A stretch of 64,000 nt of DNA from Rosistilla oblonga (GTDB lineage: Bacteria; Planctomycetota; Planctomycetia; Pirellulales; Pirellulaceae): positions 4,347,339 through 4,411,338 of the forward strand of contig NZ_CP036292.1 of NCBI RefSeq assembly GCF_007751715.1, read 5' to 3'. The notes beneath the pieces are model-generated. The model saw nothing but the letters and a program-made list of their open reading frames with translations. It was not told the DNA's origin and made no database searches. The translations under genes and the position numbers were made by a program. Below, piece after piece: positions 1-64,000 of this stretch; position 1 is the first letter of the stretch; each line of letters begins with the position of its first letter.

Positions 1-1388
1 CAGTTCTTCCGAACCACCGCGGCAGGCGAGATCTGTAGCGGCGTCGCGGTCCATCGCCCGCCATTGATCGAGACCATTTGTCGCAGCGTATCCAGCGGCA
101 GATCGTCTTCGGCCAGCGCCATCAACGGAACGATATCGTTGGCGGGACGCAGCAGCGTCGTTTCCTGTTGCTGCAAAAAACCGACTCTCGGAATCATGTC
201 CGGTTCGGGGCGAATCTCATATTTGGGACTGAAGGTGTTCTCGAATCCGGTCTCCTCCGATTCCAGAAGGACCTTAAACACGCCGGCTTGGCGAATCGGA
301 ATCGTCGCCGCGAGCAGGCCGTCTTCGCGAGCGACCGCATCGATCGTCCAAAGCTTATCGGTCCCCATCGTCTCGATCAAAATCTGAGCATGCGAGATCG
401 GTTGGTCGGTCCCCAGCAACAGATCGACTTGCGTCCCCTCCAACGCGATCAGATCGCCATGCGTCTCGGTGATCGTTTCATCAGCCAACTGGGTGTAGTC
501 GGGATAGTGGTACGTTTTTTGGAATCCTTCGACTCGCGGACGCGGCCGCGACTGCAGCGTGTAGTGCCGCGTGATCGCATCGCCGGCGAGGATTCGATAG
601 TCGACCTGTGGATCGCGGACGGTGATGTTCGCCGCAAACCGCCGTTCGCCTTGCGCTCGCATCGTTTGTCGGGTCAGCCCCGCCGATTCGCCGTACGATT
701 CCAACGTCACCTCGTTCGTTTCCGGCCCCGAAATCTCGACGACGATTCCGATCGTCTCGCCACGAGGCACGATCTGCGACGCGGGACTCGGTTGCAGCAC
801 GCGGACCTTGGTGCTCGAGACACGATCGAGATTTGCTCCGGGTACCATCGCCCGAGTGATCAATTGCCGGAACGACAACCCCGGCAGCGATAACACAATC
901 CCGAACAGACACGTTAGCGCGATCGCGCCGACCAACCAACGCCCGATCAAACGGATCGGCAACAGACTGCGGACGTCGACACGGCCGATGTTGCTGGCAA
1001 CTTTATCTTGCAATAGCTGACGGAACTGGCTCGAGCCGTTTGTCGCGGCGTTCTCTTGCGAAAGCTCGACCGCCGACAACAGGTTCTCCCGCAACTCAGG
1101 CTCTGCAACTTCGAAACTAGCGGCCAACGATTGCGGATCTTGGGGAGTGAACCAACGCCGCAGCGAAGTCCACCAAACGGCAAGGGCAGCGATCGCATAC
1201 GCGGCCAGACTCAAGGACCAGCGTGTTTTGTTGGAAAGGATCCACAACCAATCGACAAACGCGACAAGCGACATCAGCACCAACAGGCTGACGACGCCGA
1301 CGCACAATGCGCGTACGATCAGCAAGCGTTTCTGTCGGCTTCCGAATTCCGATAGCTTCGCAGCGGTTTCTGGGCTCAGATTCGACAT
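1..1388 (-). CDS. DUF4175-like multi-pass membrane protein, partial (C-terminus beyond window)
   Basis: The reading frame is open from an ATG at 1388 to the left edge, giving at least 462 residues. It starts MSNLSPETAAKLSEF and has hydrophobic segments near residues 22-40 and 58-75 and a third near 155-175, followed by a long soluble, beta-rich region. The layout of a short N-terminal membrane block plus a large extracytoplasmic part, placed directly after MoxR, DUF58 and VWA genes, matches the DUF4175-like proteins of planctomycete clusters. It begins 25 nt after the stop of the preceding VWA gene, so it is probably the last or a late member of one operon. Role unknown; an envelope function is inferred from context only. 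The missing C-terminus limits the call. Confidence 0.7.
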   Translation of the reverse strand, partial: MSNLSPETAAKLSEFGSRQKRLLIVRALCVGVVSLLVLMSLVAFVDWLWILSNKTRWSLSLAAYAIAALAVWWTSLRRWFTPQDPQSLAASFEVAEPELRENLLSAVELSQENAATNGSSQFRQLLQDKVASNIGRVDVRSLLPIRLIGRWLVGAIALTCLFGIVLSLPGLSFRQLITRAMVPGANLDRVSSTKVRVLQPSPASQIVPRGETIGIVVEISGPETNEVTLESYGESAGLTRQTMRAQGERRFAANITVRDPQVDYRILAGDAITRHYTLQSRPRPRVEGFQKTYHYPDYTQLADETITETHGDLIALEGTQVDLLLGTDQPISHAQILIETMGTDKLWTIDAVAREDGLLAATIPIRQAGVFKVLLESEETGFENTFSPKYEIRPEPDMIPRVGFLQQQETTLLRPANDIVPLMALAEDDLPLDTLRQMVSINGGRWTATPLQISPAAVVRKN

Positions 1389-1413
1389 CGCCAAACTCCC
1401 TCGGATTCTTTCA

Positions 1414-4197
1414 CTACAACAGCCCGTTGCGTTTGCGCAACCACCATTCGACGCTCAACAGTCCAACAATGCACAGGAACCACGGCCAGCTTTGCCACAA
1501 CAACGTCTCCGACTGGACCACGCGTCCGGAACTGAGCGGCCGCAGCAGATCGACGATCTCGCCCAGCCGCTCCTCCTGCAAATATTCCCCACCGCCAGCC
1601 GAAGCCATCTCGATCAGAAGGGCTTCGTTGCACGCGATCTGTTCGAGTTCTTTGTTTTGAGGTGGAGCGACAACAAATTGAGTCTTCGCCTGGAACGCAG
1701 CCTCGTTGAACCCGCTCGCTCGAATCGTGACTTCGTATTCGCCCGGATCCAACGCCGCCGTCTCGCCGCGGTAATCGCCAGGCAGATTCTCCGCGGGTTG
1801 CAAATTGATCGTCGAAACGATCCGCCCGTCACGCCAGATCAACGCGTCGACGGTGGCATCGGCAACGAGATTCCCATCGGGGCCGCGCAGTTTCGCTCGC
1901 AGCGACGCGGAATCGCCCGCCTTGTATCGCAGCGGACCGCTATCCAGTGCCAGAAATTGGTCGCTGACAGCAAACGGTCGCGGCATCACCCAGCGGGCGA
2001 TCTGGTTCCAAAACCTCTGATGGATCTGATCCGCCACGCGGTATCGCCAACGCCAGCTTTCGTCGAAAGCGAAATAGAGCACGCGGCCGCCGCCGAAACT
2101 GCGGCCCACGATCGCGGGATGCCGATTGCCATCGACAACCGCTTCGGCCATCACCTCCGCGTCCGCTGTCGGTTCGACCAAAGCGATCCGCTGCGGCGCT
2201 GGCAACTGCTGCCAAAACTGATCGTTTTCATTTCCGATCCCCTGCAATGTCAGCGCCGGATTGTCGCGGCCGCTGTCGGTCAGTTGCAAGCCTTCAGCTG
2301 GTTTGGGGTCCCCATCGCCGGACCACGTCACCGGCAACAAGACGCCCAGCGATTCAGGCGTCAACCGCGACAGTTCCCCATGAGCCCCATCGATGAAAAT
2401 CATCCCGCCACCACGTTGGTCGACGAAGTCTCGCAGCCAAGAGAACTCGGTTGCGTTAAACACCGATTCGGGAAGATCGCCGTAGATGATCAGATCGTAT
2501 TCGAACAATGCCTGCTTCGAGTTCGGGAACGATCCGTCCGCCTCGCCTCGCGGCAACCGCTGCCTGGCATCATCGCTTTGCAAAATCACGGTTTGGATTT
2601 CCCAACCCGAATCGCGTTGGAACAGGTTCTTCAGATAGCGGACTTCCCAGCGGCTGCGGCTGTCGATCAACAACACCTTGTGCTGCTGAGTCACCGCCGC
2701 AAGACGGATCGCTTGCGAATTGTTACCGAGTTCGGTTTCGCCGTCGGCCGGCACGATCTTCGCCGTCAGTTCCAGCGGCACGCTGTGGCGTTGGACCTTG
2801 TTGTCAAACCGATCCATCGCGGCATCGACTAGCGGTTCGACCGCCAGATCGAAGTCGATCCGCCGCTGAGCCACGTCCATCGATTTCAATTCCTGCTGCC
2901 AGACAACCGTCTCGCCATCGCTGATCTGAACGACAAACGGCCGTTCGGCGGGCATGCGATCTTTGATCACAAGCGTCCCGCGGACGCGATCGGATTTGTA
3001 AACCGTGTCGGGATACTCCGCCTGCAACAGCGCCAAATCGGTTGGTTCGCTCTGCGTCCCGAAGCCGACGGTGTAAACCGCGTTCTGCTGAGACCGCGCG
3101 ACTCCAGCCAGCTGCGATGGCGAGGGACCTGCATTGTGTTGACCATCGGAAAACAAGACAGTAGCCGAACCAAGCGACCGCTCGCCTTCGGGATCGCTCG
3201 CTTCCTGAGCTGACTCGACAATCAAGCCGCTAGCGAGATCGGTTGTCATCGAGGATTGCACGTCGTCGAGTGATTCGGGGATCGGCACCTCGCCCCGCGA
3301 ACTCCAGATCGGCACCTCACGGGTTCCGACCAACGCGGCGACGTCGACGTGATGGTGATCTTTCAACCGCGCAATCAAGCCATCGTCGCGATCGAGCAAC
3401 CGCGCTTCGATGCGGCGGATTCGCAGCGATTGATCGAACAACTGCAGCCCCGCCAGCGCTGCGTCTCCCTGCGTTTGCATCCATTGTTGACAGTAGTTTG
3501 CGAATGCGTCGCTGAACGTCTGCTGATAAATCTGCAGGCCATTGACCGTGGCGATCAAGCGATCGCGGGTCGCGGACGCTTGCTCCGCATCGTCGATCGG
3601 TTCGCTTGCGAGCGACTTCACTTTGGCAAGCACCTCGATTTCGAAGGGCTCTGGCGAGACATGGTTTTCGTCAGCCAAACCGGCTGCCGCTTCGATCGCC
3701 GCGTCGACATCGGGAGCCAGATCCGTAACGGCATCTGTAAAGTTGCCGAGCGCCGTTTGCATCGCTTGTGGCGTGATCGCTCCCGTGCCCAGCGCCGCAA
3801 GCGTCTCGCGTCGAGTCGTAGAAATTCGCTCCGCCAGGTCGAACAATTTCGTGTCGAACTGCCCCTGCGGCAGCCAGCCCTGTTCGTGCGCGATCATCAA
3901 CTTTCGCGGCAGCGGCATTTGCGGATCGGCCGTCGTCATACTCTGCGATGCATCGACCAACAGTCGCACGTTTCCCAGTTCCCCGATCTCTTGCCGGTGA
4001 TGCAAAACCGGGCCGGTAAGACTGACGATCACCATCGCAATCGCGACCGATCGCAGACAAGGCAGCAGCCAACGCAAGCCACCGGGCAGATCAAAGCTCT
4101 CGCGGCGGTAATAACCAAACGCCAACGCGGCTCCCGCAACGGCCAAAAACAGCCCCAGCCAAACCGGCAGCTCTCCGACAAATCGCAAACTGGTCAT
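1414..4197 (-). CDS. Large membrane-anchored VWA / glutamine-amidotransferase-like protein
   Basis: This 927-residue protein has two N-terminal membrane helices (about residues 10-28 and 40-60) and one C-terminal helix just before a basic tail. Between them lies a von Willebrand A-like domain beginning LVDASQSM (a DxSxS MIDAS motif) and, around residues 580-720, a class I glutamine-amidotransferase-like fold marked by DFVDQRGGGMIFIDGAHG. This is the usual architecture of the large VWA partner in planctomycete MoxR clusters. Its ATG at 4197 overlaps the stop of the upstream BatA-like gene by 4 nt (ATGA), showing translational coupling. MIDAS motifs suggest metal-dependent protein-protein contact, possibly with MoxR as a chaperone; this is inference. 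No catalytic triad for a real amidotransferase was identified. Confidence 0.85.
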   Translation of the reverse strand: MTSLRFVGELPVWLGLFLAVAGAALAFGYYRRESFDLPGGLRWLLPCLRSVAIAMVIVSLTGPVLHHRQEIGELGNVRLLVDASQSMTTADPQMPLPRKLMIAHEQGWLPQGQFDTKLFDLAERISTTRRETLAALGTGAITPQAMQTALGNFTDAVTDLAPDVDAAIEAAAGLADENHVSPEPFEIEVLAKVKSLASEPIDDAEQASATRDRLIATVNGLQIYQQTFSDAFANYCQQWMQTQGDAALAGLQLFDQSLRIRRIEARLLDRDDGLIARLKDHHHVDVAALVGTREVPIWSSRGEVPIPESLDDVQSSMTTDLASGLIVESAQEASDPEGERSLGSATVLFSDGQHNAGPSPSQLAGVARSQQNAVYTVGFGTQSEPTDLALLQAEYPDTVYKSDRVRGTLVIKDRMPAERPFVVQISDGETVVWQQELKSMDVAQRRIDFDLAVEPLVDAAMDRFDNKVQRHSVPLELTAKIVPADGETELGNNSQAIRLAAVTQQHKVLLIDSRSRWEVRYLKNLFQRDSGWEIQTVILQSDDARQRLPRGEADGSFPNSKQALFEYDLIIYGDLPESVFNATEFSWLRDFVDQRGGGMIFIDGAHGELSRLTPESLGVLLPVTWSGDGDPKPAEGLQLTDSGRDNPALTLQGIGNENDQFWQQLPAPQRIALVEPTADAEVMAEAVVDGNRHPAIVGRSFGGGRVLYFAFDESWRWRYRVADQIHQRFWNQIARWVMPRPFAVSDQFLALDSGPLRYKAGDSASLRAKLRGPDGNLVADATVDALIWRDGRIVSTINLQPAENLPGDYRGETAALDPGEYEVTIRASGFNEAAFQAKTQFVVAPPQNKELEQIACNEALLIEMASAGGGEYLQEERLGEIVDLLRPLSSGRVVQSETLLWQSWPWFLCIVGLLSVEWWLRKRNGLL

Positions 4198-6416
4198 TGG
4201 CGAACTCTCGAAAACCGTTGTTGGAAGAAGAGTTCGACAAACAGCAGCCCCAACAGCGCAAACAACACCAGACGCCAGATCTCGCGTCCGTGCCGGCGGC
4301 TAGAATCCAACGCGAGAAACGCGGCGCCGTCGGTCACGACATCGGCACCTAACGCATCGGCAAGCGTCTGCAATTGTTCGGCATCGATCGTTTCGAGCTT
4401 CGATTCCCCGCGATCGATCTCGACGGCAAAGTGCCTCGGTGGCGCATCGGGCTGAGTCAACGTGTAAAGGCCGGGCTGATTTGTGCCCGCGAATCGGATC
4501 ACCGAACGCTGCTGATCGGCAACCGGTCGCAGCGACCGCTGTTTGTTCCCCGGAAGCGAGAGGACTTGTGTTGTGTCGGCCGCTGCCGCATCGTACAGCG
4601 CAACCAGAGTTTCTCCGGCGGTGAGGTTCGACGCCGGAACGCCGCGCGTCGCGATCGACGTCACCAACTGCTGAACCAACGGCAGAAAGACCGGACGCAG
4701 CGGCAGATTGTTCCAATCGGCATCTGCAGTAGTCGCGCACGCCATCACAAAACCTTTGCCAACAGGCTTTTCGACCCACAACGGGTCGCCGCTATCGAGC
4801 CGGATCAGGGTCGACGCCTGCGGATCGGTACCCGACGCGTCAGCTTTCGCCTTATTGGAAACAGCTTGGATTCGATTGTCCGACGTGCTCGCTGGCTTCG
4901 TCAACACATACCACTGCGCGATGTCGGCTTGTGCCAATTCGCTGCTGCCCGAGTTGCCGCTGTTGAAAATCTGCAGCGCAGGGTGATCGAAGTGTTGGGC
5001 GACGATCCGAGCGCCCCGATCTCCATCGTCCAGGCCGCCACCGATGCCTTGAATCGGCAGCGGGAACAGGCCACGCTGCTGATGCAAAACGCGGTTGTAC
5101 CAATCGACATCGACCTTGTTCCCTGTGAAGACGATCAGGCCGCCACCTCGCTGGACAAAGTCCTGCAGCTTCGCAGTACGTTCGTCGTCCAGCTTCGCAA
5201 CGTTGGCCATGATCACCACGCGAGCCCACTCCAACGTTTGCTGATCGACTTCATCGGTTTTCACGATCCGGGTTTCAACGAGATCGGCCAAAGGCATCTG
5301 CCCCAACGAAAACGGAGTCAGCGCAACCGCCAGAAAATCGGTTTCGCTTTCCATCGGTTTGCGGCTGGGATCGCCATCGATCATCAGGACTTCGATGCTA
5401 TCGATCACATCGACAACCGCGAGGTATTGATTGTCGGTCTTCAGATCGTCGCCGGCATCGACTTCGAATTTCAAGACGTGGGAACCGGCGGCATCAAATT
5501 TGTGAACAAACAGAGCTTGCGCCGTGGCGTCGCCAGCCACCGCCAACTCCGTCACGCCAACAAGGCGATCGTCGACGATGAACTGCAGCCGCGCTTCGGG
5601 AACATCCGAAACGCCGTAGTTTTTGACGCGAACACGAACCTTCAACTGTTGCCCGACGCCAAGTGCCCGCGTCGAAAGCTGAACGTCTTCGATCGCGATG
5701 TTCTGCTCCGCGTCGCCACTGCGTTGGATCAAAGTGATCGATGGCGGCACCGCCTGGCTATCGATCTGTTGACGAAACCGTTCGATCGCGGCGGGTGTCA
5801 GCGCATCGACATCGGATCGCTGGAAGTCGCTGATCAGGATCAGATTACGGCGGGAATTGGCCATCGCGGAGACGACCGATGCGCCCAGTTCCAGCGAATC
5901 GGCCAAGCTTGTCGCACCGCGGCCGCTGTCCAGAAACGGCAACTGGTCGGTGATCGATTTCGAATCGAATACAGGCGTATCGAACATCGGTGCGGGCGAA
6001 CCGCCGGTCAAAATCACCGAGGTGTCCGAGCCTTTACCGCTGCTGTCGACGATCAGCCGCGTGTCGTCGACAGCTTCCGCGATTCGCGTTCCCGAGGCAC
6101 CGATCGCATCCATCGAATAACTGTTATCCAAAAGGATCACCGTCGATGCGGGAGCGTCGCCCGGCAGCGATTGCCATCCGGTTAATACCGGCCGAGCCAA
6201 GCAGAAGGCGAGCAAGGCGGGAATCGCACAGCGGATCAACAGCAACAACAACTGCTCCAACCGCACCCGCCGACTGTTGTTGGCGACAACCGAATCCAAC
6301 AGATGCATCGCGCCCCAATCGAGCGTCTTGAATTTGCTGCGGTTGAGCAGATGGATGATCAACGGAATCGCAAACGCAGCGAGTCCGCCCAACAAAGCGA
6401 CGTTTAGAAAACTCAT
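4194..6416 (-). CDS. BatA-like VWA membrane protein
   Basis: The protein of 740 residues starts at ATG 6416 with [20 protein letters not shown], the characteristic BatA N-terminal helix, followed by [10 protein letters not shown] and a second helix near residues 55-75. A VWA domain follows with [12 protein letters not shown] (DxSxS MIDAS). Later there is a GAT-like segment with [16 protein letters not shown], and a hydrophobic helix close to the C-terminus. The open frame extends further upstream to 6665, but that extension overlaps the DUF58 gene and is not BatA-like, so it is rejected. The start overlaps the DUF58 stop by 4 nt (ATGA) and the end overlaps the next gene by 4 nt. In the family these proteins act at the inner membrane with MoxR ATPases; the exact process here is unknown. 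Confidence 0.88.
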
Positions 6417-7318
6417 CGCAGCCGCCTCCGTGTGGCCAGATACGATGCCAACGCTTCGGCATACGGTCGGTCGGTGACAACGGGAACCAGATCGATCCGG
6501 TTGCGGTGACATCCAGCCGTTAAGGCTTCGCGAAACGTCGCCAAGTTCTTCAGGTAAGCCTTTCCCAGATGAGCGGGGTCGATCAACCGACGATGCGACT
6601 TTTGTTCCAGCGATTGGAACTGAGTCCATTGTTTGAACGGGAAATCTAATTCGTCGGGATCCCAAATCTGGAAGATCACGATTTCATGCTTGGCGTGTCG
6701 GAAGTGAGCCAACGCTTTCATCAGTTCTTCGATGTTGCCAAACAAATCGGAGATGATCACCAGCAGACCGCGACGCGGGATCTTGGGGACCAATTGATGA
6801 AAGACCGATGAGAGTTCGGTTTCGCGTTCGGCTTTCAGACCGCTCAATTCGTTAACGATCGCGGTGAGATGCGTCGGCTTGGAGCGTGGCGGAATGATCC
6901 TTCGAACCGCGTCGTCGAAATGGATCAGCCCGACCGCATCCTGTTGGGCAAGCATCAGGTGTCCCAGGCAAGCGGCCAGCCTAACGGCGTAGTCGTGTTT
7001 GCTGACGCCGCCAGCGCGGGAACCGCAGTATCCCATCGAACCGCTTTTATCGAGCAGGATGTTGCAACGGAGGTTCGTCTCGTCTTCGTACTCGCGAATG
7101 TACAAGCGATCGGTTTTGCCAAACAGCTTCCAATCGATCGTGCGGATCTCGTCGCCATGGACGTACTGGCGGTGCTCTTTGAACTCGACGCTGAAGCCTT
7201 TGTGAGGCGATTTGTGCAGGCCGTTGCAAAAGCCCTCCATCACCTGCCGCGCCAGCAGCTGCAGGTTGGTCGTCTTCGCAAGGTCTTGCGGCGTTAGGAA
7301 ATCGGTGAGCTTGGTGAT
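6413..7318 (-). CDS. DUF58 domain protein (VWA-like), start codon uncertain
   Basis: The core reads [19 protein letters not shown], then [15 protein letters not shown] and [10 protein letters not shown], which are the conserved DUF58 block and a DxSxS MIDAS. DUF58 proteins are membrane- or cytoplasm-located VWA partners of MoxR ATPases. The first standard in-frame start is GTG at 7243, but the conserved reading continues upstream through [20 protein letters not shown], which resembles the normal DUF58 N-terminus. In that extension there is no ATG, GTG or TTG before an in-frame TAG at 7333-7331; ATC at 7318, preceded 10 nt upstream by AGGA, is the best candidate and gives 301 residues. If GTG 7243 is used the protein is 276 residues and lacks the first helix. 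MoxR ends one or two bases before the upstream stop, so the genes are coupled. Confidence 0.88.
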
Positions 7319-7334
7319 GGCAGGACGATCCTAA

Positions 7335-8345
7335 TTACAGCAACTGAGCTTTGGGACGCGGGACGTCGGCCAACAAGCGTTTGACAAGATCGGCCACGCT
7401 GATCCCTTCGGCTTCGGCGTTGAAGGTGGGGACGATTCGATGCCGCAGCACCGGCAGAGCGAGCGCTTCGATATCGTCGATCGTGACGTGATAGCGGCCA
7501 TGCAACAGCGCGCGAGCTTTGGATGCGAGCACCAGTTGCTGGCAGGCACGCGGGCCGGGGCCCCATTCGACCAATTGACGAACCCAAGGCAGACAACTCT
7601 CTTCGCGCGGTCGCACACTGCGGACGATATCCAAGACAAAGTTGCGGACGTGTTCGGGCAACGGCACCATCCGCACGGTCTTTTGGAAAGCGATGATCTC
7701 ATCGCCGGTGACAACGGGTTCGACCTTGCTGTCGAAACTGCCGGTGGTCCGGTCGATGATCATCGCTTCCTGATCGCGGGTCGGGTATTCGACGTTGACA
7801 AGAAACAGGAAGCGGTCGCGCTGCGCTTCGGGCAGCGGATACGTTCCCTCTTGTTCGATCGGGTTTTGCGTCGCCAGGACGAAAAACGGTTCCTGCAGCT
7901 TATAAGTCGTCCCGCCAACGGTGACTTCGTGCTCTTGCATCGCTTCCAACAGCGCCGCTTGAGTCTTCGGCGGCGTCCTATTGATCTCATCGGCCAACAG
8001 CATCTGCGTGAAGATCGGTCCTTTGTCGAAAACGAGTTCGCGGTGTCCGGCATCCGATTCCTGAATGATGTCGGTGCCGGTGATATCCGCGGGCATCAGA
8101 TCGGGCGTGAACTGGATCCGATGAAACGCCAGATGCATCGCATCGGCCAACGATTTGACCATCAGGGTCTTGGCGAGCCCCGGCACACCTTCCAACAGAC
8201 AGTGACCGCGGGCGAGGATCGCGATCAAAATCTGTTCGACGACGGTCTCCTGGCCAACGACAACGCGGCCCACCTGGGCGCGAATCTTTTCACAGGCTTG
8301 GACTAACTGCTCGGCGCGTTCTGGATCAGAGAAGGTTTCCGACAC
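7335..8345 (-). CDS. MoxR family AAA+ ATPase
   Basis: A 336-residue AAA+ ATPase with Walker A GVPGLAKT (residues 53-60), Walker B LLADEINR (Asp119, Glu120) and the MoxR signature [20 protein letters not shown] followed by QRDRFLF. MoxR proteins are chaperone-like ATPases that act on VWA-domain partners, which here are encoded immediately downstream (DUF58 and BatA-like). It is the first gene of the minus-strand cluster, and its promoter must lie in the 8346-8829 interval shared with the divergent PQQ-propeller gene. Length and motifs are standard. Substrate is not known. Confidence 0.95.
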
Positions 8346-8829
8346 GGTAGACGGTTCCTCGGGCTAAGGCGTGCGATGACAAATCCCCTGCTCGCTGCCA
8401 ATGCCGGCATTCGGTATCGATGCGAGATCGAAAGAAGGCGAATGACGCCGTAAGCAAACGGCCCCTGAGGGGGCGGTCGGAGATATCAAGAACAAGATAA
8501 ACGAGCGGGGTTGTCAATGCACGTTGCAACGCCCCGAGCCGAGGAGATTTCCGGGGAAATCATCGCTGCAGCGGTTGGAATCTGCGGCTGTGCAGCTTCC
8601 CCTAGATTGCCAAACCGCCACCGGATCCGACGCGATCCTTTGCGATTCCTTGAGGCAGCCAGCGCGAACATCCGCCGGTCGATACCTAATTTTGAAATGT
8701 TGCCTTGCCGCGATGAACTGGGGAACTCGCGCAGCCCCGCGGGGTTGGTGTGCGTTATAATCCTGGGTCACTCGATGCTACCGATAGCATGCTGAAGACA
8801 CACCTCACCAACCTTAGGATCGTTCATCG
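8346..8829. other. Divergent intergenic region between moxR and the PQQ-propeller gene
   Basis: No gene is evident in these 484 bases. Two inverted repeats lie on the moxR side: GCCCC-TGA-GGGGG around 8461-8473 and a perfect 7-bp pair GATTTCC/GGAAATC at 8546-8561. A consensus-like TATAAT at 8756-8761 stands 69 bases before the PQQ gene and could be its -10 element, although I see no good -35 hexamer at 17 bases. These are candidate control sites only. Confidence 0.5.
8756..8761 (+). promoter_or_regulatory. Possible -10 element of the PQQ-propeller gene
   Basis: TATAAT matches the bacterial sigma-70 consensus exactly and would put transcription start near 8768, about 60 bases ahead of the ATG at 8830. 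There is no convincing -35 box at the normal distance, so confidence is low. Confidence 0.35.
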
Positions 8830-10104
8830 ATGAAAAAGATTGTCTTGTCCATCGCGACGCTGTTTGCCATATCGAGTCTTGTTATCGCAGAGGACTGGCC
8901 GCAGTGGCGCGGCCAAGCGCGGGACGGCAAGAGCTCCGAAACCGGCCTGTTCAGCAGTTGGGGCGAAGATGGCCCGCCGAGCGTTTGGACCGCGGAGGGA
9001 CTCGGCGAAGGTTATGCCAGCGTCTCGGTCGTCGACGGAACGATCTACACGACGGGTAACTTCGAAGACGGGCAAGCTGTGGTTGCGATCGATGCCAACA
9101 GCGGCAAGCGTCTGTGGAAACAAAGCGTCACCAAATCCGAACCGAAACACAGCTACGAAGGCAGCCGTTCGACGCCGTCGGTCGATGGCGATCGGTTGTA
9201 CGTCGTGTCGAGCGACGGCGCGATCGTCTGTCTCGATCGAGCCGATGGATCGATTCGCTGGCAACGTGAATTCAGCGACTGGAAAGGCAAGATGATGAGC
9301 TCATGGGGATTCAGTGAATCTCCATTGGTCGACGGCGAGCGAGTCCTCTGCACTCCCGGCGGTCCACAGGGATTGGTCGTGGCGCTGAACAAGATGAATG
9401 GCGAAGAGATCTGGCGGTCGCAACTCGAAGCGTCCGACGACGATTCGCTAAAAGACGGCGCCGGTTATTCGTCGATCATGATCAGCAATGGCGGTGGCGT
9501 TAAACAATACGTCCAACTGGTCGGACGCGGCTTGGTCGGAATCCGTGCCAGTGACGGAAAACAACTGTGGCGTTATGCTCGCGTTGGCAACACCACCGCC
9601 AACATCCCGACTCCTTTGATCGACGGCGATCAAGTCTTCACCAGCACCGCTTACGGAACCGGATCGGCGCTGCTGAAGCTGAAATCCGATGGAGCTGGCG
9701 GCGTCGATGCCGAAGAAATCTATTGGCTCGAAGCCAACCAACTGCAGAACAAACATGGTGGGATGATTCTTATCGACGGCCACATCTACTGTGGCACCGG
9801 CAATGGCAACGGGCTGCCGATCTGCGTCGAGATGAAAACGGGCGAGATCGCCTGGGGACCCGAACGTGGGAAAGGCAAAGGCGAAACCAGTCTGGTCTAT
9901 GCCGATGATCACATCGTGATGCGGCGCGACGACGGGACCGTGATGCTGTTGCGAGCGACGCCCGAGAAAATGGACGTCTTGAATTCGTTTAAACCAGCGT
10001 TTCAACAAGGCAAAAGCTGGTCTCACCCGGTGATCAGCGGCGGCCGTTTGTACTTGCGAGAACAAGACAAACTGATGTGCTTTAACCTGGTTAAAGGTGC
10101 CTAG
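8830..10104 (+). CDS. Secreted PQQ-like beta-propeller repeat protein
   Basis: A 424-residue protein with a typical signal peptide (MKKIVLSIATLFAISSLVIA, cleavage probably before EDWPQWRG). EDWPQWRGQARDG is the conserved opening of the outer-membrane biogenesis BamB-like / PQQ-binding-like propeller proteins that are very numerous in planctomycetes. Repeated blade motifs are visible, such as AIDANSGKRLWKQ, CLDRADGSIRWQRE and RASDGKQLWRYA. The fold is an eight-bladed propeller; a PQQ cofactor is not implied and no dehydrogenase residues were recognised. It is expected in the periplasm or cell surface. It is monocistronic by position: the next gene is convergent. Confidence 0.9.
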   Translation: MKKIVLSIATLFAISSLVIAEDWPQWRGQARDGKSSETGLFSSWGEDGPPSVWTAEGLGEGYASVSVVDGTIYTTGNFEDGQAVVAIDANSGKRLWKQSVTKSEPKHSYEGSRSTPSVDGDRLYVVSSDGAIVCLDRADGSIRWQREFSDWKGKMMSSWGFSESPLVDGERVLCTPGGPQGLVVALNKMNGEEIWRSQLEASDDDSLKDGAGYSSIMISNGGGVKQYVQLVGRGLVGIRASDGKQLWRYARVGNTTANIPTPLIDGDQVFTSTAYGTGSALLKLKSDGAGGVDAEEIYWLEANQLQNKHGGMILIDGHIYCGTGNGNGLPICVEMKTGEIAWGPERGKGKGETSLVYADDHIVMRRDDGTVMLLRATPEKMDVLNSFKPAFQQGKSWSHPVISGGRLYLREQDKLMCFNLVKGA

Positions 10105-10154
10105 TTAAAGACAGCTGGCACAAGAGCCTCGCACATGCGAGGCCACAGAGGTTC

Positions 10155-10178
10155 GCGTCGGTTCTAGCGGACCGACGC
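10155..10178 (+). terminator. Hairpin after the PQQ-propeller gene
   Basis: GCGTCGGT (10155-10162) pairs with ACCGACGC (10171-10178) across an 8-base loop. There is no U-tract, so this may be a terminator that works with other factors or merely a stable stem between two convergent genes. Confidence 0.35.
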
Positions 10179-10218
10179 CGACAAACGATCCGACAGTTGA
10201 TCGGATCCAAACTGCTTT

Positions 10219-10266
10219 GCGACGCAACTGCTTAGCGACGCAACTGCTTAGCGTCGCAACTGCTTA
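10219..10266. repeat. Three tandem copies of a 16-bp unit
   Basis: The unit GCGACGCAACTGCTTA occurs at 10219-10234, 10235-10250 and, with one change (GCGTCGCAACTGCTTA), at 10251-10266. A degenerate partial copy precedes it. The last copy includes the stop codon of the minus-strand zinc-ribbon gene (TTA at 10264-10266). Probably slippage-derived; copy number may vary between strains. Confidence 0.8.
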
Positions 10267-11817
10267 ATGCGAGTTGGGCTGAGGCTTTTTGGTCGTCTGT
10301 TTCGTCGACAGTTGCACCATCGCGGCGACCACTCGCCCAAGCATACCGGCTTGGATAAACGCCAGCCCGACCAAGCCCACCCCGATGATCACCGACTTCA
10401 CGATCCCGTACGACGGCGGCGCGGCGAGCAACATAAAGTAGGCGAAGAAAAACAGGCCCGATGAGAAATACATCCCGCCCCACGGTTCCATGCAGCGTTC
10501 GAACGATTTGATCACGTTTTGCGAATAGACGCCAAAGACCGTCTTGTTTTCGAGCATCGACAACAACACGACCGGCATCAGGCCCCAGACGCTGATCATG
10601 ACAAAGACGCCCCAGAACAGCGTCAACGGCTCGCCGATGATCGAACCGGCCAGCTGACCTGGAATCGAAGCAACCAATGCTGCAACCAACACCATCAGCC
10701 CGCTTGGCAGTCCGCCGGCGGAAACTTCATAAGGCCAGCGAGGTTCACCCTCCTCGTCGGCGGTGGCTCGCGACATGACCGAAAGATAACGCGATCCCAA
10801 CAGAATCCCACAGACGCCAAGCGCCGCTGCCCCAACGATCGCCGAAACGAAGGCACCCGCCGATTGAGCCAAGTACCAAACGATCAATCCACCGCTGCAA
10901 ACAGCGGCGACGATCGATAACTGCATGACGACGTTGGGATCGGTGAAGACGGAAAAGACATCGCGAAACCAACCGGCGACGTCGGGATTCTCGTACAGTT
11001 TGTCGAGATCCTCATCCATTTGAGTCGATTCGGCGTCGCGCAACAGATCCGCGGCAGATTTATTGAACGGGGAATCTTGGCGGTCGGGACGATGGACCGA
11101 GTCGCGAAGTTCAAACGTCGCGGCCGACTCCATCGATGGACTGTATTTCGGAACGACCTTCGGCGGATCGGGAACGGTGATCATCGAAGTGCAATCGCCG
11201 CACTTGATCCGATTTCCCGTTTGACTCGGCTTGGCGTAGTGCGCCGATTCACAAACCGGGCAGGGAAAACGAAACTCCGTCTCGGGAACCTCGGGCATCG
11301 CGTCGGGGACGACATCTTCGGTCCCCAACCAATCATCGAGCGACGTGTTTTGCCGTCGCGGTGCTTCGGACAGGGAGAGCGAAAAGGGATCGGAATCCTG
11401 CGAGTCGTCATCAGATGAAAAGAGATCATCCGACGCGTTGTCGGCTGCCGGAATCGATTGAGCCAGCTTGGCGAGCGGATCGTCCGCGTCGACCGCTGCT
11501 GGCTCGACCGCTGACTTAGCCTTCGTTTTCGCCGACGGGGGCGCCGCTGGCTGATCATCGACAACGGGGGCGACGGGGGCCGCCGCAGGAGGAACCGACA
11601 GAGGCTTGTCCATCGGCGGCGCGGTGGCAGGTTCGTCGGCGACCGGATCGCCGAGGTTGAACCAATCGTCGTCATCGCTAGCGGTCGCGGTGATCCCCGG
11701 CACTTTAAACGTGCTGCTGCACTTGGGACAACGAACGCGCGAACCGGCCATCTGCTGACCGGCTCGCACCGCTGCGTGACATTTTGGACAATTTACAACT
11801 TGGGGGCTGTCGCTCAC
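10264..11817 (-). CDS. Zinc-ribbon, multi-pass membrane protein
   Basis: The 517-residue protein starts with a MJ0042-type zinc ribbon: CPKCHAAVRAGQQMAGSRVR followed by CPKCSSTFKVPG, four cysteines in two CxxC pairs. A Pro/Ala/Asp-rich linker follows (about residues 50-170), then a second CxxC pair of the form CPVC...CGDC near residues 188-215. The C-terminal half contains about six hydrophobic segments, ending in a Thr/Lys/Gln-rich tail. The arrangement of ribbon, low-complexity linker and membrane block is common in planctomycetes, but the job is not known. The gene ends in a tandem repeat. A gap of only 19 bases separates its start from the stop of the frr gene, which lies downstream on the genome and upstream in transcription, so co-transcription with frr is likely. 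Confidence 0.85.
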   Translation of the reverse strand: MSDSPQVVNCPKCHAAVRAGQQMAGSRVRCPKCSSTFKVPGITATASDDDDWFNLGDPVADEPATAPPMDKPLSVPPAAAPVAPVVDDQPAAPPSAKTKAKSAVEPAAVDADDPLAKLAQSIPAADNASDDLFSSDDDSQDSDPFSLSLSEAPRRQNTSLDDWLGTEDVVPDAMPEVPETEFRFPCPVCESAHYAKPSQTGNRIKCGDCTSMITVPDPPKVVPKYSPSMESAATFELRDSVHRPDRQDSPFNKSAADLLRDAESTQMDEDLDKLYENPDVAGWFRDVFSVFTDPNVVMQLSIVAAVCSGGLIVWYLAQSAGAFVSAIVGAAALGVCGILLGSRYLSVMSRATADEEGEPRWPYEVSAGGLPSGLMVLVAALVASIPGQLAGSIIGEPLTLFWGVFVMISVWGLMPVVLLSMLENKTVFGVYSQNVIKSFERCMEPWGGMYFSSGLFFFAYFMLLAAPPSYGIVKSVIIGVGLVGLAFIQAGMLGRVVAAMVQLSTKQTTKKPQPNSH

Positions 11818-11836
11818 CGCGACCTCTCAATCGTGA

Positions 11837-12397
11837 TTACCCTTCCATGACTTCGCTTTCGCGGGCCTTGGCAACTTCGCCAATCTGACTTTCATACTTT
11901 TTGGTCAGATCCTGAATTTCGTTTTTGACGCGATCGCGATCATCTTCGCTCATCGTCTTATCTTTCTCTTCGCCATCGGCTGCCTTGTTGGCATCGCGGC
12001 GGATGTTGCGGATCGAAACCTTCGCTTCTTCGGAAAGCTCTTTGATCCGGGCAACCATCTTCTTACGAACTTCGGTCGACAAAGGTGGGACGTTCAGACG
12101 GATCATGTGGCCGTCGTTTTGCGGGTTCAGACCGAGGTCGCCCGCAACGATCGCCTTTTCAATCTCTTTGATCGTCGATTGATCGTAGGGCCGAATCACA
12201 ATCTGCTGTGGCTCGGGAGTGCCGATCGAAGCGAGTTGTTTAAGCGGAGTCTGTGAACCGTAGACTTCGACACGGATCGAATCGACGAGACCAGGCGTGG
12301 CGCGACCGGTGCGAATGCCCGTCAGGCTGTGCTTGAGGTGAGCAACCGCTTTTTCCATGCGTTCTTCGGCATCGAGTTGAATTTCTTCCGCAGACAT
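11837..12397 (-). CDS. frr: Ribosome recycling factor
   Basis: A 186-residue protein beginning MSAEEIQLDAEERMEKAVAH and carrying the RRF hallmarks TGRATPGLVDSIRVEVYGS, PLKQLASI, IRPYD and IRLNVPPLSTEVRKKMV. It splits post-termination ribosomes with EF-G in the cytoplasm. The frame is open further upstream to 12463, but ATG 12397 is chosen because the family starts here and the length is then the normal 185 or so. In many bacteria pyrH sits next to frr; it is not here. The downstream zinc-ribbon gene follows after 19 bases. Confidence 0.97.
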   Translation of the reverse strand: MSAEEIQLDAEERMEKAVAHLKHSLTGIRTGRATPGLVDSIRVEVYGSQTPLKQLASIGTPEPQQIVIRPYDQSTIKEIEKAIVAGDLGLNPQNDGHMIRLNVPPLSTEVRKKMVARIKELSEEAKVSIRNIRRDANKAADGEEKDKTMSEDDRDRVKNEIQDLTKKYESQIGEVAKARESEVMEG

Positions 12398-12866
12398 CGA
12401 TCGTAACCTTTCCTTGCGAACATAACTTTGATTTATCGATCGTGGCGCCGCGCGACGGTGCATCGGACGCCACCGGATCGTGCGAGCGTGAACAACGCTC
12501 TATCTTAGCCGCCCGCTGTAGCAGCGGGAACTAGTGTGGCAAAAATGCCTAGAGCAAATCGGTGTTTGATTTTAGGTAGATCTGTGGTGCGTTGGCAGTT
12601 CCCACGAGAACTCGCCACAACCGCATCGCGATGATTTTCCTAGGTTGGCAAACGGATTTGACCCTGCAATTTCTGCCGCTGGCGAACGGTTTCGCCCGCG
12701 GTGTCGAGACGGCCCGTCGGCGGGCCCCCTCGGAAGCTACTGAATCGAAAAAGCCTCGGTCACTTGAAGCGACCGAGGCTCTTTTGGATTGGAGGTGTGT
12801 ATGCGATGTCTATCGGCTCACCAACGGTGTGAGTTACATAGGCCGCGCGGCACACTCGGTTCCGAT
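12398..12866. other. Intergenic region upstream of frr
   Basis: About 470 bases with no supported gene. It should contain the frr promoter near its left end. A small hairpin CCCGCTGTAGCAGCGGG lies near 12510-12526. The right end holds the terminator of the Cys-repeat gene (12752-12785). Confidence 0.5.
12752..12785 (-). terminator. Intrinsic terminator of the Cys-repeat gene
   Basis: AGCCTCGGTC (12752-12761) pairs perfectly with GACCGAGGCT (12771-12780) around a 9-base loop. On the minus strand the stem is followed by a U-rich run (complement of GAATCGAAAA to its left); on the plus strand it is followed by CTTTT, so it could work in both directions. It lies about 90 bases beyond the stop of the gene at 12867. 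Confidence 0.75.
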
Positions 12867-13400
12867 TTACATTCCGCAACCGCAAGCTGGTTCGCAACCG
12901 CAAGCTGGCTCGAAGCCACATGCTGGTTCGCAACCGCAAGCTGGTTCGCAGCAGTTGTTGCTCTTCTTGAAGATCTTGCCGAACAAACCGCTCAGGCAGC
13001 ACTTCTTCTTAGGTGCACAGCAAGCGTCGATGCCGCAAGCTGGTTCGCAACCGCAAGCTGGTTCGCAGCTGTAGACAGTTTCGCAACCGCAAGCTGGCTC
13101 GATGCCACATGCTGGTTCGCAGCAGTTGTTCTTCTTGAAGACCTTGCCGAACAGGCCGCTCAAGCAGCATTTCTTCTTTGGGGCACAGCAGGGGTCAACA
13201 CCACAGACTGGCTCGCAGCAAACTGGTTCGCAACCGCATGCTGGTTCGTAAGCACAAATTGGCTCACACGAATCGCATGGGCTGTCGCAACAGCTGTTTT
13301 TACCGAACAGTTTGTCCAAACAACCAAAGGCTTGAACGTTGGCAGCACTTGCACTGATGAATGCAACGGCCAGGAAAGCTGGTAGGATCATTCGACGCAT
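12867..13400 (-). CDS. Exported cysteine-rich protein with CEPACG repeats
   Basis: A 177-residue protein with a signal peptide (MRRMILPAFLAVAFISASAA, cleavage near NVQA-FG). The mature part is built of short units of the type CEPACGCEP and has two near-identical long units CCAPKKKCCLSGLFGK followed by VFKK or IFKK, each then followed by a CCEPACG block; a third, diverged unit CLDKLFGKNSCC begins the series. By my count about 37 of some 150 mature residues are cysteine. Start ATG 13400 is chosen over the longer frame (13472) because of the signal peptide and a GGAGA ribosome site 7 bases upstream. Planctomycete-type exported Cys-repeat protein; metal binding or disulfide-crosslinked wall material are both possible, neither is proven. 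Confidence 0.85.
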   Translation of the reverse strand: MRRMILPAFLAVAFISASAANVQAFGCLDKLFGKNSCCDSPCDSCEPICAYEPACGCEPVCCEPVCGVDPCCAPKKKCCLSGLFGKVFKKNNCCEPACGIEPACGCETVYSCEPACGCEPACGIDACCAPKKKCCLSGLFGKIFKKSNNCCEPACGCEPACGFEPACGCEPACGCGM

Positions 13401-13771
13401 CGCCGATCTCCATAATTTAAAAGCGTACGTAATCTTTCTCACCCACGCATGACCACGGCTTGTTCCAAACAACGATCTTTATCGACACTGCTGGAGGGCA
13501 GGAGGTGTCAGGTGCCAATCGTCGAGCGGTTCAAGACGCTGTTATGCGTCACACCGCGCGGTGCTTACTGAATGCTATCGACGCCGCAGGGGACCATTGA
13601 TAGCTAAACCCTCCCGCTTTTCTAACCGGACGCCCTTTTGCAGTCGGATTCTCTTGCCAATAACGATCCTACCGATTATCCGCTACCAATTGCCTACCTG
13701 GCAGCCTTAACATTCGCCGCAGGAGACACCAACGGGCGGTATTGCCCGATAGCAAAGGGCAGAAATGCAAG
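13401..13771. other. Intergenic region between Cys-repeat gene and FAD oxidoreductase
   Basis: About 370 bases with no supported coding sequence. Short open frames here show no family resemblance. The promoter of the minus-strand Cys-repeat gene must lie in it. A weak stem GGGC...GCCC occurs near 13735-13760. Nothing else is evident. Confidence 0.45.
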
Positions 13772-15124
13772 CTATCGCGATCCGCAGCGCGATAAGAAGT
13801 CGGGCCAGACCAAATCGTTCAGCTTCTCGTCGGCCAAGTCGATCGTTTCGTTGACGTTCAAGTTCCCCTTGGTGATGTGCGCTCCGTTAAGCGCGTAGAA
13901 GCCGGGCAGCGACGTTACGATCGGTGGCAGTTTTTGCGAGTAGTCGATCGTGGGAAGCGCCATCACATGTTTGGCTCGGCTGATCTGAAACGCTTGCACT
14001 TGATCGCGCGAGAAATGGGAGTACATCTTTTCCAGCGTCGATAGGAATCGCTCCTGGATCTCCGCGTCCGATTCCTGCAGCCCGGGATCGCTGTCGGGCA
14101 GGTACTTCGGTAGATAGACCAACGCGTGCCCGCCAAGTTCCTTGCGGTCGACGATCGTCGACATCTCGATCACCGCTGTCAACGGGACCCAGTCGTCGGT
14201 GATGTTGGTGACATAATAAGGACTGATCGATTCGCTCAACAGCATCGACGCGCAGACAACTCCGATATATTCGACGCCCTGTAAACGCTGGTGCTCGTCT
14301 TCAGTCAACTCGGGACAGTGCTGGCTGATGATCGGCGAAGGGATCGTGCTGATCACGTTGTCAAACCGCTCGATCCGCCCGTCGCCAAAGTCGACGTCTA
14401 ATCCGCCCGCCTCGCAGCGCGTGATCGATTGCACCCCATGGCTGCTCAACAACCGCACGCCATTGCCGCGCAACGTTTCGACAAACCTATCGATGATCCG
14501 CGCATACCCGCCCGGGACATAGCCAAACATCTCGGTTTTGATCCCGCTGCGACGGGCTTTGTACATCCGCGAGATGTAGGACCAGATAAAGGCGGCGGAA
14601 GCTTTTTGATAGGTCTCGCCTAACTTGGCCCGCAGCAACGGCAGCCAGATCTTTTCAAAGGTCCCTTTGCCGCTGAGCCGTTTCAGAAAATCGGCGACGT
14701 GAATCTGTTCCAATCGCCGCCAATTCCGCAGCTTGGACGTATAGAAGATCGTCCCGCCGAGTCGCAACTTTTCGATCAGGGTCAGCGGCGGGAAGTTCAG
14801 GAACTCCCAAGAGTTCGACATCGAATAGAGCTGTCCGCCACTGAAGAACCCCGTCTTGGTCGTCACCCAACGGATCTCGTGTTCGAGATCGAGTTCCTTC
14901 AACAGACCGCGTAGATGCGAATCCGACAGCAGCGTGACGTGATAGAAGCGATCCCAGACGACATCGCCTAGAGAACAAGCGGAGGTCAGCCCGCCAAAAC
15001 TTGGTGCGGCTTCGCAAACGCTGACCTCTTGGCCGCGCTGCGACAACCGATGGGCCAGCGTCAGTCCCGCCATCCCGCCGCCGACGACAAGCCACTTCGA
15101 TTTTCCAGGATCATTCTCGGACAT
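13772..15124 (-). CDS. FAD-dependent amine-oxidase-like oxidoreductase
   Basis: A 450-residue flavoprotein. The N-terminus reads WLVVGGGMAGLTLAHRLSQR, the GxGxxG dinucleotide-binding motif of the FAD/NAD(P) Rossmann fold, followed after beta 2 by CEAAPSFGG. This N-terminal pattern and total length fit the NAD(P)-binding Rossmann-like / protoporphyrinogen-oxidase or amine-oxidase superfamily, including proteins related to UDP-galactopyranose mutase and those found near polysaccharide genes. The substrate is not predictable. It ends in LSRCGSR. The next gene on the same strand (secreted HEAT-like) ends 63 bases upstream of its start, so the two may be co-transcribed. Confidence 0.85.
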   Translation of the reverse strand: MSENDPGKSKWLVVGGGMAGLTLAHRLSQRGQEVSVCEAAPSFGGLTSACSLGDVVWDRFYHVTLLSDSHLRGLLKELDLEHEIRWVTTKTGFFSGGQLYSMSNSWEFLNFPPLTLIEKLRLGGTIFYTSKLRNWRRLEQIHVADFLKRLSGKGTFEKIWLPLLRAKLGETYQKASAAFIWSYISRMYKARRSGIKTEMFGYVPGGYARIIDRFVETLRGNGVRLLSSHGVQSITRCEAGGLDVDFGDGRIERFDNVISTIPSPIISQHCPELTEDEHQRLQGVEYIGVVCASMLLSESISPYYVTNITDDWVPLTAVIEMSTIVDRKELGGHALVYLPKYLPDSDPGLQESDAEIQERFLSTLEKMYSHFSRDQVQAFQISRAKHVMALPTIDYSQKLPPIVTSLPGFYALNGAHITKGNLNVNETIDLADEKLNDLVWPDFLSRCGSR

Positions 15125-15187
15125 CGTGCCTCAACAGATTCCGCCGGTTCATCCACGATCCGGCAACGGTAGATCGAGATGTTTTCG

Positions 15188-16522
15188 TTAGGGCTTGGCG
15201 ATCAGATCGGCAAGATATTTAGCCGGCTTGGAACGCAGTTCATCGCCCCCGCCAGGAAAGCCCAGCGAGGCGGTGAAGAAGACGACGATCGCATGCTCGC
15301 GTGGATTCAAGTAGCCCGCTTCTCGCAGGTCGCCGCCCAAGATCTTGATCGAAACCGCAACCGCGATATCGCGGACTTGTATCTCGATCCGATCGTGAGT
15401 GTCCCCGGGCTGGTCGGTCCCGATGGGCATTCGCCGCGCATCGTTACGCAGCGGTTCCAGTCGCGCCACGTCGCTTGGGTCGCCATATTTTGCGATCACC
15501 AACAACGCTTGCTCCAGCCCCTCGCCATATTTTGGGTCGATGATCTCTGGCCCCGTCAACTCTTCTCCGGCGGCGACAAATTCGGCCACGATATCGCGAG
15601 CCAATTCAACCGATTCCGGAACGCGATGCTGCAACGCAAAATACATAGCTTGCGGTTGATACGACACGCTGGCGCGACGCATCCAGAAACCGACAAGCTT
15701 CTGGTAGACCGGGGCCAGCATCGCATCCTTTAATGTCTCGCTGGTGACGGGGCTGTTCATGATCCGCACGATCACGCGTTCAACGCCCGGCGGGATTGGA
15801 GCGGATCGATCGCCGCAGGTTAAAAGCAACGCCACAGCATCGCCACGCTCCGGCGGCAGGAACTCCAGCATCATCCGGCGGACGACCAGATCGGCAGCTT
15901 TGTTTGCCGCAACCATCCTCAGCCCCGGGCCTTTGTCCAATTCTTCCATCAGCTCGCGATGTTGCCGCGACGCATCGACAAATAGTTCCCGAGCCGCATT
16001 GCTGTCGCCGATCAAACGCCGCGCGTAGTCCCAGCCCTCCATCTCGTCGCTCGCTCCCGACAGGAACGCCATCACCGCCGATTCAAAATCGTTGTTGCTC
16101 AACCGCGACATCAGGATCCGAATTCGCAACTGGACCTCTGGGTCGGGCGTATCGGCAGCGGCGGCCAACATCGGGATCGCACGTTCACCAAATTCGATCA
16201 GCCCCGCGACAGCTTCCTCGCGGATGGCAAATTTCGAGGACGACAGATCGGCGATCAACGCATCGATCCGCTGCCGATCGGCGGCGGTTAAAACGGTGAC
16301 CTCTTTGACGGTCCCCTTTTTATCAGCCGCTTTCGTATCGGAACCCGCAGCTGGTTGTTCGTCGTCGACTGGCGCAGCCGGTTCCGATGGGGATGCCTGA
16401 CCAGCCGACGGAACCGCTTCGTTCTCGGGGGGCTGAGCTGACGCAACACCCGCCGGTAGACAGATCAGCAAAACGAGCAATCGATGGAGCGTGGGCGATT
16501 TGAATTTTTCGCGAGTATTCAA
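15188..16522 (-). CDS. Secreted HEAT-repeat-like protein
   Basis: With a TTG start at 16522 the product has 444 residues and opens with a good signal peptide (basic NTREKFKSPTLHR, then LLVLLICLPAGVASA, cleavage before QPPENE). The TTG has GAGG 9 bases upstream; the ATG at 16570 and GTG at 16600 have no ribosome site and would give an unusually long N-region. After a Pro/Ala/Glu linker there is a helical repeat segment beginning RQRIDALIADLSSSKFAIRE and AVAGLIEFGERAIPMLAAAA, typical of HEAT/PBS-like repeats. The rest is alpha-helical with no catalytic motif that I recognise. Likely periplasmic scaffold or binding protein; family not named. Confidence 0.75.
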   Translation of the reverse strand: MNTREKFKSPTLHRLLVLLICLPAGVASAQPPENEAVPSAGQASPSEPAAPVDDEQPAAGSDTKAADKKGTVKEVTVLTAADRQRIDALIADLSSSKFAIREEAVAGLIEFGERAIPMLAAAADTPDPEVQLRIRILMSRLSNNDFESAVMAFLSGASDEMEGWDYARRLIGDSNAARELFVDASRQHRELMEELDKGPGLRMVAANKAADLVVRRMMLEFLPPERGDAVALLLTCGDRSAPIPPGVERVIVRIMNSPVTSETLKDAMLAPVYQKLVGFWMRRASVSYQPQAMYFALQHRVPESVELARDIVAEFVAAGEELTGPEIIDPKYGEGLEQALLVIAKYGDPSDVARLEPLRNDARRMPIGTDQPGDTHDRIEIQVRDIAVAVSIKILGGDLREAGYLNPREHAIVVFFTASLGFPGGGDELRSKPAKYLADLIAKP

Positions 16523-17160
16523 TGAAGCATGCCTCAAACGGGGTGCTCGGAATTCAACGATTGAAGCCATCGTGTGGCTCGTGCGACGACCTGGCGGCAA
16601 CGGCTGCTGCGAAGCGGAAACTACAGCACAACCAAGTTACGCATTGGGGACACAAAAATCAAAAGCCAGCCGAGCAACCATCGTCGCTAATCCAGCGTTT
16701 CCAACGGCAGACAGCAGCGATGCCACCAATGACAGTGCAGCCCCGACGCCGTCCCGGGGAACACTCCGCGACGCCGCTTGGAGGTCTGCATACATATAAA
16801 GGAACCGGCGGTTGGCCGCTTGGCAAGCTGCGTCAACTTTATCAGTTAATCTTAGCACGGGAAGCGTCGCTAGCGGAGAATCGTTAAAGCCGCATATTAA
16901 AGGGTTGTCGTCGACGCAGGGCGTGGCTAGATTGAGAGGGTACAGGGATTTGCGGCCGCTTGCAGCCTTCACTGCTAAACAGCCACTCGAATGCTTGGTA
17001 TACCGCCTGCGGTCTGCCCATGATGCTATCGAGTCTCGCACAGCCGCAGCCCCTTGCATGGGACGAGCGGCTTTTTTCGTAAGCAGTTTGAAATGTACCG
17101 ACTGCGGCACGCTGCTCGCCCGCGGTTCAAAACACGCGTTACGGAAAGCGATACCTCAGC
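16523..17160. other. Long leader region upstream of the trans-sulfuration gene
   Basis: A 638-base stretch between divergent genes with no convincing coding sequence. Its right part (about 16860-17077) is GC-structured and ends in an intrinsic terminator 84 bases before the start of the PLP enzyme gene. It may contain a small RNA or a cis-acting leader; no known riboswitch class was recognised by eye. Confidence 0.45.
17042..17077 (+). terminator. Intrinsic terminator / possible attenuator ahead of the trans-sulfuration gene
   Basis: AGCCGC (17042-17047) pairs with GCGGCT (17067-17072), with an inner CCC/GGG pairing, and is followed directly by six T residues (17072-17077). No gene is seen just upstream to be terminated, so it could end a small RNA or act as an attenuator for the downstream sulfur-metabolism gene. 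Confidence 0.6.
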
Positions 17161-18393
17161 ATGGCTACCGACACAGTGGAACAAAACAGCGAAAAGCAAA
17201 CTCCGGCGAAACAAACTCCGGCGAAGCAGGGCATGAGCACCAAAAGTGTGCATGCGGGCGAAGACCGTCAGAAGCCGGGGGACGCGATCGCCGATCCGAT
17301 CTTCTGTTCATCGACCTTCACCTTTCGAACCACCGACGATGTGATCGATTACTGCGAAGGACGCAGCGACCGCGAGGAATATGGTCGTTACGGCAACCCG
17401 AACGAACGGAGCGTCGAACGCAAACTGGCGGCGCTCGATTGTGGCGAAGCAGCGATCGTTTACGGCAGCGGAATGGCGGCGATCGTGGGCCTGTTGATGG
17501 CCAAGTTGAACGCTGGCGACGAGATCGTCTTCTTCGATCAATGTTACCACCGCAGCCGAGAATTCTGCAGCAAGCATCTGGCCCGCTTCGGCGTCGTCAC
17601 GCGGCAAGTTCCCACCGGCGACTACGATGCGATGGAAGCTGCGATCAACGAAAATACGCGGATGTTGGTCAGCGAATCGCCGACCAATCCGCATCTGACC
17701 TGCATCGATCTGGAACAGTTCGTGGCGTTGGGCAAGGCGCACGAAGTCGAAACTTTGATCGATGCGACGTTGGCAACTCCTTACAACATCCAACCGCTGG
17801 AATTTGGCGTCGATTACGTGTTGCACTCGGCGACCAAATATCTCGGCGGCCACAACGATCTGTTGGCGGGCGTGATCGTCGGCAGTGCCGAAGCGTTGGA
17901 CCCGGTCCGCAATCTGCGCGGGATCATGGGTGCGGTGAACTCTCCGCACAACATGTATCTGTTGGAACGTGGGCTGAAGACGTTTGAACTTCGCATGCAG
18001 CGGCACAACGCCAACGGTCAAGCGATCGCCGAATTCTTGGAATCGCACCCGCGCGTCGAACGCGTTTATTACCCCGGTCTGAAGTCGCATCCGACTCACG
18101 AGATCGCGACCCAGACGATGCGTGGTTTCGGCGGCTTGGTCACCTTTACGATCAAAGACGCAGATATGCGGCAGACGGCGAACATCGTCGATGCCGCGAA
18201 GATCCCACGGATCGCACCGAGCCTGGGTGGAGTCGAATCGCTGATCGAGCAACCGTTGGTGATGAGCTACTACAAATGCACGCCAGAACAGCGGGCGTCG
18301 TATGGCATCGCCGACAACATGATCCGCATGTCGTGCGGCATCGAAAACACCGAAGACCTGATCGCCGATCTCGACCAAGCGTTGCAGGCGTAA
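17161..18393 (+). CDS. Trans-sulfuration PLP enzyme (cystathionine gamma-synthase/lyase family)
   Basis: A 410-residue fold-type I PLP enzyme of the Cys/Met metabolism family. The PLP lysine is in HSATKYLGGHND, with SESPTNPHL upstream and IDATLATPYNIQPL before it; the YGSGMAAI stretch contacts the cofactor phosphate. It would make or split a C-S bond of a homoserine derivative in methionine or cysteine synthesis; synthase, lyase and sulfhydrylase cannot be told apart here. The N-terminus has a repeated KQTPAKQTPAKQ tract before MSTKSVHAGE, which is where homologues usually begin (ATG 17233); either start is possible, and ATG 17161 has GGAAAG upstream. A strong terminator follows at 18429. Confidence 0.92.
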   Translation: MATDTVEQNSEKQTPAKQTPAKQGMSTKSVHAGEDRQKPGDAIADPIFCSSTFTFRTTDDVIDYCEGRSDREEYGRYGNPNERSVERKLAALDCGEAAIVYGSGMAAIVGLLMAKLNAGDEIVFFDQCYHRSREFCSKHLARFGVVTRQVPTGDYDAMEAAINENTRMLVSESPTNPHLTCIDLEQFVALGKAHEVETLIDATLATPYNIQPLEFGVDYVLHSATKYLGGHNDLLAGVIVGSAEALDPVRNLRGIMGAVNSPHNMYLLERGLKTFELRMQRHNANGQAIAEFLESHPRVERVYYPGLKSHPTHEIATQTMRGFGGLVTFTIKDADMRQTANIVDAAKIPRIAPSLGGVESLIEQPLVMSYYKCTPEQRASYGIADNMIRMSCGIENTEDLIADLDQALQA

Positions 18394-18428
18394 CGGTTCG
18401 ACGATCGGACGACCTTCCAATCGACAAC

Positions 18429-18458
18429 GGCCAGGCTTCTCGCAGCCTGGCCTTTTTT
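18429..18458 (+). terminator. Intrinsic terminator after the trans-sulfuration gene
   Basis: GGCCAGGCT (18429-18437) pairs perfectly with AGCCTGGCC (18444-18452) across a 6-base loop and is followed by six T residues. This is the clearest rho-independent terminator of the window. Confidence 0.9.
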
Positions 18459-18693
18459 CGTGCCCGGTCCGAAGAAGCGTTCTCGCGAATTGGGAACCTG
18501 CGATCTCGGCGACGGAGTCGAATTTTGCCCGCCGTTTCAAGCAGCAGCGTCGATTTGCTGAAATACAAAAACACTGATCGCTCTGCTTGAGTTTCGCGAC
18601 GGACGCGAAAACATCGGGTAGACTCAAAGGTATGATCCGGCAACCGATCCGCGGCTGTCGGTCACTTTTCGTCATCCACAGGAAACGCAACGC

Positions 18694-19497
18694 ATGTCGG
18701 CGGACGCTTCAGGATCTCCTAACTTGGACACCTCGGTCCAGCGACGACAAACGCTCGAGCACTGCATTCGAGATGCGCCGGCGGACGTCGAGCCCTATTT
18801 GGAACTGGCTCAGATCCACCGCGCGCTCGACAAACCGATCGAAGCGCAAAAGGTGCTCGAGAAAGCGGTTCGCATCTCCGGCGACCATCCCGAGGTGTTG
18901 TGGCAGCTCGAAGAAGCCGAACTCGCTCGCAGCCTGCAGCGATTAAAAGAGTTCAAGGAGCTTCATAACAAACATCCGACGCCCGATGTGACCAGCGATC
19001 TTGAACGCGCTCAAAATGAATGGGCGATCCGCCGGGCCGAGGTCTGCCGTAAGCGACTGCAACGCGATCCCAGCCAGACCAATCTTTACATCGTGATGGC
19101 TGAAGCGATGTACGAGATGGGGCAATTTGCCGAGGCGGCCGAAGCTTTGGAACCGGCGCTGAACGATCCGCAAGAATGCAGCAAAGCCCATCTGGTTCGC
19201 GGGATGTGTCTGCAAGCGACCAACCAGCCGCTCGAAGCGCTCGCTTCGTTTCGCGGAGCGGCTTTGCGGCGAGCGGTCCAGCCAGCGGCCAACATTAAAC
19301 TGGCGGCGCTTCGTCACGCGGCTGACCTCGCTTCGCGACTGGGGCTGCGGGCGACCTGCAAACGCTATCTCCGCGGCATCCTTCAATTGAATCCCAACGA
19401 TCACGTTGCAACCCAAACGCTGGCCCGATTGGAAGCCAAAGGGGCGTCCGACATTCACGACCTGGAGACCACTGAAAATGTCCCAAGCAATCGTTAA
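18694..19497 (+). CDS. TPR repeat protein, first gene of a WXG100-type triad
   Basis: A 267-residue soluble helical protein with TPR-like helix pairs, for example VEPYLELAQIHRALDKPIEA near residue 30, TNLYIVMAEAMYEMGQFAEA near residue 130, and KAHLVRGMCLQATNQPLEA near residue 165. No signal peptide or membrane segment. ATG 18694 has AGGA upstream. The last 20 bases overlap the start of the WXG100-like gene, so the two are translationally coupled and probably act together. TPR proteins normally bind partner proteins, here perhaps as a chaperone or adaptor for the downstream helical proteins; this is inference. Confidence 0.85.
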   Translation: MSADASGSPNLDTSVQRRQTLEHCIRDAPADVEPYLELAQIHRALDKPIEAQKVLEKAVRISGDHPEVLWQLEEAELARSLQRLKEFKELHNKHPTPDVTSDLERAQNEWAIRRAEVCRKRLQRDPSQTNLYIVMAEAMYEMGQFAEAAEALEPALNDPQECSKAHLVRGMCLQATNQPLEALASFRGAALRRAVQPAANIKLAALRHAADLASRLGLRATCKRYLRGILQLNPNDHVATQTLARLEAKGASDIHDLETTENVPSNR

Positions 19498-19747
19498 CCC
19501 CGACCACCTACGTCAATTCGCCGGGAACCTCAAAGTCTTCACCGAGGAGCTGCAACAACGGGCCGGTTCGCTGTCGTCGCAGATGAATCAATTGGGCGAA
19601 TCGTGGCGCGATCAACAACATCGTCGCTTCGCCGCAGAATTCGAAGATGAACTGCGGCAGATGGCTCGTTTCGTTCAATCGGCAGAGCAACACATCCCCT
19701 ATCTGCTTCGCAAAGCGGATCAGATCGATGCCTACCTAAAAGGATAA
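19478..19747 (+). CDS. WXG100-like (ESAT-6 superfamily) small helical protein
   Basis: The 89-residue product starts at ATG 19478 (GGAG 9 bases upstream) and overlaps the TPR gene by 20 bases. It is predicted as two amphipathic helices joined at a turn with LGESWRDQQHRRFAAEFED, giving the central W-x-x turn and following helix that define WXG100 proteins; the Trp is followed by R-D instead of x-G. The size, absence of signal peptide and position of the turn near the middle agree with secreted substrates of type VII-like systems. An ESX secretion ATPase (EssC/EccC) is not in this window. A longer frame from 19406 is out of keeping with the family. Confidence 0.75.
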   Translation: MSQAIVNPDHLRQFAGNLKVFTEELQQRAGSLSSQMNQLGESWRDQQHRRFAAEFEDELRQMARFVQSAEQHIPYLLRKADQIDAYLKG

Positions 19748-19752
19748 CCGCT

Positions 19753-20250
19753 GTGTCGAGCGATGTGAAAAGCGTCGACGCACTGCGCAATCTGTACGCG
19801 GCGCTGTTGCAATTGTCCGACCACTGCGACGACCACGTGACTCAGCTGCGTCAGTTGGCTCACCGCTTCCACGAGCAGATCACTGTCCAACGGCGGCAGT
19901 ATTGGCAGTCGCAGTTGCAACTGGCCGAGCGGCGATTGCAGATGGCTCACGAAGCGATGGCCCGCGCCAAGATTTCGCAAGACGCCGCCGACGGGACACG
20001 CAACACCGAAGCGGAGATCATGCTGGCGCGGAGCAAAAAGCGGGTCGCATATTGCCTGGATAAGCTAAACGTTTGCAAGCGGATCTCGGCGGAGGTCGAC
20101 CGCGTGGTCGATCGGTTCATCGGCGAACTCGGCGCGATGTCGGAGCTTTCCGAAAGCGGCCTGCCTCAATCGGCCAATCGACTGGCCGGCTGGATCGATG
20201 CTTTGGACCTCTACACCGACAACTCGGGATCCCCGCCGCCGGGACCGTAA
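19753..20250 (+). CDS. Helical coiled-coil protein, third gene of the WXG100 triad
   Basis: A 165-residue protein with a GTG start at 19753 (AAGGA 8 bases upstream), only 5 bases after the WXG100-like gene. It is almost wholly alpha-helical, with a long stretch rich in Gln, Arg and Leu such as YWQSQLQLAERRLQMAHEAM, two conserved-looking cysteines in the region AYCLDKLNVCKR, and a short Ser/Pro/Gly tail. No signal peptide or membrane helix. I do not recognise a named family. Tight coupling suggests a partner of the WXG100-like protein, either as co-substrate or scaffold. Confidence 0.75.
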   Translation: MSSDVKSVDALRNLYAALLQLSDHCDDHVTQLRQLAHRFHEQITVQRRQYWQSQLQLAERRLQMAHEAMARAKISQDAADGTRNTEAEIMLARSKKRVAYCLDKLNVCKRISAEVDRVVDRFIGELGAMSELSESGLPQSANRLAGWIDALDLYTDNSGSPPPGP

Positions 20251-20398
20251 TGCGGATCGCAAATTGTCGGCCAGCGGAGGCGGTTGGCGTTCTTTCGACA
20301 TTTTGTATCAGCTGATACGATACCGAGCTCTCGCACCGCCGCCGATCTGGCGGCTGGAATTGCGAATCAACACCACACAAAACTCAGGAGACTGAAGG

Positions 20399-20857
20399 AT
20401 GGAGCGTACGCTTGTACTGCTGAAACCCGATTGCGTTCAACGCCGTTTGATGGGCGAGATCATCAGCCGATTCGAAGCCAAGGGGCTGAACATCGTCGGC
20501 ATGAAGATGATGCACGTGACTCCCGATCTGGCCAAACAACATTATGCAGAGCATGTTGAGAAGCCATTTTACCCAAGCCTGGAGTCGTTCATCACCAGCG
20601 CGCCGATCGTCGCATTGGCGATCGACGGGATCGAAGTCATCCGCGTGATGCGCGACCTGCTGGGTGCGACCAACGGTTGCAATGCAGCTCCCGGAACGAT
20701 CCGTGGCGATTTCAGCAACAGCCGCCAAATGAACCTGGTTCACGCGTCGGACGGCCCCGAAGCTGCCGCTCGCGAACTGGACCTCTACTTCGGCACTGGC
20801 GATCTCTGCGATTTCGACCACGTCACCGAAGAGTTCATGCGCGCCGCCGACGAATAG
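20399..20857 (+). CDS. ndk: Nucleoside diphosphate kinase
   Basis: A 152-residue NDK. RTLVLLKPDCVQRRLMGEI contains the nucleotide-binding Lys9; NLVHASDGPEAAARE carries the phosphohistidine His115; APGTIRGDF is the family motif. The enzyme equalises nucleoside triphosphate pools in the cytoplasm. ATG 20399 has AGGAGA upstream. It follows the WXG100 triad after about 150 bases and may have its own promoter. Length and motifs are canonical. Confidence 0.97.
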   Translation: MERTLVLLKPDCVQRRLMGEIISRFEAKGLNIVGMKMMHVTPDLAKQHYAEHVEKPFYPSLESFITSAPIVALAIDGIEVIRVMRDLLGATNGCNAAPGTIRGDFSNSRQMNLVHASDGPEAAARELDLYFGTGDLCDFDHVTEEFMRAADE

Positions 20858-20890
20858 GTCGACCCGCGATCCAATCGCTAAATTCTTTAG

Positions 20891-20908
20891 GGCCGGTTCT
20901 GACCGGCC
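20891..20908 (+). terminator. Hairpin downstream of ndk
   Basis: GGCCGGT (20891-20897) pairs with ACCGGCC (20902-20908) over a 4-base loop. No T-run follows; a terminator role is possible but unproved. Confidence 0.4.
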
Positions 20909-21068
20909 GATCAAATCGAGCAGCCGCACGGCGCTCGATACGCCGCTGCGGTTCCCCTTGTTTGATCGAAGCCCAAAAGTCGCTCCTGCGCCAGCGGTGA
21001 AGATCCAACTTTGTGAGGAGCGAACCTTCGAGTGCCGACGCAGGAGCGGTGATTCCGTTACCGGCGGT

Positions 21069-22091
21069 CTACAGTTCGCCCGCGATCTCGCCTCCGGATC
21101 GTGTTCCGGCAGCTCGCCAAACGCTCAAATCGACTGTCTCGCCGACAAACCGCACGCTGCCATCGACCAACGAAGTCTGCACGCCGCCGGGATGATTGCT
21201 GCGGGCGCTAACCAAACCGAAGTTGTGGTAGCCGTTGTGGCAATCGGGCTCTTTCGAATTCGGCGTGTAAAACAGGTTGAACATCGAATCGGCCAAGTGG
21301 CCGTTAACCCATTTCGCTCCGCGCTGCCCCGACCACGCCGGTGCCGATCCAGGATCGCAAGCCGCGGTGGTCGTTTGCGTCGCCATCGCCAATTCGACGA
21401 CGCGGCGGCGGAAATCGTTGTTGGCGGGAGCTGTGTTCTGCCCGTCTCCTAACAACTGCTCGCCAAACGCAATCGTGTGGCTGGTTCCATCGGTAACGTC
21501 GCGGAACCCGATCTTCGATTTCGTAAAGAAGATTCCGTCGGCGTTGGAGACCGAACCATCGTCGCTGGCATCGCCGACATTGTTGATTCCCGAACCGCTG
21601 GAACCGGGATAGCTGATCCCGCCGTAATCCGATCCGGGAACAAACTCACCATCGCTGGGACAGGTGATAAACGGCAGCCGCTGTTGCGCGGCGGCATCGT
21701 TTTGCGCAACCTGCGCGGCGTTGTACCCGCCGCCAAACGCGTTCATTGGTGGCACTTCGTAGACCAACAGATCCTTCAAGTTCGACTGTTCGACAAACGG
21801 CAGCAGTTGCGATTGAGGCGACCAAACAAACGGATAACCGAGGCTGCCCGGCGGGAAGACGCGATGCGTCGATTCGTAGTTGTGCATCGCGAGCGTCATC
21901 TGTTTCAAATTGTTGGAACACTGCATCCGCCGCGCTGCTTCGCGAGCCGCTTGGACTGCGGGCAGCAACAGCCCAACCAGGATCCCGATGATCGCGATCA
22001 CGACCAACAGTTCGACGAGGGTGAAACCACGCAAAGGTCGCGGCGCAGTGACGCGACACAAGGTTCGAGAACCGTTCAAAGGAGAGTACAT
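21069..22091 (-). CDS. DUF1559 protein with type IV pilin-like N-terminus
   Basis: A 340-residue DUF1559 protein. The N-terminus contains the prepilin motif RGFTLVELLVVIAIIGILVG followed by LLLPAVQAAREAARRMQCSN, and the DUF1559 pattern NNLKQMTLAMHNYESTHR. This paralogous family, present in dozens of copies per planctomycete genome, is processed by a prepilin peptidase and is thought to form surface or periplasmic pseudopilin-like structures. The C-terminal end has the typical DGSVRFVGETVD-like signature. Start ATG 22091 is chosen over 22157 because the extra residues are not pilin-like; the leader just before it is AT-rich and has no clear ribosome site. Confidence 0.95.
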   Translation of the reverse strand: MYSPLNGSRTLCRVTAPRPLRGFTLVELLVVIAIIGILVGLLLPAVQAAREAARRMQCSNNLKQMTLAMHNYESTHRVFPPGSLGYPFVWSPQSQLLPFVEQSNLKDLLVYEVPPMNAFGGGYNAAQVAQNDAAAQQRLPFITCPSDGEFVPGSDYGGISYPGSSGSGINNVGDASDDGSVSNADGIFFTKSKIGFRDVTDGTSHTIAFGEQLLGDGQNTAPANNDFRRRVVELAMATQTTTAACDPGSAPAWSGQRGAKWVNGHLADSMFNLFYTPNSKEPDCHNGYHNFGLVSARSNHPGGVQTSLVDGSVRFVGETVDLSVWRAAGTRSGGEIAGEL

Positions 22092-22580
22092 GTTTTTTGT
22101 ATTGTTAGTTTTGAATTGATTTGTTCGGTCGCAGAGTTGCCACTGGGACAACGCCACGAGATTCGGGAGCGATCAGTCGCGCAAGCACCGCCGCTCCTTA
22201 TGCCGAATGCAGTTCCGCAAGCCCAACGGCTCGGGAAAACGCAGCAGCGTGGATCGGGAACAGCGAGGGCATTGCCTGTTGGTAACCGTTCCGCATCGCG
22301 ATGAAACGCGACGGGAATCCGTTACGAACTGGCGCAGCGGCTGACGATCAAATGTTCGTTTCAGAGGGATAGCAGCCAGGCGAACGCATCGTGCGGGATC
22401 GCGCGGTCACAACGAAGCTTCTCCGTCCACTTCTCACAACCAAACGTCCGGCAAAGCGGAAGCGTGATGTTGCGGAGTCGCGGACCCTAGAGAATGCAAA
22501 CGTACTGCCGTGCAGTTCCAGACCGCGGGATCGCGGTCATTCGGTGCGCACCGGTTTGCTAAACACGAAGACTGCCGGAC
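22092..22580. other. Intergenic region upstream of the DUF1559 gene
   Basis: About 490 bases without a supported gene. Short frames have no family resemblance. It should hold the promoter of the DUF1559 gene and the end of transcription of the Cys-rich gene at 22581. No strong hairpin was seen. Confidence 0.45.
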
Positions 22581-23207
22581 TTAGGGAGCCGGCGGATCGG
22601 GACAAGAGACGACCGAGATCGCTCGATCGTTTTGAATGCAGAGAGTGAATAACAGCGGCGGGTCGAAGCTTTCCAACAACGGCTTCGGCCAAGCGACAAC
22701 AACGCTCGACAAGACCGACCAAAACATTTCGACGCCGCGGCACTTGGCGGCATCTTCTAGTCGCACGACTCGCAACGCGACAGAACCCTCGTCGCCAGTG
22801 GCGTCTGCTTTTTCAGCAGGCTGAGCCGCCCCGGTCGAACAGACCGATCGATCGCCCGAACAGCAGCAGCTTTTCTTGGGCGTCGCCGAATGAGCCAATT
22901 GATCCGCGGTGGTGCGTTGCTGGGCAGCGACGCGCTCGACGAGGAATCGAGGCGGGTCGACGTCGTTTTTCGCCGCCCACTGCAGCTTTTCGACATCGGA
23001 GTGACAGCAGCACTTATCCCAACAATATTCGGCCGTCGCACAGCCGCAGGCGCAGTGCTCGCAAGGGAACCGACCATCTTTGGGGGCGGTGGGAGCGACG
23101 ACTGGAATTCCCACGATGCTGCACGAAACCGCGATCAGCAAAACGATGCTGACGACGCGTTTCCAGCGAAAGAATTCGCGCAAGCGTGCTAGGGAATGTG
23201 CAAACAA
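22581..23207 (-). CDS. Exported or membrane-anchored Cys-rich planctomycete protein
   Basis: A 208-residue protein with an N-terminal hydrophobic helix (VVSIVLLIAVSCSIVGIPVV, residues 18-37) behind a basic stretch, then CEHCACGCATAEYCWDKCCC and HSDVEKLQWAAKNDVDPPRF. The pattern CGC...CWxxCCC followed by EKLxWA and PP recurs in small exported planctomycete proteins as I remember them; no function is established. A second Cys cluster KKSCCCSG lies near residue 115. Metal binding or redox sensing is possible. It is divergent from nothing and stands alone between purC and the DUF1559 gene. Confidence 0.75.
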   Translation of the reverse strand: MFAHSLARLREFFRWKRVVSIVLLIAVSCSIVGIPVVAPTAPKDGRFPCEHCACGCATAEYCWDKCCCHSDVEKLQWAAKNDVDPPRFLVERVAAQQRTTADQLAHSATPKKSCCCSGDRSVCSTGAAQPAEKADATGDEGSVALRVVRLEDAAKCRGVEMFWSVLSSVVVAWPKPLLESFDPPLLFTLCIQNDRAISVVSCPDPPAP

Positions 23208-23372
23208 GACAGGCCAGACGTATTTAATAACGAACCAAATCGATAGGGCTCGCTCCTCACCCCCGCCATCCTACTCACGACGGCAGCAATCGTAAAGCGA
23301 AGGTAGTTCGCCCGGCTCCGTGGTCAACTGTCGCATCGCAGCCGGTCGGTTTGCCGTCGCGATCGCCCGCGA

Positions 23373-24266
23373 TTAGGTCAAGATGTCGAGCGCTTCGCGA
23401 TACTTTTCGCCCGTTCGCTGCACCACATCGGCGGGCAACGTCGGCGGTGGACTGTTGCGGTCCCAATCGGTTTCCGAAAGCCACTCGCGAACGTATTGCT
23501 TGTCGAACGACGGTTGAGAGTGTCCCGGTTCGTAGCTCGACTTGGGCCAGAAACGTGAGCTGTCAGGCGTCAAAACCTCGTCGATCAGGATCACTTCGCC
23601 ATCGACCAGGCCCCATTCAAACTTGGTGTCGGCGATCAAGATCCCGCGCTCGGCTGCATGGTCCGCTGCGGTGGTGTAGACCTGAAGACTCAACCGCCGC
23701 AGCAGTTCGGTCTGTTCCGCACCGATCGCAGCCGACATGACCTCGGTGGAGACGTTTTCATCATGCCCTGTCTCCGCTTTGGTCGCCGGGGTGAAGATCG
23801 GTTCGGGCAAACGATCGCACTGCCGCAGACCAGCTGGCAAGTCGATCCCGCAGATCGCTCCGCTTTGCTGATATTCTGCCCAGCCCGATCCCTCGATAAA
23901 ACCGCGGATCACGCATTCGAAAGGGACGACTTGCGCCTTGCGAACGACCATGATTCGGTCGGCGAGGACCGACGCATCGATCCCCAAATCGATCACCTGC
24001 TGCGGAACTTCGCAGCTAATCAGATGATTGGCGACCTGCAGATGATCGAACCAAAACCGGCTCATCGCCGTCAGGATGCTCCCTTTATTAGGAATTCCAT
24101 TGGGCAGAATCCAATCGAAAGCACTGATTCGGTCGGTGCTGACGATCAGCAGGCTGTCGCCGAGGTCATACACATCGCGAACTTTTCCCGATTGCCCCGG
24201 AAGTGGCAGATGCGTTCGTAACAGGGCACCGTTGGAATCGAATTCGAATGGGTCGTTGCTGGTCAA
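23373..24266 (-). CDS. purC: Phosphoribosylaminoimidazole-succinocarboxamide synthase
   Basis: A 297-residue SAICAR synthetase. The N-terminal ATP-binding part has [20 protein letters not shown] followed by [16 protein letters not shown], and a central SWAEY segment after [10 protein letters not shown], all conserved in PurC. It joins CAIR and aspartate in purine synthesis. DTKFEWG and [15 protein letters not shown] are further family motifs. The length is that of the eukaryote-like/longer bacterial type. It is divergent from the GH10-fold gene with about 175 bases between. Confidence 0.96.
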
Positions 24267-24441
24267 CGTGAGCGTCCTAATAGCGTTGAGGAGGGATGCG
24301 GGGAGACGATTCTAGCATTTGAGCCAGCGATTGCACGAGTAGCGCAAGCGGTTGCGGAATTGAAAAATGGTCCGCGCTACGTTAAATTTTCCTAGGCAAC
24401 CGCATTGGCTTCTGTTCGTTAACATCACCGCAAGGCACCGG

Positions 24442-25932
24442 ATGGGTCTGTTCCGTTTTGAAGTTCCCGAATCATTTCGGGCATCAGTACCCCATTGGGA
24501 AGCTGCGTATATCTCGGGAATCGAAGGCATTCCTTGGTTTGGCAGAGTCACGTGGAAAGATGACCAGCTGCTGATTCAACGCAATATCGACGAGTCGGGA
24601 AAGATCTCCATTCCCTGGCCGATCGCTGACAGCGGCCCCCGCGTGTTGCAATCGTGCAGTCTGCGACAGCGCGATACTCCCTATTTCCTGCCGCTGGAAC
24701 TGGCTCGCGGGGCGTGCAGCAACATTCGCGGCCAAGCCGATCAGTGGCAGCGGAGCGGGATGCGATTGCCCGATGCGTACCAGTCGCGGCTGACCGAAGG
24801 GATCGACCGATTTCTCGATGCCGCTCAAAGCTATCCGCTGAGCGCCCGGACGGCTGAGTTGTCCGACGCTTCGCTGGCCGCGCTGCAACAAGCCTCCGAC
24901 GCCTTAGTCGACACTTACGCCGCGCAAGCGTTGGCCTACCGCAAGAACAACGAACGCCAGTTGGGAACTCTCGCGGCCGCCTACATCGCTCCCCCGGGAC
25001 CGATGACGCCGGGGCTGGAACAGGCCTACCTCGACGCCTTCAACACAATCGCCATCCGCACCAATTGGACCGCTGTCGAAAGCGACATGGGCAAATTGGA
25101 CTTCGAGCAGTTTGATCCGCTGTTCGATTGGAGCCACCAGCACGGGCTGCGCGTCTGCGCCGGACCGCTGTTCGATTTCCAGCAGAAACAACTGCCCCAC
25201 TGGATCTATTTGTTAGAAGAGGATTTCGACGGGTTGCTGGATACGGTCAGCCGATACGTCGCAACGGCGGTGCAACGCTACCGCGGCAAGGTCCAACTGT
25301 GGCACGCGGTGTCCGGATTAAACACCGCGGGCCCGATCAAATTGGACGAAGAACAGGTGATGCGTTTGGCGGTTGCGGTGATCCAGGAGATCCGCCGCCA
25401 CGATAACCGCACGCCGATCCTGATCAGCGTCGACCAACCTTGGGGCGAATATCTCAGCAAATCGTCCGACGGCATTTCTCCGCTGCACTTCGTCGACGCC
25501 TTGGTCCGTTCGAACCTGGGTATCGCGGGCATCGGTCTCGAGATGCGGATGAATTATTGGCCCGAGGGGACGCTTCCGCGGAGCATCCTGGACGTCAGCC
25601 AACAGATCGACCGCTGGGCTCAGTTGGGACTGCCGCTGCTGGCGCAGATCTCCGTCCCCGCGATCGCGGAATCGGAAGCCAACACGCCGCGGAACGCACT
25701 GCCGATCGCTTTGGGACCCGAAGGTCAATCGACCGCCGCGGATCAACTGGCTTATGCGAGTCGGTTGACGCGGATGCTGCTGGCCAAACAGATGGTCCAC
25801 GGCGTCTTTTGGGAAAGCTGGGACGACCGCCAAGCCCATTCGATGCCGGGGGCAGGGCTTGTCGATTCGCACGGCAAACCGCGTCCGCTGTTGAACGAAC
25901 TGGCAAGTCTCCGCCGCCAGTTTTTGTTTTAA
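24442..25932 (+). CDS. GH10-fold protein lacking both catalytic glutamates
   Basis: With ATG 24442 the product has 496 residues (an ATG at 24367 would add 25 unlikely residues). Residues 1-130 form a separate N-terminal domain; the rest is a TIM barrel like family 10 xylanases: YRGKVQLWHAVSGLN aligns with the acid/base block (normally W-D-V-V-N-E), GIGLEMRMNYWPEG with the strand 6 block, LGLPLLAQISVPA with the nucleophile block (normally I-T-E-L-D), and HGVFWESWDDRQAH with the strand 8 Trp block. The acid/base Glu is replaced by Gly292 and the nucleophile position by Ile403. No signal peptide. So the fold is GH10 but xylanase activity is not expected; a binding or regulatory role is inferred. 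Confidence is good for the fold, low for function. Confidence 0.75.
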   Translation: MGLFRFEVPESFRASVPHWEAAYISGIEGIPWFGRVTWKDDQLLIQRNIDESGKISIPWPIADSGPRVLQSCSLRQRDTPYFLPLELARGACSNIRGQADQWQRSGMRLPDAYQSRLTEGIDRFLDAAQSYPLSARTAELSDASLAALQQASDALVDTYAAQALAYRKNNERQLGTLAAAYIAPPGPMTPGLEQAYLDAFNTIAIRTNWTAVESDMGKLDFEQFDPLFDWSHQHGLRVCAGPLFDFQQKQLPHWIYLLEEDFDGLLDTVSRYVATAVQRYRGKVQLWHAVSGLNTAGPIKLDEEQVMRLAVAVIQEIRRHDNRTPILISVDQPWGEYLSKSSDGISPLHFVDALVRSNLGIAGIGLEMRMNYWPEGTLPRSILDVSQQIDRWAQLGLPLLAQISVPAIAESEANTPRNALPIALGPEGQSTAADQLAYASRLTRMLLAKQMVHGVFWESWDDRQAHSMPGAGLVDSHGKPRPLLNELASLRRQFLF

Positions 25933-25990
25933 GCCCTAACCAATCGTGGGCCACTTTGCTTTGCCGGAACCGACGGCGAGGGCACTCTGC

Positions 25991-26026
25991 AAAAAACAAC
26001 GCCATCGAATCGTGAGACTCGATGGC
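25991..26026 (-). terminator. Intrinsic terminator of the Gfo/Idh/MocA gene
   Basis: GCCATCGA (26001-26008) pairs with TCGATGGC (26019-26026). On the minus strand the stem is followed directly by GTTGTTTTTT (complement of 25991-26000). It lies about 45 bases beyond the oxidoreductase stop. Confidence 0.8.
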
Positions 26027-26069
26027 GCTGTCGGTATTAGCGTTCGTTAGGTTTGCAAATCTCAGGCGA

Positions 26070-27377
26070 TTAGCTGACTTCCCAACCCTTGCGGTATTCT
26101 TTGCTCAGGTACTTGTCGGCTTCGGGGCAATTGGTCGCCTTCAGCGCCGCCGCGTCCCACTGCAGTTCCTTGCCAGTACGGTAGGCAACGTTGCCCAACA
26201 GAACCGTTTCGGTCAGAGCGCCCGAATAATCGAAGTTGCATGTGGTTGGCGAACCATCCTTGCACGCTTTGATCCATTCGGCGTGGTGCCCGATCGATTT
26301 AGGGATCGTTTGTTCGGGCGGTTGGAAGCCAGCAAACTTCTCTTTCGGGAACAGCTTGTAGCTGCCGTAGTTGGCGAACATCTTGCCTTCGGTTCCGACA
26401 AACATCACGCCGCTGCCGGGAACGCGTTCGCCCGCAACTTCGCGAGGCGTCATGTTGCCGTCGTACCAAGTCAGTTTGACAGGAGCCAAGTCGCCGCGTT
26501 TGGCGAACTGGTATTCGACTTTCAAACCGAGCGGGCAGGTTTCCGGATGAACCTCGGGGCCCTCGGCGCTGATCGTGGTTGGGTGCTTCAGATCCAAAGC
26601 CCAGAACGGCAGATCCATGTAGTGGCAAGCCATGTCGCCCAGGGTTCCTTGGCCGAAGTCCCACCAACGTCGCCATTGTGCAGGGTGGTAGCGTCCAGCG
26701 ACATAAGGACGTTCGGGAGCTGGGCCCAACCACAGATCCCAATCGAGGCTCGCTGGTGGTTGTTCGCCACCTTCGGGTCGCTCGCCGCCGCCCCAGCCTT
26801 TACCGACCCAAACGTGGACATCGGTCACATCGCCCAAGATGCCCGCTTTGACGATCTCGGACACGCGGCGGTAGTTGTCGCCGGCGTGGATCTGAGTTCC
26901 CAACTGCGTCGCGACGCCCTTGGCTCGAGCCGCTTCGGTGATGATGCGAGCTTCGGTGACGGTGTGGGTCAGCGGTTTTTCGCAGTAGCAGTGCAGGCCG
27001 GCGTTGATCGCTCGCAGCGAAGCGGGAGCGTGGTTGTGGTCGGCGTTACCGATCACGATCGCGTCAGCGTTGCCAGCTTCCTTGTCGATCATCTCGCGAT
27101 AATCGCTGTACAGCTTGGCCCCTTTGAACTGAGCCGCGGCGCGATCGAGGTAGTTCTTGTCGATGTCGCACAGCCCCACAATGTCTTCGCCCTTGACCCC
27201 ATCGATGTCGGCAGCGGCGCGGTTGGCGGTTCCGACGCACAAGATTTTCAGTTTATTGTTTGCCGAGGTCGACTCTTTAGCGGAGGTTTCGCTCCACACG
27301 CCGCTCGACAGCACAGCCGCCGCGGCGCCGGAGGATTGCACGAATCGTCGTCGATTCAATGAGGATCGTTTTGTCAT
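26070..27377 (-). CDS. Tat-exported Gfo/Idh/MocA family oxidoreductase
   Basis: A 435-residue protein. The N-terminus MTKRSSLNRRRFVQSSGAAA is a twin-arginine signal (RRRFVQSSG). A Rossmann fold follows (KILCVGTANRAAADI) and the family motif CEKPLTHTVTEA with the EKP lysine that contacts substrate. Tryptophan- and Gly-rich substrate loop GKGWGGGERPEGGEQPPA is typical of the large planctomycete branch of this family, which probably acts on sugars in the periplasm. ATG 27377 is chosen over the long frame from 27455 because of the Tat signal. Substrate unknown. Confidence 0.93.
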   Translation of the reverse strand: MTKRSSLNRRRFVQSSGAAAAVLSSGVWSETSAKESTSANNKLKILCVGTANRAAADIDGVKGEDIVGLCDIDKNYLDRAAAQFKGAKLYSDYREMIDKEAGNADAIVIGNADHNHAPASLRAINAGLHCYCEKPLTHTVTEARIITEAARAKGVATQLGTQIHAGDNYRRVSEIVKAGILGDVTDVHVWVGKGWGGGERPEGGEQPPASLDWDLWLGPAPERPYVAGRYHPAQWRRWWDFGQGTLGDMACHYMDLPFWALDLKHPTTISAEGPEVHPETCPLGLKVEYQFAKRGDLAPVKLTWYDGNMTPREVAGERVPGSGVMFVGTEGKMFANYGSYKLFPKEKFAGFQPPEQTIPKSIGHHAEWIKACKDGSPTTCNFDYSGALTETVLLGNVAYRTGKELQWDAAALKATNCPEADKYLSKEYRKGWEVS

Positions 27378-27685
27378 CAGGTAGGGTTCCAAATATCGAA
27401 GGTAGGAAAAACGGCAGGAGTTTGACGCTGTCAACGGAACGACAGTTGCACCCATGATAACGTAAAATTTTCATGAGGTTTGCCAGCTCGCGCAACAAAA
27501 AGCCCAATTTTTGCTGGCTCGCCCGCCTGGGTAGTCCACCAATCCGCAAGCGGGACAGGCCGTCAGCGGATCGTCTCCGCTATGGTATAAACATCCCCAA
27601 ATCTCAACTCCGCGACCGTATCGCTTGTATGTTTGATCGGCTCGGCGAGACTTCCAATCCACAGCAACCCGTATCGATCCGCCTC

Positions 27686-28411
27686 ATGCAATTTCGATTG
27701 ACCACCTACAACATCCACAAAGGCATCGGCGGAGTCGATCGTCGCTATGATCCCGACCGGATCGTGCAGGCGGTTGGACACTGCAATCCCGACATCCTGT
27801 TTTTGCAGGAGGTCGACGATGGCGTGCCGAGATCGCGGCACGATCGCCAAGTCGAAGTGCTGGGAGAGGCGTTGGGGCTGAAGCACCACATCTATCAACG
27901 CAACGTCAAACTGAAAGTCGGTCACTACGGGAACGCGATCTTGAGTCGCTTTCCGCTGACGGATCATCAGGATATCGATTTGACGATCCCGATGAAAAAG
28001 AAGCGGCGGGCGCTGGCGGCGCATTGCCGAATGCAGATCGATGGGCACAGCCGCACGGTTCTGCTGTTGAACGTCCACCTGGGGCTAGCCGGTTTTGAAC
28101 GCAAGATGCAACTGCGTCGACTGCTGGCGACCGAACTGGTTCGTCGCACGCATCAGGAGACGGCGGTGCTGCTGGCGGGCGACTTCAACGATGTCTGGGG
28201 CAACTTGGGGCGTGGGATCCTCGACACCGGAGGTTTCCAATCGGCGACCGGACTGCACAAGACGTTCCCCGCCTTCATGCCGATGCGACCGTTGGACCGG
28301 GTCTACTTCCGCGGCAACATGAGCATCGACCACGGCTTTGCCTCGCGAACCGATATCGCTCGGCGAGCCTCCGACCATCTGCCGCTGGTCGCCGACTGTA
28401 TCCTGCAATAA
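27686..28411 (+). CDS. Endonuclease/exonuclease/phosphatase (EEP) family protein, cytoplasmic
   Basis: A 241-residue EEP-fold phosphohydrolase starting MQFRLTTYNIHKGIGG; Asn and the metal Glu in LQEVD, GDFNDV (Asp/Asn), and SDHLPL (catalytic Asp-His) are all in place. No signal peptide. Start ATG 27686 is chosen because the fold begins here; ATG 27629 and 27473 are possible but add atypical residues. Activity could be on a nucleic acid, phospholipid or phosphatidyl compound; the family does not decide it. A second EEP gene lies 3.6 kb downstream. Confidence 0.88.
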   Translation: MQFRLTTYNIHKGIGGVDRRYDPDRIVQAVGHCNPDILFLQEVDDGVPRSRHDRQVEVLGEALGLKHHIYQRNVKLKVGHYGNAILSRFPLTDHQDIDLTIPMKKKRRALAAHCRMQIDGHSRTVLLLNVHLGLAGFERKMQLRRLLATELVRRTHQETAVLLAGDFNDVWGNLGRGILDTGGFQSATGLHKTFPAFMPMRPLDRVYFRGNMSIDHGFASRTDIARRASDHLPLVADCILQ

Positions 28412-28444
28412 CGTCGACCGCCCGTGCCCGAACAACCGCCGCGA

Positions 28445-29560
28445 TCAATCGATCACCGATTGCGGCTTTCTGGGCGGCGGCGGATTTGGATTTTTCGGTA
28501 GCGGTGGTCCCAGTTCGACACCGCCGACGTGCGTCGTATAGAGCCAGTCTTGCGGTTGCGGATCCCAACCGGCCAGCATCCCGGCGTCTTGGAAGATCCC
28601 ACGAGCTGTCAGGTAGATGTCGAAGCTGTCGGGCAGGACGTAGAACCGAGCGTAATATTTGGTGACGTCGAGGTTCGATAGATAGTCTCTTCGAATCACC
28701 GAGCGCTTGTTCAAAAGTGCGGTTGCGACGGCGCCACGCTTCTCCCGCGGGTGGAATCGCATCCGTGGATAGCGGTTCGATTGGACGTAATATTCCACGT
28801 CGAAGAACGCATCCTGGTCCTTCTTCTCGCCAGCGAAGATCGCTGTAAATTTCTCGGGGTCGATGCCGACTTTAGGATCCCGGTCCATGTTGCCACGGGC
28901 GACGATCGCCTTGGCGATTTTGACGGCTCGCTCGCGAAACGCTTCGACGTTGATCGGGTAGACGGCGTTGCCACTGCACAAAAACGAAGCCTGCTTGGCT
29001 CCCGGCGGTGCCGGACGCGGGTTGGGGATGCTGACCTTGATGTCAGCTGGGCGGGCGCGGATCGGCGTCTTGTCGAGCATCGCTTCGATCTGAGCTTTGC
29101 GATCCAGCGAGGTGCTGATCAACTTCGTCAGCTCCTCACGCTTGCCGGTCGTTTCGGCGATCTTCTTTTTTGCCTCTTCCGCCGCCTTCTGCTGCTGTTC
29201 GATCTTTAAGGCGTACTGCTCCTGTTCCTTCTTGGCATCCTCGCGGGCCTTTTTCTGCCGAGCCAACAGGTCCTTCAGCTTCTGCAGTTCTTCCTTCTGC
29301 TTGTCGGCGTCGATGTCTTGGGGAGCGACCAGGATCCGTTCGAGTTCGTTTTTCTCTTCCTCTTTCTCGACGAGTTCCTTCTTAGCCTGTTCCAGCTTCT
29401 CGGCATCGACGACAGTTTCCGAACGGATGCGACTGACCACTTCGGTCACGCTCATCTGCGTCACGATCAATACAAGCACCAAGATGCCGACGACATTGGT
29501 CATCGTATCGAGCAGCGAATCCAAGCCGCCGTCATCATCATCTTCAGCGGGGCGTCTCAT
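28445..29560 (-). CDS. TolR/ExbD-like membrane protein with long coiled coil
   Basis: A 371-residue protein with an acidic start (MRRPAEDDDDGGLDSLLDTM), then one membrane helix (about residues 20-37, TNVVGILVLVLIVTQMS) and a charged coiled coil of about 120 residues rich in Lys, Glu and Gln. The C-terminal domain, about 170 residues, has FLCSGNAVYPINVEAF and mixed alpha/beta character. The start with an Asp-bearing single helix recalls ExbD/TolR/MotB-type subunits, but no TolQ/MotA partner is beside it. The family appears conserved in planctomycetes. Function unknown; envelope mechanical or signalling role inferred. Confidence 0.75.
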   Translation of the reverse strand: MRRPAEDDDDGGLDSLLDTMTNVVGILVLVLIVTQMSVTEVVSRIRSETVVDAEKLEQAKKELVEKEEEKNELERILVAPQDIDADKQKEELQKLKDLLARQKKAREDAKKEQEQYALKIEQQQKAAEEAKKKIAETTGKREELTKLISTSLDRKAQIEAMLDKTPIRARPADIKVSIPNPRPAPPGAKQASFLCSGNAVYPINVEAFRERAVKIAKAIVARGNMDRDPKVGIDPEKFTAIFAGEKKDQDAFFDVEYYVQSNRYPRMRFHPREKRGAVATALLNKRSVIRRDYLSNLDVTKYYARFYVLPDSFDIYLTARGIFQDAGMLAGWDPQPQDWLYTTHVGGVELGPPLPKNPNPPPPRKPQSVID

Positions 29561-29660
29561 CTAACGGGTTCCGAACGGATTTGAAAAGAGTGCAAACGAC
29601 ATTCAAATATTGTAACCAGGACTGCCGGCTTTGCAGAGTTTTTATCGGCGAGCGGCAGGG

Positions 29661-30098
29661 CTATGCAATCGGCAACGCCGCGGGTTTGCGGCTGCGAAGC
29701 GATTCGTATTCGTGCCCGTACATGGCGTCCATGTAATCCTGGACCTGTTCGGGAGTTTCAAAGTACTGGTCGTAGACCCAAGTATCTTCGTATTCACATT
29801 CCGCAGTCGTGTAGTCGCGGCAGATCTGCGGCCTGGTTTCGTAGATTCCGCAGCGATGGTCTTCTTGCAAATGTTTGCAGGTCGTGTGGACCAACAGATA
29901 CCACGTATCCCCTTCGACAAACATGCTCGCTCGGTCGTGCAACAGATACCAGCGGATGAAATCGAGGTCCTGACGATTCTCGGGAGTGTCGATCGGCAGT
30001 GCGAAATAGCGGCAGCACTTGGCGCTGCAATAATCGCACAGGCTTTCCCCTTTGGGAACAAGTTCACGCGGGATGCGTTTAGGTCTCGGTGCGGTCAT
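29661..30098 (-). CDS. YkgJ-family cysteine cluster protein
   Basis: At least 145 residues from ATG 30098; a longer frame to 30167 adds 23 residues and is possible. The cluster motif CDYCSAKCCRYF, then CKHLQEDHRCGIYETRPQIC with R-D-Y, is the YkgJ (Fe-S or zinc) signature of four to eight cysteines. The tail is rich in Glu and Tyr. The family is often annotated as a putative Fe-S cluster protein but no activity is settled. Cytoplasmic. Short distance to the purU start (about 160 bases, opposite strand) means a shared divergent control region. Confidence 0.85.
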   Translation of the reverse strand: MTAPRPKRIPRELVPKGESLCDYCSAKCCRYFALPIDTPENRQDLDFIRWYLLHDRASMFVEGDTWYLLVHTTCKHLQEDHRCGIYETRPQICRDYTTAECEYEDTWVYDQYFETPEQVQDYMDAMYGHEYESLRSRKPAALPIA

Positions 30099-30260
30099 GG
30101 CGTGGCGACGTTTTCGTTGCAGGCGGTTCGGCTTCGATGGAAGTTCCTGGATGTTGTTGTCGGCCATTATAAGGTGGCTGATCGAAACCGGCTACAGTCG
30201 ATATACTTGGCAACTGTCCCGATATGACCTCCCGGCTGGCAAACAAGTAGAACCAAAATC

Positions 30261-31112
30261 ATGGACGTTGTTATCACCGCCCTTGGCCCCGACAATGTTG
30301 GGCTCGCCGACCCGATCATTCACTACGTGACCGGCCAAGGCGCATCGCTTTCCGAAATCCAGATGTACGACCACGACGAGGCGCAGTTGTTTGCGATGCT
30401 CTGCCGGCTGCACCTGCCCGACGGCCGGCTGGATCTGCTGGAACAAGCGATGCAGAAGATCGCTGAGAAGACGGGGCTGGCGATTCGAGTTTGGAGTCCC
30501 GACAAACGAGCCGATCGGCCGCGGATCGCGCTCTGCACCACCTACCGCACCGAAACGCCGAGGGCTGTTTTGCAGGCGGTTCGCGATGGCCGGATCCGCG
30601 CCGAAGTGGCCGTTGTGATCGGCAATCGCAAGAAGTGCCAACCGTTGGCCGAGGAGTTTGGCGTTCCGTTCGAACTGATCGGCGAGGCGGACGGCAGCGC
30701 CAACGAAGACGCCATGGTTCAGATGTTCGATCGCTACGAGATCGACTACGTTGTCTTAGCACGCTACATGCGGATCCTGCCGCCGGAGACGTGCTGGCAG
30801 TTCGCGGGGGGGCGAATCATCAACCTGCACCATGGATTGCTGCCCGGTTTTCCCGGCTTCCGCCCCTACCACGACGCCTATGCCGCGCGGATGTTGACCT
30901 TTGGTGCGACGTGTCACTTCATCATCCCCGAACTGGATGCCGGGAATCAAACGATCAACCAAGAGACCTTTGCGGTCCGGCCGGGGACGCCGTTGGAAGA
31001 GGTGATCCGGCGAGGCGAACAGGTCAACGAGCCCTCTTGCCTGGTCGAAGGAGTTCGTCGCGTGATCGATCGAGAAGTCAAACTGCACTTTCACCGCGTT
31101 GTCGTCAGCTGA
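30261..31112 (+). CDS. purU: Formyltetrahydrofolate deformylase-like protein
   Basis: A 283-residue protein with an N-terminal ACT domain (MDVVITALGPDNVGLADPI) and a C-terminal formyl-transferase fold. IINLHHGLLPGFPGFRPYHD and RMLTFGATCHFI match the deformylase catalytic block with Asn, His and Asp. It would release formate from 10-formyl-THF, feeding purine synthesis and C1 balance. The segment usually read as GPII after the catalytic Asp is here AGNQTINQE, slightly unusual. The gene is downstream of YkgJ in opposite sense and close to a second EEP gene. Confidence 0.9.
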   Translation: MDVVITALGPDNVGLADPIIHYVTGQGASLSEIQMYDHDEAQLFAMLCRLHLPDGRLDLLEQAMQKIAEKTGLAIRVWSPDKRADRPRIALCTTYRTETPRAVLQAVRDGRIRAEVAVVIGNRKKCQPLAEEFGVPFELIGEADGSANEDAMVQMFDRYEIDYVVLARYMRILPPETCWQFAGGRIINLHHGLLPGFPGFRPYHDAYAARMLTFGATCHFIIPELDAGNQTINQETFAVRPGTPLEEVIRRGEQVNEPSCLVEGVRRVIDREVKLHFHRVVVS

Positions 31113-31293
31113 TCGCTGTAGGGTTACATCCGGTCTTCCCACCGGAGGTATCAGCCGCCACAAAAACTTATTTGCTCTGCCTGATCACCGGTACCTAAGC
31201 TTCCGCCGGTAGCCGTTGGACTATACTGGGGCGTTCCCAAATCGCTGCACGTCGCAGCTGCGTTGTCCGCCGCCGCTTGCTGGAGAGTCATCG

Positions 31294-32304
31294 ATGCACC
31301 GTTTGATCTGCGTCCTGTTGTGCTTCCAAGCTGTCGCCGCCTACGCCGACGAATCGGCGGACGATTTCGTCGTCATGTCGTGGAATCTCGAATGGTTCTT
31401 CGACAGCCAGCCGCGGGACAACCGCAGCGATCTGGCCCGCGAGATGTCGGCGCCCGATCGCCCTAACTGGGACTGGCGTCGCGATGCCGTCGCCGCATCG
31501 ATCGCGTCGGTCCGCCCCGACGTTGTCGCGCTGCAGGAAGTTGAAAGCAGCAAAGTCATGGGCTACCTGACGACAACTTTGGAAGACGACCACGACCAGA
31601 AGTTTCGCTTCGTCTGTTTTGATGGAGCCGAACCGTTCACCGAACAGGACGTCGCGCTTCTGTATGCCGACAACGTTTGGCTGCGCCGGTCGGGACTCAA
31701 CGGCCAATCGCGGAAGATGCACGCCAGCGGCGACTACTACAACGTCTTCAAACATCTAGAAGCCGAACTGGAAATCGGTCGGCCGAGTGATCCCGAAGTC
31801 GTGACGGTGATCAATCTGCATCTGCGAGCTCGCGCCGAACGAGCGGACATCCGGATTCGCCAAGCGCGACTCGTCCACACTTGGATCGCCGATCGAGTCG
31901 CTGCCGGAGAGAACGTGATCGTGCTGGGCGATCTGAATACCGAAGAACCTGCCGAGGGCGTCCGCGATGACAGCGACCTCGCGATCCTGTGCGGGAAACA
32001 TACTCCACGAACCGACGACGACCTGATCGATCTGCACCCGCGGTTGTCCGTCGACCAACGGCAAACGCACCTGTTGGCCGGCAAAGCGTTCGACCGGATC
32101 CTGGTCAGCCCCGCCATGATCGAAGACGATCCCGACCGCGTCGACCTGGTCCTGCGATCGGTGCAGCGACCTCGAGAACTATCGGTCAAAGGAGATGGGC
32201 CCGATGAACAGGATGCCCACTGGAACGCCTACTGGCAAATCGATTCAAATCAACGCGATCTCAGCGACCACTGGCCTGTGGTCGCCCGCTTTCAACTCAA
32301 GTGA
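31294..32304 (+). CDS. Secreted EEP-family phosphohydrolase
   Basis: A 336-residue protein with a signal peptide (MHRLICVLLCFQAVAAYA, cleavage before DES). EEP motifs are intact: MSWNLEWFFD, ALQEVESS, VLGDLNTEE and LSDHWPVVARF. The secretion signal distinguishes it from the cytoplasmic EEP protein at 27686. It may hydrolyse phosphodiesters outside the cytoplasm. ATG 31294 is chosen for the signal peptide. The downstream S4 gene starts at or just after its stop, so they are probably co-transcribed. Confidence 0.88.
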   Translation: MHRLICVLLCFQAVAAYADESADDFVVMSWNLEWFFDSQPRDNRSDLAREMSAPDRPNWDWRRDAVAASIASVRPDVVALQEVESSKVMGYLTTTLEDDHDQKFRFVCFDGAEPFTEQDVALLYADNVWLRRSGLNGQSRKMHASGDYYNVFKHLEAELEIGRPSDPEVVTVINLHLRARAERADIRIRQARLVHTWIADRVAAGENVIVLGDLNTEEPAEGVRDDSDLAILCGKHTPRTDDDLIDLHPRLSVDQRQTHLLAGKAFDRILVSPAMIEDDPDRVDLVLRSVQRPRELSVKGDGPDEQDAHWNAYWQIDSNQRDLSDHWPVVARFQLK

Positions 32305-32543
32305 ACCACCCCATGAACCAAGATGTTTCCAACGACCCCAGCACGGACGATGAAGATTCGATTCGGTTGGACAACTTTATCAAATTGACAGGCGTCGTCG
32401 GGACCGGCGGCCAAGCCAAGATGTTGATTCAAAATGGCGAGGTCACGGTCAATGGCGAAGTCGAAACGCGGCGTCGCAAAAAGTTGACGATTGGCGACGA
32501 GATCGAAGTCTTCGGAGAAGTCTTCCGCGTCGAACAGGATTAG
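32301..32543 (+). CDS. S4-domain RNA-binding protein (YbcJ-like)
   Basis: An 80-residue product from GTG 32301 that overlaps the stop of the EEP gene by 4 bases, or 76 residues from ATG 32313. The S4 fold is seen in IRLDNFIKLTGVVGTGGQAK and MLIQNGEVTVNGEVETRRRK with KLTIGDEIEVFG. It likely binds structured RNA, perhaps the ribosome. The acidic N-terminal tail (DPSTDDEDS) is not part of the fold. The overlap with the EEP gene suggests coupling by chance of arrangement more than by function. Confidence 0.85.
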   Translation: MNHPMNQDVSNDPSTDDEDSIRLDNFIKLTGVVGTGGQAKMLIQNGEVTVNGEVETRRRKKLTIGDEIEVFGEVFRVEQD

Positions 32544-32664
32544 CTAGAATCAGCAGCTTGTCGCAGCAAGCGGTCCCGTCGTCGTGGCCGCTTGCACAGC
32601 GATTCCCTCAGCCGCCCACCCCGCCCTTTCCGCTCTGGAACGTAACCACTCAAAGGATCCGTCC

Positions 32665-34905
32665 GTGACCCAAGAAGCGAATCTATTGGATCGCACTCGA
32701 CGCTTTGCCATTACCGCGTTGGGCGTGTTTTTGTGTTTGTTCACGCTGTTCGAAGTCAATTACAACTTGATGCAACCGCAGTCGTCGCTGGCTGTGTTTG
32801 TCGGCGTTGGGCTTGCGCTCTGCTATTTGACCTTTCCGCTGCACAAGCGGTTTGCCAACGTTCAATCGATGCGTCTGATCGACGTGGTGTTAGCGATCGC
32901 AGCGGCCGGATGTTGCGGATACGTCGTCGTGCAAACCGAACCGCTCTTTGAGAGCCTGTGGTCCGACGGGATCTCGCTGGGCAACCGGGCTGGTGCCGAA
33001 ACGACCGCCGACTTTGTTGTCGGGCTGATCGGATTGGCGCTGGTTCTCGAAGCGACTCGCCGCAGCATCGGACTGATCGTTCCGCTGCTGGCGCTGTTTT
33101 TTGTCGCCCACTCTTATTACTGCTACGGCAGCCTGCGGTACGACTGGGTCGCGATGCCCGATTGGATGCTGCCACACGCCGGGCAAAACGTCAAAGATAT
33201 CGTCAGCACGACGTTCCTGCAGTCGTTGGGCGTGTTTGGCCCCGCGGCGAGCGTGATGTTTAAATATGTCTTCCTGTTTGTCGTCTTTGGCGCCTTCCTG
33301 GAGATGTCGGGAGCGACGCAGTTCATCATCGATTTTGCGACCAAAGTGTTCGGCAAAATCCGTGGCGGACCAGCGATGGTTTCGGTTGTCGCCAGCGGCT
33401 TGATGGGCTCGCTGTCGGGCAGTGCGGTCGCTAACGCGGTGACCACCGGAACGTTTACGATTCCGATGATGCGAAGCGCTCGGTTCCCGAACTACATCGC
33501 CGGCGGCATCACCGCCGCGGCAGCTTCCGGCGGCGCATTGGTTCCGCCGGTAATGGGTGCCGGTGCGTACATGATGCTGGAATTGGTGCAGCCGCAGGTC
33601 ACATTCCTGACGATCATGAAAGCCGCTCTGCTGCCGGCGATTCTGTATTACGTGTCGATCCTGGCTGTTGTGTTCCTGTACTCGCGGCGTCTGGGAGCCG
33701 AGGGGCTCGACACGCAAGAGGTCAGCAAAAAGAAGCTGTCCGGTTTCGAAGCGATGGTCTTTTTCGGAGCCCTCGGAACTTTGATCGGCCTGCTGATCGC
33801 TGGCTTCTCGCCGTTCCGCAGCGTGACAGGAGCGCTAGCGGTGATCTTGGTCTTCGCCACGCTTCGCAAAGAACTTGCGATCAGCGCGTCGGCTCGCTGG
33901 ATGGCGTTTTTCAGTTTCTTCGCCGTGCTGTTGCTGCATCAAGCGACGATCTTTGTCCACGATTCGGTCCCCTCGGGACTGCAGACGTTTATGGCCAGTT
34001 CATGGATCCATCCGACCAGCGGTGAATTTAGCCCGCTGTTGATGGTTGGTTCGCTGTTGGAATCGGCGATCGTCGGGATGTTTGGGCTGCTGATCTTTGG
34101 CCTGATTCATCCCGCGTGGCGTCCGGAGATGACGTCGGCGATGACCAAGTCGGCCAAAAATGGGATCTCGTTGGTCGCCGCGAGTGCCTGCGTCGGAATC
34201 ATCATCGGGATCGTCCAACAGACCGGAATCGCAACCGATTTCAGTTCGGTCATCAAAGGCGTGGTCGAAACGAATCTGTTCCTCGCCCTGCTCGGCATCA
34301 TGGTCTGTTCGTTGATCCTGGGAATGGGTGTTCCCTCGGTCGTCTGTTATCTGTTGATGGCGACGTTGATGGGATCGCTGCTGGGCGAATTGGGAGTGAT
34401 CCCGTTGGTCGCTCACCTGTTCATCTTCTACTTCGGCATGATGTCGATGGTCACGCCGCCGGTGGCATTAGCCGGGTACGCGAGTGCTTCGATTGCCGAG
34501 GCGCCGATCATGAAGACCTCGTTTGCCGCGTTCCGGTTCTCGTTAGTCGGATTTACGTTGCCGTTTATGTTTGTCTACCGGCCGGCGTTGTGCCTGTTGG
34601 CTCCCGATGGCCAATCCCCCACGGCGTTTGCGATCGCCCACGCGTTGACCGCCGCGACGATTGGGATCCTTGCCCTGGCAGGATGCATCGCGGGCTACTT
34701 CCGCAACAGTCTGTCGGTCTTCGAACGGGTGCTGATGTTCATATCAGCCGCACTATTGTTGGCACCGATCACCAAGATCGGCGAGGTCCGCGTCGGACTG
34801 ACCATCGACATCGTCGGCGCGATCCTGTTCTTCGCCGTCGTCACGATCAACGCCCTCCGCCGGCCGACAACAACCAACGGCCCGCAAGAAATCGCGAGCG
34901 AATAG
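32665..34905 (+). CDS. TRAP transporter fused permease (DctQM-like, TAXI type)
   Basis: A 746-residue membrane protein with GTG 32665 (AAAGGA 7 bases upstream; the longer GTG at 32584 is less likely). It contains about 16 or more hydrophobic segments. The DctM core is marked by ASGLMGSLSGSAVANAVTTG, TAAAASGGALVPPVMGAGAY and FIFYFGMMSMVTPPVALAGY, and the N-terminal region represents the fused small subunit of the TAXI class. It would import organic acids or similar with sodium or proton. A TAXI periplasmic binding protein is expected for function but none is encoded in this window. Confidence 0.92.
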   Translation: MTQEANLLDRTRRFAITALGVFLCLFTLFEVNYNLMQPQSSLAVFVGVGLALCYLTFPLHKRFANVQSMRLIDVVLAIAAAGCCGYVVVQTEPLFESLWSDGISLGNRAGAETTADFVVGLIGLALVLEATRRSIGLIVPLLALFFVAHSYYCYGSLRYDWVAMPDWMLPHAGQNVKDIVSTTFLQSLGVFGPAASVMFKYVFLFVVFGAFLEMSGATQFIIDFATKVFGKIRGGPAMVSVVASGLMGSLSGSAVANAVTTGTFTIPMMRSARFPNYIAGGITAAAASGGALVPPVMGAGAYMMLELVQPQVTFLTIMKAALLPAILYYVSILAVVFLYSRRLGAEGLDTQEVSKKKLSGFEAMVFFGALGTLIGLLIAGFSPFRSVTGALAVILVFATLRKELAISASARWMAFFSFFAVLLLHQATIFVHDSVPSGLQTFMASSWIHPTSGEFSPLLMVGSLLESAIVGMFGLLIFGLIHPAWRPEMTSAMTKSAKNGISLVAASACVGIIIGIVQQTGIATDFSSVIKGVVETNLFLALLGIMVCSLILGMGVPSVVCYLLMATLMGSLLGELGVIPLVAHLFIFYFGMMSMVTPPVALAGYASASIAEAPIMKTSFAAFRFSLVGFTLPFMFVYRPALCLLAPDGQSPTAFAIAHALTAATIGILALAGCIAGYFRNSLSVFERVLMFISAALLLAPITKIGEVRVGLTIDIVGAILFFAVVTINALRRPTTTNGPQEIASE

Positions 34906-35000
34906 AAGCGACTCAGCAAACCGTAGCGAAGCAACGTCAAGCGATGTCCTGGGACGCCATTACGTCCCAGGACGGCAGCATCCAATCGCTTCAAACCGCG

Positions 35001-35369
35001 AACGCGATATCTGTGAAAAGTCGCGAAGCGACGACATGAGATAGCCTGGCGACGCAAGTCCCAGGACAGGCAAGCCAACAACGCCAAAGCCTTCTGCCCC
35101 CAAACGCGACATCTATCCCCAGTCGTGAAGCGACGACATGAGATAGCCTAGCGACGCAAGTCCCAGGACAACCAAGCCAACAACCCCATAGCGTTCCGCC
35201 CCTAACGCGACATCTATCCCCAGTCGCGAAGCGACGGCATGAGACAGCCTGGTGACGCAAGTCCCAGGACAGCCAAGCCCCACCCCAAGCCTTCCGCCTC
35301 CAAGCGCGACATTCATCCCCAGTCGCGAAGCGACGACATGCGATAGCCTAGCGACGCAAGTCCCAGGAC
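35001..35369. repeat. Four tandem copies of a roughly 100-bp unit
   Basis: Conserved cores run 35001-35067, 35103-35169, 35204-35270 and 35302-35369, starting with AACGCGAC or a close variant and ending GTCCCAGGAC; periods are 102, 101 and 98. Inside each is AGTCGCGAAGCGACGACATG (or a close variant), which holds the near-palindrome GTCGCGAAGCGAC. Spacers of about 33 bases vary more than the cores. A degenerate motif before the first copy, GATGTCCTGGGACG near 34943, may be related. Confidence 0.85.
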
Positions 35370-35407
35370 TGCGGCGATTTGGAATCGCGCCACAGATACG
35401 CAAAAGA

Positions 35408-35446
35408 CCACCGCGATCGTGTTTCGATCGCGGTGGCCTTTGTTTC
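35408..35446. terminator. Strong bidirectional terminator between TRAP permease and carB
   Basis: CCACCGCGATCG (35408-35419) pairs perfectly with CGATCGCGGTGG (35425-35436) over a 5-base loop and is followed by CCTTTGTTTCT on the plus strand. On the minus strand the stem is followed by TCTTTTG, the complement of 35401-35407. It probably ends carB, whose stop is at 35502, and could also stop plus-strand reading. Confidence 0.75.
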
Positions 35447-35501
35447 TATTTCGGCGGATAGCGTTCAACACATCGGCGCCGTCAATGCGCCGTGCGGAAC
35501 T

Positions 35502-38500
35502 CTACAGTCCGAACCGGTCCTGCAGGCACTCGACGTCCAGGGCGCCTTCTTTGAGCGCCTCCATCGCGCCGACAGCGGCTTCGGCTGCGGCGATCGTCGT
35601 GATACATGGGACGCCGTGTTGAACGCCCGAAGCTCGGATGCGACCTTCGTCGGTGCGAGCCCCTTTGCCGTTGGGCGTGTTGATAATCAACTGGACCTCT
35701 TCGTTCTTCAGGTAATCGATCAAGTTCGGATGCCCTTCGGCAAGCTTCTTGATCGGAGTGACCGCCACGCCCGATTCCTCGAGCAATTTTGCGGTACCCG
35801 AGGTCGCCAGGATGCTGAAGCCGAGATCGCGGAGACGCGAGCCAAGCTTGATCGCAAAGTCCTTGTGACGCGACGACAGGCTGATGAAGATGTTCCCTTC
35901 GCTTGGAAGGACCGTGCTCGCCGCGATCTGGCTTTTGGCAAACGCCAGCGAGAAACTCTTGCTGGTTCCCATCACCTCGCCCGTACTTCGCATCTCCGGC
36001 CCGAGCACGATGTCGACACCGGCAAACTTGCGGAACGGGAAGACGCTCTCTTTGATCGAGACGTGCGACGGGATCGTTTCCCCGGTCACGCCGACTTCGG
36101 CAAGCGTCTTGCCGCACATGACCTGCGTCGCCAAACGCGCCACGGGAACGCCGGTCGCTTTGGCGACAAACGGCACGGTCCGGCTGGCTCGCGGATTGAC
36201 TTCGATGATGTACAGCGTCGGCTTGCCATCTTCCATTTTGACGGCGTACTGGATGTTCATCAGTCCGACGACTTTCAATCGCAGCGCCAATTGTTTCGTG
36301 GCGACGCGGATTTCGTCGAGGATCGATTCGGGCAGGCTGTGAGGCGGGATCGCACATGCGGAGTCGCCGCTGTGGACGCCCGCTTCTTCGATGTGCTCCA
36401 TGATTCCCATCAGCACGCAGTCCTTCGAATCGGAGAGCGCGTCGACGTCGACTTCAATCGCATCTTCCAGGAACCGGTCGATCAGAACCGGTTGCCCTTC
36501 GGCGACAACAAACGCTTCGGCGACGTAGCGGTCGAACTGCTTGTGGTCGTAACAGATCTCCATAGCGCGGCCGCCCAAAACAAAGCTGGGTCGAACCAAC
36601 GCGGGGAAGCCGATCCGGTCGACTTCGCCGCGGGCTTCTTCCATCGTCCGCGCGATGCCGCTCGGCGGCTGACGCAGCCCCAGTTCATCGATCAGTTGTT
36701 GGAACAGCTCGCGATCCTCGGCCGCTTCGATCGTGTCGACGCTGGTTCCGATGATCGGCACGCCAGCGTTGGCCAATCCGCGAGCGAGATTCAGCGGCGT
36801 CTGGCCACCGAACTGTACGATTACGCCGTCGGGTTGGACGTTGTCGCAGATGTTCAACACATCTTCGATCGTCAGCGGTTCGAAGAACAGGATGTCGCTG
36901 GTGTCGTAATCGGTACTGACCGTCTCCGGATTACTGTTGACCATGATCGATTCATAGCCCATGTCGCGGAGGGCGAAACTGGCATGGCAGCAGCAATAAT
37001 CGAACTCGATCCCCTGGCCGATCCGGTTTGGACCGCCACCAAGAATCATGATCCGCTTCTTGTCACCCTTGGGCGGCGCTTCGTTCTCGTCTTCGTACGT
37101 GCTGTAGTAGTACGGCGTGAAGGCCTCGAATTCGGCGGCACAGGTGTCGACCGATTTGAAGACCGCGCGGACGCCTTGTTCTTTGCGGTATTCGCGAACC
37201 TTCAGCTCGCTGGAGTCGAAGAAGATCGCCAACTGGCGATCGGAGAAACCTAGCTGTTTGGTGTATTTCAAGTCGGCGGGGCTGAGCGATTCGAGCGATC
37301 CAGCCTGCAGCAAAAAGTTCTCGTGCTCGACGATCTGTTGCAATTGGTCCAAGAACCAGCGATCGATTTTCGTCAGTTCGAAGATCTCTTCGATCGTCAT
37401 CCCCATCTTCAGCGCGTATCGCAGATAGAAGATTCGTTCGGCGTTGGGAGTCGAAAGTTTTGCGATCACTTCATCGCGGTCGGGCTGCGATTCGCCACCC
37501 CACATATCCTTGCTGCCGCCGCCGAAACCGAAGGCGCCGACTTCCAGGCCGCGAAGCGCTTTTTGGAACGACTCTTTAAAGGTTCGCCCGATCGCCATCG
37601 TCTCGCCGACGCTCTTCATCTGCGTCATCAAGGTCGGATCGGCTTCGGGGAACTTCTCAAACGCAAACCGTGGGATCTTCGTAACGACGTAATCGATCGA
37701 CGGTTCGAAACAAGCTTTTGTCTTTTGCGTGATATCGTTGGGCAGTTCCCACAAGCGGTAACCGACAGCCAACTTGGCCGCGATCTTGGCGATCGGGAAA
37801 CCAGTCGCTTTACTGGCCAGCGCCGACGATCGGCTGACCCGCGGATTCATCTCGATCACGATCATCCGGCCGGTGGTCGGTTCGATCGCAAATTGGATGT
37901 TCGAGCCACCGGTCTCGACACCGATCTCGCGAATTACCGCCAACGAAGCGTCACGCATCCGTTGGTACTCTTTGTCGGTCAGCGTCTGCGCCGGGGCGAC
38001 GGTGATCGAATCGCCGGTGTGGACGCCCATCGGATCGAAGTTCTCGATCGAACAGATGATCACACAGTTGTCGTCCATGTCGCGGACGACTTCCATTTCG
38101 TATTCTTTCCAACCGATGATCGACTCTTCGATCAGCACTTCGGTGACTGGGCTTTGGTCTAAGCCGTTTTGCACCAACGCGTCGAAGTCGTCGCGGTTGT
38201 AAGCGATCGCCGAACCGGAGCCACCCATCGTAAAGCTGGGTCGGACGACGCAGGGCAACCCGACATCGTTCATCACGCGGCGGGCGTCGGTCAGATTGCG
38301 GACCGTTTCGCCGCGGCAGACATCCAGGCCGATCTTGTCCATCGCCTGCTTAAACTGTTCGCGTTCTTCCGCTTTGGCGATTACATCGGCGCGAGCACCG
38401 ATCATCTCCACGCCGTACTTCTCCAGCACGCCGTTGGCTTCCAAGTCCATCGCGGTGTTCAAACCGGTCTGACCGCCCAGAGTTGGCAGAAGCGCATCGG

Positions 38501-38747
38501 GGCGTTCTTTGGCGATGATCTTCTCGACCATCTGCCAGGTCAGCGGTTCGATGTAGGTCCGATCAGCGGTTCCCGGATCGGTCATGATCGTGGCCGGATT
38601 GCTGTTGACCAAGATGACTTCGTACCCCTCCTCACGCAGAGCTTTACAAGCCTGCGTGCCGGAATAATCGAATTCACAAGCTTGGCCGATGACGATCGGT
38701 CCGCTACCGATCAGCAAGATTTTCTTGATGTCGTCGCGACGTGGCAC
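35502..38747 (-). CDS. carB: Carbamoyl-phosphate synthase large subunit
   Basis: A 1081-residue enzyme (E. coli has 1073) starting at GTG 38747 with [20 protein letters not shown]. Two ATP-grasp halves are clear: the first carboxyphosphate part has [17 protein letters not shown] and the second has [20 protein letters not shown]; both contain the conserved VRPSF blocks. The C-terminus shows the allosteric MGS-like domain with [17 protein letters not shown]. It makes carbamoyl phosphate for pyrimidines and arginine with CarA, which is not in the window. Longer starts to 38891 lack family resemblance. It lies about 250 bases from the flippase gene on the same strand. Confidence 0.98.
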
Positions 38748-38994
38748 AGGAAGGGAACCTTTGATGGAGTGGAAGAGATCAGGACGGGCGCAAAACCCCG
38801 GCAATGTTAACAAACCACCGGGAAAGTGGTAGGGCCCGGAGAGCGCTTCTAGGCTGCAAATCCTTGCTTCATGCTTGCGTTGGTCCCCCAATCGCTAGGA
38901 TTTCAACGATCGCCAGAACGCATCCCGCGATCAGAATTCGGGCAGGAAGCCGCTCGCCATGCCGACTCGAGCTGGCGATCGACTGCCGTCGGCG

Positions 38995-40302
38995 CTAATC
39001 GATCGCAACGGGATCGGTTTCCCGCAGGTCGGATTTCAGTTTTTGAAACTCGCGATTGGCGAAATAGAGGTTCGACAACGAATACGAAGTAACGCAGACC
39101 GCATAAGCCGCCGCGGCGCCGGTTCCACCAAACTTCCAATAGAAGATCACCGTCAGGACCAGCAGCAACCCCGCGTGCAAACCAAGCAGCCAAGTGAGCA
39201 TGCGGCGCCGGCCGGCGTACAACAAAAACGTAGGTGCCAGCGAAAACAGAGTCGTCATGCTGGAACCGACCGCGACCCAACAGAGCGCCGGATACGAAGC
39301 GACAAAGTCGGGCCCGTAAATTCCCAAAATGGATTTCCCGAAAAACAGGACGACCAACAAAAACAAGACGATCCCGGCTCCAACCATCAGGGCGCGGTCG
39401 CGTCGCATGATCGACATCTGCCGCCAATTGTTCTCCTCCATATACAGCGAGACCGCTGGCTGAAAGAACTTGTCGGTCGATTTACTGAGCAGCAAAATCA
39501 AGCCGCCGGTCTCAAAGGCGGGTGCCAACAGCCCGACCCCAATATCGCCGTGCGGCATGTGATGGGTGATCACCAAGGTCGAACGGAACAGCCACGAGAC
39601 CATGAACGTAAAAAACATGAAAGTCACGCTTTCGCTGATCCAACCGCGAACGTTCGTCTCCACCTCCGCATCGGCCACCAGCGGACTTGCTTGCCGGTAG
39701 CACAGCAACATCCCCAACAGAAGCGCCATCACGCTCCCGCTGGCGAAGCACAACACGGCGTGGCTGGCGGTGAAGTGCATCGTTTGGGTGAGCATCAAAA
39801 TCAACAGCAACGTGGTCGCCGGGATCATGATTCGCGAGATCACCATCGCAACGATCGGCATTCGAAACGCCAGCAGCAGGTCGATGACCACTCCAGCGCC
39901 CGCCATCGACGGCAGATAGACAAACGCCAGCGTCACCACATCGCGACGGTTGCCCGAATGCAGGGGAGCAGCCAAGACGATCATCGCGATCGCCAACAAC
40001 AGACTCAGCAGCAACGTCCCCAGAAACGCAAAACGCAAATACCCGGCGATCCGACCACCATCTTGCGCTTCGTTGTAGATCGGAATCACACGCAGGCCGT
40101 ATTTGCCAAACCCACCTTCGGCGAGCGACGCGAACAATCCCAGCGTTGCGATCGCCCCGATGTATTGGTCGAACGCGACCCGCGACAGTTCGCGAGCCAA
40201 GATGATCGTCGCCCCGTATCCCAAGAAGATCCCGACCACGTTCAGCGCAACCATCACCAACGGGACAGCCTGCCAACGTCGTGGTTCAGAGATTGGGGAC
40301 AC
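38995..40302 (-). CDS. Polysaccharide/oligosaccharide flippase-like membrane protein
   Basis: A 435-residue protein from GTG 40302 with about 12 to 14 hydrophobic segments, ending with a charged tail (REFQKLKSDLRE). The pattern ILARELSRVAFDQYIGAI near the start and the loops between helices resemble Wzx/MATE-like polysaccharide transport proteins, which move lipid-linked sugar across the inner membrane. The longer start at ATG 40464 would overlap the divergent acyltransferase gene, so it is not chosen. Neighbourhood with an acyltransferase supports a surface-polysaccharide role, but glycosyltransferases are absent. Confidence 0.75.
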   Translation of the reverse strand: MSPISEPRRWQAVPLVMVALNVVGIFLGYGATIILARELSRVAFDQYIGAIATLGLFASLAEGGFGKYGLRVIPIYNEAQDGGRIAGYLRFAFLGTLLLSLLLAIAMIVLAAPLHSGNRRDVVTLAFVYLPSMAGAGVVIDLLLAFRMPIVAMVISRIMIPATTLLLILMLTQTMHFTASHAVLCFASGSVMALLLGMLLCYRQASPLVADAEVETNVRGWISESVTFMFFTFMVSWLFRSTLVITHHMPHGDIGVGLLAPAFETGGLILLLSKSTDKFFQPAVSLYMEENNWRQMSIMRRDRALMVGAGIVLFLLVVLFFGKSILGIYGPDFVASYPALCWVAVGSSMTTLFSLAPTFLLYAGRRRMLTWLLGLHAGLLLVLTVIFYWKFGGTGAAAAYAVCVTSYSLSNLYFANREFQKLKSDLRETDPVAID

Positions 40303-40458
40303 CGCATCCAAGTCGTTGTTTCTCCGCGACCGATTTCCAAAAACATCCCCCAGCGGTCGGCGTGCTAGAGTTTCACAGCGGCTACCAAACCGGTCCGCGC
40401 TGTCGCCGCGGACGTCCGCGCAATCACTTCCTTCGTCCCAATTCCACCATCGCAATCC

Positions 40459-41544
40459 ATGCAACCGTCGCAGGAATTAAAACAGTCGTTCCGCACCGCT
40501 AGCCTTTGGGCAACCGCGCTGGTCGTGCTGATTCACTATCGCTCGGCCGCCGCCACGGGTGGGAATCTAAATGGCTGGCTTCAAGAAATCTTAATCAACG
40601 GAATCGCCCGAATCGCGGTCCCCGTCTTCGCCTTTGCCGCCGGGTTCTTCTACTTTCTAACCTTCACCGGCAGCTACAACAACTACCTCGCCAAGCTGCG
40701 GCAGCGAGCCGCCAGCCTGTTGGTTCCCTACCTGCTGATCTCTTTGATCGCGCTGGCCAGTTGGTCGACGATCCAGATGATGTTGGGCAAGCCGACGCAA
40801 TTGGAACCCGCGCAGTTCTTCTCGCGGATCCTGCTGCATCCATTGGCCGAACAACTATGGTTCCTCCGCGACCTGATGCTGTTAGTCATCGCAGCACCGT
40901 TGATCCAGTTCGCAGTCCGCCGCGCACCCGGCATCACCTTAGGCATCTTGGCGGTTCTGTGGACGATGGAATGGCAGCCTGCGCCGATCGTTGCCGGTTG
41001 GTACGCCCTGAACGTCGAAACCCTGCTCGGCTTCACACTCGGTTGCTGGGCCGTTACGCGAATCGATCTTCTAGAGAGCCTGATCCGCGCCCCGAAACAC
41101 ATCTGTTTCGCGCTGCTTGCGACCTGGAGCCTGTTGTTGGCGACGCGTGTCGCCATCGATCCCAGCTTCGACAACTGGTACGTCCGCGATTTCACAACGC
41201 TCTCGCTGCTGCTTCAGAAGGCCGCCATCGCAACGGGTTGCCTGGGGCTGTTGAGCATCGCGCGGCGGATCGAAAACCAACGACTCAGCCGCTTGGCCGA
41301 GTTCAGTTTTTTCGTCTACCTGGTGCACGAGTTCCCGATGCGGGAAGTGCTCCGCCGGGTAACGAGCAAGATCGTCGGAGAAGAGTTCAGCTTTTGGATC
41401 GCCGCGCCAACGGCGATCGTTTGCAGCCTGCTGCTGGCTCAATTCGCCAGCCGCTACACGCCAACGCTGATCGCCGTATTGACCGGCGGGCGAACAATGA
41501 AGCCGGTCTCCTTGTCCGCTGCGAGACCGCGTTGGCGCTACTAG
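40459..41544 (+). CDS. Acyltransferase family 3 membrane protein
   Basis: A 361-residue integral membrane protein with about ten hydrophobic segments. It opens with ELKQSFRTASLWATALVVLI followed by HYRSAA, the first helix of acyltransferase-3 proteins (OafA/NodX-type) with its conserved His. AEFSFFVYLVHEFP near the C-terminus is another family motif. Such proteins acylate cell-surface sugars. It is divergent from the flippase gene; both could modify and export a surface glycan. The starts overlap by position if the flippase's long start is used, so a single shared control region is likely. Confidence 0.85.
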   Translation: MQPSQELKQSFRTASLWATALVVLIHYRSAAATGGNLNGWLQEILINGIARIAVPVFAFAAGFFYFLTFTGSYNNYLAKLRQRAASLLVPYLLISLIALASWSTIQMMLGKPTQLEPAQFFSRILLHPLAEQLWFLRDLMLLVIAAPLIQFAVRRAPGITLGILAVLWTMEWQPAPIVAGWYALNVETLLGFTLGCWAVTRIDLLESLIRAPKHICFALLATWSLLLATRVAIDPSFDNWYVRDFTTLSLLLQKAAIATGCLGLLSIARRIENQRLSRLAEFSFFVYLVHEFPMREVLRRVTSKIVGEEFSFWIAAPTAIVCSLLLAQFASRYTPTLIAVLTGGRTMKPVSLSAARPRWRY

Positions 41545-41601
41545 TAACGCCAGTTTTCGATGACGCCGCGAGGTCCGCAGCGTCACCGATTCTCAACGGC
41601 T

Positions 41602-43656
41602 TTACGCCAACAAAGCTTTGGCTTCGGCAACGATGTTTTTGGTCGTGATGCCAAACTTTTCGTACAGCTGGGGAGCCGGTGCCGAAGCGCCAAAGCTGTC
41701 CATGCCGACAAATTCGCCTTCGCTGCCCAAGTAGCGATCCCAGCACTGACGGATGCCAGCTTCAACGGCGACGCGTGCGGTGCACGACGCTGGGAAAACG
41801 CTCTCGCGATAAGCGGCGTCCTGGTCTTCGAACAATTCGAAGCAAGGCATGCTGACGACGCGAACCTTCACGCCGGCGGCCTTCAATTGCTCGTAAGCTT
41901 CGACCGCAAGCGACAACTCACTGCCGCTTGCCATCAGGATCAGTTCGGGTTCGCCATCGGAATCGGCCAACACGTAGCCACCCTTCGCGGTTCCCGATGC
42001 CGGTGCAAACTTCTCGCGGCACAGCGTTGGCAGGTTTTGACGCGAAAGAACCATCGCGGTCGGGTGATCCGACAAAGCGACGCTGGCGCGATACGATTCG
42101 GCAACTTCGTTAGCGTCGCCGGGACGGAAGACATACAGCCCTGGCATCGCACGGCACGCGGCCAAGTGCTCGACGGGTTGGTGAGTTGGTCCGTCTTCGC
42201 CCAATCCGATCGAATCGTGCGTCAGTACGTACAGAACGGGCTGATGCATGATGCTGCTCAAACGCATTCCGCCACGCATGTAGTCGGTGAAGACGAAGAA
42301 GGTCGCACCGTAAGAACGCAGGCCTGTCAGCGACATTCCGTTACAGACAGCGCTCATCGCGTGTTCACGAATGCCGTAGTGCATGTTGCGTCCGCAAGGC
42401 GTTGCCGCTTCGTAGTCGCCAGCACCTTCGAACTTCAGCAGAGTGTTGGTGCTTGGCGCGAGGTCAGCCGATCCGCCGACCATCCAAGGAATGTTCTTGG
42501 CGATAGCGTTGAGCACTTGGCCACCACTGACGCGCGATGCCATTCCCTTTTCATCCGCTTCGAAAGTTGGGATTTCGGAATCCCAGCCCTCGGGAAGATC
42601 GCCAGCGAAGAAGGTTGTCAAATCCGCAGCCTTCTCAGGATTGGCGGTTTGGTAAGCAGCCCAAACGTCTTGCCATTCCTTGTAAGCCGCAGCGCCGCGG
42701 GCGCCGATCCCTTCTTGGAAGTGTTCTTTCACGCCTTCGGGAACGAAGAACTTTTCGGTCGTTGGCCAACCGTAAGCCTTCTTGGTCAGTTCGATCTCGT
42801 CCCAGCCAAGTGGCGCGCCGTGAGCGTTGTGTGAGTTGGCTTTGTTTGGCGAACCGAAACCGATCACGCTGCGAACGACGATCAAAGTTGGCGCGTCGGT
42901 GTTCGCTTTGAATTGTTCAACCGCTGCGCCCAGAGCTTCCAGGTCGTTGGCGTCGGCGACTTCGATCACGTGCCAACCGTAGCCCTTGAAGCGATCGACT
43001 TGGTTCTCGCTGAAGGTCAGGTCGGTGTGCCCTTCGATCGTGATCTTGTTGTCGTCGTAGATCCAGCACAGGTTCGACAGCTTCAAGTGACCAGCCATCG
43101 ATGCCGCTTCGCACGCGACGCCTTCCATCATGTCGCCATCGCCGCACAACGCGTAGACATCGTTATCGAACAGCGTGTGTTCGGCGGTGTTGTAACGCGC
43201 CGCCAACCAACGCGATGCGATCGCCATTCCAACGCTGGTCGCGATCCCTTGGCCCAAAGGCCCCGTCGTTGTTTCGATGCCGCTCGCTTCGCCATATTCA
43301 GGGTGCCCAGCACATGGACTTTCCAACTGACGGAAGTTGCGGATGTTGTCCAGCGAGATCGCTTCTTGACCGACAGGCTCGCCCGCTTGATCGACCTCTT
43401 GAACGCCCGTCAAATGCAAGACGCTATAAAGCAACATCGATGCATGGCCGCACGACAAAACAAAGCGATCGCGGTTGGGCCACTGGGGATGCTGTGGATC
43501 GTAACGCATCGCTTCGTTCCACAATTGATAAGCGACCGGCGCCAGCGCCATCGGCGTGCCAGGGTGACCGCTGTTAGCCGTCTGAACGGCATCCATACTC
43601 AGGGTGCGGATCGTATCGATTGCGGTTTGACGGATATTTGTGGTTACTGCTGACAT
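41602..43656 (-). CDS. tkt: Transketolase
   Basis: A 684-residue TPP enzyme. The TPP motif begins GDGDMMEGVACEAASMAGHL and ends in DDNKI; the pyrimidine-binding part has YGIREHAMSAVCNGM and the catalytic His region HSIGLGEDGPTHQPVE equivalents (HDSIGLGEDGPTHQP). It moves two-carbon units in the pentose phosphate and Calvin-type routes. The start MSAVTTNIRQTAIDTIRTLS is standard. It is convergent with the acyltransferase gene (58 bases apart). Confidence 0.98.
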   Translation of the reverse strand: MSAVTTNIRQTAIDTIRTLSMDAVQTANSGHPGTPMALAPVAYQLWNEAMRYDPQHPQWPNRDRFVLSCGHASMLLYSVLHLTGVQEVDQAGEPVGQEAISLDNIRNFRQLESPCAGHPEYGEASGIETTTGPLGQGIATSVGMAIASRWLAARYNTAEHTLFDNDVYALCGDGDMMEGVACEAASMAGHLKLSNLCWIYDDNKITIEGHTDLTFSENQVDRFKGYGWHVIEVADANDLEALGAAVEQFKANTDAPTLIVVRSVIGFGSPNKANSHNAHGAPLGWDEIELTKKAYGWPTTEKFFVPEGVKEHFQEGIGARGAAAYKEWQDVWAAYQTANPEKAADLTTFFAGDLPEGWDSEIPTFEADEKGMASRVSGGQVLNAIAKNIPWMVGGSADLAPSTNTLLKFEGAGDYEAATPCGRNMHYGIREHAMSAVCNGMSLTGLRSYGATFFVFTDYMRGGMRLSSIMHQPVLYVLTHDSIGLGEDGPTHQPVEHLAACRAMPGLYVFRPGDANEVAESYRASVALSDHPTAMVLSRQNLPTLCREKFAPASGTAKGGYVLADSDGEPELILMASGSELSLAVEAYEQLKAAGVKVRVVSMPCFELFEDQDAAYRESVFPASCTARVAVEAGIRQCWDRYLGSEGEFVGMDSFGASAPAPQLYEKFGITTKNIVAEAKALLA

Positions 43657-44232
43657 CGGTTCTGTGTCACCTTAAGTTCGAATAGTGGCCGTTAATTGTC
43701 GCCAAGAGCTTACCCAGGATCGCCCCCGGTGGCAACAATGGGAACGTTCGAATCGCGTGAAGACGCAACAACATTAGGGCACTGGCACCGCCCTTGGTGT
43801 CGAGCAACGGCCAGCTGAGCGACTCACCCATCTGCGGGGAAAATTCATCTTCACGGCGAGCCTTTTTTTGACATCTAGGCGATTCGTCCGCCTGCTTTTC
43901 CCAACGAATCCTTCGGTCGATCGGCACTTTGGGAGAATCGGGCACCCCGATCCCAAATCGCAGCGATTCCCCCTCCGGCAGAGATTTCGCAGATCGCCCC
44001 ACGGAGTCGCTTGGCACCATCGATAGATCCGCCGCAAACCAAACGTTCCAGCCAATCGGCAGTCGCACTTCATATCATTTCGACGACGCGGTGACATCAC
44101 ATCGATGGCACCCCGAGGGCAAAAGGCACCAAAACGCTGCAATTCGGGCTTTGGCACGGCACCTGCGTTAAGTGACATCAGCGGCCGAGTCCGCTCGATC
44201 ACCTCCCCCTCCCTTTTGAATGGAACGACAGC
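43657..44232. other. Intergenic region upstream of transketolase and the His-rich gene
   Basis: A 576-base divergent interval with no supported gene; a 133-codon minus-strand frame at 43667-44068 shows no family resemblance and overlaps the likely tkt promoter. Nothing further is visible. Confidence 0.4.
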
Positions 44233-44628
44233 ATGAAACGAATTTTGACCATCGCCGTCCTGGTTACCGGCATCACGATTTTGGCTGGCACATCGGACGT
44301 GCAAGCCAGAGACCATCGCGACGCTGGGCGTTCGGTACATAGCGACCGATCGGCGCATCATCACCAATCGCATGGTTACGCCAGCCATCGCCGATCGAAC
44401 CACCGTCCTGCGGTCGTCGTTCCTTACAGCAGCCACGTCAAAGGACACAGTGCCAACTACCGTGCTGTTCCGCCAAGTCCTCGAAGGGCATATCTTCCCA
44501 ACCGCTATCCCGTTCCGGCGACTCCGTACGTCCCCGTTCCCGTCCCTGCCTATCCAAGCACAAGCCACAGCCACGGTTTCCACCTGGACCTAGGCCCGCT
44601 GCACCTCGGGATCGGCAGCCACCACTAG
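44233..44628 (+). CDS. Secreted His- and Pro-rich small protein
   Basis: A 131-residue protein with a signal peptide (MKRILTIAVLVTGITILAGT, cleavage near VQA-RDH). The mature part is rich in His, Ser, Arg, Tyr and Pro; it includes SAHHHQSHGYASHRRSNH and ends in LGIGSHH. No recognised domain. His richness suggests a metal-binding or structural role outside the cytoplasm, close to the metal-flavoured export island, but proximity alone is weak evidence. ATG 44233 fits the signal peptide. Confidence 0.75.
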   Translation: MKRILTIAVLVTGITILAGTSDVQARDHRDAGRSVHSDRSAHHHQSHGYASHRRSNHRPAVVVPYSSHVKGHSANYRAVPPSPRRAYLPNRYPVPATPYVPVPVPAYPSTSHSHGFHLDLGPLHLGIGSHH

Positions 44629-44755
44629 TCCCTTGACCTCGCCAACCTTGGTGAACCTTCGCTTTTCGTCGTAGCACCAAACGCAACGATGCGGGGCAGC
44701 AAGAATCCAAACGATCGCGAGCGTCTCGGCGTTCGCGATCGTTCTTTTTATCCAG

Positions 44756-45889
44756 CTACTCCTGCCGCAGCGCTCGCACGATCGGAACCGTTGCGGCTTG
44801 AATTGCGGGAGCCATCCCCGCGACCACTCCGACAGCTAACGACACGACCAGTCCAGACCACAACAAACCAAACGACGGACGGAACGCGATCGTCGCTCCT
44901 TCGGCACCGATCGAATATCCACCGACAGCCAGCGCGGTCACCGCCAATAACGTACCGCTGGCGCCGCCGATCAGGCACAAAATGGTGCTCTCAGTCAAAA
45001 CCAATCGCATCGCCCGCAGCGGGCGCACGCCGATCGTTTGCAAGACGGCGTATTCTTTGATCCGATCTTGAACGCTCATCACCGTCGTGGTCGCCACCAG
45101 CGAGAGAACCAAGCCGACGCAGGCGTATCCCAGCCAGTGAGCGAATCCGATTAGATCGACTAGGTCCGACAGCGTGCTCGCTTGGAACGCTCCCTTCCGC
45201 CGAGTCGTCGTCGCCACCGAACCGGCTCGCAAAACTTGATCGATCTCCGACGCGACGCGGTCTGGTTCGGCGTTCTCGTCGAGCATGACTTCGTGCTGAG
45301 TCACAAGCCCCGCGTTGTCCAGACCACGGGTGTATTGCAGGAACTGCAGGCTGGTGTAGATCAAGTTTTCTTCCGATGGGACCGTCGAACTAAAGACTCC
45401 CGCGACCTGCACCGAGATCTCGCCGATTGAAAATTGATCTCCGACGCCAAGCCCACGACGCTGTGCGACGTTGCGTCCGACGATCGCCGCATCGCGCCGC
45501 GATTCGAAGTCGCTCCAAGATCCGGCGACAAGTTTCAGCGGTCGGCTCGCTTGAATCTGCTTTGGATCGGCACCGTTGAAGACGACGATATCGAGGCTCG
45601 CGCGGCAGTTGTTGGTCCAAACCTGGATCGGCATCACTTCGCGCACTCCGTCAACCTTCAAGATCTTTCGCGCATAATCCTCGGGCAACCGACTGCTGGT
45701 CGGACAAAACCGATTCTCCTGAAAGACGATCAAGCTGCGGTTTGCATCGGTCCCCGTCGTCAATCGCTCCAGTCCCTCCTGCACCGACCCGACGCAGCAA
45801 AAAACGAACATCGCCACCGCCGCACCGGTCACGGTTAACAAGGTACGAGCGCGATGGCGCCACAAGGTTTTCAGGACGTAGGTCAACAT
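44756..45889 (-). CDS. ABC transporter permease (FtsX/MacB type), second of two
   Basis: A 377-residue FtsX-like permease with one N-terminal helix ([20 protein letters not shown]), a large extracytoplasmic domain of about 220 residues, and three C-terminal helices ending ALRQE. The last domain has [20 protein letters not shown], the family coupling region. It is followed on the operon by nothing else on the same strand before the window's His-rich gene. It lies right after the ATPase gene (17 bases), consistent with a MacB-like or LolCE-like exporter split into separate permease and ATPase proteins. Confidence 0.88.
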
Positions 45890-45906
45890 CAGGTATCACC
45901 TTCTCC

Positions 45907-46599
45907 TTAAACGGTCGCCGCTTGCGACTCGATGAATTTCCCGCGGTCCAAGACGAGTTGACGCGACGCGATCGCGGCGACATCGCTGTCGTGAGTGACC
46001 ATCAACATCGTGATGTTCAGTTCGCGGTTCAATCGCTGCAACAGGGACTGGATCTGTTCGCTGGTCTGCGTGTCCAGACTGCCAGTCGGTTCGTCGGCGA
46101 CCACGACTTTGGGATGCGCCACGATCGCCCGCGCGATCCCGACGCGTTGCTCTTGGCCACCGGACAGCTGCCGTGGGTAGTGGTCGGATCGATCGGCAAG
46201 CCCGACCGCCTCGAGAGCCAATTCGACCCGCTGCCGCCGTTGTGCCCGCGTCAGCTTCAACAGCATCGTCGGCAGTTCGACATTCTCATAAGCCGTGAGG
46301 ACCGGGATCAGGTTGTGCGTTTGAAAGATGTAGCCCAGGTTTGCGGCTCGCCAATCGGCCAACTGTCCCCGCGACAACCGCGTCACCTCGGTCCCGTCGA
46401 CGATAATCGTGCCGCTGTCGGGTCGATCGATCCCGCTGACAAGATTCAACAGCGTGCTCTTGCCGGTACCGCTGGGGCCCATCAACGAGACAAATTCGCC
46501 CTCGTCGATTTGCAGGCTCACGTCGTCCAACGGCGTGATCGTTTCGTCCCCCTTGCTGAAGGATTTGCTGACGTTTTTCAGTTCTACCAGTGTCATCAT
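45907..46599 (-). CDS. ABC transporter ATP-binding protein (LolD/MacB type)
   Basis: A 230-residue ATPase with Walker [13 protein letters not shown] (residues 41-49 approximately), Q-loop [19 protein letters not shown], signature [16 protein letters not shown] and Walker [16 protein letters not shown]. This is the LolD/MacB subclass, which pairs with FtsX-type permeases. It is encoded between the HlyD-type adaptor and the second permease, with 17-20-base gaps, so the export island is one operon. Start could be either of the first two Met codons. Confidence 0.95.
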
Positions 46600-46618
46600 C
46601 GTCTCGCTTGTTCTCGAA

Positions 46619-48178
46619 TCATCGTCCCAGTGACTGCTCTTCGCCGCTGACTTTCACGCCGTCGCCCGCCTGCAAATTTTCGATCCCCGACGCGATCACT
46701 TTGTCGGTCACCTGCAGCCCCTCCAACACCTCGACCAGACCATCTTCGCTGCTCTTCCCCGATTTGATCGGTCTCCGCTGAGCGAGACCGCTGGAATCGA
46801 CGATCCAGACAAAAGGTCCCGTCTCGCCGGTTTGAACCAAGGTTTGCGGGATCATGATCCGCACCGTTTCGGTCGGTTCGGATATGGATTTCGGCAACTC
46901 GGGAGCCAGAAACGTTGCGGTCACCAACATCTCGGGGCTCACGTTCGACGGAGGATCGATCAATTCGACCTTCACTTCCAACGTGTTCTTTTGGATGTTG
47001 GCGACGCTTGTCGACTGCAACACACGGCCGTTCAGGGTGCCAGTTACCGACGCGGTCTCGATCTCGACACTCTGCCCCGGGACGACCATCGGCACGTCGT
47101 CCAGTCGCACGTCGGCGCGAACTTGCAGCCGCGCCGGGTCGTACATTTCGATCACAGTGCTGGAACTCTGCCGCGAGTTGTGCTCCAGTCCCATCACGCG
47201 AGTCCCCGGCGACGCGACGACTCGCAACACACGACCTGCGATCGGCGCGGTGACCACGGTCCGCTTGAGATTTAACTTCGCCGCTCGCAACAGCGAGGCT
47301 GCTTCGTCTCGCAGCGCCGTGGCCGATTCGACTTTGGCGTGCGCTTCTTCTAATTGTCTGCGTTCCTCGACCAACAGTTTCAGCTGAGTCTCCAACGCGT
47401 CGACTTTACTTTGCACCGCATCGATCTCGCGTTCCAAATTCGGTTTGCGATCGCGCAGCTCGCGAAGCGTCGCATCGGCTTGTGCGTGTTCGCTTTGAGC
47501 CCGTTGCAACACGATCCCCGCGATCGCGTTTCTTGCCGCCGTCTTACCCGCGACACTGTCGGCCGTAAACTTCCGCTCCGCCTCGGCCGCTTCGATCAAA
47601 AACGGCAACGCATCGCGCTGCGTCTTCGCCTTAGCCAGCACGCTCCTCGCTTCGGCCAACGCAACTTGCAAATGGACAGGTTGTTCGACACGGATCATCG
47701 CCGCATCGCGTTCCGCTTCGGCCCGCCGCAATTCACCATTGCGAATCGCCAGCGTCGCCTCGGCTTGTTCGACAGCCAATTGGGCATCGATCGCGATCAG
47801 CCGCGCGATCGGCTCGTCTTTGGCAACCTGCTGGCCTTCGACGACCAGCAGCGATTCGATCACACCCGGTGCAAGCGCTGCGACACGGATCGCGCTGGGG
47901 CGCGGTTCGATCCATCCAGCGGCTTGGAACAACGCCGTCCCCGCCTGCTGGATCTCACCGCGTTGAACGATCACCGGCACCACTGTCACCGCTTGTTGGG
48001 GCAACCACTGGCGGCCCGCCGAAGCGAGCAACAAGCCGAGGAAGCCCAAAAGAATACCGATTGGCAACGCGTAACGCAGCAACCAACGTCGCGGCTGCCG
48101 ACGCGTACTAGTCGACTCACCGGGCGACGGCCCGCGTTGTAGTGCCAATTTGCTGAGATCGAGTGGTGTATCCGGCAT
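46619..48178 (-). CDS. HlyD/MacA-type periplasmic adaptor subunit
   Basis: A 519-residue adaptor with one membrane helix (about residues 31-50, [20 protein letters not shown]), a lipoyl-like half [14 protein letters not shown], and a long coiled-coil hairpin (about residues 150-300) rich in Glu, Ala, Arg and Leu. The C-terminal beta part has [20 protein letters not shown] and [10 protein letters not shown]. It would bridge the inner-membrane ABC permeases to an outer-membrane channel; no TolC-like gene is in the window. It sits between the lipoprotein and the ATPase. Confidence 0.9.
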
Positions 48179-48189
48179 CGCCCTAAATC

Positions 48190-48708
48190 CTATTCAGCCC
48201 GAACAAAAACTTTGTTGGCCGCGACGGTCAAGTTGCCTTGATCGTCCCGATTCGCAGTCCCTTGGACCACAACGGTCGACAGTTCTTTCACGTTCAACAA
48301 CTTGCGAGCGTCAAACGCCACGGGACCGCCATCGGCATCGACGACCTTGACCGTCGCGATGTTCTCTTTCACCTGAGGCTGGGTGCAGCAGTAATCCCAA
48401 GGCGTCGGGCAACCTTCGTCGTCCGCACAGTAGGGAACTTTAGGATCGACGATCGTAAACGCCGCCAAACCTTCGACAAACGGCTTCGACGATCCGCCGA
48501 TCCGCCCAACGAGCGTTACCGCTTGATCGGACTCGGCCGATTCGCGAGCTTCGCCAACGCCGACGGCCCCTTCGGGCTCCGCTTCGGCAACGTACAACAC
48601 GCTCGCCGCAGCGACTTCCGCCGCGTCGGGACCTTCCGCCGTCGGCTTTTCGCCACAACCAACAACCACAGCCAATGCGGCAACACAAATCCAATTCATC
48701 ATTCTCAT
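48190..48708 (-). CDS. Lipoprotein with conserved Cys block, export island
   Basis: A 172-residue protein from ATG 48708 with a lipobox (AALAVVVGCGEKP, Cys near position 18). The mature part has an acidic linker, then a small domain with VPYCADDEGCPTPWDYCC, four closely spaced cysteines. I recall similar blocks in planctomycete lipoproteins but do not recognise a named family. The gene is 11 bases from the HlyD gene and about 30 from the upstream permease, so it belongs to the same operon. The Cys block may coordinate metal or form disulfides. Confidence 0.75.
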   Translation of the reverse strand: MRMMNWICVAALAVVVGCGEKPTAEGPDAAEVAAASVLYVAEAEPEGAVGVGEARESAESDQAVTLVGRIGGSSKPFVEGLAAFTIVDPKVPYCADDEGCPTPWDYCCTQPQVKENIATVKVVDADGGPVAFDARKLLNVKELSTVVVQGTANRDDQGNLTVAANKVFVRAE

Positions 48709-48739
48709 TTCAGACTCTCCAAAAAAGTGAAACAACTTG

Positions 48740-49894
48740 TTAAACAGCTTTCAAACTGATCGCCACCGATTCGCGAAGAGCCTTAAGCGCGGGTGGCAGC
48801 GCTCCCAAAACTCCTAATAACAATCCGACGCCGCAACCAACCAAGATTGCGACACTGTCAATTCGTAACGTGAAAGCGCCCATCGTAAACCGCACCGCCA
48901 GTCCGTTGAGCATCGTCAGCGCGATCACGCCCGAGAGCAACGAAGCGGCCGCAGCCAACAAGACGCCTTCCTGCACAAGGCTCAGCAAAATCGCACGCCT
49001 CCGAAATCCGAGCGCTTGCAGTGTCGCCAGCTCTCGAATCCGCCCGGCGACGGCCCCATACATCATGTTCAATCCAGCAAAAACGCCCGCTCCCGAAACC
49101 AACGCGACGACAAACCAAGCCAACAACCGAACCGGTCGGTAGTGCTGCTGCAGCGATGCGTAGTAGTCGCTCTCGCGGAGCGCCCTGAGTTCCAGATCCG
49201 TTCGCTCCTTGCAAAACAATTCGATCTCCGCGGCACTTGCTCCGGGAGCCAACAGCAACGCGACGAGGCTGAGATCTTGGCGTTTCGTGACCGTTTGAAA
49301 GGCGGACAGATCGCACCAGATCTCCGATTCATACGCCGCACCGTCGGCAGCGAAATGACCGCTGACGGTCCACGTCTCCCCCTCGAACTGAATCGTTTTC
49401 CCGATCGCCAACGCGTCGCTGTGGCTGCCCAATTTCGCCGATGCCAGCCGCCCCACGATCACCTCGTTCTGCTCCGGCCAAACGCCATCAATGATCTTCA
49501 CGTTCCGCCGCACCAACGGCGCCCGGTACGTCACGCCTCGCACCAATCCCAGCCCATTCTCTTGGTCGGATGTCGAGACGCGTGTTCCGAGATAGAGTTC
49601 GGGCGACACGTGGTCGACTCCAAATCGCTTCCAGGTTCCTCCCAAGCTTGCCGAAAGCAACGCGGGGGATCGAGCGGCGATCGACGAGTTTTCGATGTTC
49701 TCTTCGGAGTTAACCGAGTAGACCAGCACGACATCGTCATCGCCGCTGACCGATAGCGATTGCTCCAGTCCACGAATGAACCCAACCACTACAAATACCA
49801 ACATCACCACGGTCGCCAGAGCGAGCAACGTGAGGCCGGTACGGACAGGGCGACGCGCCAAATTGCGGACGCCATATTCCCAGGGAAGCAACAT
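48740..49894 (-). CDS. ABC transporter permease (FtsX/MacB type), first of two
   Basis: A 384-residue FtsX-family permease with one N-terminal helix ([20 protein letters not shown]), a large extracytoplasmic domain and three C-terminal helices ending [28 protein letters not shown] is the typical coupling motif. It is related in architecture to the second permease at 44756 but clearly divergent, so the exporter would use a heterodimer like LolCE. It is the second gene of the export island after the Cys-rich small protein. Confidence 0.88.
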
Positions 49895-50083
49895 GTATGA
49901 ATCAACGTCTGGAACTCAGAAACACCACTCTCCAAACGTGCCTGTGGCGCATAGCGCGCATCAGCAAACACAGCATGGAAACCAAAGAATCGCTGCGAAG
50001 CATTTCAACAGTTCGAAAACCTCAAGACGAGGCAGACGAAACTGCGGTAAAACGATCACCGCGGGCTATAGAAGATGGCGTTG

Positions 50084-50488
50084 TTAGATCAGCCAAGATT
50101 GGTGCGCAATCCGCGCAACGCGTCCCCACAGATGGGACGGACGATCGATGTCTTCGAGAGAGTGTTTACGCAAGCCAACCTGAGAGGTCAGCAGAAGCGA
50201 AGCGGACGGTCCGGGGAGCCACACGATCGTCGCGGTCTCCGCGTCGGGAGCCTGCGGTGCGTCTTGAAGCGTTGCTCCCTCGCAGATGCAGTTGGGGCAA
50301 GAGCAATCGTCGCCAACTGGGTTCTCGGATGATTCGGCCGATGATGTCGCTGCGTTCTCCTGACAACAGGCACAACCAACGGCCGAAACCTGCGAAGCGT
50401 CTGCCGACGCAGCATGACAACTCATACAGCGCATCGGGCAGGCCAATAGATTGGCGATCAACAGGAGTGCAAGGAGCGTTCGAATCAT
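50084..50488 (-). CDS. Exported Cys-rich small protein, first gene of the export island
   Basis: A 134-residue protein with a signal-like N-terminus (MIRTLLALLLIANLLACPMR) whose first Cys could make it a lipoprotein. Then CMSCHAA, VGCACCQENA and DDCSCPNCICEG give a dense Cys pattern. The end is hydrophilic. No named family. It lies about 190 bases upstream of the permease gene on the same strand and may be in the same transcription unit. Metal-binding is suggested by Cys content and by the Cys lipoprotein two genes on. Confidence 0.65.
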   Translation of the reverse strand: MIRTLLALLLIANLLACPMRCMSCHAASADASQVSAVGCACCQENAATSSAESSENPVGDDCSCPNCICEGATLQDAPQAPDAETATIVWLPGPSASLLLTSQVGLRKHSLEDIDRPSHLWGRVARIAHQSWLI

Positions 50489-50677
50489 GAGTCCATATTA
50501 GCGTCGAGGTGTGGTTGCGACAACAGGAACTGCGGGAACTATCCGGTCTAAAACATCGTTCCCCGAGCCTCCCCCAGAATGGTATAGCAGCAGAACCTCT
50601 ACACCTAGTATATCTTGCTCATGTCACAAGGGAGCTGATAGCGAATCGAAAATCGGACCTCCCGAACAACATCCACC

Positions 50678-50716
50678 TTGACATGCAGGTTTAATTCTCT
50701 ACCTTTAGGTGGAGAT
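50678..50716 (+). promoter_or_regulatory. Possible hmp control region
   Basis: TTGACA (50678-50683) matches the -35 consensus, but the sequence 17 bases later is a poor -10. The imperfect inverted repeat TCTACCT-TT-AGGTGGAGA (50698-50715) sits here and could be a regulator site. Low confidence. Confidence 0.25.
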
Positions 50717-50777
50717 ATGGAGTTGTGGCGTGTTAGTACTCCGCCAACCGCGTTCACTCGAATAGGAAATTGGAAAA

Positions 50778-52004
50778 ATGCTGAGCGAAAAGACGATTGA
50801 AATTGTCAAACAGATCACTCCCGCCGTAGCTGCCAATGCGGAGACGATCACCTGCAAGTTCTATCAACGGATGTTTTCGGAGAACCCCGAAGTCAAAGCA
50901 TTTTTCAATCAGGCCCACCAGCACAGCGGGGGCCAGCAAAAGGCGTTGGCTGGCGCGATCTGCGCCTACTTTTCGAACATCGACAACCTCGAAGCCCTCG
51001 GTCCGGCGGTCGAACTAGTTGCGCAAAAGCATTGCTCCCTCGGGATCCAACCCGAACACTACCCGATCGTCGGCAAGCACCTGTTGGCCGCGATCAAGGA
51101 AGTGATGGGCGACGGCGCGACCGAAGAGGTGCTTGGCGCGGCGGGCGAAGCGTATGGCGTGTTGGCCGAGATCTGTATCGGCCGCGAAAATGAAATCTAC
51201 CAGCAACAGAAAACTCAGCCCGGTGGATGGAACGGTTACCGCGAACTGGTTGTCGATCGCAAGGTTCCCGAGAGCGACGAAGTGACTTCGTTCTACCTGA
51301 CCGCCGACGACGGCCAACCGCTGCCCGATCATCTGCCCGGTCAATACATCACCGTTCAGATCGAACATCCCGTCACGCCGACCTCGCCGCGAAACTACAG
51401 TTTGTCGGATCAGCCCGGCACGGGGTACTATCGGATCAGCGTTAAACGCGAAGCGGGCGCCGACGACGACACGCCCGGCGGGCTGATTTCGAACTACCTA
51501 CACGACGCGATCAGCCCCGGCGACCGAATCTCAGTCGGACCTCCGTGCGGCGAATTCACAATCTGTCCGATGCGAGCTGCCGACCGCCCGGTGGTCTTCC
51601 TGGCCGGCGGGATCGGAATCACGCCTCTGTTGTCGATGGCGAAAACATTGGTCGCCGCCAAAACCGAAGCCCCGATCTACTTCCTGCAAGCCGCTCGCAA
51701 CGGCAACGTGCACGCTTTGGGGAGCGAAGTCCAAGAACTGGCGTCGCGCGGTGTCAACGTCCAGCCCCGCGTGCTCTACGACAGCCCCTCGGAAAGCGAC
51801 TTGGCGGACAAGAAGTGCGATTCCGCTGGCATGGTCAGCAAGGAACTGATCCAAGACTGGACTCCCTTCGCCACTGCCGACTTCTACTTCTGCGGCCCCA
51901 AGCCATTCATGGCCAGCGTGCACTCGATCCTGAAAGATTTGGGAGTCGACGATTCGCGGATGCACTACGAATTCTTCGGCCCCAAAGCTGAACTGACAGC
52001 GTAG
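50778..52004 (+). CDS. hmp: Flavohaemoglobin, nitric oxide dioxygenase
   Basis: A 408-residue enzyme with a globin domain (residues 1-140) and a ferredoxin-reductase-like part (FAD then NAD). The proximal His is in [15 protein letters not shown] (His85) and the distal Tyr29 in [11 protein letters not shown], the same numbers as in E. coli Hmp. The FAD motif is RNYSLSD and the NAD part [18 protein letters not shown]. It detoxifies NO to nitrate in the cytoplasm. The leader 50489-50777 is 289 bases long and carries TTGACA at 50678 and a partial palindrome CTACCTTTAGGTGGAG at 50699, possible control by an NO sensor. Confidence 0.97.
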
Positions 52005-52360
52005 TCATCGAACCGCGATCCTATTCGTGGAGCTGCGAATCGCCAGCTCCACGACCGAGCCGAGTAGACAGGTCCGAAGCATCGGCCATTTGCATAGCCC
52101 AGGCCAAGCGAAGCGCCGGCCCCACCCGATCCAACTCTGCGATTGCCTTCCTTCCTCGCTGACGCTTCTCTAATACGTCTACAGTCTCAACGCGACACAG
52201 TATCTGGCCCCAAATCAATGTGACTTCTTTCTGCAGATACCCCGTTCACAACGCGTTCTCCGACAAACTTCTCTTAACAGTCACTTCGGGTGTTGCGATA
52301 CGCTAAGATACGTCGCAACCAACCTCCCCCCACCCGAAGCTTCTATTTGGAGAACCCGCC
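52005..52360. other. Intergenic region between hmp and the ceramidase-like gene
   Basis: A 356-base stretch. It opens with a very stable hairpin (CGTGGAGCTG 52026-52035 and CAGCTCCACG 52044-52053), which may end hmp transcription. No coding frame shows family resemblance. The promoter of the next gene should lie in the right half. Confidence 0.5.
52026..52053 (+). terminator. Stable hairpin after hmp
   Basis: A perfect 10-bp stem, CGTGGAGCTG/CAGCTCCACG, with an 8-base loop, begins 21 bases after the hmp stop. There is no T-run, so it is either a non-canonical terminator or an mRNA 3' stabiliser. Confidence 0.5.
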
Positions 52361-53824
52361 ATGCTTCTATTGGTTTCTCAACTGCAACGTCCTCTGGCGA
52401 TGCTTGCAGCCACCGCGTCGATCCTACTTGCGACCGCGTCACCTTTGTTCGCTGCCGAGCTGCACATCGGCGGGGCTTCGGTCAGCATTACCCCCGACCA
52501 GCCGGTGGCGCTAACCGGACAGATGCGAACGCGGATCAGCGCGAATGTCGAGAGCGAAGTCACCGCGACAGCGCTCGCTCTCGAATCGCGTGACGGTGAC
52601 AACGTCGTCGACCAAGCGATCATGGTGTCGTGTGATCTGATTGCGATCCGCGAAGGGTTGCTCGACGCGGTTCGCCAACGCCTGCAGGACCAGATTCCCG
52701 ATTTTGATCCCAGCAAGCTCGTGATGAACGCCACTCACACGCACACCGCTCCGGTTCTTCGCGAAGGGATCTACGAACTGCCCGACGAAGGAATCATGCG
52801 TCCGAGCGAATACGTTGAATTCCTGGCCGATCGCGTCGCCGGTGCAGCAGCCACCGCGTGGCAGGCCCGTCAACCTGGCCAGGTCGGCTGGGGACTTGGC
52901 CATGCCGTTGTCGCTCAGAACCGTCGCACCGTTTATTCCAACGGAACCGCTGCGATGTATGGTGCGACCGCCAAAGATAACTTCCTCGAGATCGAAGGCT
53001 ACGAAGACCACGGTGTCGAGGTGCTCTTCTTCTGGGATGCCAAGGACCAGTTGATCGCCACATGCGTCAACGTCGCCTGTCCCGCTCAAGAAGTCGAAGG
53101 CCGCTCGGCCGTCAACGCCGACTTTTGGCACCCGGTTCGCAATACGCTGCGTGAGAAATACGGCGAGGATCTGCACGTCTTGGCATGGACCGGCGCCGCC
53201 GGCGACCAATCGCCTCACCTGATGTACAGCAAACCTGCCGAGGAACGGATGCGGAAACTGCGCGGGCTGACGCGTTTGGAAGAACTCTCGCGTCGGATCG
53301 TCGTCGCCTGGGAAGAAGCCTTGCAGGGGGCCAGCCAAGAGCGGCACAGCGACGTTCCTTTTGTCCACACCGTGAAGACGATCGAGTTGCCCGAGCGAAT
53401 GGTCACGCATGAGGAATCGTTTGCGATCAAGGCCAAGGTCGCCGATCTTGCGACCGACCCGAAACAGAAACGTCGGATGCAGTGGCATCAGGCGGCCGTC
53501 GACCGCTTCGATCGCCAACAAGCGGGCGAACTGCAGCCCTACGAAATGGAGCTGCATGCGATTCGGTTGGGCGATATCGCGATCGCGACCAACGACTTCG
53601 AACTGTTCACCGACTTCGGGATCCAGATGAAGGCTCGCAGCCCCGCCCTGCAAACCTTTGTCATCCAACTGGCCGGCCCCGGAACCTACGTCCCCAGCGC
53701 GCGGGCAGCTCGCGGCGGTGGCTACAGCGCCATCGTGGAGAGCAACCTCGTTGGCCCCGAGGGAGGCCAGGCGCTCGCCGATCAAACGGTTGAGCAACTG
53801 AAGTCGCTGTGGTCCGACAAATAG
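52361..53824 (+). CDS. Secreted neutral/alkaline ceramidase-like hydrolase
   Basis: A 487-residue secreted protein (signal near residues 10-31, LAMLAATASILLATASPLFA). The N-terminal domain resembles neutral ceramidase: MNATHTHTAPVL carries metal His residues as in the ATHTHSGPGG motif, and AWTGAAGDQSPHLMYS carries a Ser in the place of the ceramidase nucleophile block (GDVSPN). It would hydrolyse an amide, perhaps of a sphingolipid-like or cell-wall compound, outside the cytoplasm; the substrate is not certain because planctomycetes have many such proteins. The next gene (BNR protein) follows after 75 bases. Confidence 0.85.
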   Translation: MLLLVSQLQRPLAMLAATASILLATASPLFAAELHIGGASVSITPDQPVALTGQMRTRISANVESEVTATALALESRDGDNVVDQAIMVSCDLIAIREGLLDAVRQRLQDQIPDFDPSKLVMNATHTHTAPVLREGIYELPDEGIMRPSEYVEFLADRVAGAAATAWQARQPGQVGWGLGHAVVAQNRRTVYSNGTAAMYGATAKDNFLEIEGYEDHGVEVLFFWDAKDQLIATCVNVACPAQEVEGRSAVNADFWHPVRNTLREKYGEDLHVLAWTGAAGDQSPHLMYSKPAEERMRKLRGLTRLEELSRRIVVAWEEALQGASQERHSDVPFVHTVKTIELPERMVTHEESFAIKAKVADLATDPKQKRRMQWHQAAVDRFDRQQAGELQPYEMELHAIRLGDIAIATNDFELFTDFGIQMKARSPALQTFVIQLAGPGTYVPSARAARGGGYSAIVESNLVGPEGGQALADQTVEQLKSLWSDK

Positions 53825-53899
53825 CGTTTCGGACTTACTACAATGTCTTGAAAGCTCACCTTTGCCATCCCACCTTGAATCCGTTCTGGAGAACCATCA

Positions 53900-55192
53900 A
53901 TGAATCACATCCCCGATCCGCAACGTCAGCCAGGCCCATCGCGTCGGAAGTTCCTGGCCGCATCCGCCGCGGCGACCAGCTGTCTCATGCTACCGGCTGA
54001 TAACAACCTGCGAGCAGACACCGAAGGCGTCCGTTCGACCGATCATTTCTGGTATCGGCTGGCTCCCGAAGGGCCGTACATCGATTCGCAGCGCGACAAC
54101 AAAGCGTTTGGCTTCGGTCTCGGAAAGGTCTACCTGTCGGAGGACAATGGCAAAACGTGGGCTCACGACGCGATCTTCCGCAACGCCGACAACATCACGT
54201 TCAGCGTCATCTTAAAGAACGGCAACATCCTGTTCGCCACAAGGACCAAGCTGTATCTGAGCACCGACAATCTGAAGACCTACAAACAGATCACGGTGAA
54301 AAACAGCGACGGCAGCGATTACCTTCCCCACACGCCGATCGATCCCGCCAATCCGGGCTGGTACTTCCATTCACTCGATGGCGTTCACACCTGGGATGTC
54401 GACGGATCGGAGATGCTCGTTTGGGGGAACTACTGTAACGTGATCGGCGGCGCTGTCCCGGTCAACATCTACTACTCGACCGATCAGGGCGAAACGGTCA
54501 AGCTCGCGTATTCGTTTGGGCAAAACCCGACCTTCCAACAAAAGGGCGGCGACAAGTCGGATTGGGTCGGCGATCCCAGTAACCCTGTGATCTGCCGACA
54601 CGTCCATACCGTTGCCTACAATCCAGCGGAAAACGCGTTTTACGCCTGCACCGGCGACCACGACCGCGTGATCGATGGCAAGGCGCAGCAGGAGTGTCAT
54701 TGGTTGCGAGGCACCTACGACGCGGCCAAAGACGCTTGGGATTGGAAGGTCTTAGTTTCCGTTAACTCCAACTCGCGATACAAGTCGGGGGGGATTAACT
54801 TCGTCGACGGCCAACTCTATTGGGCCTCTGATGCCAACGGAAACAACGGCACGATGCCACACGACCGCGGCATCTTCCGCTGCGATCCAGCCGACATCGC
54901 CGATCCCAGCAAACACACGATGTTGTTCAATCCGCACTATGAATCGGCGAACATGATCATCGAAGACGACGTGTTTCTGTCGGCGCACTACGGCCCCGCG
55001 TCTCCGTTCAACACCGGCTTCATCATTTCGACCGACAGAGGGAAGACTTGGGCGGAATACGACTTGCCTCAATTTGGCAAGCGTTCACCGTTGAGGTTCC
55101 ACAAGAAGAATAGCGACGGATGGTTCCGCGTCGATCTGCGAAAGGGCTGGATCGAACGGGGCGAAGTCCTGTTTATCAAGCCGAAGCCGTAG
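53900..55192 (+). CDS. Tat-exported BNR/sialidase-like propeller protein
   Basis: A 430-residue protein with a twin-arginine signal (PSRRKFLAASAAATSCLMLP). BNR or Asp-box repeats are visible: LSEDNGKTWAHD, YSTDQGETVKL and ISTDRGKTWAEYD, marking a sialidase-type beta-propeller. I see no complete sialidase Arg triad, so enzyme activity is open. It is 75 bases after the ceramidase-like gene on the same strand, suggesting the two degrade or bind the same extracellular material. The final part is basic and hydrophilic. Confidence 0.85.
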   Translation: MNHIPDPQRQPGPSRRKFLAASAAATSCLMLPADNNLRADTEGVRSTDHFWYRLAPEGPYIDSQRDNKAFGFGLGKVYLSEDNGKTWAHDAIFRNADNITFSVILKNGNILFATRTKLYLSTDNLKTYKQITVKNSDGSDYLPHTPIDPANPGWYFHSLDGVHTWDVDGSEMLVWGNYCNVIGGAVPVNIYYSTDQGETVKLAYSFGQNPTFQQKGGDKSDWVGDPSNPVICRHVHTVAYNPAENAFYACTGDHDRVIDGKAQQECHWLRGTYDAAKDAWDWKVLVSVNSNSRYKSGGINFVDGQLYWASDANGNNGTMPHDRGIFRCDPADIADPSKHTMLFNPHYESANMIIEDDVFLSAHYGPASPFNTGFIISTDRGKTWAEYDLPQFGKRSPLRFHKKNSDGWFRVDLRKGWIERGEVLFIKPKP

Positions 55193-55277
55193 CGACGACC
55201 GCCGCAAAGCGAGAGCCCGCGGCGATCAATCCGTCAGCGGCGAGAAACGTTTCTCGCCGCATGGCGAAATCGCAAAC

Positions 55278-55583
55278 TTACGCCAACGGTTCGAAGTCCG
55301 ATTCTTGGAAGTCGGCGACTTCTTTCAGCCAGCGTTCTTGGACAAACTCGACGTGCGCCGGATGATCGCAGTAGGCAGCGAAGTGTTCGGCGGTCTCGAA
55401 CCACATCGAGATCCCAAACCGATGCGGGTTCTTGGGGCTCGTCTGCCGGCGGATCTGAAAGTTGTGCACGTTGGGGATCGATGCGAGTTCCGCTGCCGCG
55501 GCGAGGAAGTCGCTCTCGGCGGCGGAGCCAGCGGGATGGGACAGTTGGAACGTGACGGTGTGTTCGATGGGAAGCTGGGTCAT
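55278..55583 (-). CDS. Dabb-type (stress-responsive alpha/beta barrel) small protein
   Basis: A 101-residue protein from ATG 55583, starting MTQLPIEHTVTFQLSHPAGS; the H-x-V-x-F strand and later NVHNFQIRRQ and FETAEHFAAYCDHPAHVEFV are the Dabb pattern of dimeric alpha/beta barrels. These proteins have diverse or unknown roles. A longer frame to 55850 adds 89 residues with no resemblance and is not chosen. It is convergent with the BNR gene. Confidence 0.85.
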   Translation of the reverse strand: MTQLPIEHTVTFQLSHPAGSAAESDFLAAAAELASIPNVHNFQIRRQTSPKNPHRFGISMWFETAEHFAAYCDHPAHVEFVQERWLKEVADFQESDFEPLA

Positions 55584-55856
55584 GGTGAGCGGACTGCCTG
55601 TGGAAGCGTGGCCTGGAACATAGTTGAGGTGTGTCGGCCGAGGATTTCCGGTGCCAGCCGAAGCGAGCAGACGCGGAGCACCAACAAGCCGATAGGTGAA
55701 CGGAAGGGCTGGGGTATCCAGCGAGCCGCCGCGGAAGCAAAGCGAGTTCGCGCGGCGATTGTGTACACAGATTATCGGCTGCTTCACCGCACCGCAACGT
55801 TCGTGACGACGACCTCCGGGGCGAATCACTCTTTCAAACGGGAGTGTCATAAAAAT

Positions 55857-55917
55857 TGGTAACCCGACGCGTCAGCGAGGAATTCGCGCGGCGCGTCGCT
55901 TACGTGTCGGGTTACCA
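55857..55917. repeat. Long imperfect palindrome, REP-like
   Basis: The left arm runs 55857-55878 and the right arm 55896-55917, matching at 20 of 22 positions and separated by 17 bases. Arms begin TGGTAACCCGAC. It may be a REP-type element, a terminator, or a protein site. I found no second copy in the window. Confidence 0.7.
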
Positions 55918-55966
55918 ATAATGTCTAAGCTCAAGCAGTGATTTGCCCCGCCCCCACTTCTTCCCA

Positions 55967-56014
55967 TTGACTCCGCCGCTACCGGCGGATATCCTAAATC
56001 GCAGATTGACGATT
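55967..56014 (+). promoter_or_regulatory. arsR promoter with candidate ArsR operators
   Basis: TTGACT (55967-55972), a 17-base spacer and TATCCT (55990-55995) form a good sigma-70 promoter. The spacer itself is an inverted repeat, CCGCCG-CTAC-CGGCGG (55973-55988), and AATCG-N8-CGATT (55997-56014) lies at the expected start of transcription. Either could bind the ArsR-type repressor encoded just downstream. Confidence 0.7.
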
Positions 56015-56025
56015 AAAGGGAGTAC

Positions 56026-56355
56026 ATGGCCAAAAAATCAAGTGTTAAACAAGGATGCGATTCGACGCCGGTAAAGCTGGCTGCGGATGCGTCGGCGACC
56101 GATTTTGCGAAGCTCGCGTGGGCGATCGCTCATCCGGCTCGCGTTCAAATCGTTCGCTTGTTGATCGGCCGCAAGGCGTGTGTTTGCGGCGACATCGTCG
56201 CGCAACTGCCGCTGGCCCAATCGACGGTCTCCCAACATCTGAAGATCTTGAAAGAGTCGGGGTTGATCCAAGGTGAAGTCGACGGGCCCAAGGTCTGTTA
56301 CTGCATCAACGCCGACCGCCTGGCGCGACTGAAAGAATTGGTTGCCGGATTGTAA
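56026..56355 (+). CDS. arsR: ArsR-family arsenic-responsive repressor
   Basis: A 109-residue winged-helix repressor. The recognition helix is in LPLAQSTVSQHLKILKESGL; the metal-sensing cysteines are in ACVCGDIV, equivalent to the ELCVCDL motif. It would bind the operator at 55973-56014 and leave on As(III) or Sb(III). It is the first gene of arsRDAC; arsD follows after about 100 bases. ATG 56026 has GGGAG upstream. Confidence 0.95.
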   Translation: MAKKSSVKQGCDSTPVKLAADASATDFAKLAWAIAHPARVQIVRLLIGRKACVCGDIVAQLPLAQSTVSQHLKILKESGLIQGEVDGPKVCYCINADRLARLKELVAGL

Positions 56356-56457
56356 GTCCGGTTTTTATTTCGCGGCGATTATCGTACAGCGGCGATAAAC
56401 GATATTCCGATAGACAAACGTAGAGTTCCAGTTTTCACTTTCCCCGAGGAGCATGAG

Positions 56458-56829
56458 ATGACGACCGTGACGATTTATGACAAGGCGATGTGTTGTTCGA
56501 CGGGAGTTTGCGGACCGCAGGTCGATCCCGTCCTGCCTCGCTTTGCCGCCGACCTGGACTGGTTGGCCAGCCAGGGACACGAGGTCAAGCGTTTCAACCT
56601 GTCGCAAAACCCGACCGAATTTGTCGCCAACCCGATGGTTCAAAAAATGCTTGCCGAAGCGGGCGTCGAATGCTTGCCATTGGTGATCGTCGACCAACAG
56701 ATCGTCAGCCGCGGTGAATACCCATCGCGCGACAACCTGGCGATGTGGACCGGCACGCCGCTGAAACGCCCCACGTCGCTGCCGATGACCGGCGGCGGTG
56801 GGTGTTGCGGCGATACGGGTTGTTGTTAG
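56458..56829 (+). CDS. arsD: Arsenite metallochaperone ArsD
   Basis: A 123-residue protein. Cys12, Cys13 and Cys18 in KAMCCSTGVCGPQVDP form the As(III) site; the C-terminus ends in GGGGCCGDTGCC with further cysteine pairs. It hands As(III) to ArsA, encoded next. A GAGGAG ribosome site lies 6 bases before ATG 56458. The ArsA gene follows after about 40 bases. Confidence 0.96.
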   Translation: MTTVTIYDKAMCCSTGVCGPQVDPVLPRFAADLDWLASQGHEVKRFNLSQNPTEFVANPMVQKMLAEAGVECLPLVIVDQQIVSRGEYPSRDNLAMWTGTPLKRPTSLPMTGGGGCCGDTGCC

Positions 56830-56867
56830 TTCACCGATTGTAGTTCAGATTCCCCCGAGGAGCGGTC

Positions 56868-58664
56868 ATGGATCATTTGCAAAACGCGACGCGAAATTTG
56901 TTCTTTACTGGAAAAGGTGGCGTCGGCAAGACGTCGCTCGCTTCGGCGACAGCTGTCCAATTGGCCGAAAGCGGCCAACGGGTGCTGTTGGTTTCGACCG
57001 ATCCGGCGTCGAATCTCGACGAGGTGGTGGGGACGGCGCTCGGCAACGAACCGACAGCCATCCCCGACGTCGCGAATCTGTACGGCATGAACATCGATCC
57101 CGAAGCCGCGGCCAACGCCTATCGCGAGCGGATGGTCGGTCCCTACCGAGGCGTGTTGCCCGATGCGGCGGTCAAGAGCATGGAGGAACAGTTCTCCGGA
57201 TCCTGCACCGTCGAGATCGCAGCGTTTGATGAGTTCTCCAAACTGTTGGGCGATCCTTCGGCGACGGCGGAGTTCGATCATGTGATCTTCGACACCGCAC
57301 CAACCGGGCACACCTTGCGTCTGCTGACTCTCCCGTCGGCCTGGTCGGGCTTCATGGAATCGAGCGTCTCGGGGACCTCGTGCCTGGGCCCGCTGGCTGG
57401 ATTGCAAGCTCAACAAGCGATCTACAAACGGACGGTCGCCGCGCTCAGCGACGCCACCGCGACGACGTTGGTGCTGGTGACACGTCCCGAAGCATCGGCG
57501 TTCAATGAAGCCGCCCGCACGAGCGTCGAACTGCGCAAGTTGGGCGTCTCGAACCAGCACCTGATCATCAACGGCCTGTTCCAATGCGAAGACCAATCGG
57601 GCAGCGATCCGATCGCGACGGCATTGCAGCGTCGCGGCGAAGCTGCCATCGCAGCGATGCCCGATACCGCAAAAGAACTGCCGCGAAGCATCGTGCCCTG
57701 GTCGTGGGCGGGGCTGATGGGAATCGAAGCGCTCCGCAATGTCGGCCGGCCAGCCGAGGCGGAAGCCGCGGCCGATGAAAGCCCCGCGCCGATCGAGAGC
57801 TTCCCAGATGGGCTCGAATCGCTGTTGGACGACTTGGCCGCGCCCGGGCATGGCGTGATTTTGGCGATGGGCAAAGGGGGCGTTGGCAAAACGACAGTCG
57901 CATCGGCGGTCGCTGTCGCATTGGCTCAGCGCGGATTGCAAGTTCACCTGTCGACGACCGATCCGGCAGCTCATGTGACGGCGATGCTGGCCGCGGACCA
58001 ATTGCCCGGGCTGAGCGTCGGCCGCATCGATCCCGTGCAAGAGACGGAGGACTATCGAGCCGAGGTGCTTCAAACCGCCGGAGCCGACCTCGACGCCGCC
58101 GGACTCGCGTTGCTGGAAGAGGATCTGCGATCGCCCTGCACCGAGGAGGTCGCCGTCTTCCGTGCGTTCGCCAAAGCTGTCGCCGAAGGGACCGACCGAT
58201 TTGTCGTTTTGGATACCGCACCGACCGGGCACACAGTGCTGCTGCTGGATGCCGCGATGGCCTATCATCGCGAGGTCACTCGGCAGACCAACCAGATGCC
58301 CGAATCGGTTGAGAACCTGTTGCCGCGGCTGCGCGATCCCGACTTCACCCGCGTGCTGTTGGTCACCTTGCCCGAAGCGACGCCGGTCCACGAAGCGGCA
58401 GGCCTGCAAGCCGACCTCCGCCGCGCCGAGATCGAACCGTTCGCTTGGGTCGTCAACCAGAGCCTGCTGCCGTTAGCGGTTAGCGACAGTTCGCTGCGGC
58501 GGCGCCAGCACCTGGAACTGCGGTATGTCGAAGAGGTGCAAAACGAACTCAGCCAACGGATCGCCTTGATCCCATGGCAAATCGATCCGCCCACCGGCGT
58601 CGAAGGACTCAGCCAGTTGACCGCCGAGAACCACAACCCGTCCCATCAACCCACATCAAATTAA
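56868..58664 (+). CDS. arsA: Arsenite-transporting ATPase ArsA
   Basis: A 598-residue double ATPase. Two P-loops read [18 protein letters not shown] (near residue 15) and [18 protein letters not shown] (near residue 335). The As(III)-binding cysteines are present in [20 protein letters not shown] and [10 protein letters not shown], equivalent to the three metal cysteines of E. coli ArsA. It normally drives the ArsB pump; here no ArsB or Acr3 gene is beside it. ATG 56868 has GAGGAG 5 bases upstream. Confidence 0.96.
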
Positions 58665-58675
58665 GGCTTTTGAAG

Positions 58676-59116
58676 ATGACAACGACAGCAAAAAAGAAGA
58701 TCCTGTTTTTGTGCACGGGCAATTCATGCCGCAGCCAGATGGCCGAAGGCTGGGCGCGTCACTTTCATTCCGATCGCTTAGAGGTTCACTCCGCGGGAAT
58801 CGAAGCCCACGGGCTGAACCCCAACGCGGTGGCGGTGATGCAGGAAGCGGGAGTCGACATTTCCAACCAGTCGTCGAAACTTGTCGACACGCTGGCCGAA
58901 GTGCCCCTGGACTTGGTGATCACCGTCTGCGGTCACGCCGACGAAAACTGCCCCGTCTTTTCGTCGCAGACGCAAACCGTGCACGTAGGTTTCGACGATC
59001 CGCCGAAGCTGGCTCGCGATGCCGCCACGCCGGAAGAGGCGATGGATCACTTCCGCCGGGTTCGCGATGAGATCCGCGACTTTGCTCGGGATCGTCTCCT
59101 CAAACTGGTCGGCTAA
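58676..59116 (+). CDS. arsC: Arsenate reductase, thioredoxin-coupled LMW-phosphatase type
   Basis: A 146-residue enzyme with the P-loop [16 protein letters not shown] (Cys13 with Arg19) and the redox Cys pair in [12 protein letters not shown], as in S. aureus pI258-type ArsC. It reduces arsenate to arsenite, which the pump would then export. ATG 58676 lies 11 bases after the arsA stop. A longer start at 58574 overlaps arsA and lacks resemblance. Confidence 0.95.
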
Positions 59117-59128
59117 CCGTACCTTTGC

Positions 59129-59146
59129 GGCGCCGCAAGCGGCGCA
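59129..59146 (+). terminator. Hairpin after arsC
   Basis: GCGCCGC/GCGGCGC with a tiny AA loop lies at 59130-59145, just after arsC. There is no U-run. A terminator is possible but unproved. Confidence 0.35.
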
Positions 59147-59257
59147 TCGAGGGAATCTAGACGAGTAATCTGGCCAAGGTCGCGATGCGGGTTAGAATGG
59201 ACGCAGATACACCGGTTTGACGCCGTCTCCTATTTCTCGCTGATCAGATTCGACTCT

Positions 59258-60091
59258 ATGGCCATTCGTCTCAAGTGCAAGTGTGGTAAAGACTTAAGCC
59301 TCAAGGATGAGTTGGCGGGCAAGTCGATTCGCTGCCCGGGTTGCAAGGAAGTCCTGAAGGTTCCCAGCGGCAACGCCCCGCCGAGTCGGCCCGCTGCTGC
59401 CGCCCCGTCGCAACCAACTTCGTTCCCCGCCGCGGCGGCCGCTGCACCAGCATCCGGTGGTGTCGGTTCGTTGTTTGACGACGAAGGGATCGGTCAATTG
59501 ACTGGCCCGGTCTGTATGGCTTGTGCAAAAGAAATGCGTCCGGGGACCTTGATCTGCATGAACTGCGGATACAACACGCAGACCGGCGAACGGGTGCAAG
59601 GCTTCACCGAATCGCAGGTAGCGGCATCGGAGTTTGGGCACGCCGCGTTGGATGAAGCGGCGGCGCACATGCGTCGCGATGCGAAGGTACAACAACAGAT
59701 CAGCGGGACCGGGATGCCGGTCTGGATGCTGGCCACGATCCTAATGTGCTTGGGCGGATTGGCTGTGATGGGCGTCTTCGTCAGCAACGCGATCGCAGCC
59801 GAAGAAGGAGCCAACAGCGGGTCGCCCGTTCCGCGAGGGATGCTGTTGGTGATCCTGTTGTTCCTGCAGGCTTGCAGCATGTATTTCTGGATCAAGATCA
59901 TGATCCACGGCTTCAAAGAATCCGCACTGCACGGCTTTCTATCGCTGTTCATCGGATTGTACGCATTGATCTATGCGTTCCGGCGGCCGGAGATTCGAAC
60001 CTATGGTTGGTCGCTGCTGACGATCTCGATCATCTATTCGATTGTCTTCTTTGGCGGCTTCGCTCTGCTCGGCCTGCTAGGGCTTGGTTAA
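59258..60091 (+). CDS. Zinc-ribbon membrane protein, plus strand
   Basis: A 277-residue protein with a zinc ribbon at the start (RLKCKCGKDLSLKDELAGKS and IRCPGCKEVLKVPSG), a Pro/Ala-rich linker, a second CxxC pair set (CMACAKEMRPGTLICMNCGY), and four hydrophobic segments in the C-terminal half. It is similar in plan to the protein at 10264 but shorter and different in sequence. Function unknown; a sensing or scaffold role at the membrane is a guess. It sits between arsC and tssK, without clear operon ties. Confidence 0.8.
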   Translation: MAIRLKCKCGKDLSLKDELAGKSIRCPGCKEVLKVPSGNAPPSRPAAAAPSQPTSFPAAAAAAPASGGVGSLFDDEGIGQLTGPVCMACAKEMRPGTLICMNCGYNTQTGERVQGFTESQVAASEFGHAALDEAAAHMRRDAKVQQQISGTGMPVWMLATILMCLGGLAVMGVFVSNAIAAEEGANSGSPVPRGMLLVILLFLQACSMYFWIKIMIHGFKESALHGFLSLFIGLYALIYAFRRPEIRTYGWSLLTISIIYSIVFFGGFALLGLLGLG

Positions 60092-60217
60092 TCGGTCGAT
60101 TCGCTGCAAACGCTATCTTTTCTCCGACGCTCAGGGTCGGCGGTTTGAATGGTCGAAGGAGACCGAAGGCTTTCCAGAGTCGCTGGTTCCTTCCTCCTTC
60201 CCTCGGGCTGTAGATCG

Positions 60218-61618
60218 ATGTTTGTTAACGCGCCGGTACATTGGCATGAAGGAATGTTTCTGAGACCTCAGCACTTCCAGATCTCCGAACGAAACATTCA
60301 CGACCAAATCCGCGACAACGTCCAATGGAACCGCCACTTCAGTTGGGGCCTGCGGCGTTTTCGACTCGACCCGACAGCGCTCGCCAACAACCGGATCGTC
60401 GTGTCGGAACTGGCGCTGCGGATGCGCGACGGCACGCTTGTCGCATATCCCGAATCGGGCAGCCTCCCCGAACTCGATCTGCGACAGGCGATGTTGGGCA
60501 AACAAACGCTGACTCTATTTGCAGCGATTCCGAAGCTGGAAGCTGCCGCGGCTGCGGCCACGCGCTACCGCGTCGAATCGCTCGATCTGGAGGATGCTAA
60601 TTCGGGCCAGAATCCACGCCCGATCCAGCTGCGCCGGTTAAACGTTCGGTTGTTATCCGATGCCGACGATCACGCCGGTTACGCCACGATGCCGTTGCTG
60701 CGGGTCCGCCGCGCCGATCACGCCGAGGGAGCTCCCGAGCTGGACCGGACGTTCATCCCGCCGCTGTTGGCCGTCGATGCCTGGGCGACGCTGGAGCAAG
60801 AGATCGTGCGGCCGGTGTTCGATCGGATCGGCAAAAAGCTGGATTTGGTCTCCAACCAAGTCGTCTCGCGAGGGATCACCTTCGATTCGACTTCGCAAGG
60901 CGATCGGATGATCCTGGAACAGATGCGGGTGATGAACGAAGCGTATGCCGAACTGAGCGTGCAGGCCTTCACACCGGGCATCCATCCGTTGGAGATCTTC
61001 CATCAGCTGTTGAGCTTTGTCGGCCGGATGGCTGTCTTCACCGCGGGTCGCCGCGTCCCCGATCTGCCGAAGTACGACCACGACGATCTGGGCAGCTGTT
61101 TCTGGACGGCGCGGCGGTTGGTCGATAGCGTCTTGGACGCGGTGATCGAAGCCGAATACAGCGAGCGAGCTTTTGTGGGAGCGGGCCAACGGGTGCAGGT
61201 CGCGCTCGAACCGGCTTGGTTGGAACCGGGCCAACGTCTGTTTGTCGCCGTCGCATCGACGCTGCCGACCGAACAGACTCGCGGTCTGGTCGAGAAGCGG
61301 TTGGACATGAAGATCGGTGCCGGAAGCACTGTCGACGAACTGTATCGACTGGGGCGAGCCGGGCTGCAGTTCAGCTATCGCGCCGATCCGCCGCGGTGTC
61401 TGCCGATGCGACCGGGGCGAGTTTTCTTCAGCGTCGATCCCAAGGCGTCGGCCGACCAATGGGCCGCCGTCGAACGTGGGCTCTCGCTGGCGGTTCGCTT
61501 CAACGAGAACCTGATCGCTGGCGACGTGCAAAACCGCCGCGCGATCGATGTCGTGATCGATGGCCGCCCGGTGACGTTGGAATTTGTGCTGTACGTCGTC
61601 CCACCATCGGCGGTTTAA
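60218..61618 (+). CDS. tssK: Type VI secretion baseplate protein TssK-like
   Basis: A 466-residue protein from ATG 60218 (a longer start at 60149 lacks resemblance). The N-terminus VHWHEGMFLRPQHFQISER is the TssK signature (W-x-E-G-M-F-L-x-P-Q-H-F-Q) of the baseplate adaptor that links sheath and trimeric membrane complex. The length is close to the usual 440-450. No other T6SS gene (tssBCEFGLM, clpV, hcp, vgrG) lies in the window, so its partners would be elsewhere or it has another use. It is followed 235 bases later by ftsK. Confidence 0.88.
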   Translation: MFVNAPVHWHEGMFLRPQHFQISERNIHDQIRDNVQWNRHFSWGLRRFRLDPTALANNRIVVSELALRMRDGTLVAYPESGSLPELDLRQAMLGKQTLTLFAAIPKLEAAAAAATRYRVESLDLEDANSGQNPRPIQLRRLNVRLLSDADDHAGYATMPLLRVRRADHAEGAPELDRTFIPPLLAVDAWATLEQEIVRPVFDRIGKKLDLVSNQVVSRGITFDSTSQGDRMILEQMRVMNEAYAELSVQAFTPGIHPLEIFHQLLSFVGRMAVFTAGRRVPDLPKYDHDDLGSCFWTARRLVDSVLDAVIEAEYSERAFVGAGQRVQVALEPAWLEPGQRLFVAVASTLPTEQTRGLVEKRLDMKIGAGSTVDELYRLGRAGLQFSYRADPPRCLPMRPGRVFFSVDPKASADQWAAVERGLSLAVRFNENLIAGDVQNRRAIDVVIDGRPVTLEFVLYVVPPSAV

Positions 61619-61853
61619 ACACCGCCGCCAACCGTTCGTTTAGAAACGGTTACCAAAACCCGATCGCTCGTCCACAAGACCGCACCGGTCGCGCCGATTG
61701 CGCCGACCGCTAGCATTTGATTGTGGTTTCGATTCCAGCGCGCCGATAAGTCCCGATGGACAAACAGACGAGGCTCAGGGATCCGAGCTTCCGAGGTTTT
61801 GGTATCGCCGCGCGACATGAGGTCGCCAGCTGCCACACGGAGGAACAAGAGAT

Positions 61854-64000
61854 ATGGCCCAGCCTGCCGCCGATGCCGAGGCTCCGCGGAGTATTCGTCG
61901 CGATGTCGCTGCGATCGCTCTCGCTGCGCTAACGACGATTCTGGCTGTCTCTCTATTCACGTTCGATCCAGCCGATCCGGTCGAGCCGCCTGTCTGGCCG
62001 CTCAGCTCGCTCTACTCCCCCGACACGCTGGTCTTTCCCGAAAACGGACGGATCACCAACGCCTGCGGCTACTGGGGTGCGATCCTCGCCGGTTCGCTGC
62101 TGACCGGCGCTGGCGTCGGCGCCTGCCTAGTCGTTTCGGTCCTTGGCGGAATCGCGGTCAGCGTCCTCTGGAAAGGTGGCGTTTCGGCGCCGGTGATGCG
62201 TTCGCTCGGCTGGACCCTGGTCCTGCTGTCGCTCACGACCGGGGCGTCGCTGTCGGAATTGGACCTCGCCAATATGCCGATCGTTGGCGCCGGCGGCTAT
62301 CTTGGGGCGATGACCAGCACGTGGTTGCGGATGCACTTCGCATCGGCGGGCGCCTGGATTCTGACCTTCACCTGCCTGATGTTCGGGATGCTGATGGCAA
62401 CCGATTACATCCTGGTTTATGCGACTAGCAAAGTTGCCAGCACCAGCGCCAAGACCTCGGTCGCTGGGCTGCGTCAAGTCGGGAAAATACTCCCCAAACG
62501 CGCCGTTCACGGGGGAGAACTGCAGAGCGATCTGGACGGTTCGGAATATCTCGAAGGCGACGACGCCGACGAACCGGAAGCCGAAGCCGCGTCGCAGCCG
62601 AGCGTTCGGATTCGCGGCCGCAAGCCCGAGCAGTTGACGGCGGCTGCCGAAGCCGAGCCGGCGGAGGAAGCGAGCCCCGAGGTCGAAGCCGAAGTGACCG
62701 AGGCGGAACCCGAAGAGGTGGAAGTCGAAGCGGAGGAAGCGGCCGAGACACGCGAGATCGTTGTCGAAGACGAGAAGCTGACGGTGCGTCTGGATCCGCC
62801 TCACGAGGAGACTCCCGAGCTGAAGGTCAAGACGAAGCAGAATCGCAAACCCAAAACCGAGTCGTTGGACGAATCGATGCGGGAGCAGATGCCCGAAGGG
62901 GCCGACGATTACCTGTTGCCAGCGGTGACCTTGTTGGACGAATCGGACGACATTTGTTACGACGACCAACTTGTCGAAGTCCGTCGCAAGGCCCGCCTGT
63001 TGGAGCAAGCCTTTGCCGACTTCAACCTGAACGTTCGCGTCAAGGAGATCGAAACCGGTCCGGTGATCGCGCAATACGAAGTCGAACTCGAGAAGGGTCT
63101 GCGACTGAACAAGATCACCGGCTTGGCCGACGATCTGGCGATCGCGTTGCGTGTCCCCACGGTCCGGATCGTGGCACCGATCCCGGGCAAAAACACTGTC
63201 GGTGTCGAGGTTCCCAACGATACGCGGCAGACGGTTCGGTTGCGTGAAGTGATCGAAGAGTGCAGTGGTTCGGCGAACAAGATGAACATCCCGGTCTTCT
63301 TGGGTAAAGACGTCTCGGGCAACCCGTTGACTGTCGATCTGGCCAAGATGCCTCACCTGTTGATCGCGGGCCGTACCGGTACGGGTAAAAGTGTTTGTTT
63401 GAACTCGATCATCACATCGATCCTGATGACTCGCCGTCCCGACGAGGTGCGGATGTTGATGATCGATCCGAAGATGGTCGAACTGTCGGGATATGGCCGC
63501 TTGCCGCACCTGATGCACCCTGTTGTGACCGACATGAAAAAGGCCGAAGCGATCCTCGCCTGGGCTGTCGACAAGATGGAGGAACGGTATTCGTTGCTGG
63601 CCAAGGTCGGCGTCCGGCATATCAACGGATACAACCAATTGGGCCGCGAGGAATTGGAGCGACGGTTCCAGCCCGAGAACGAAGAAGAGGCAGCGAACAT
63701 CCCCGATCACCTGCCGTTTATCGTGATCGTCGCGGACGAAATGGCCGACCTGATGATGACCAGCGGAAAAGATGCCGAAACGCACATCATTCGACTGGCT
63801 CAGAAAAGCCGTGCTGTCGGTATCCACTTGATCCTCGCGACGCAAAAGCCGACCGTCGACGTGATCACCGGTCTGATCAAGAGTAACCTGCCGGCAAGGC
63901 TCTCGTTCCAGGTGGCTAGCAGCAGCGATAGCCGCGTTGTTCTCGATGCAAACGGTGCCGACAAACTGCTGGGCAACGGCGATATGTTGTTCCTGTGGCC
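61854..64000 (+). CDS. ftsK: DNA translocase FtsK, partial (C-terminus beyond window)
   Basis: At least 715 residues from ATG 61854 (GGAGG 10 bases upstream). There are four membrane helices near residues 19-35, 72-105, 114-130 and 161-185, a long acidic linker (about residues 220-330), and the motor with Walker A GRTGTGKS (residues 506-513), IDPKMVELSGYG, Walker B FIVIVADEMADLMM and LATQKPTVDVITGLIK. It pumps DNA across the septum and helps chromosome segregation. The gamma domain is beyond the right edge. Confidence 0.96.
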   Translation, partial: MAQPAADAEAPRSIRRDVAAIALAALTTILAVSLFTFDPADPVEPPVWPLSSLYSPDTLVFPENGRITNACGYWGAILAGSLLTGAGVGACLVVSVLGGIAVSVLWKGGVSAPVMRSLGWTLVLLSLTTGASLSELDLANMPIVGAGGYLGAMTSTWLRMHFASAGAWILTFTCLMFGMLMATDYILVYATSKVASTSAKTSVAGLRQVGKILPKRAVHGGELQSDLDGSEYLEGDDADEPEAEAASQPSVRIRGRKPEQLTAAAEAEPAEEASPEVEAEVTEAEPEEVEVEAEEAAETREIVVEDEKLTVRLDPPHEETPELKVKTKQNRKPKTESLDESMREQMPEGADDYLLPAVTLLDESDDICYDDQLVEVRRKARLLEQAFADFNLNVRVKEIETGPVIAQYEVELEKGLRLNKITGLADDLAIALRVPTVRIVAPIPGKNTVGVEVPNDTRQTVRLREVIEECSGSANKMNIPVFLGKDVSGNPLTVDLAKMPHLLIAGRTGTGKSVCLNSIITSILMTRRPDEVRMLMIDPKMVELSGYGRLPHLMHPVVTDMKKAEAILAWAVDKMEERYSLLAKVGVRHINGYNQLGREELERRFQPENEEEAANIPDHLPFIVIVADEMADLMMTSGKDAETHIIRLAQKSRAVGIHLILATQKPTVDVITGLIKSNLPARLSFQVASSSDSRVVLDANGADKLLGNGDMLFLW

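What the first reader, a model, noticed from the sequence alone, without database searches (positions are those of the whole stretch)
18694..20250. TPR - WXG100-like - helical protein triad, a possible type VII-like module
Three coupled genes (20-base overlap, then a 5-base gap) encode a TPR protein, an 89-residue helix-turn-helix protein with a central W-x-x turn, and a 165-residue helical protein with a Cys pair. Together they look like substrate, partner and adaptor of an ESX-like or wholly separate secretion or scaffold system. What the sequence shows: coupling and motifs. What is known: WXG100 proteins are small helical hairpins that pass through EccC-type ATPases. Inference: a planctomycete-specific module.
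Basis: partly seen in the sequence, partly recalled or inferred. Interest (0 to 1): 0.7.

Follow-up and report, generated by a model that had tools for sequence, protein, structure and literature searches.

The report
Split type VII-like module in planctomycetes
This spot holds half of a four-gene machine found in many planctomycete bacteria (two small WXG100-type proteins, a long helical partner and a motor related to those of type VII secretion); the other half lies about 3.6 million bases away, and the four genes always occur together, which suggests a stripped-down type VII-like exporter in cells with two membranes.

Summary
The 89-aa gene is a genuine WXG100 protein: over the Pfam cut-off, family match in 35/35 relatives, a predicted helical hairpin with an invariant W-(R)-D turn, and closest to H. 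pylori HP0062 and Bacillus EsxB. It is followed by a 165-aa protein predicted as a long coiled-coil hairpin. In most relatives the next genes are a second small WXG100-like protein and a ~1,320-aa membrane ATPase of EccC/EssC type. In this genome those two lie 3.6 Mb away. All four genes occur in exactly the same 36 of 60 relatives; the WXG100 gene and the ATPase match in exactly the same 27 of 195 phylum-wide genomes. Only the middle of three ATPase domains is intact. No YukC/EssB, EccB or YukD was found. The TPR gene is an optional neighbour, not core, and the 'Cys pair' is not conserved. The kind was noted in one 2012 footnote as 'mobile versions of T7SS'; I found no experiment on it. Best reading: a minimal type VII-like exporter of WXG100 proteins across the inner membrane. 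Secretion itself is inferred.

The parts
18694..19497 (+). TPR protein, 267 aa, optional neighbour of the module; overlaps the WXG100 gene by 20 bases
   Evidence: TPR_14 2.3e-11. Next to wxgA only in G000-G002, G014, G026, G029; homologues lie elsewhere in G011 and G024, and in G012, which lacks the module.
19478..19747 (+). wxgA: WXG100 protein, 89 aa, W43-R44-D45 in the hairpin turn
   Evidence: PF06013 3.3e-10, over the cut-off; family match in 35/35 relatives; PDB profile hits HP0062 4.3e-11 and EsxB 1.7e-7; predicted hairpin pLDDT 93.4; the first 34 Foldseek matches are WXG100 proteins, best VIA match HP0062 Z 10.9.
19753..20250 (+). hel: 165-aa protein, predicted as one long antiparallel coiled-coil hairpin (helices 6-78 and 85-157); Y154 invariant, W51 invariant or nearly so
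   Evidence: In the same 36 of 60 genomes as the other three genes. No Pfam family. The other two core genes are outside the window: wxgB at G000:C1:768058-768309 (-) and the EccC-like ATPase at 763882-767865 (-).

Best explanation
The locus is one half of a four-gene type VII-like module: WXG100-A (wxgA), long-hairpin protein (hel), WXG100-B (wxgB) and a membrane-anchored ATPase of EccC/EssC type. In this genus it has been split into two chromosomal sites. Shown: homology, gene order, exact co-occurrence, and one intact ATPase domain of three. Inferred: wxgA and wxgB pair as hairpins. The pair, with hel as co-substrate or chaperone, docks on the ATPase, which oligomerises in the inner membrane and uses ATP hydrolysis at its middle domain to push the helical proteins across that membrane. 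It has no detectable equivalent of YukC/EssB, EccB or YukD. The TPR protein is an optional accessory.
For: WXG100 identity of wxgA. wxgB is WXG100-related: hhalign wxgA vs wxgB E 6e-6 (prob. 85%); best PDB hit S. aureus EsxA 3.6e-4; cross-hits between the two profiles; PF06013 in 4/23 members at E <= 0.01. ATPase: TIGR03924 EccCa 4e-35 and TIGR03928 EssC 3e-28; profile vs PDB T. curvata EccC 5e-37, EccC5 8e-29, YukB 2e-25, all far above DNA-translocase FtsK at about 1e-7; hydrophobic TM segments near 210-265; Walker A and B intact only in the middle domain in 16/16. Obligate set: the same 36 of 60 genomes for all four genes; the same 27 of 195 for wxgA and ATPase. Order wxgA-hel-wxgB-ATPase in most loci with room. 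Splits at different joints in several genomes leave co-occurrence intact.
Against: No secretion data. The mycobacterial YxxxD/E export motif is absent (0/35 wxgA, 0/23 wxgB), and the C-terminal HxxxD/ExxhxxxH pattern is in only 10/35 and 9/23. No WXG-fused toxin or other recurrent cargo gene was seen. No outer-membrane component was found. hel has no sequence relation to WXG100.
Confidence: 0.66

Rival explanations
1. The four genes form an intracellular or membrane-bound motor complex that secretes nothing. The WXG100 pair and hel are fixed subunits or regulators of an FtsK-like pump, for example in DNA handling or the FtsZ-less division of planctomycetes.
For: No detectable cargo genes, no canonical export motif, none of three T7SS membrane-partner families found; one copy per genome.
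Against: The ATPase is far closer to EccC/EssC than to DNA-translocating FtsK, and its Pfam scan lists only the FtsK/SpoIIIE motor domain among FtsK parts. The genome has its own FtsK in the window. Patchy distribution (27 of 195 genomes) argues against a core cell function.
Confidence: 0.22
2. The window triad is a stand-alone TPR/WXG100/helical scaffold unrelated to type VII secretion.
For: The three genes are tightly coupled here, and the ATPase is not nearby in this genome.
Against: The TPR gene was seen next to the pair in only 6 of 36 carriers, while the distant ATPase and wxgB are never missing and are normally in the same operon.
Confidence: 0.04
3. A full T7SSa or T7SSb relative whose other membrane parts have diverged beyond recognition.
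For: WXG100 pair plus EccC/EssC-type ATPase, as in all T7SS; unassigned genes elsewhere could be diverged partners.
Against: No recurrent further gene family around about 100 loci; no YukC, EccB or YukD in the genome; in the fullest architectures only four genes recur.
Confidence: 0.08

Closest known systems
H. pylori HP0062 (PDB 3FX7/2GTS), a WXG100-like dimer in a Gram-negative
   Same: Best sequence and structure neighbour. The same WRD in place of WXG, and reported to be clustered with an FtsK/SpoIIIE-domain protein (PMC3397514).
   Different: I did not compare gene order or look for hel and wxgB there; the function of HP0062 is also unknown.
[quoted passage not shown] 2012, PMC3482391, table footnote 6)
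   Same: The description fits exactly and names planctomycetes; domain pattern confirmed here.
   Different: The footnote mentions neither the second WXG100-like gene nor hel, and calls the systems mobile. Here there is one chromosomal copy per genome with four obligate genes.
T7SSa/T7SSb (EccC or EssC plus EsxA/EsxB)
   Same: WXG100 hairpins and a membrane ATPase with tandem FtsK/SpoIIIE domains.
   Different: Different phylum and envelope; no EccB, YukC/EssB or YukD found; the middle ATPase domain is the intact one; no YxxxD/E; hel has no counterpart I could find.

Membership tests
WXG100 (PF06013) | Curated HMM match | tested here: met
   40.5 bits against a cut-off of 27.3; 35/35 relatives match at E <= 0.01. 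NCBIfam TIGR03930 33.2 bits is under its cut-off of 44.85.
WXG100 (PF06013) | Two-helix hairpin of about 100 aa with W-x-G in the turn | tested here: met
   Hairpin H8-42/H46-88. The turn is W-(R)-D, not W-x-G, as in HP0062.
WXG100 (PF06013) | ATPase-dependent export without a signal peptide | not testable with these tools
   Needs an experiment.
Type VII secretion system | EccC/EssC-type membrane ATPase with tandem FtsK/SpoIIIE domains | tested here: met
   It scores below the equivalog cut-offs of EccCa (121.7 against 509) and EssC (98.1 against 778), so it is a relative and not an orthologue by those models.
Type VII secretion system (subtypes a and b) | Subtype membrane partners EccB / YukC(EssB) / YukD-like | tested here: not met
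   No match to YukC; EccB and YukD only chance-level, under the cut-off. EccD, EccE, EssA and EsaA were not searched for.
Type VII secretion system | C-terminal YxxxD/E signal on substrates (mycobacterial type) | tested here: not met
   0/35 wxgA and 0/23 wxgB.
Type VII secretion system | Shown protein secretion | not testable with these tools
   None known for this module.

The most novel reading that the evidence does not exclude
A self-sufficient minimal type VII system in diderm planctomycetes: one EccC-like motor, a WXG100-A/WXG100-B pair and a new long-hairpin family (hel), working without EccB/D/E or EssA/EssB/EsaA. It would deserve its own T7SS subtype.
Probability: 0.35. Interest if true: 0.75.

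Novelty: new variant of a known kind. Interest (0 to 1): 0.58.

Why it matters
Type VII secretion is described for Actinomycetota and Bacillota (PMC11217815). A four-gene set with exact co-occurrence across a diderm phylum makes it directly testable whether an EccC-like motor plus WXG100 proteins is enough for export, and what the core of all T7SS is. It also defines a new partner family (hel) and shows why tools that look only at neighbouring genes miss such systems: the locus is split in several lineages.

Tried and rejected
Triad as the functional unit: rejected, TPR not conserved. Disulfide or Cys-pair idea for hel: not conserved. hel as a WXG100 relative: no profile support. hel fold neighbours: only generic coiled coils, best VIA Z 11.7, within the range that means little for helical bundles; PPE, EspB or LXG folds were not among the rows shown, which excludes nothing. 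Conserved cargo or extra components near about 100 loci: only antisense artefacts, common regulators and a HEAT-like gene confined to the Rubripirellula group. The first iterative HMMs for wxgA and wxgB merged, so the non-iterated profiles and hhalign were used instead.

Full report
What is there. Upstream lies a Cys/Met-type PLP enzyme (17161-18393) and downstream a nucleoside diphosphate kinase (20399-20857), both identified by me from the translated sequence and not part of the module.

The 89-aa protein is WXG100. It passes the Pfam cut-off (40.5 bits against 27.3), and 35 of 35 aligned members match the family. It is the only PF06013 hit in the genome. The profile finds H. pylori HP0062 (4e-11) and EsxB of Bacillus (2e-7) in the PDB. 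The AlphaFold2 model (pLDDT 93) is two helices with W43-R44-D45 at the turn. The first 34 Foldseek matches are all WXG100 proteins, and HP0062 ranks first by VIA (Z 10.9, 1.5 A over 84 residues). VIA Z under 13 is weak evidence for helical bundles, but here sequence, turn residue and ranking agree. W and D are invariant; the G of WXG is a D, as reported for HP0062 (PMC3397514).

The 165-aa protein (hel) has no known family. It is predicted as one antiparallel coiled-coil hairpin, helices 6-78 and 85-157, with Y154 invariant and W51 invariant or nearly so. It is not detectably related to WXG100.

Two missing partners. The genome encodes a 1,327-aa protein (G000:C1:763882-767865) with two FtsK/SpoIIIE matches. 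By profile it is far closer to EccC and EssC/YukB than to DNA translocases. Hydrophobic TM segments lie near residues 210-265. Only the middle of the three ATPase-like domains keeps Walker A and B, in 16 of 16 sequences. Just upstream sits an 83-aa gene (wxgB) whose family is WXG100-related.

Linkage. In most relatives the order is wxgA-hel-wxgB-ATPase in one run on one strand. Of 80 named loci, 46 show all four genes (43 scored in exactly that order, 3 with nested open reading frames listed differently); the remainder are mostly short contigs or belong to the Rubripirellula/Rhodopirellula group, where wxgB-ATPase stands alone, as in the window's genome. Breaks occur after hel (own genus, G014, G191) and after wxgB (G166, G233, G207). 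In four genomes (G077, G124, G157, G181) wxgA and the ATPase are far apart or on different contigs, and hel and wxgB were not recognised within the flanks held.

Co-occurrence. All four genes are found in exactly the same 36 of 60 relatives. wxgA and the ATPase are found in the same 27 of 195 genomes across the phylum. The chance of drawing identical sets is about 1e-16.6 and 1e-33 if genomes were independent. They are not independent, so these figures overstate the significance. The complete absence of exceptions in a patchy distribution is the point.

TPR gene. It was seen beside wxgA only in the own genus and G014, G026, G029. Homologues occur elsewhere in G011 and G024, and in G012, which lacks the module. 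It is an accessory at most.

What is missing. YukC/EssB gave no match; EccB and YukD gave only chance-level matches under the cut-off. No cargo family recurs near about 100 loci. The YxxxD/E motif is absent.

Mechanism (inferred). The two WXG100 hairpins pair; hel is a partner or co-cargo; the ATPase oligomerises in the inner membrane and drives the helical proteins across with its middle domain. How anything would cross the outer membrane is unknown.

Known or new. A 2012 table footnote already states that planctomycetes and other lineages have solo WXG domains with a distinct YueA-like ATPase of three HerA/FtsK domains, only the middle one active, and calls them mobile versions of T7SS (PMC3482391). 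Recent T7SS subtype work covers only Bacillota and Actinomycetota (PMC11217815). Other literature searches in the open-access library found no study of this module; most subscription papers were not searchable. Hence: new variant of a known kind. The second WXG100-like gene, hel, the obligate four-gene set and the repeated splitting are what this work adds.

Noticed in passing
L061 (G022:C3), 4102-10198: A second, divergent WXG100 system in one relative: VWA-domain proteins, a WXG100 protein (PF06013 1.7e-7), a 436-aa protein without a family, a small protein and a 1,059-aa FtsK/HerA-type ATPase in a row.
   Followed up: partly
window 60149-61618 (+): T6SS baseplate protein TssK/VasE (PF05936 2.9e-73), directly upstream of the genome's FtsK gene (61854 to the window end); no other T6SS gene was looked for.
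   Followed up: partly
L039 4851-9717 (G000:C1 about 41.8-46.7 kb): Three-gene run: a 304-aa protein without a Pfam match, a 673-aa AAA ATPase and a 670-aa FtsK/SpoIIIE protein that, by eye, may carry a nuclease-like segment; could be a defence or DNA-handling system.
   Followed up: partly
L197 (Verrucomicrobia subdivision 3 MAG) and L189 (Anaerolineae MAG): The full four-gene order occurs in a Verrucomicrobia MAG and a broken ATPase in an Anaerolineae MAG; horizontal transfer or binning error.
   Followed up: no
L132, L133, L135, L136, L140, L141, L142: In the Rubripirellula group a HEAT-like repeat gene precedes wxgB, much as a TPR gene precedes wxgA in the window: repeat proteins next to both halves of the split locus.
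   Followed up: no
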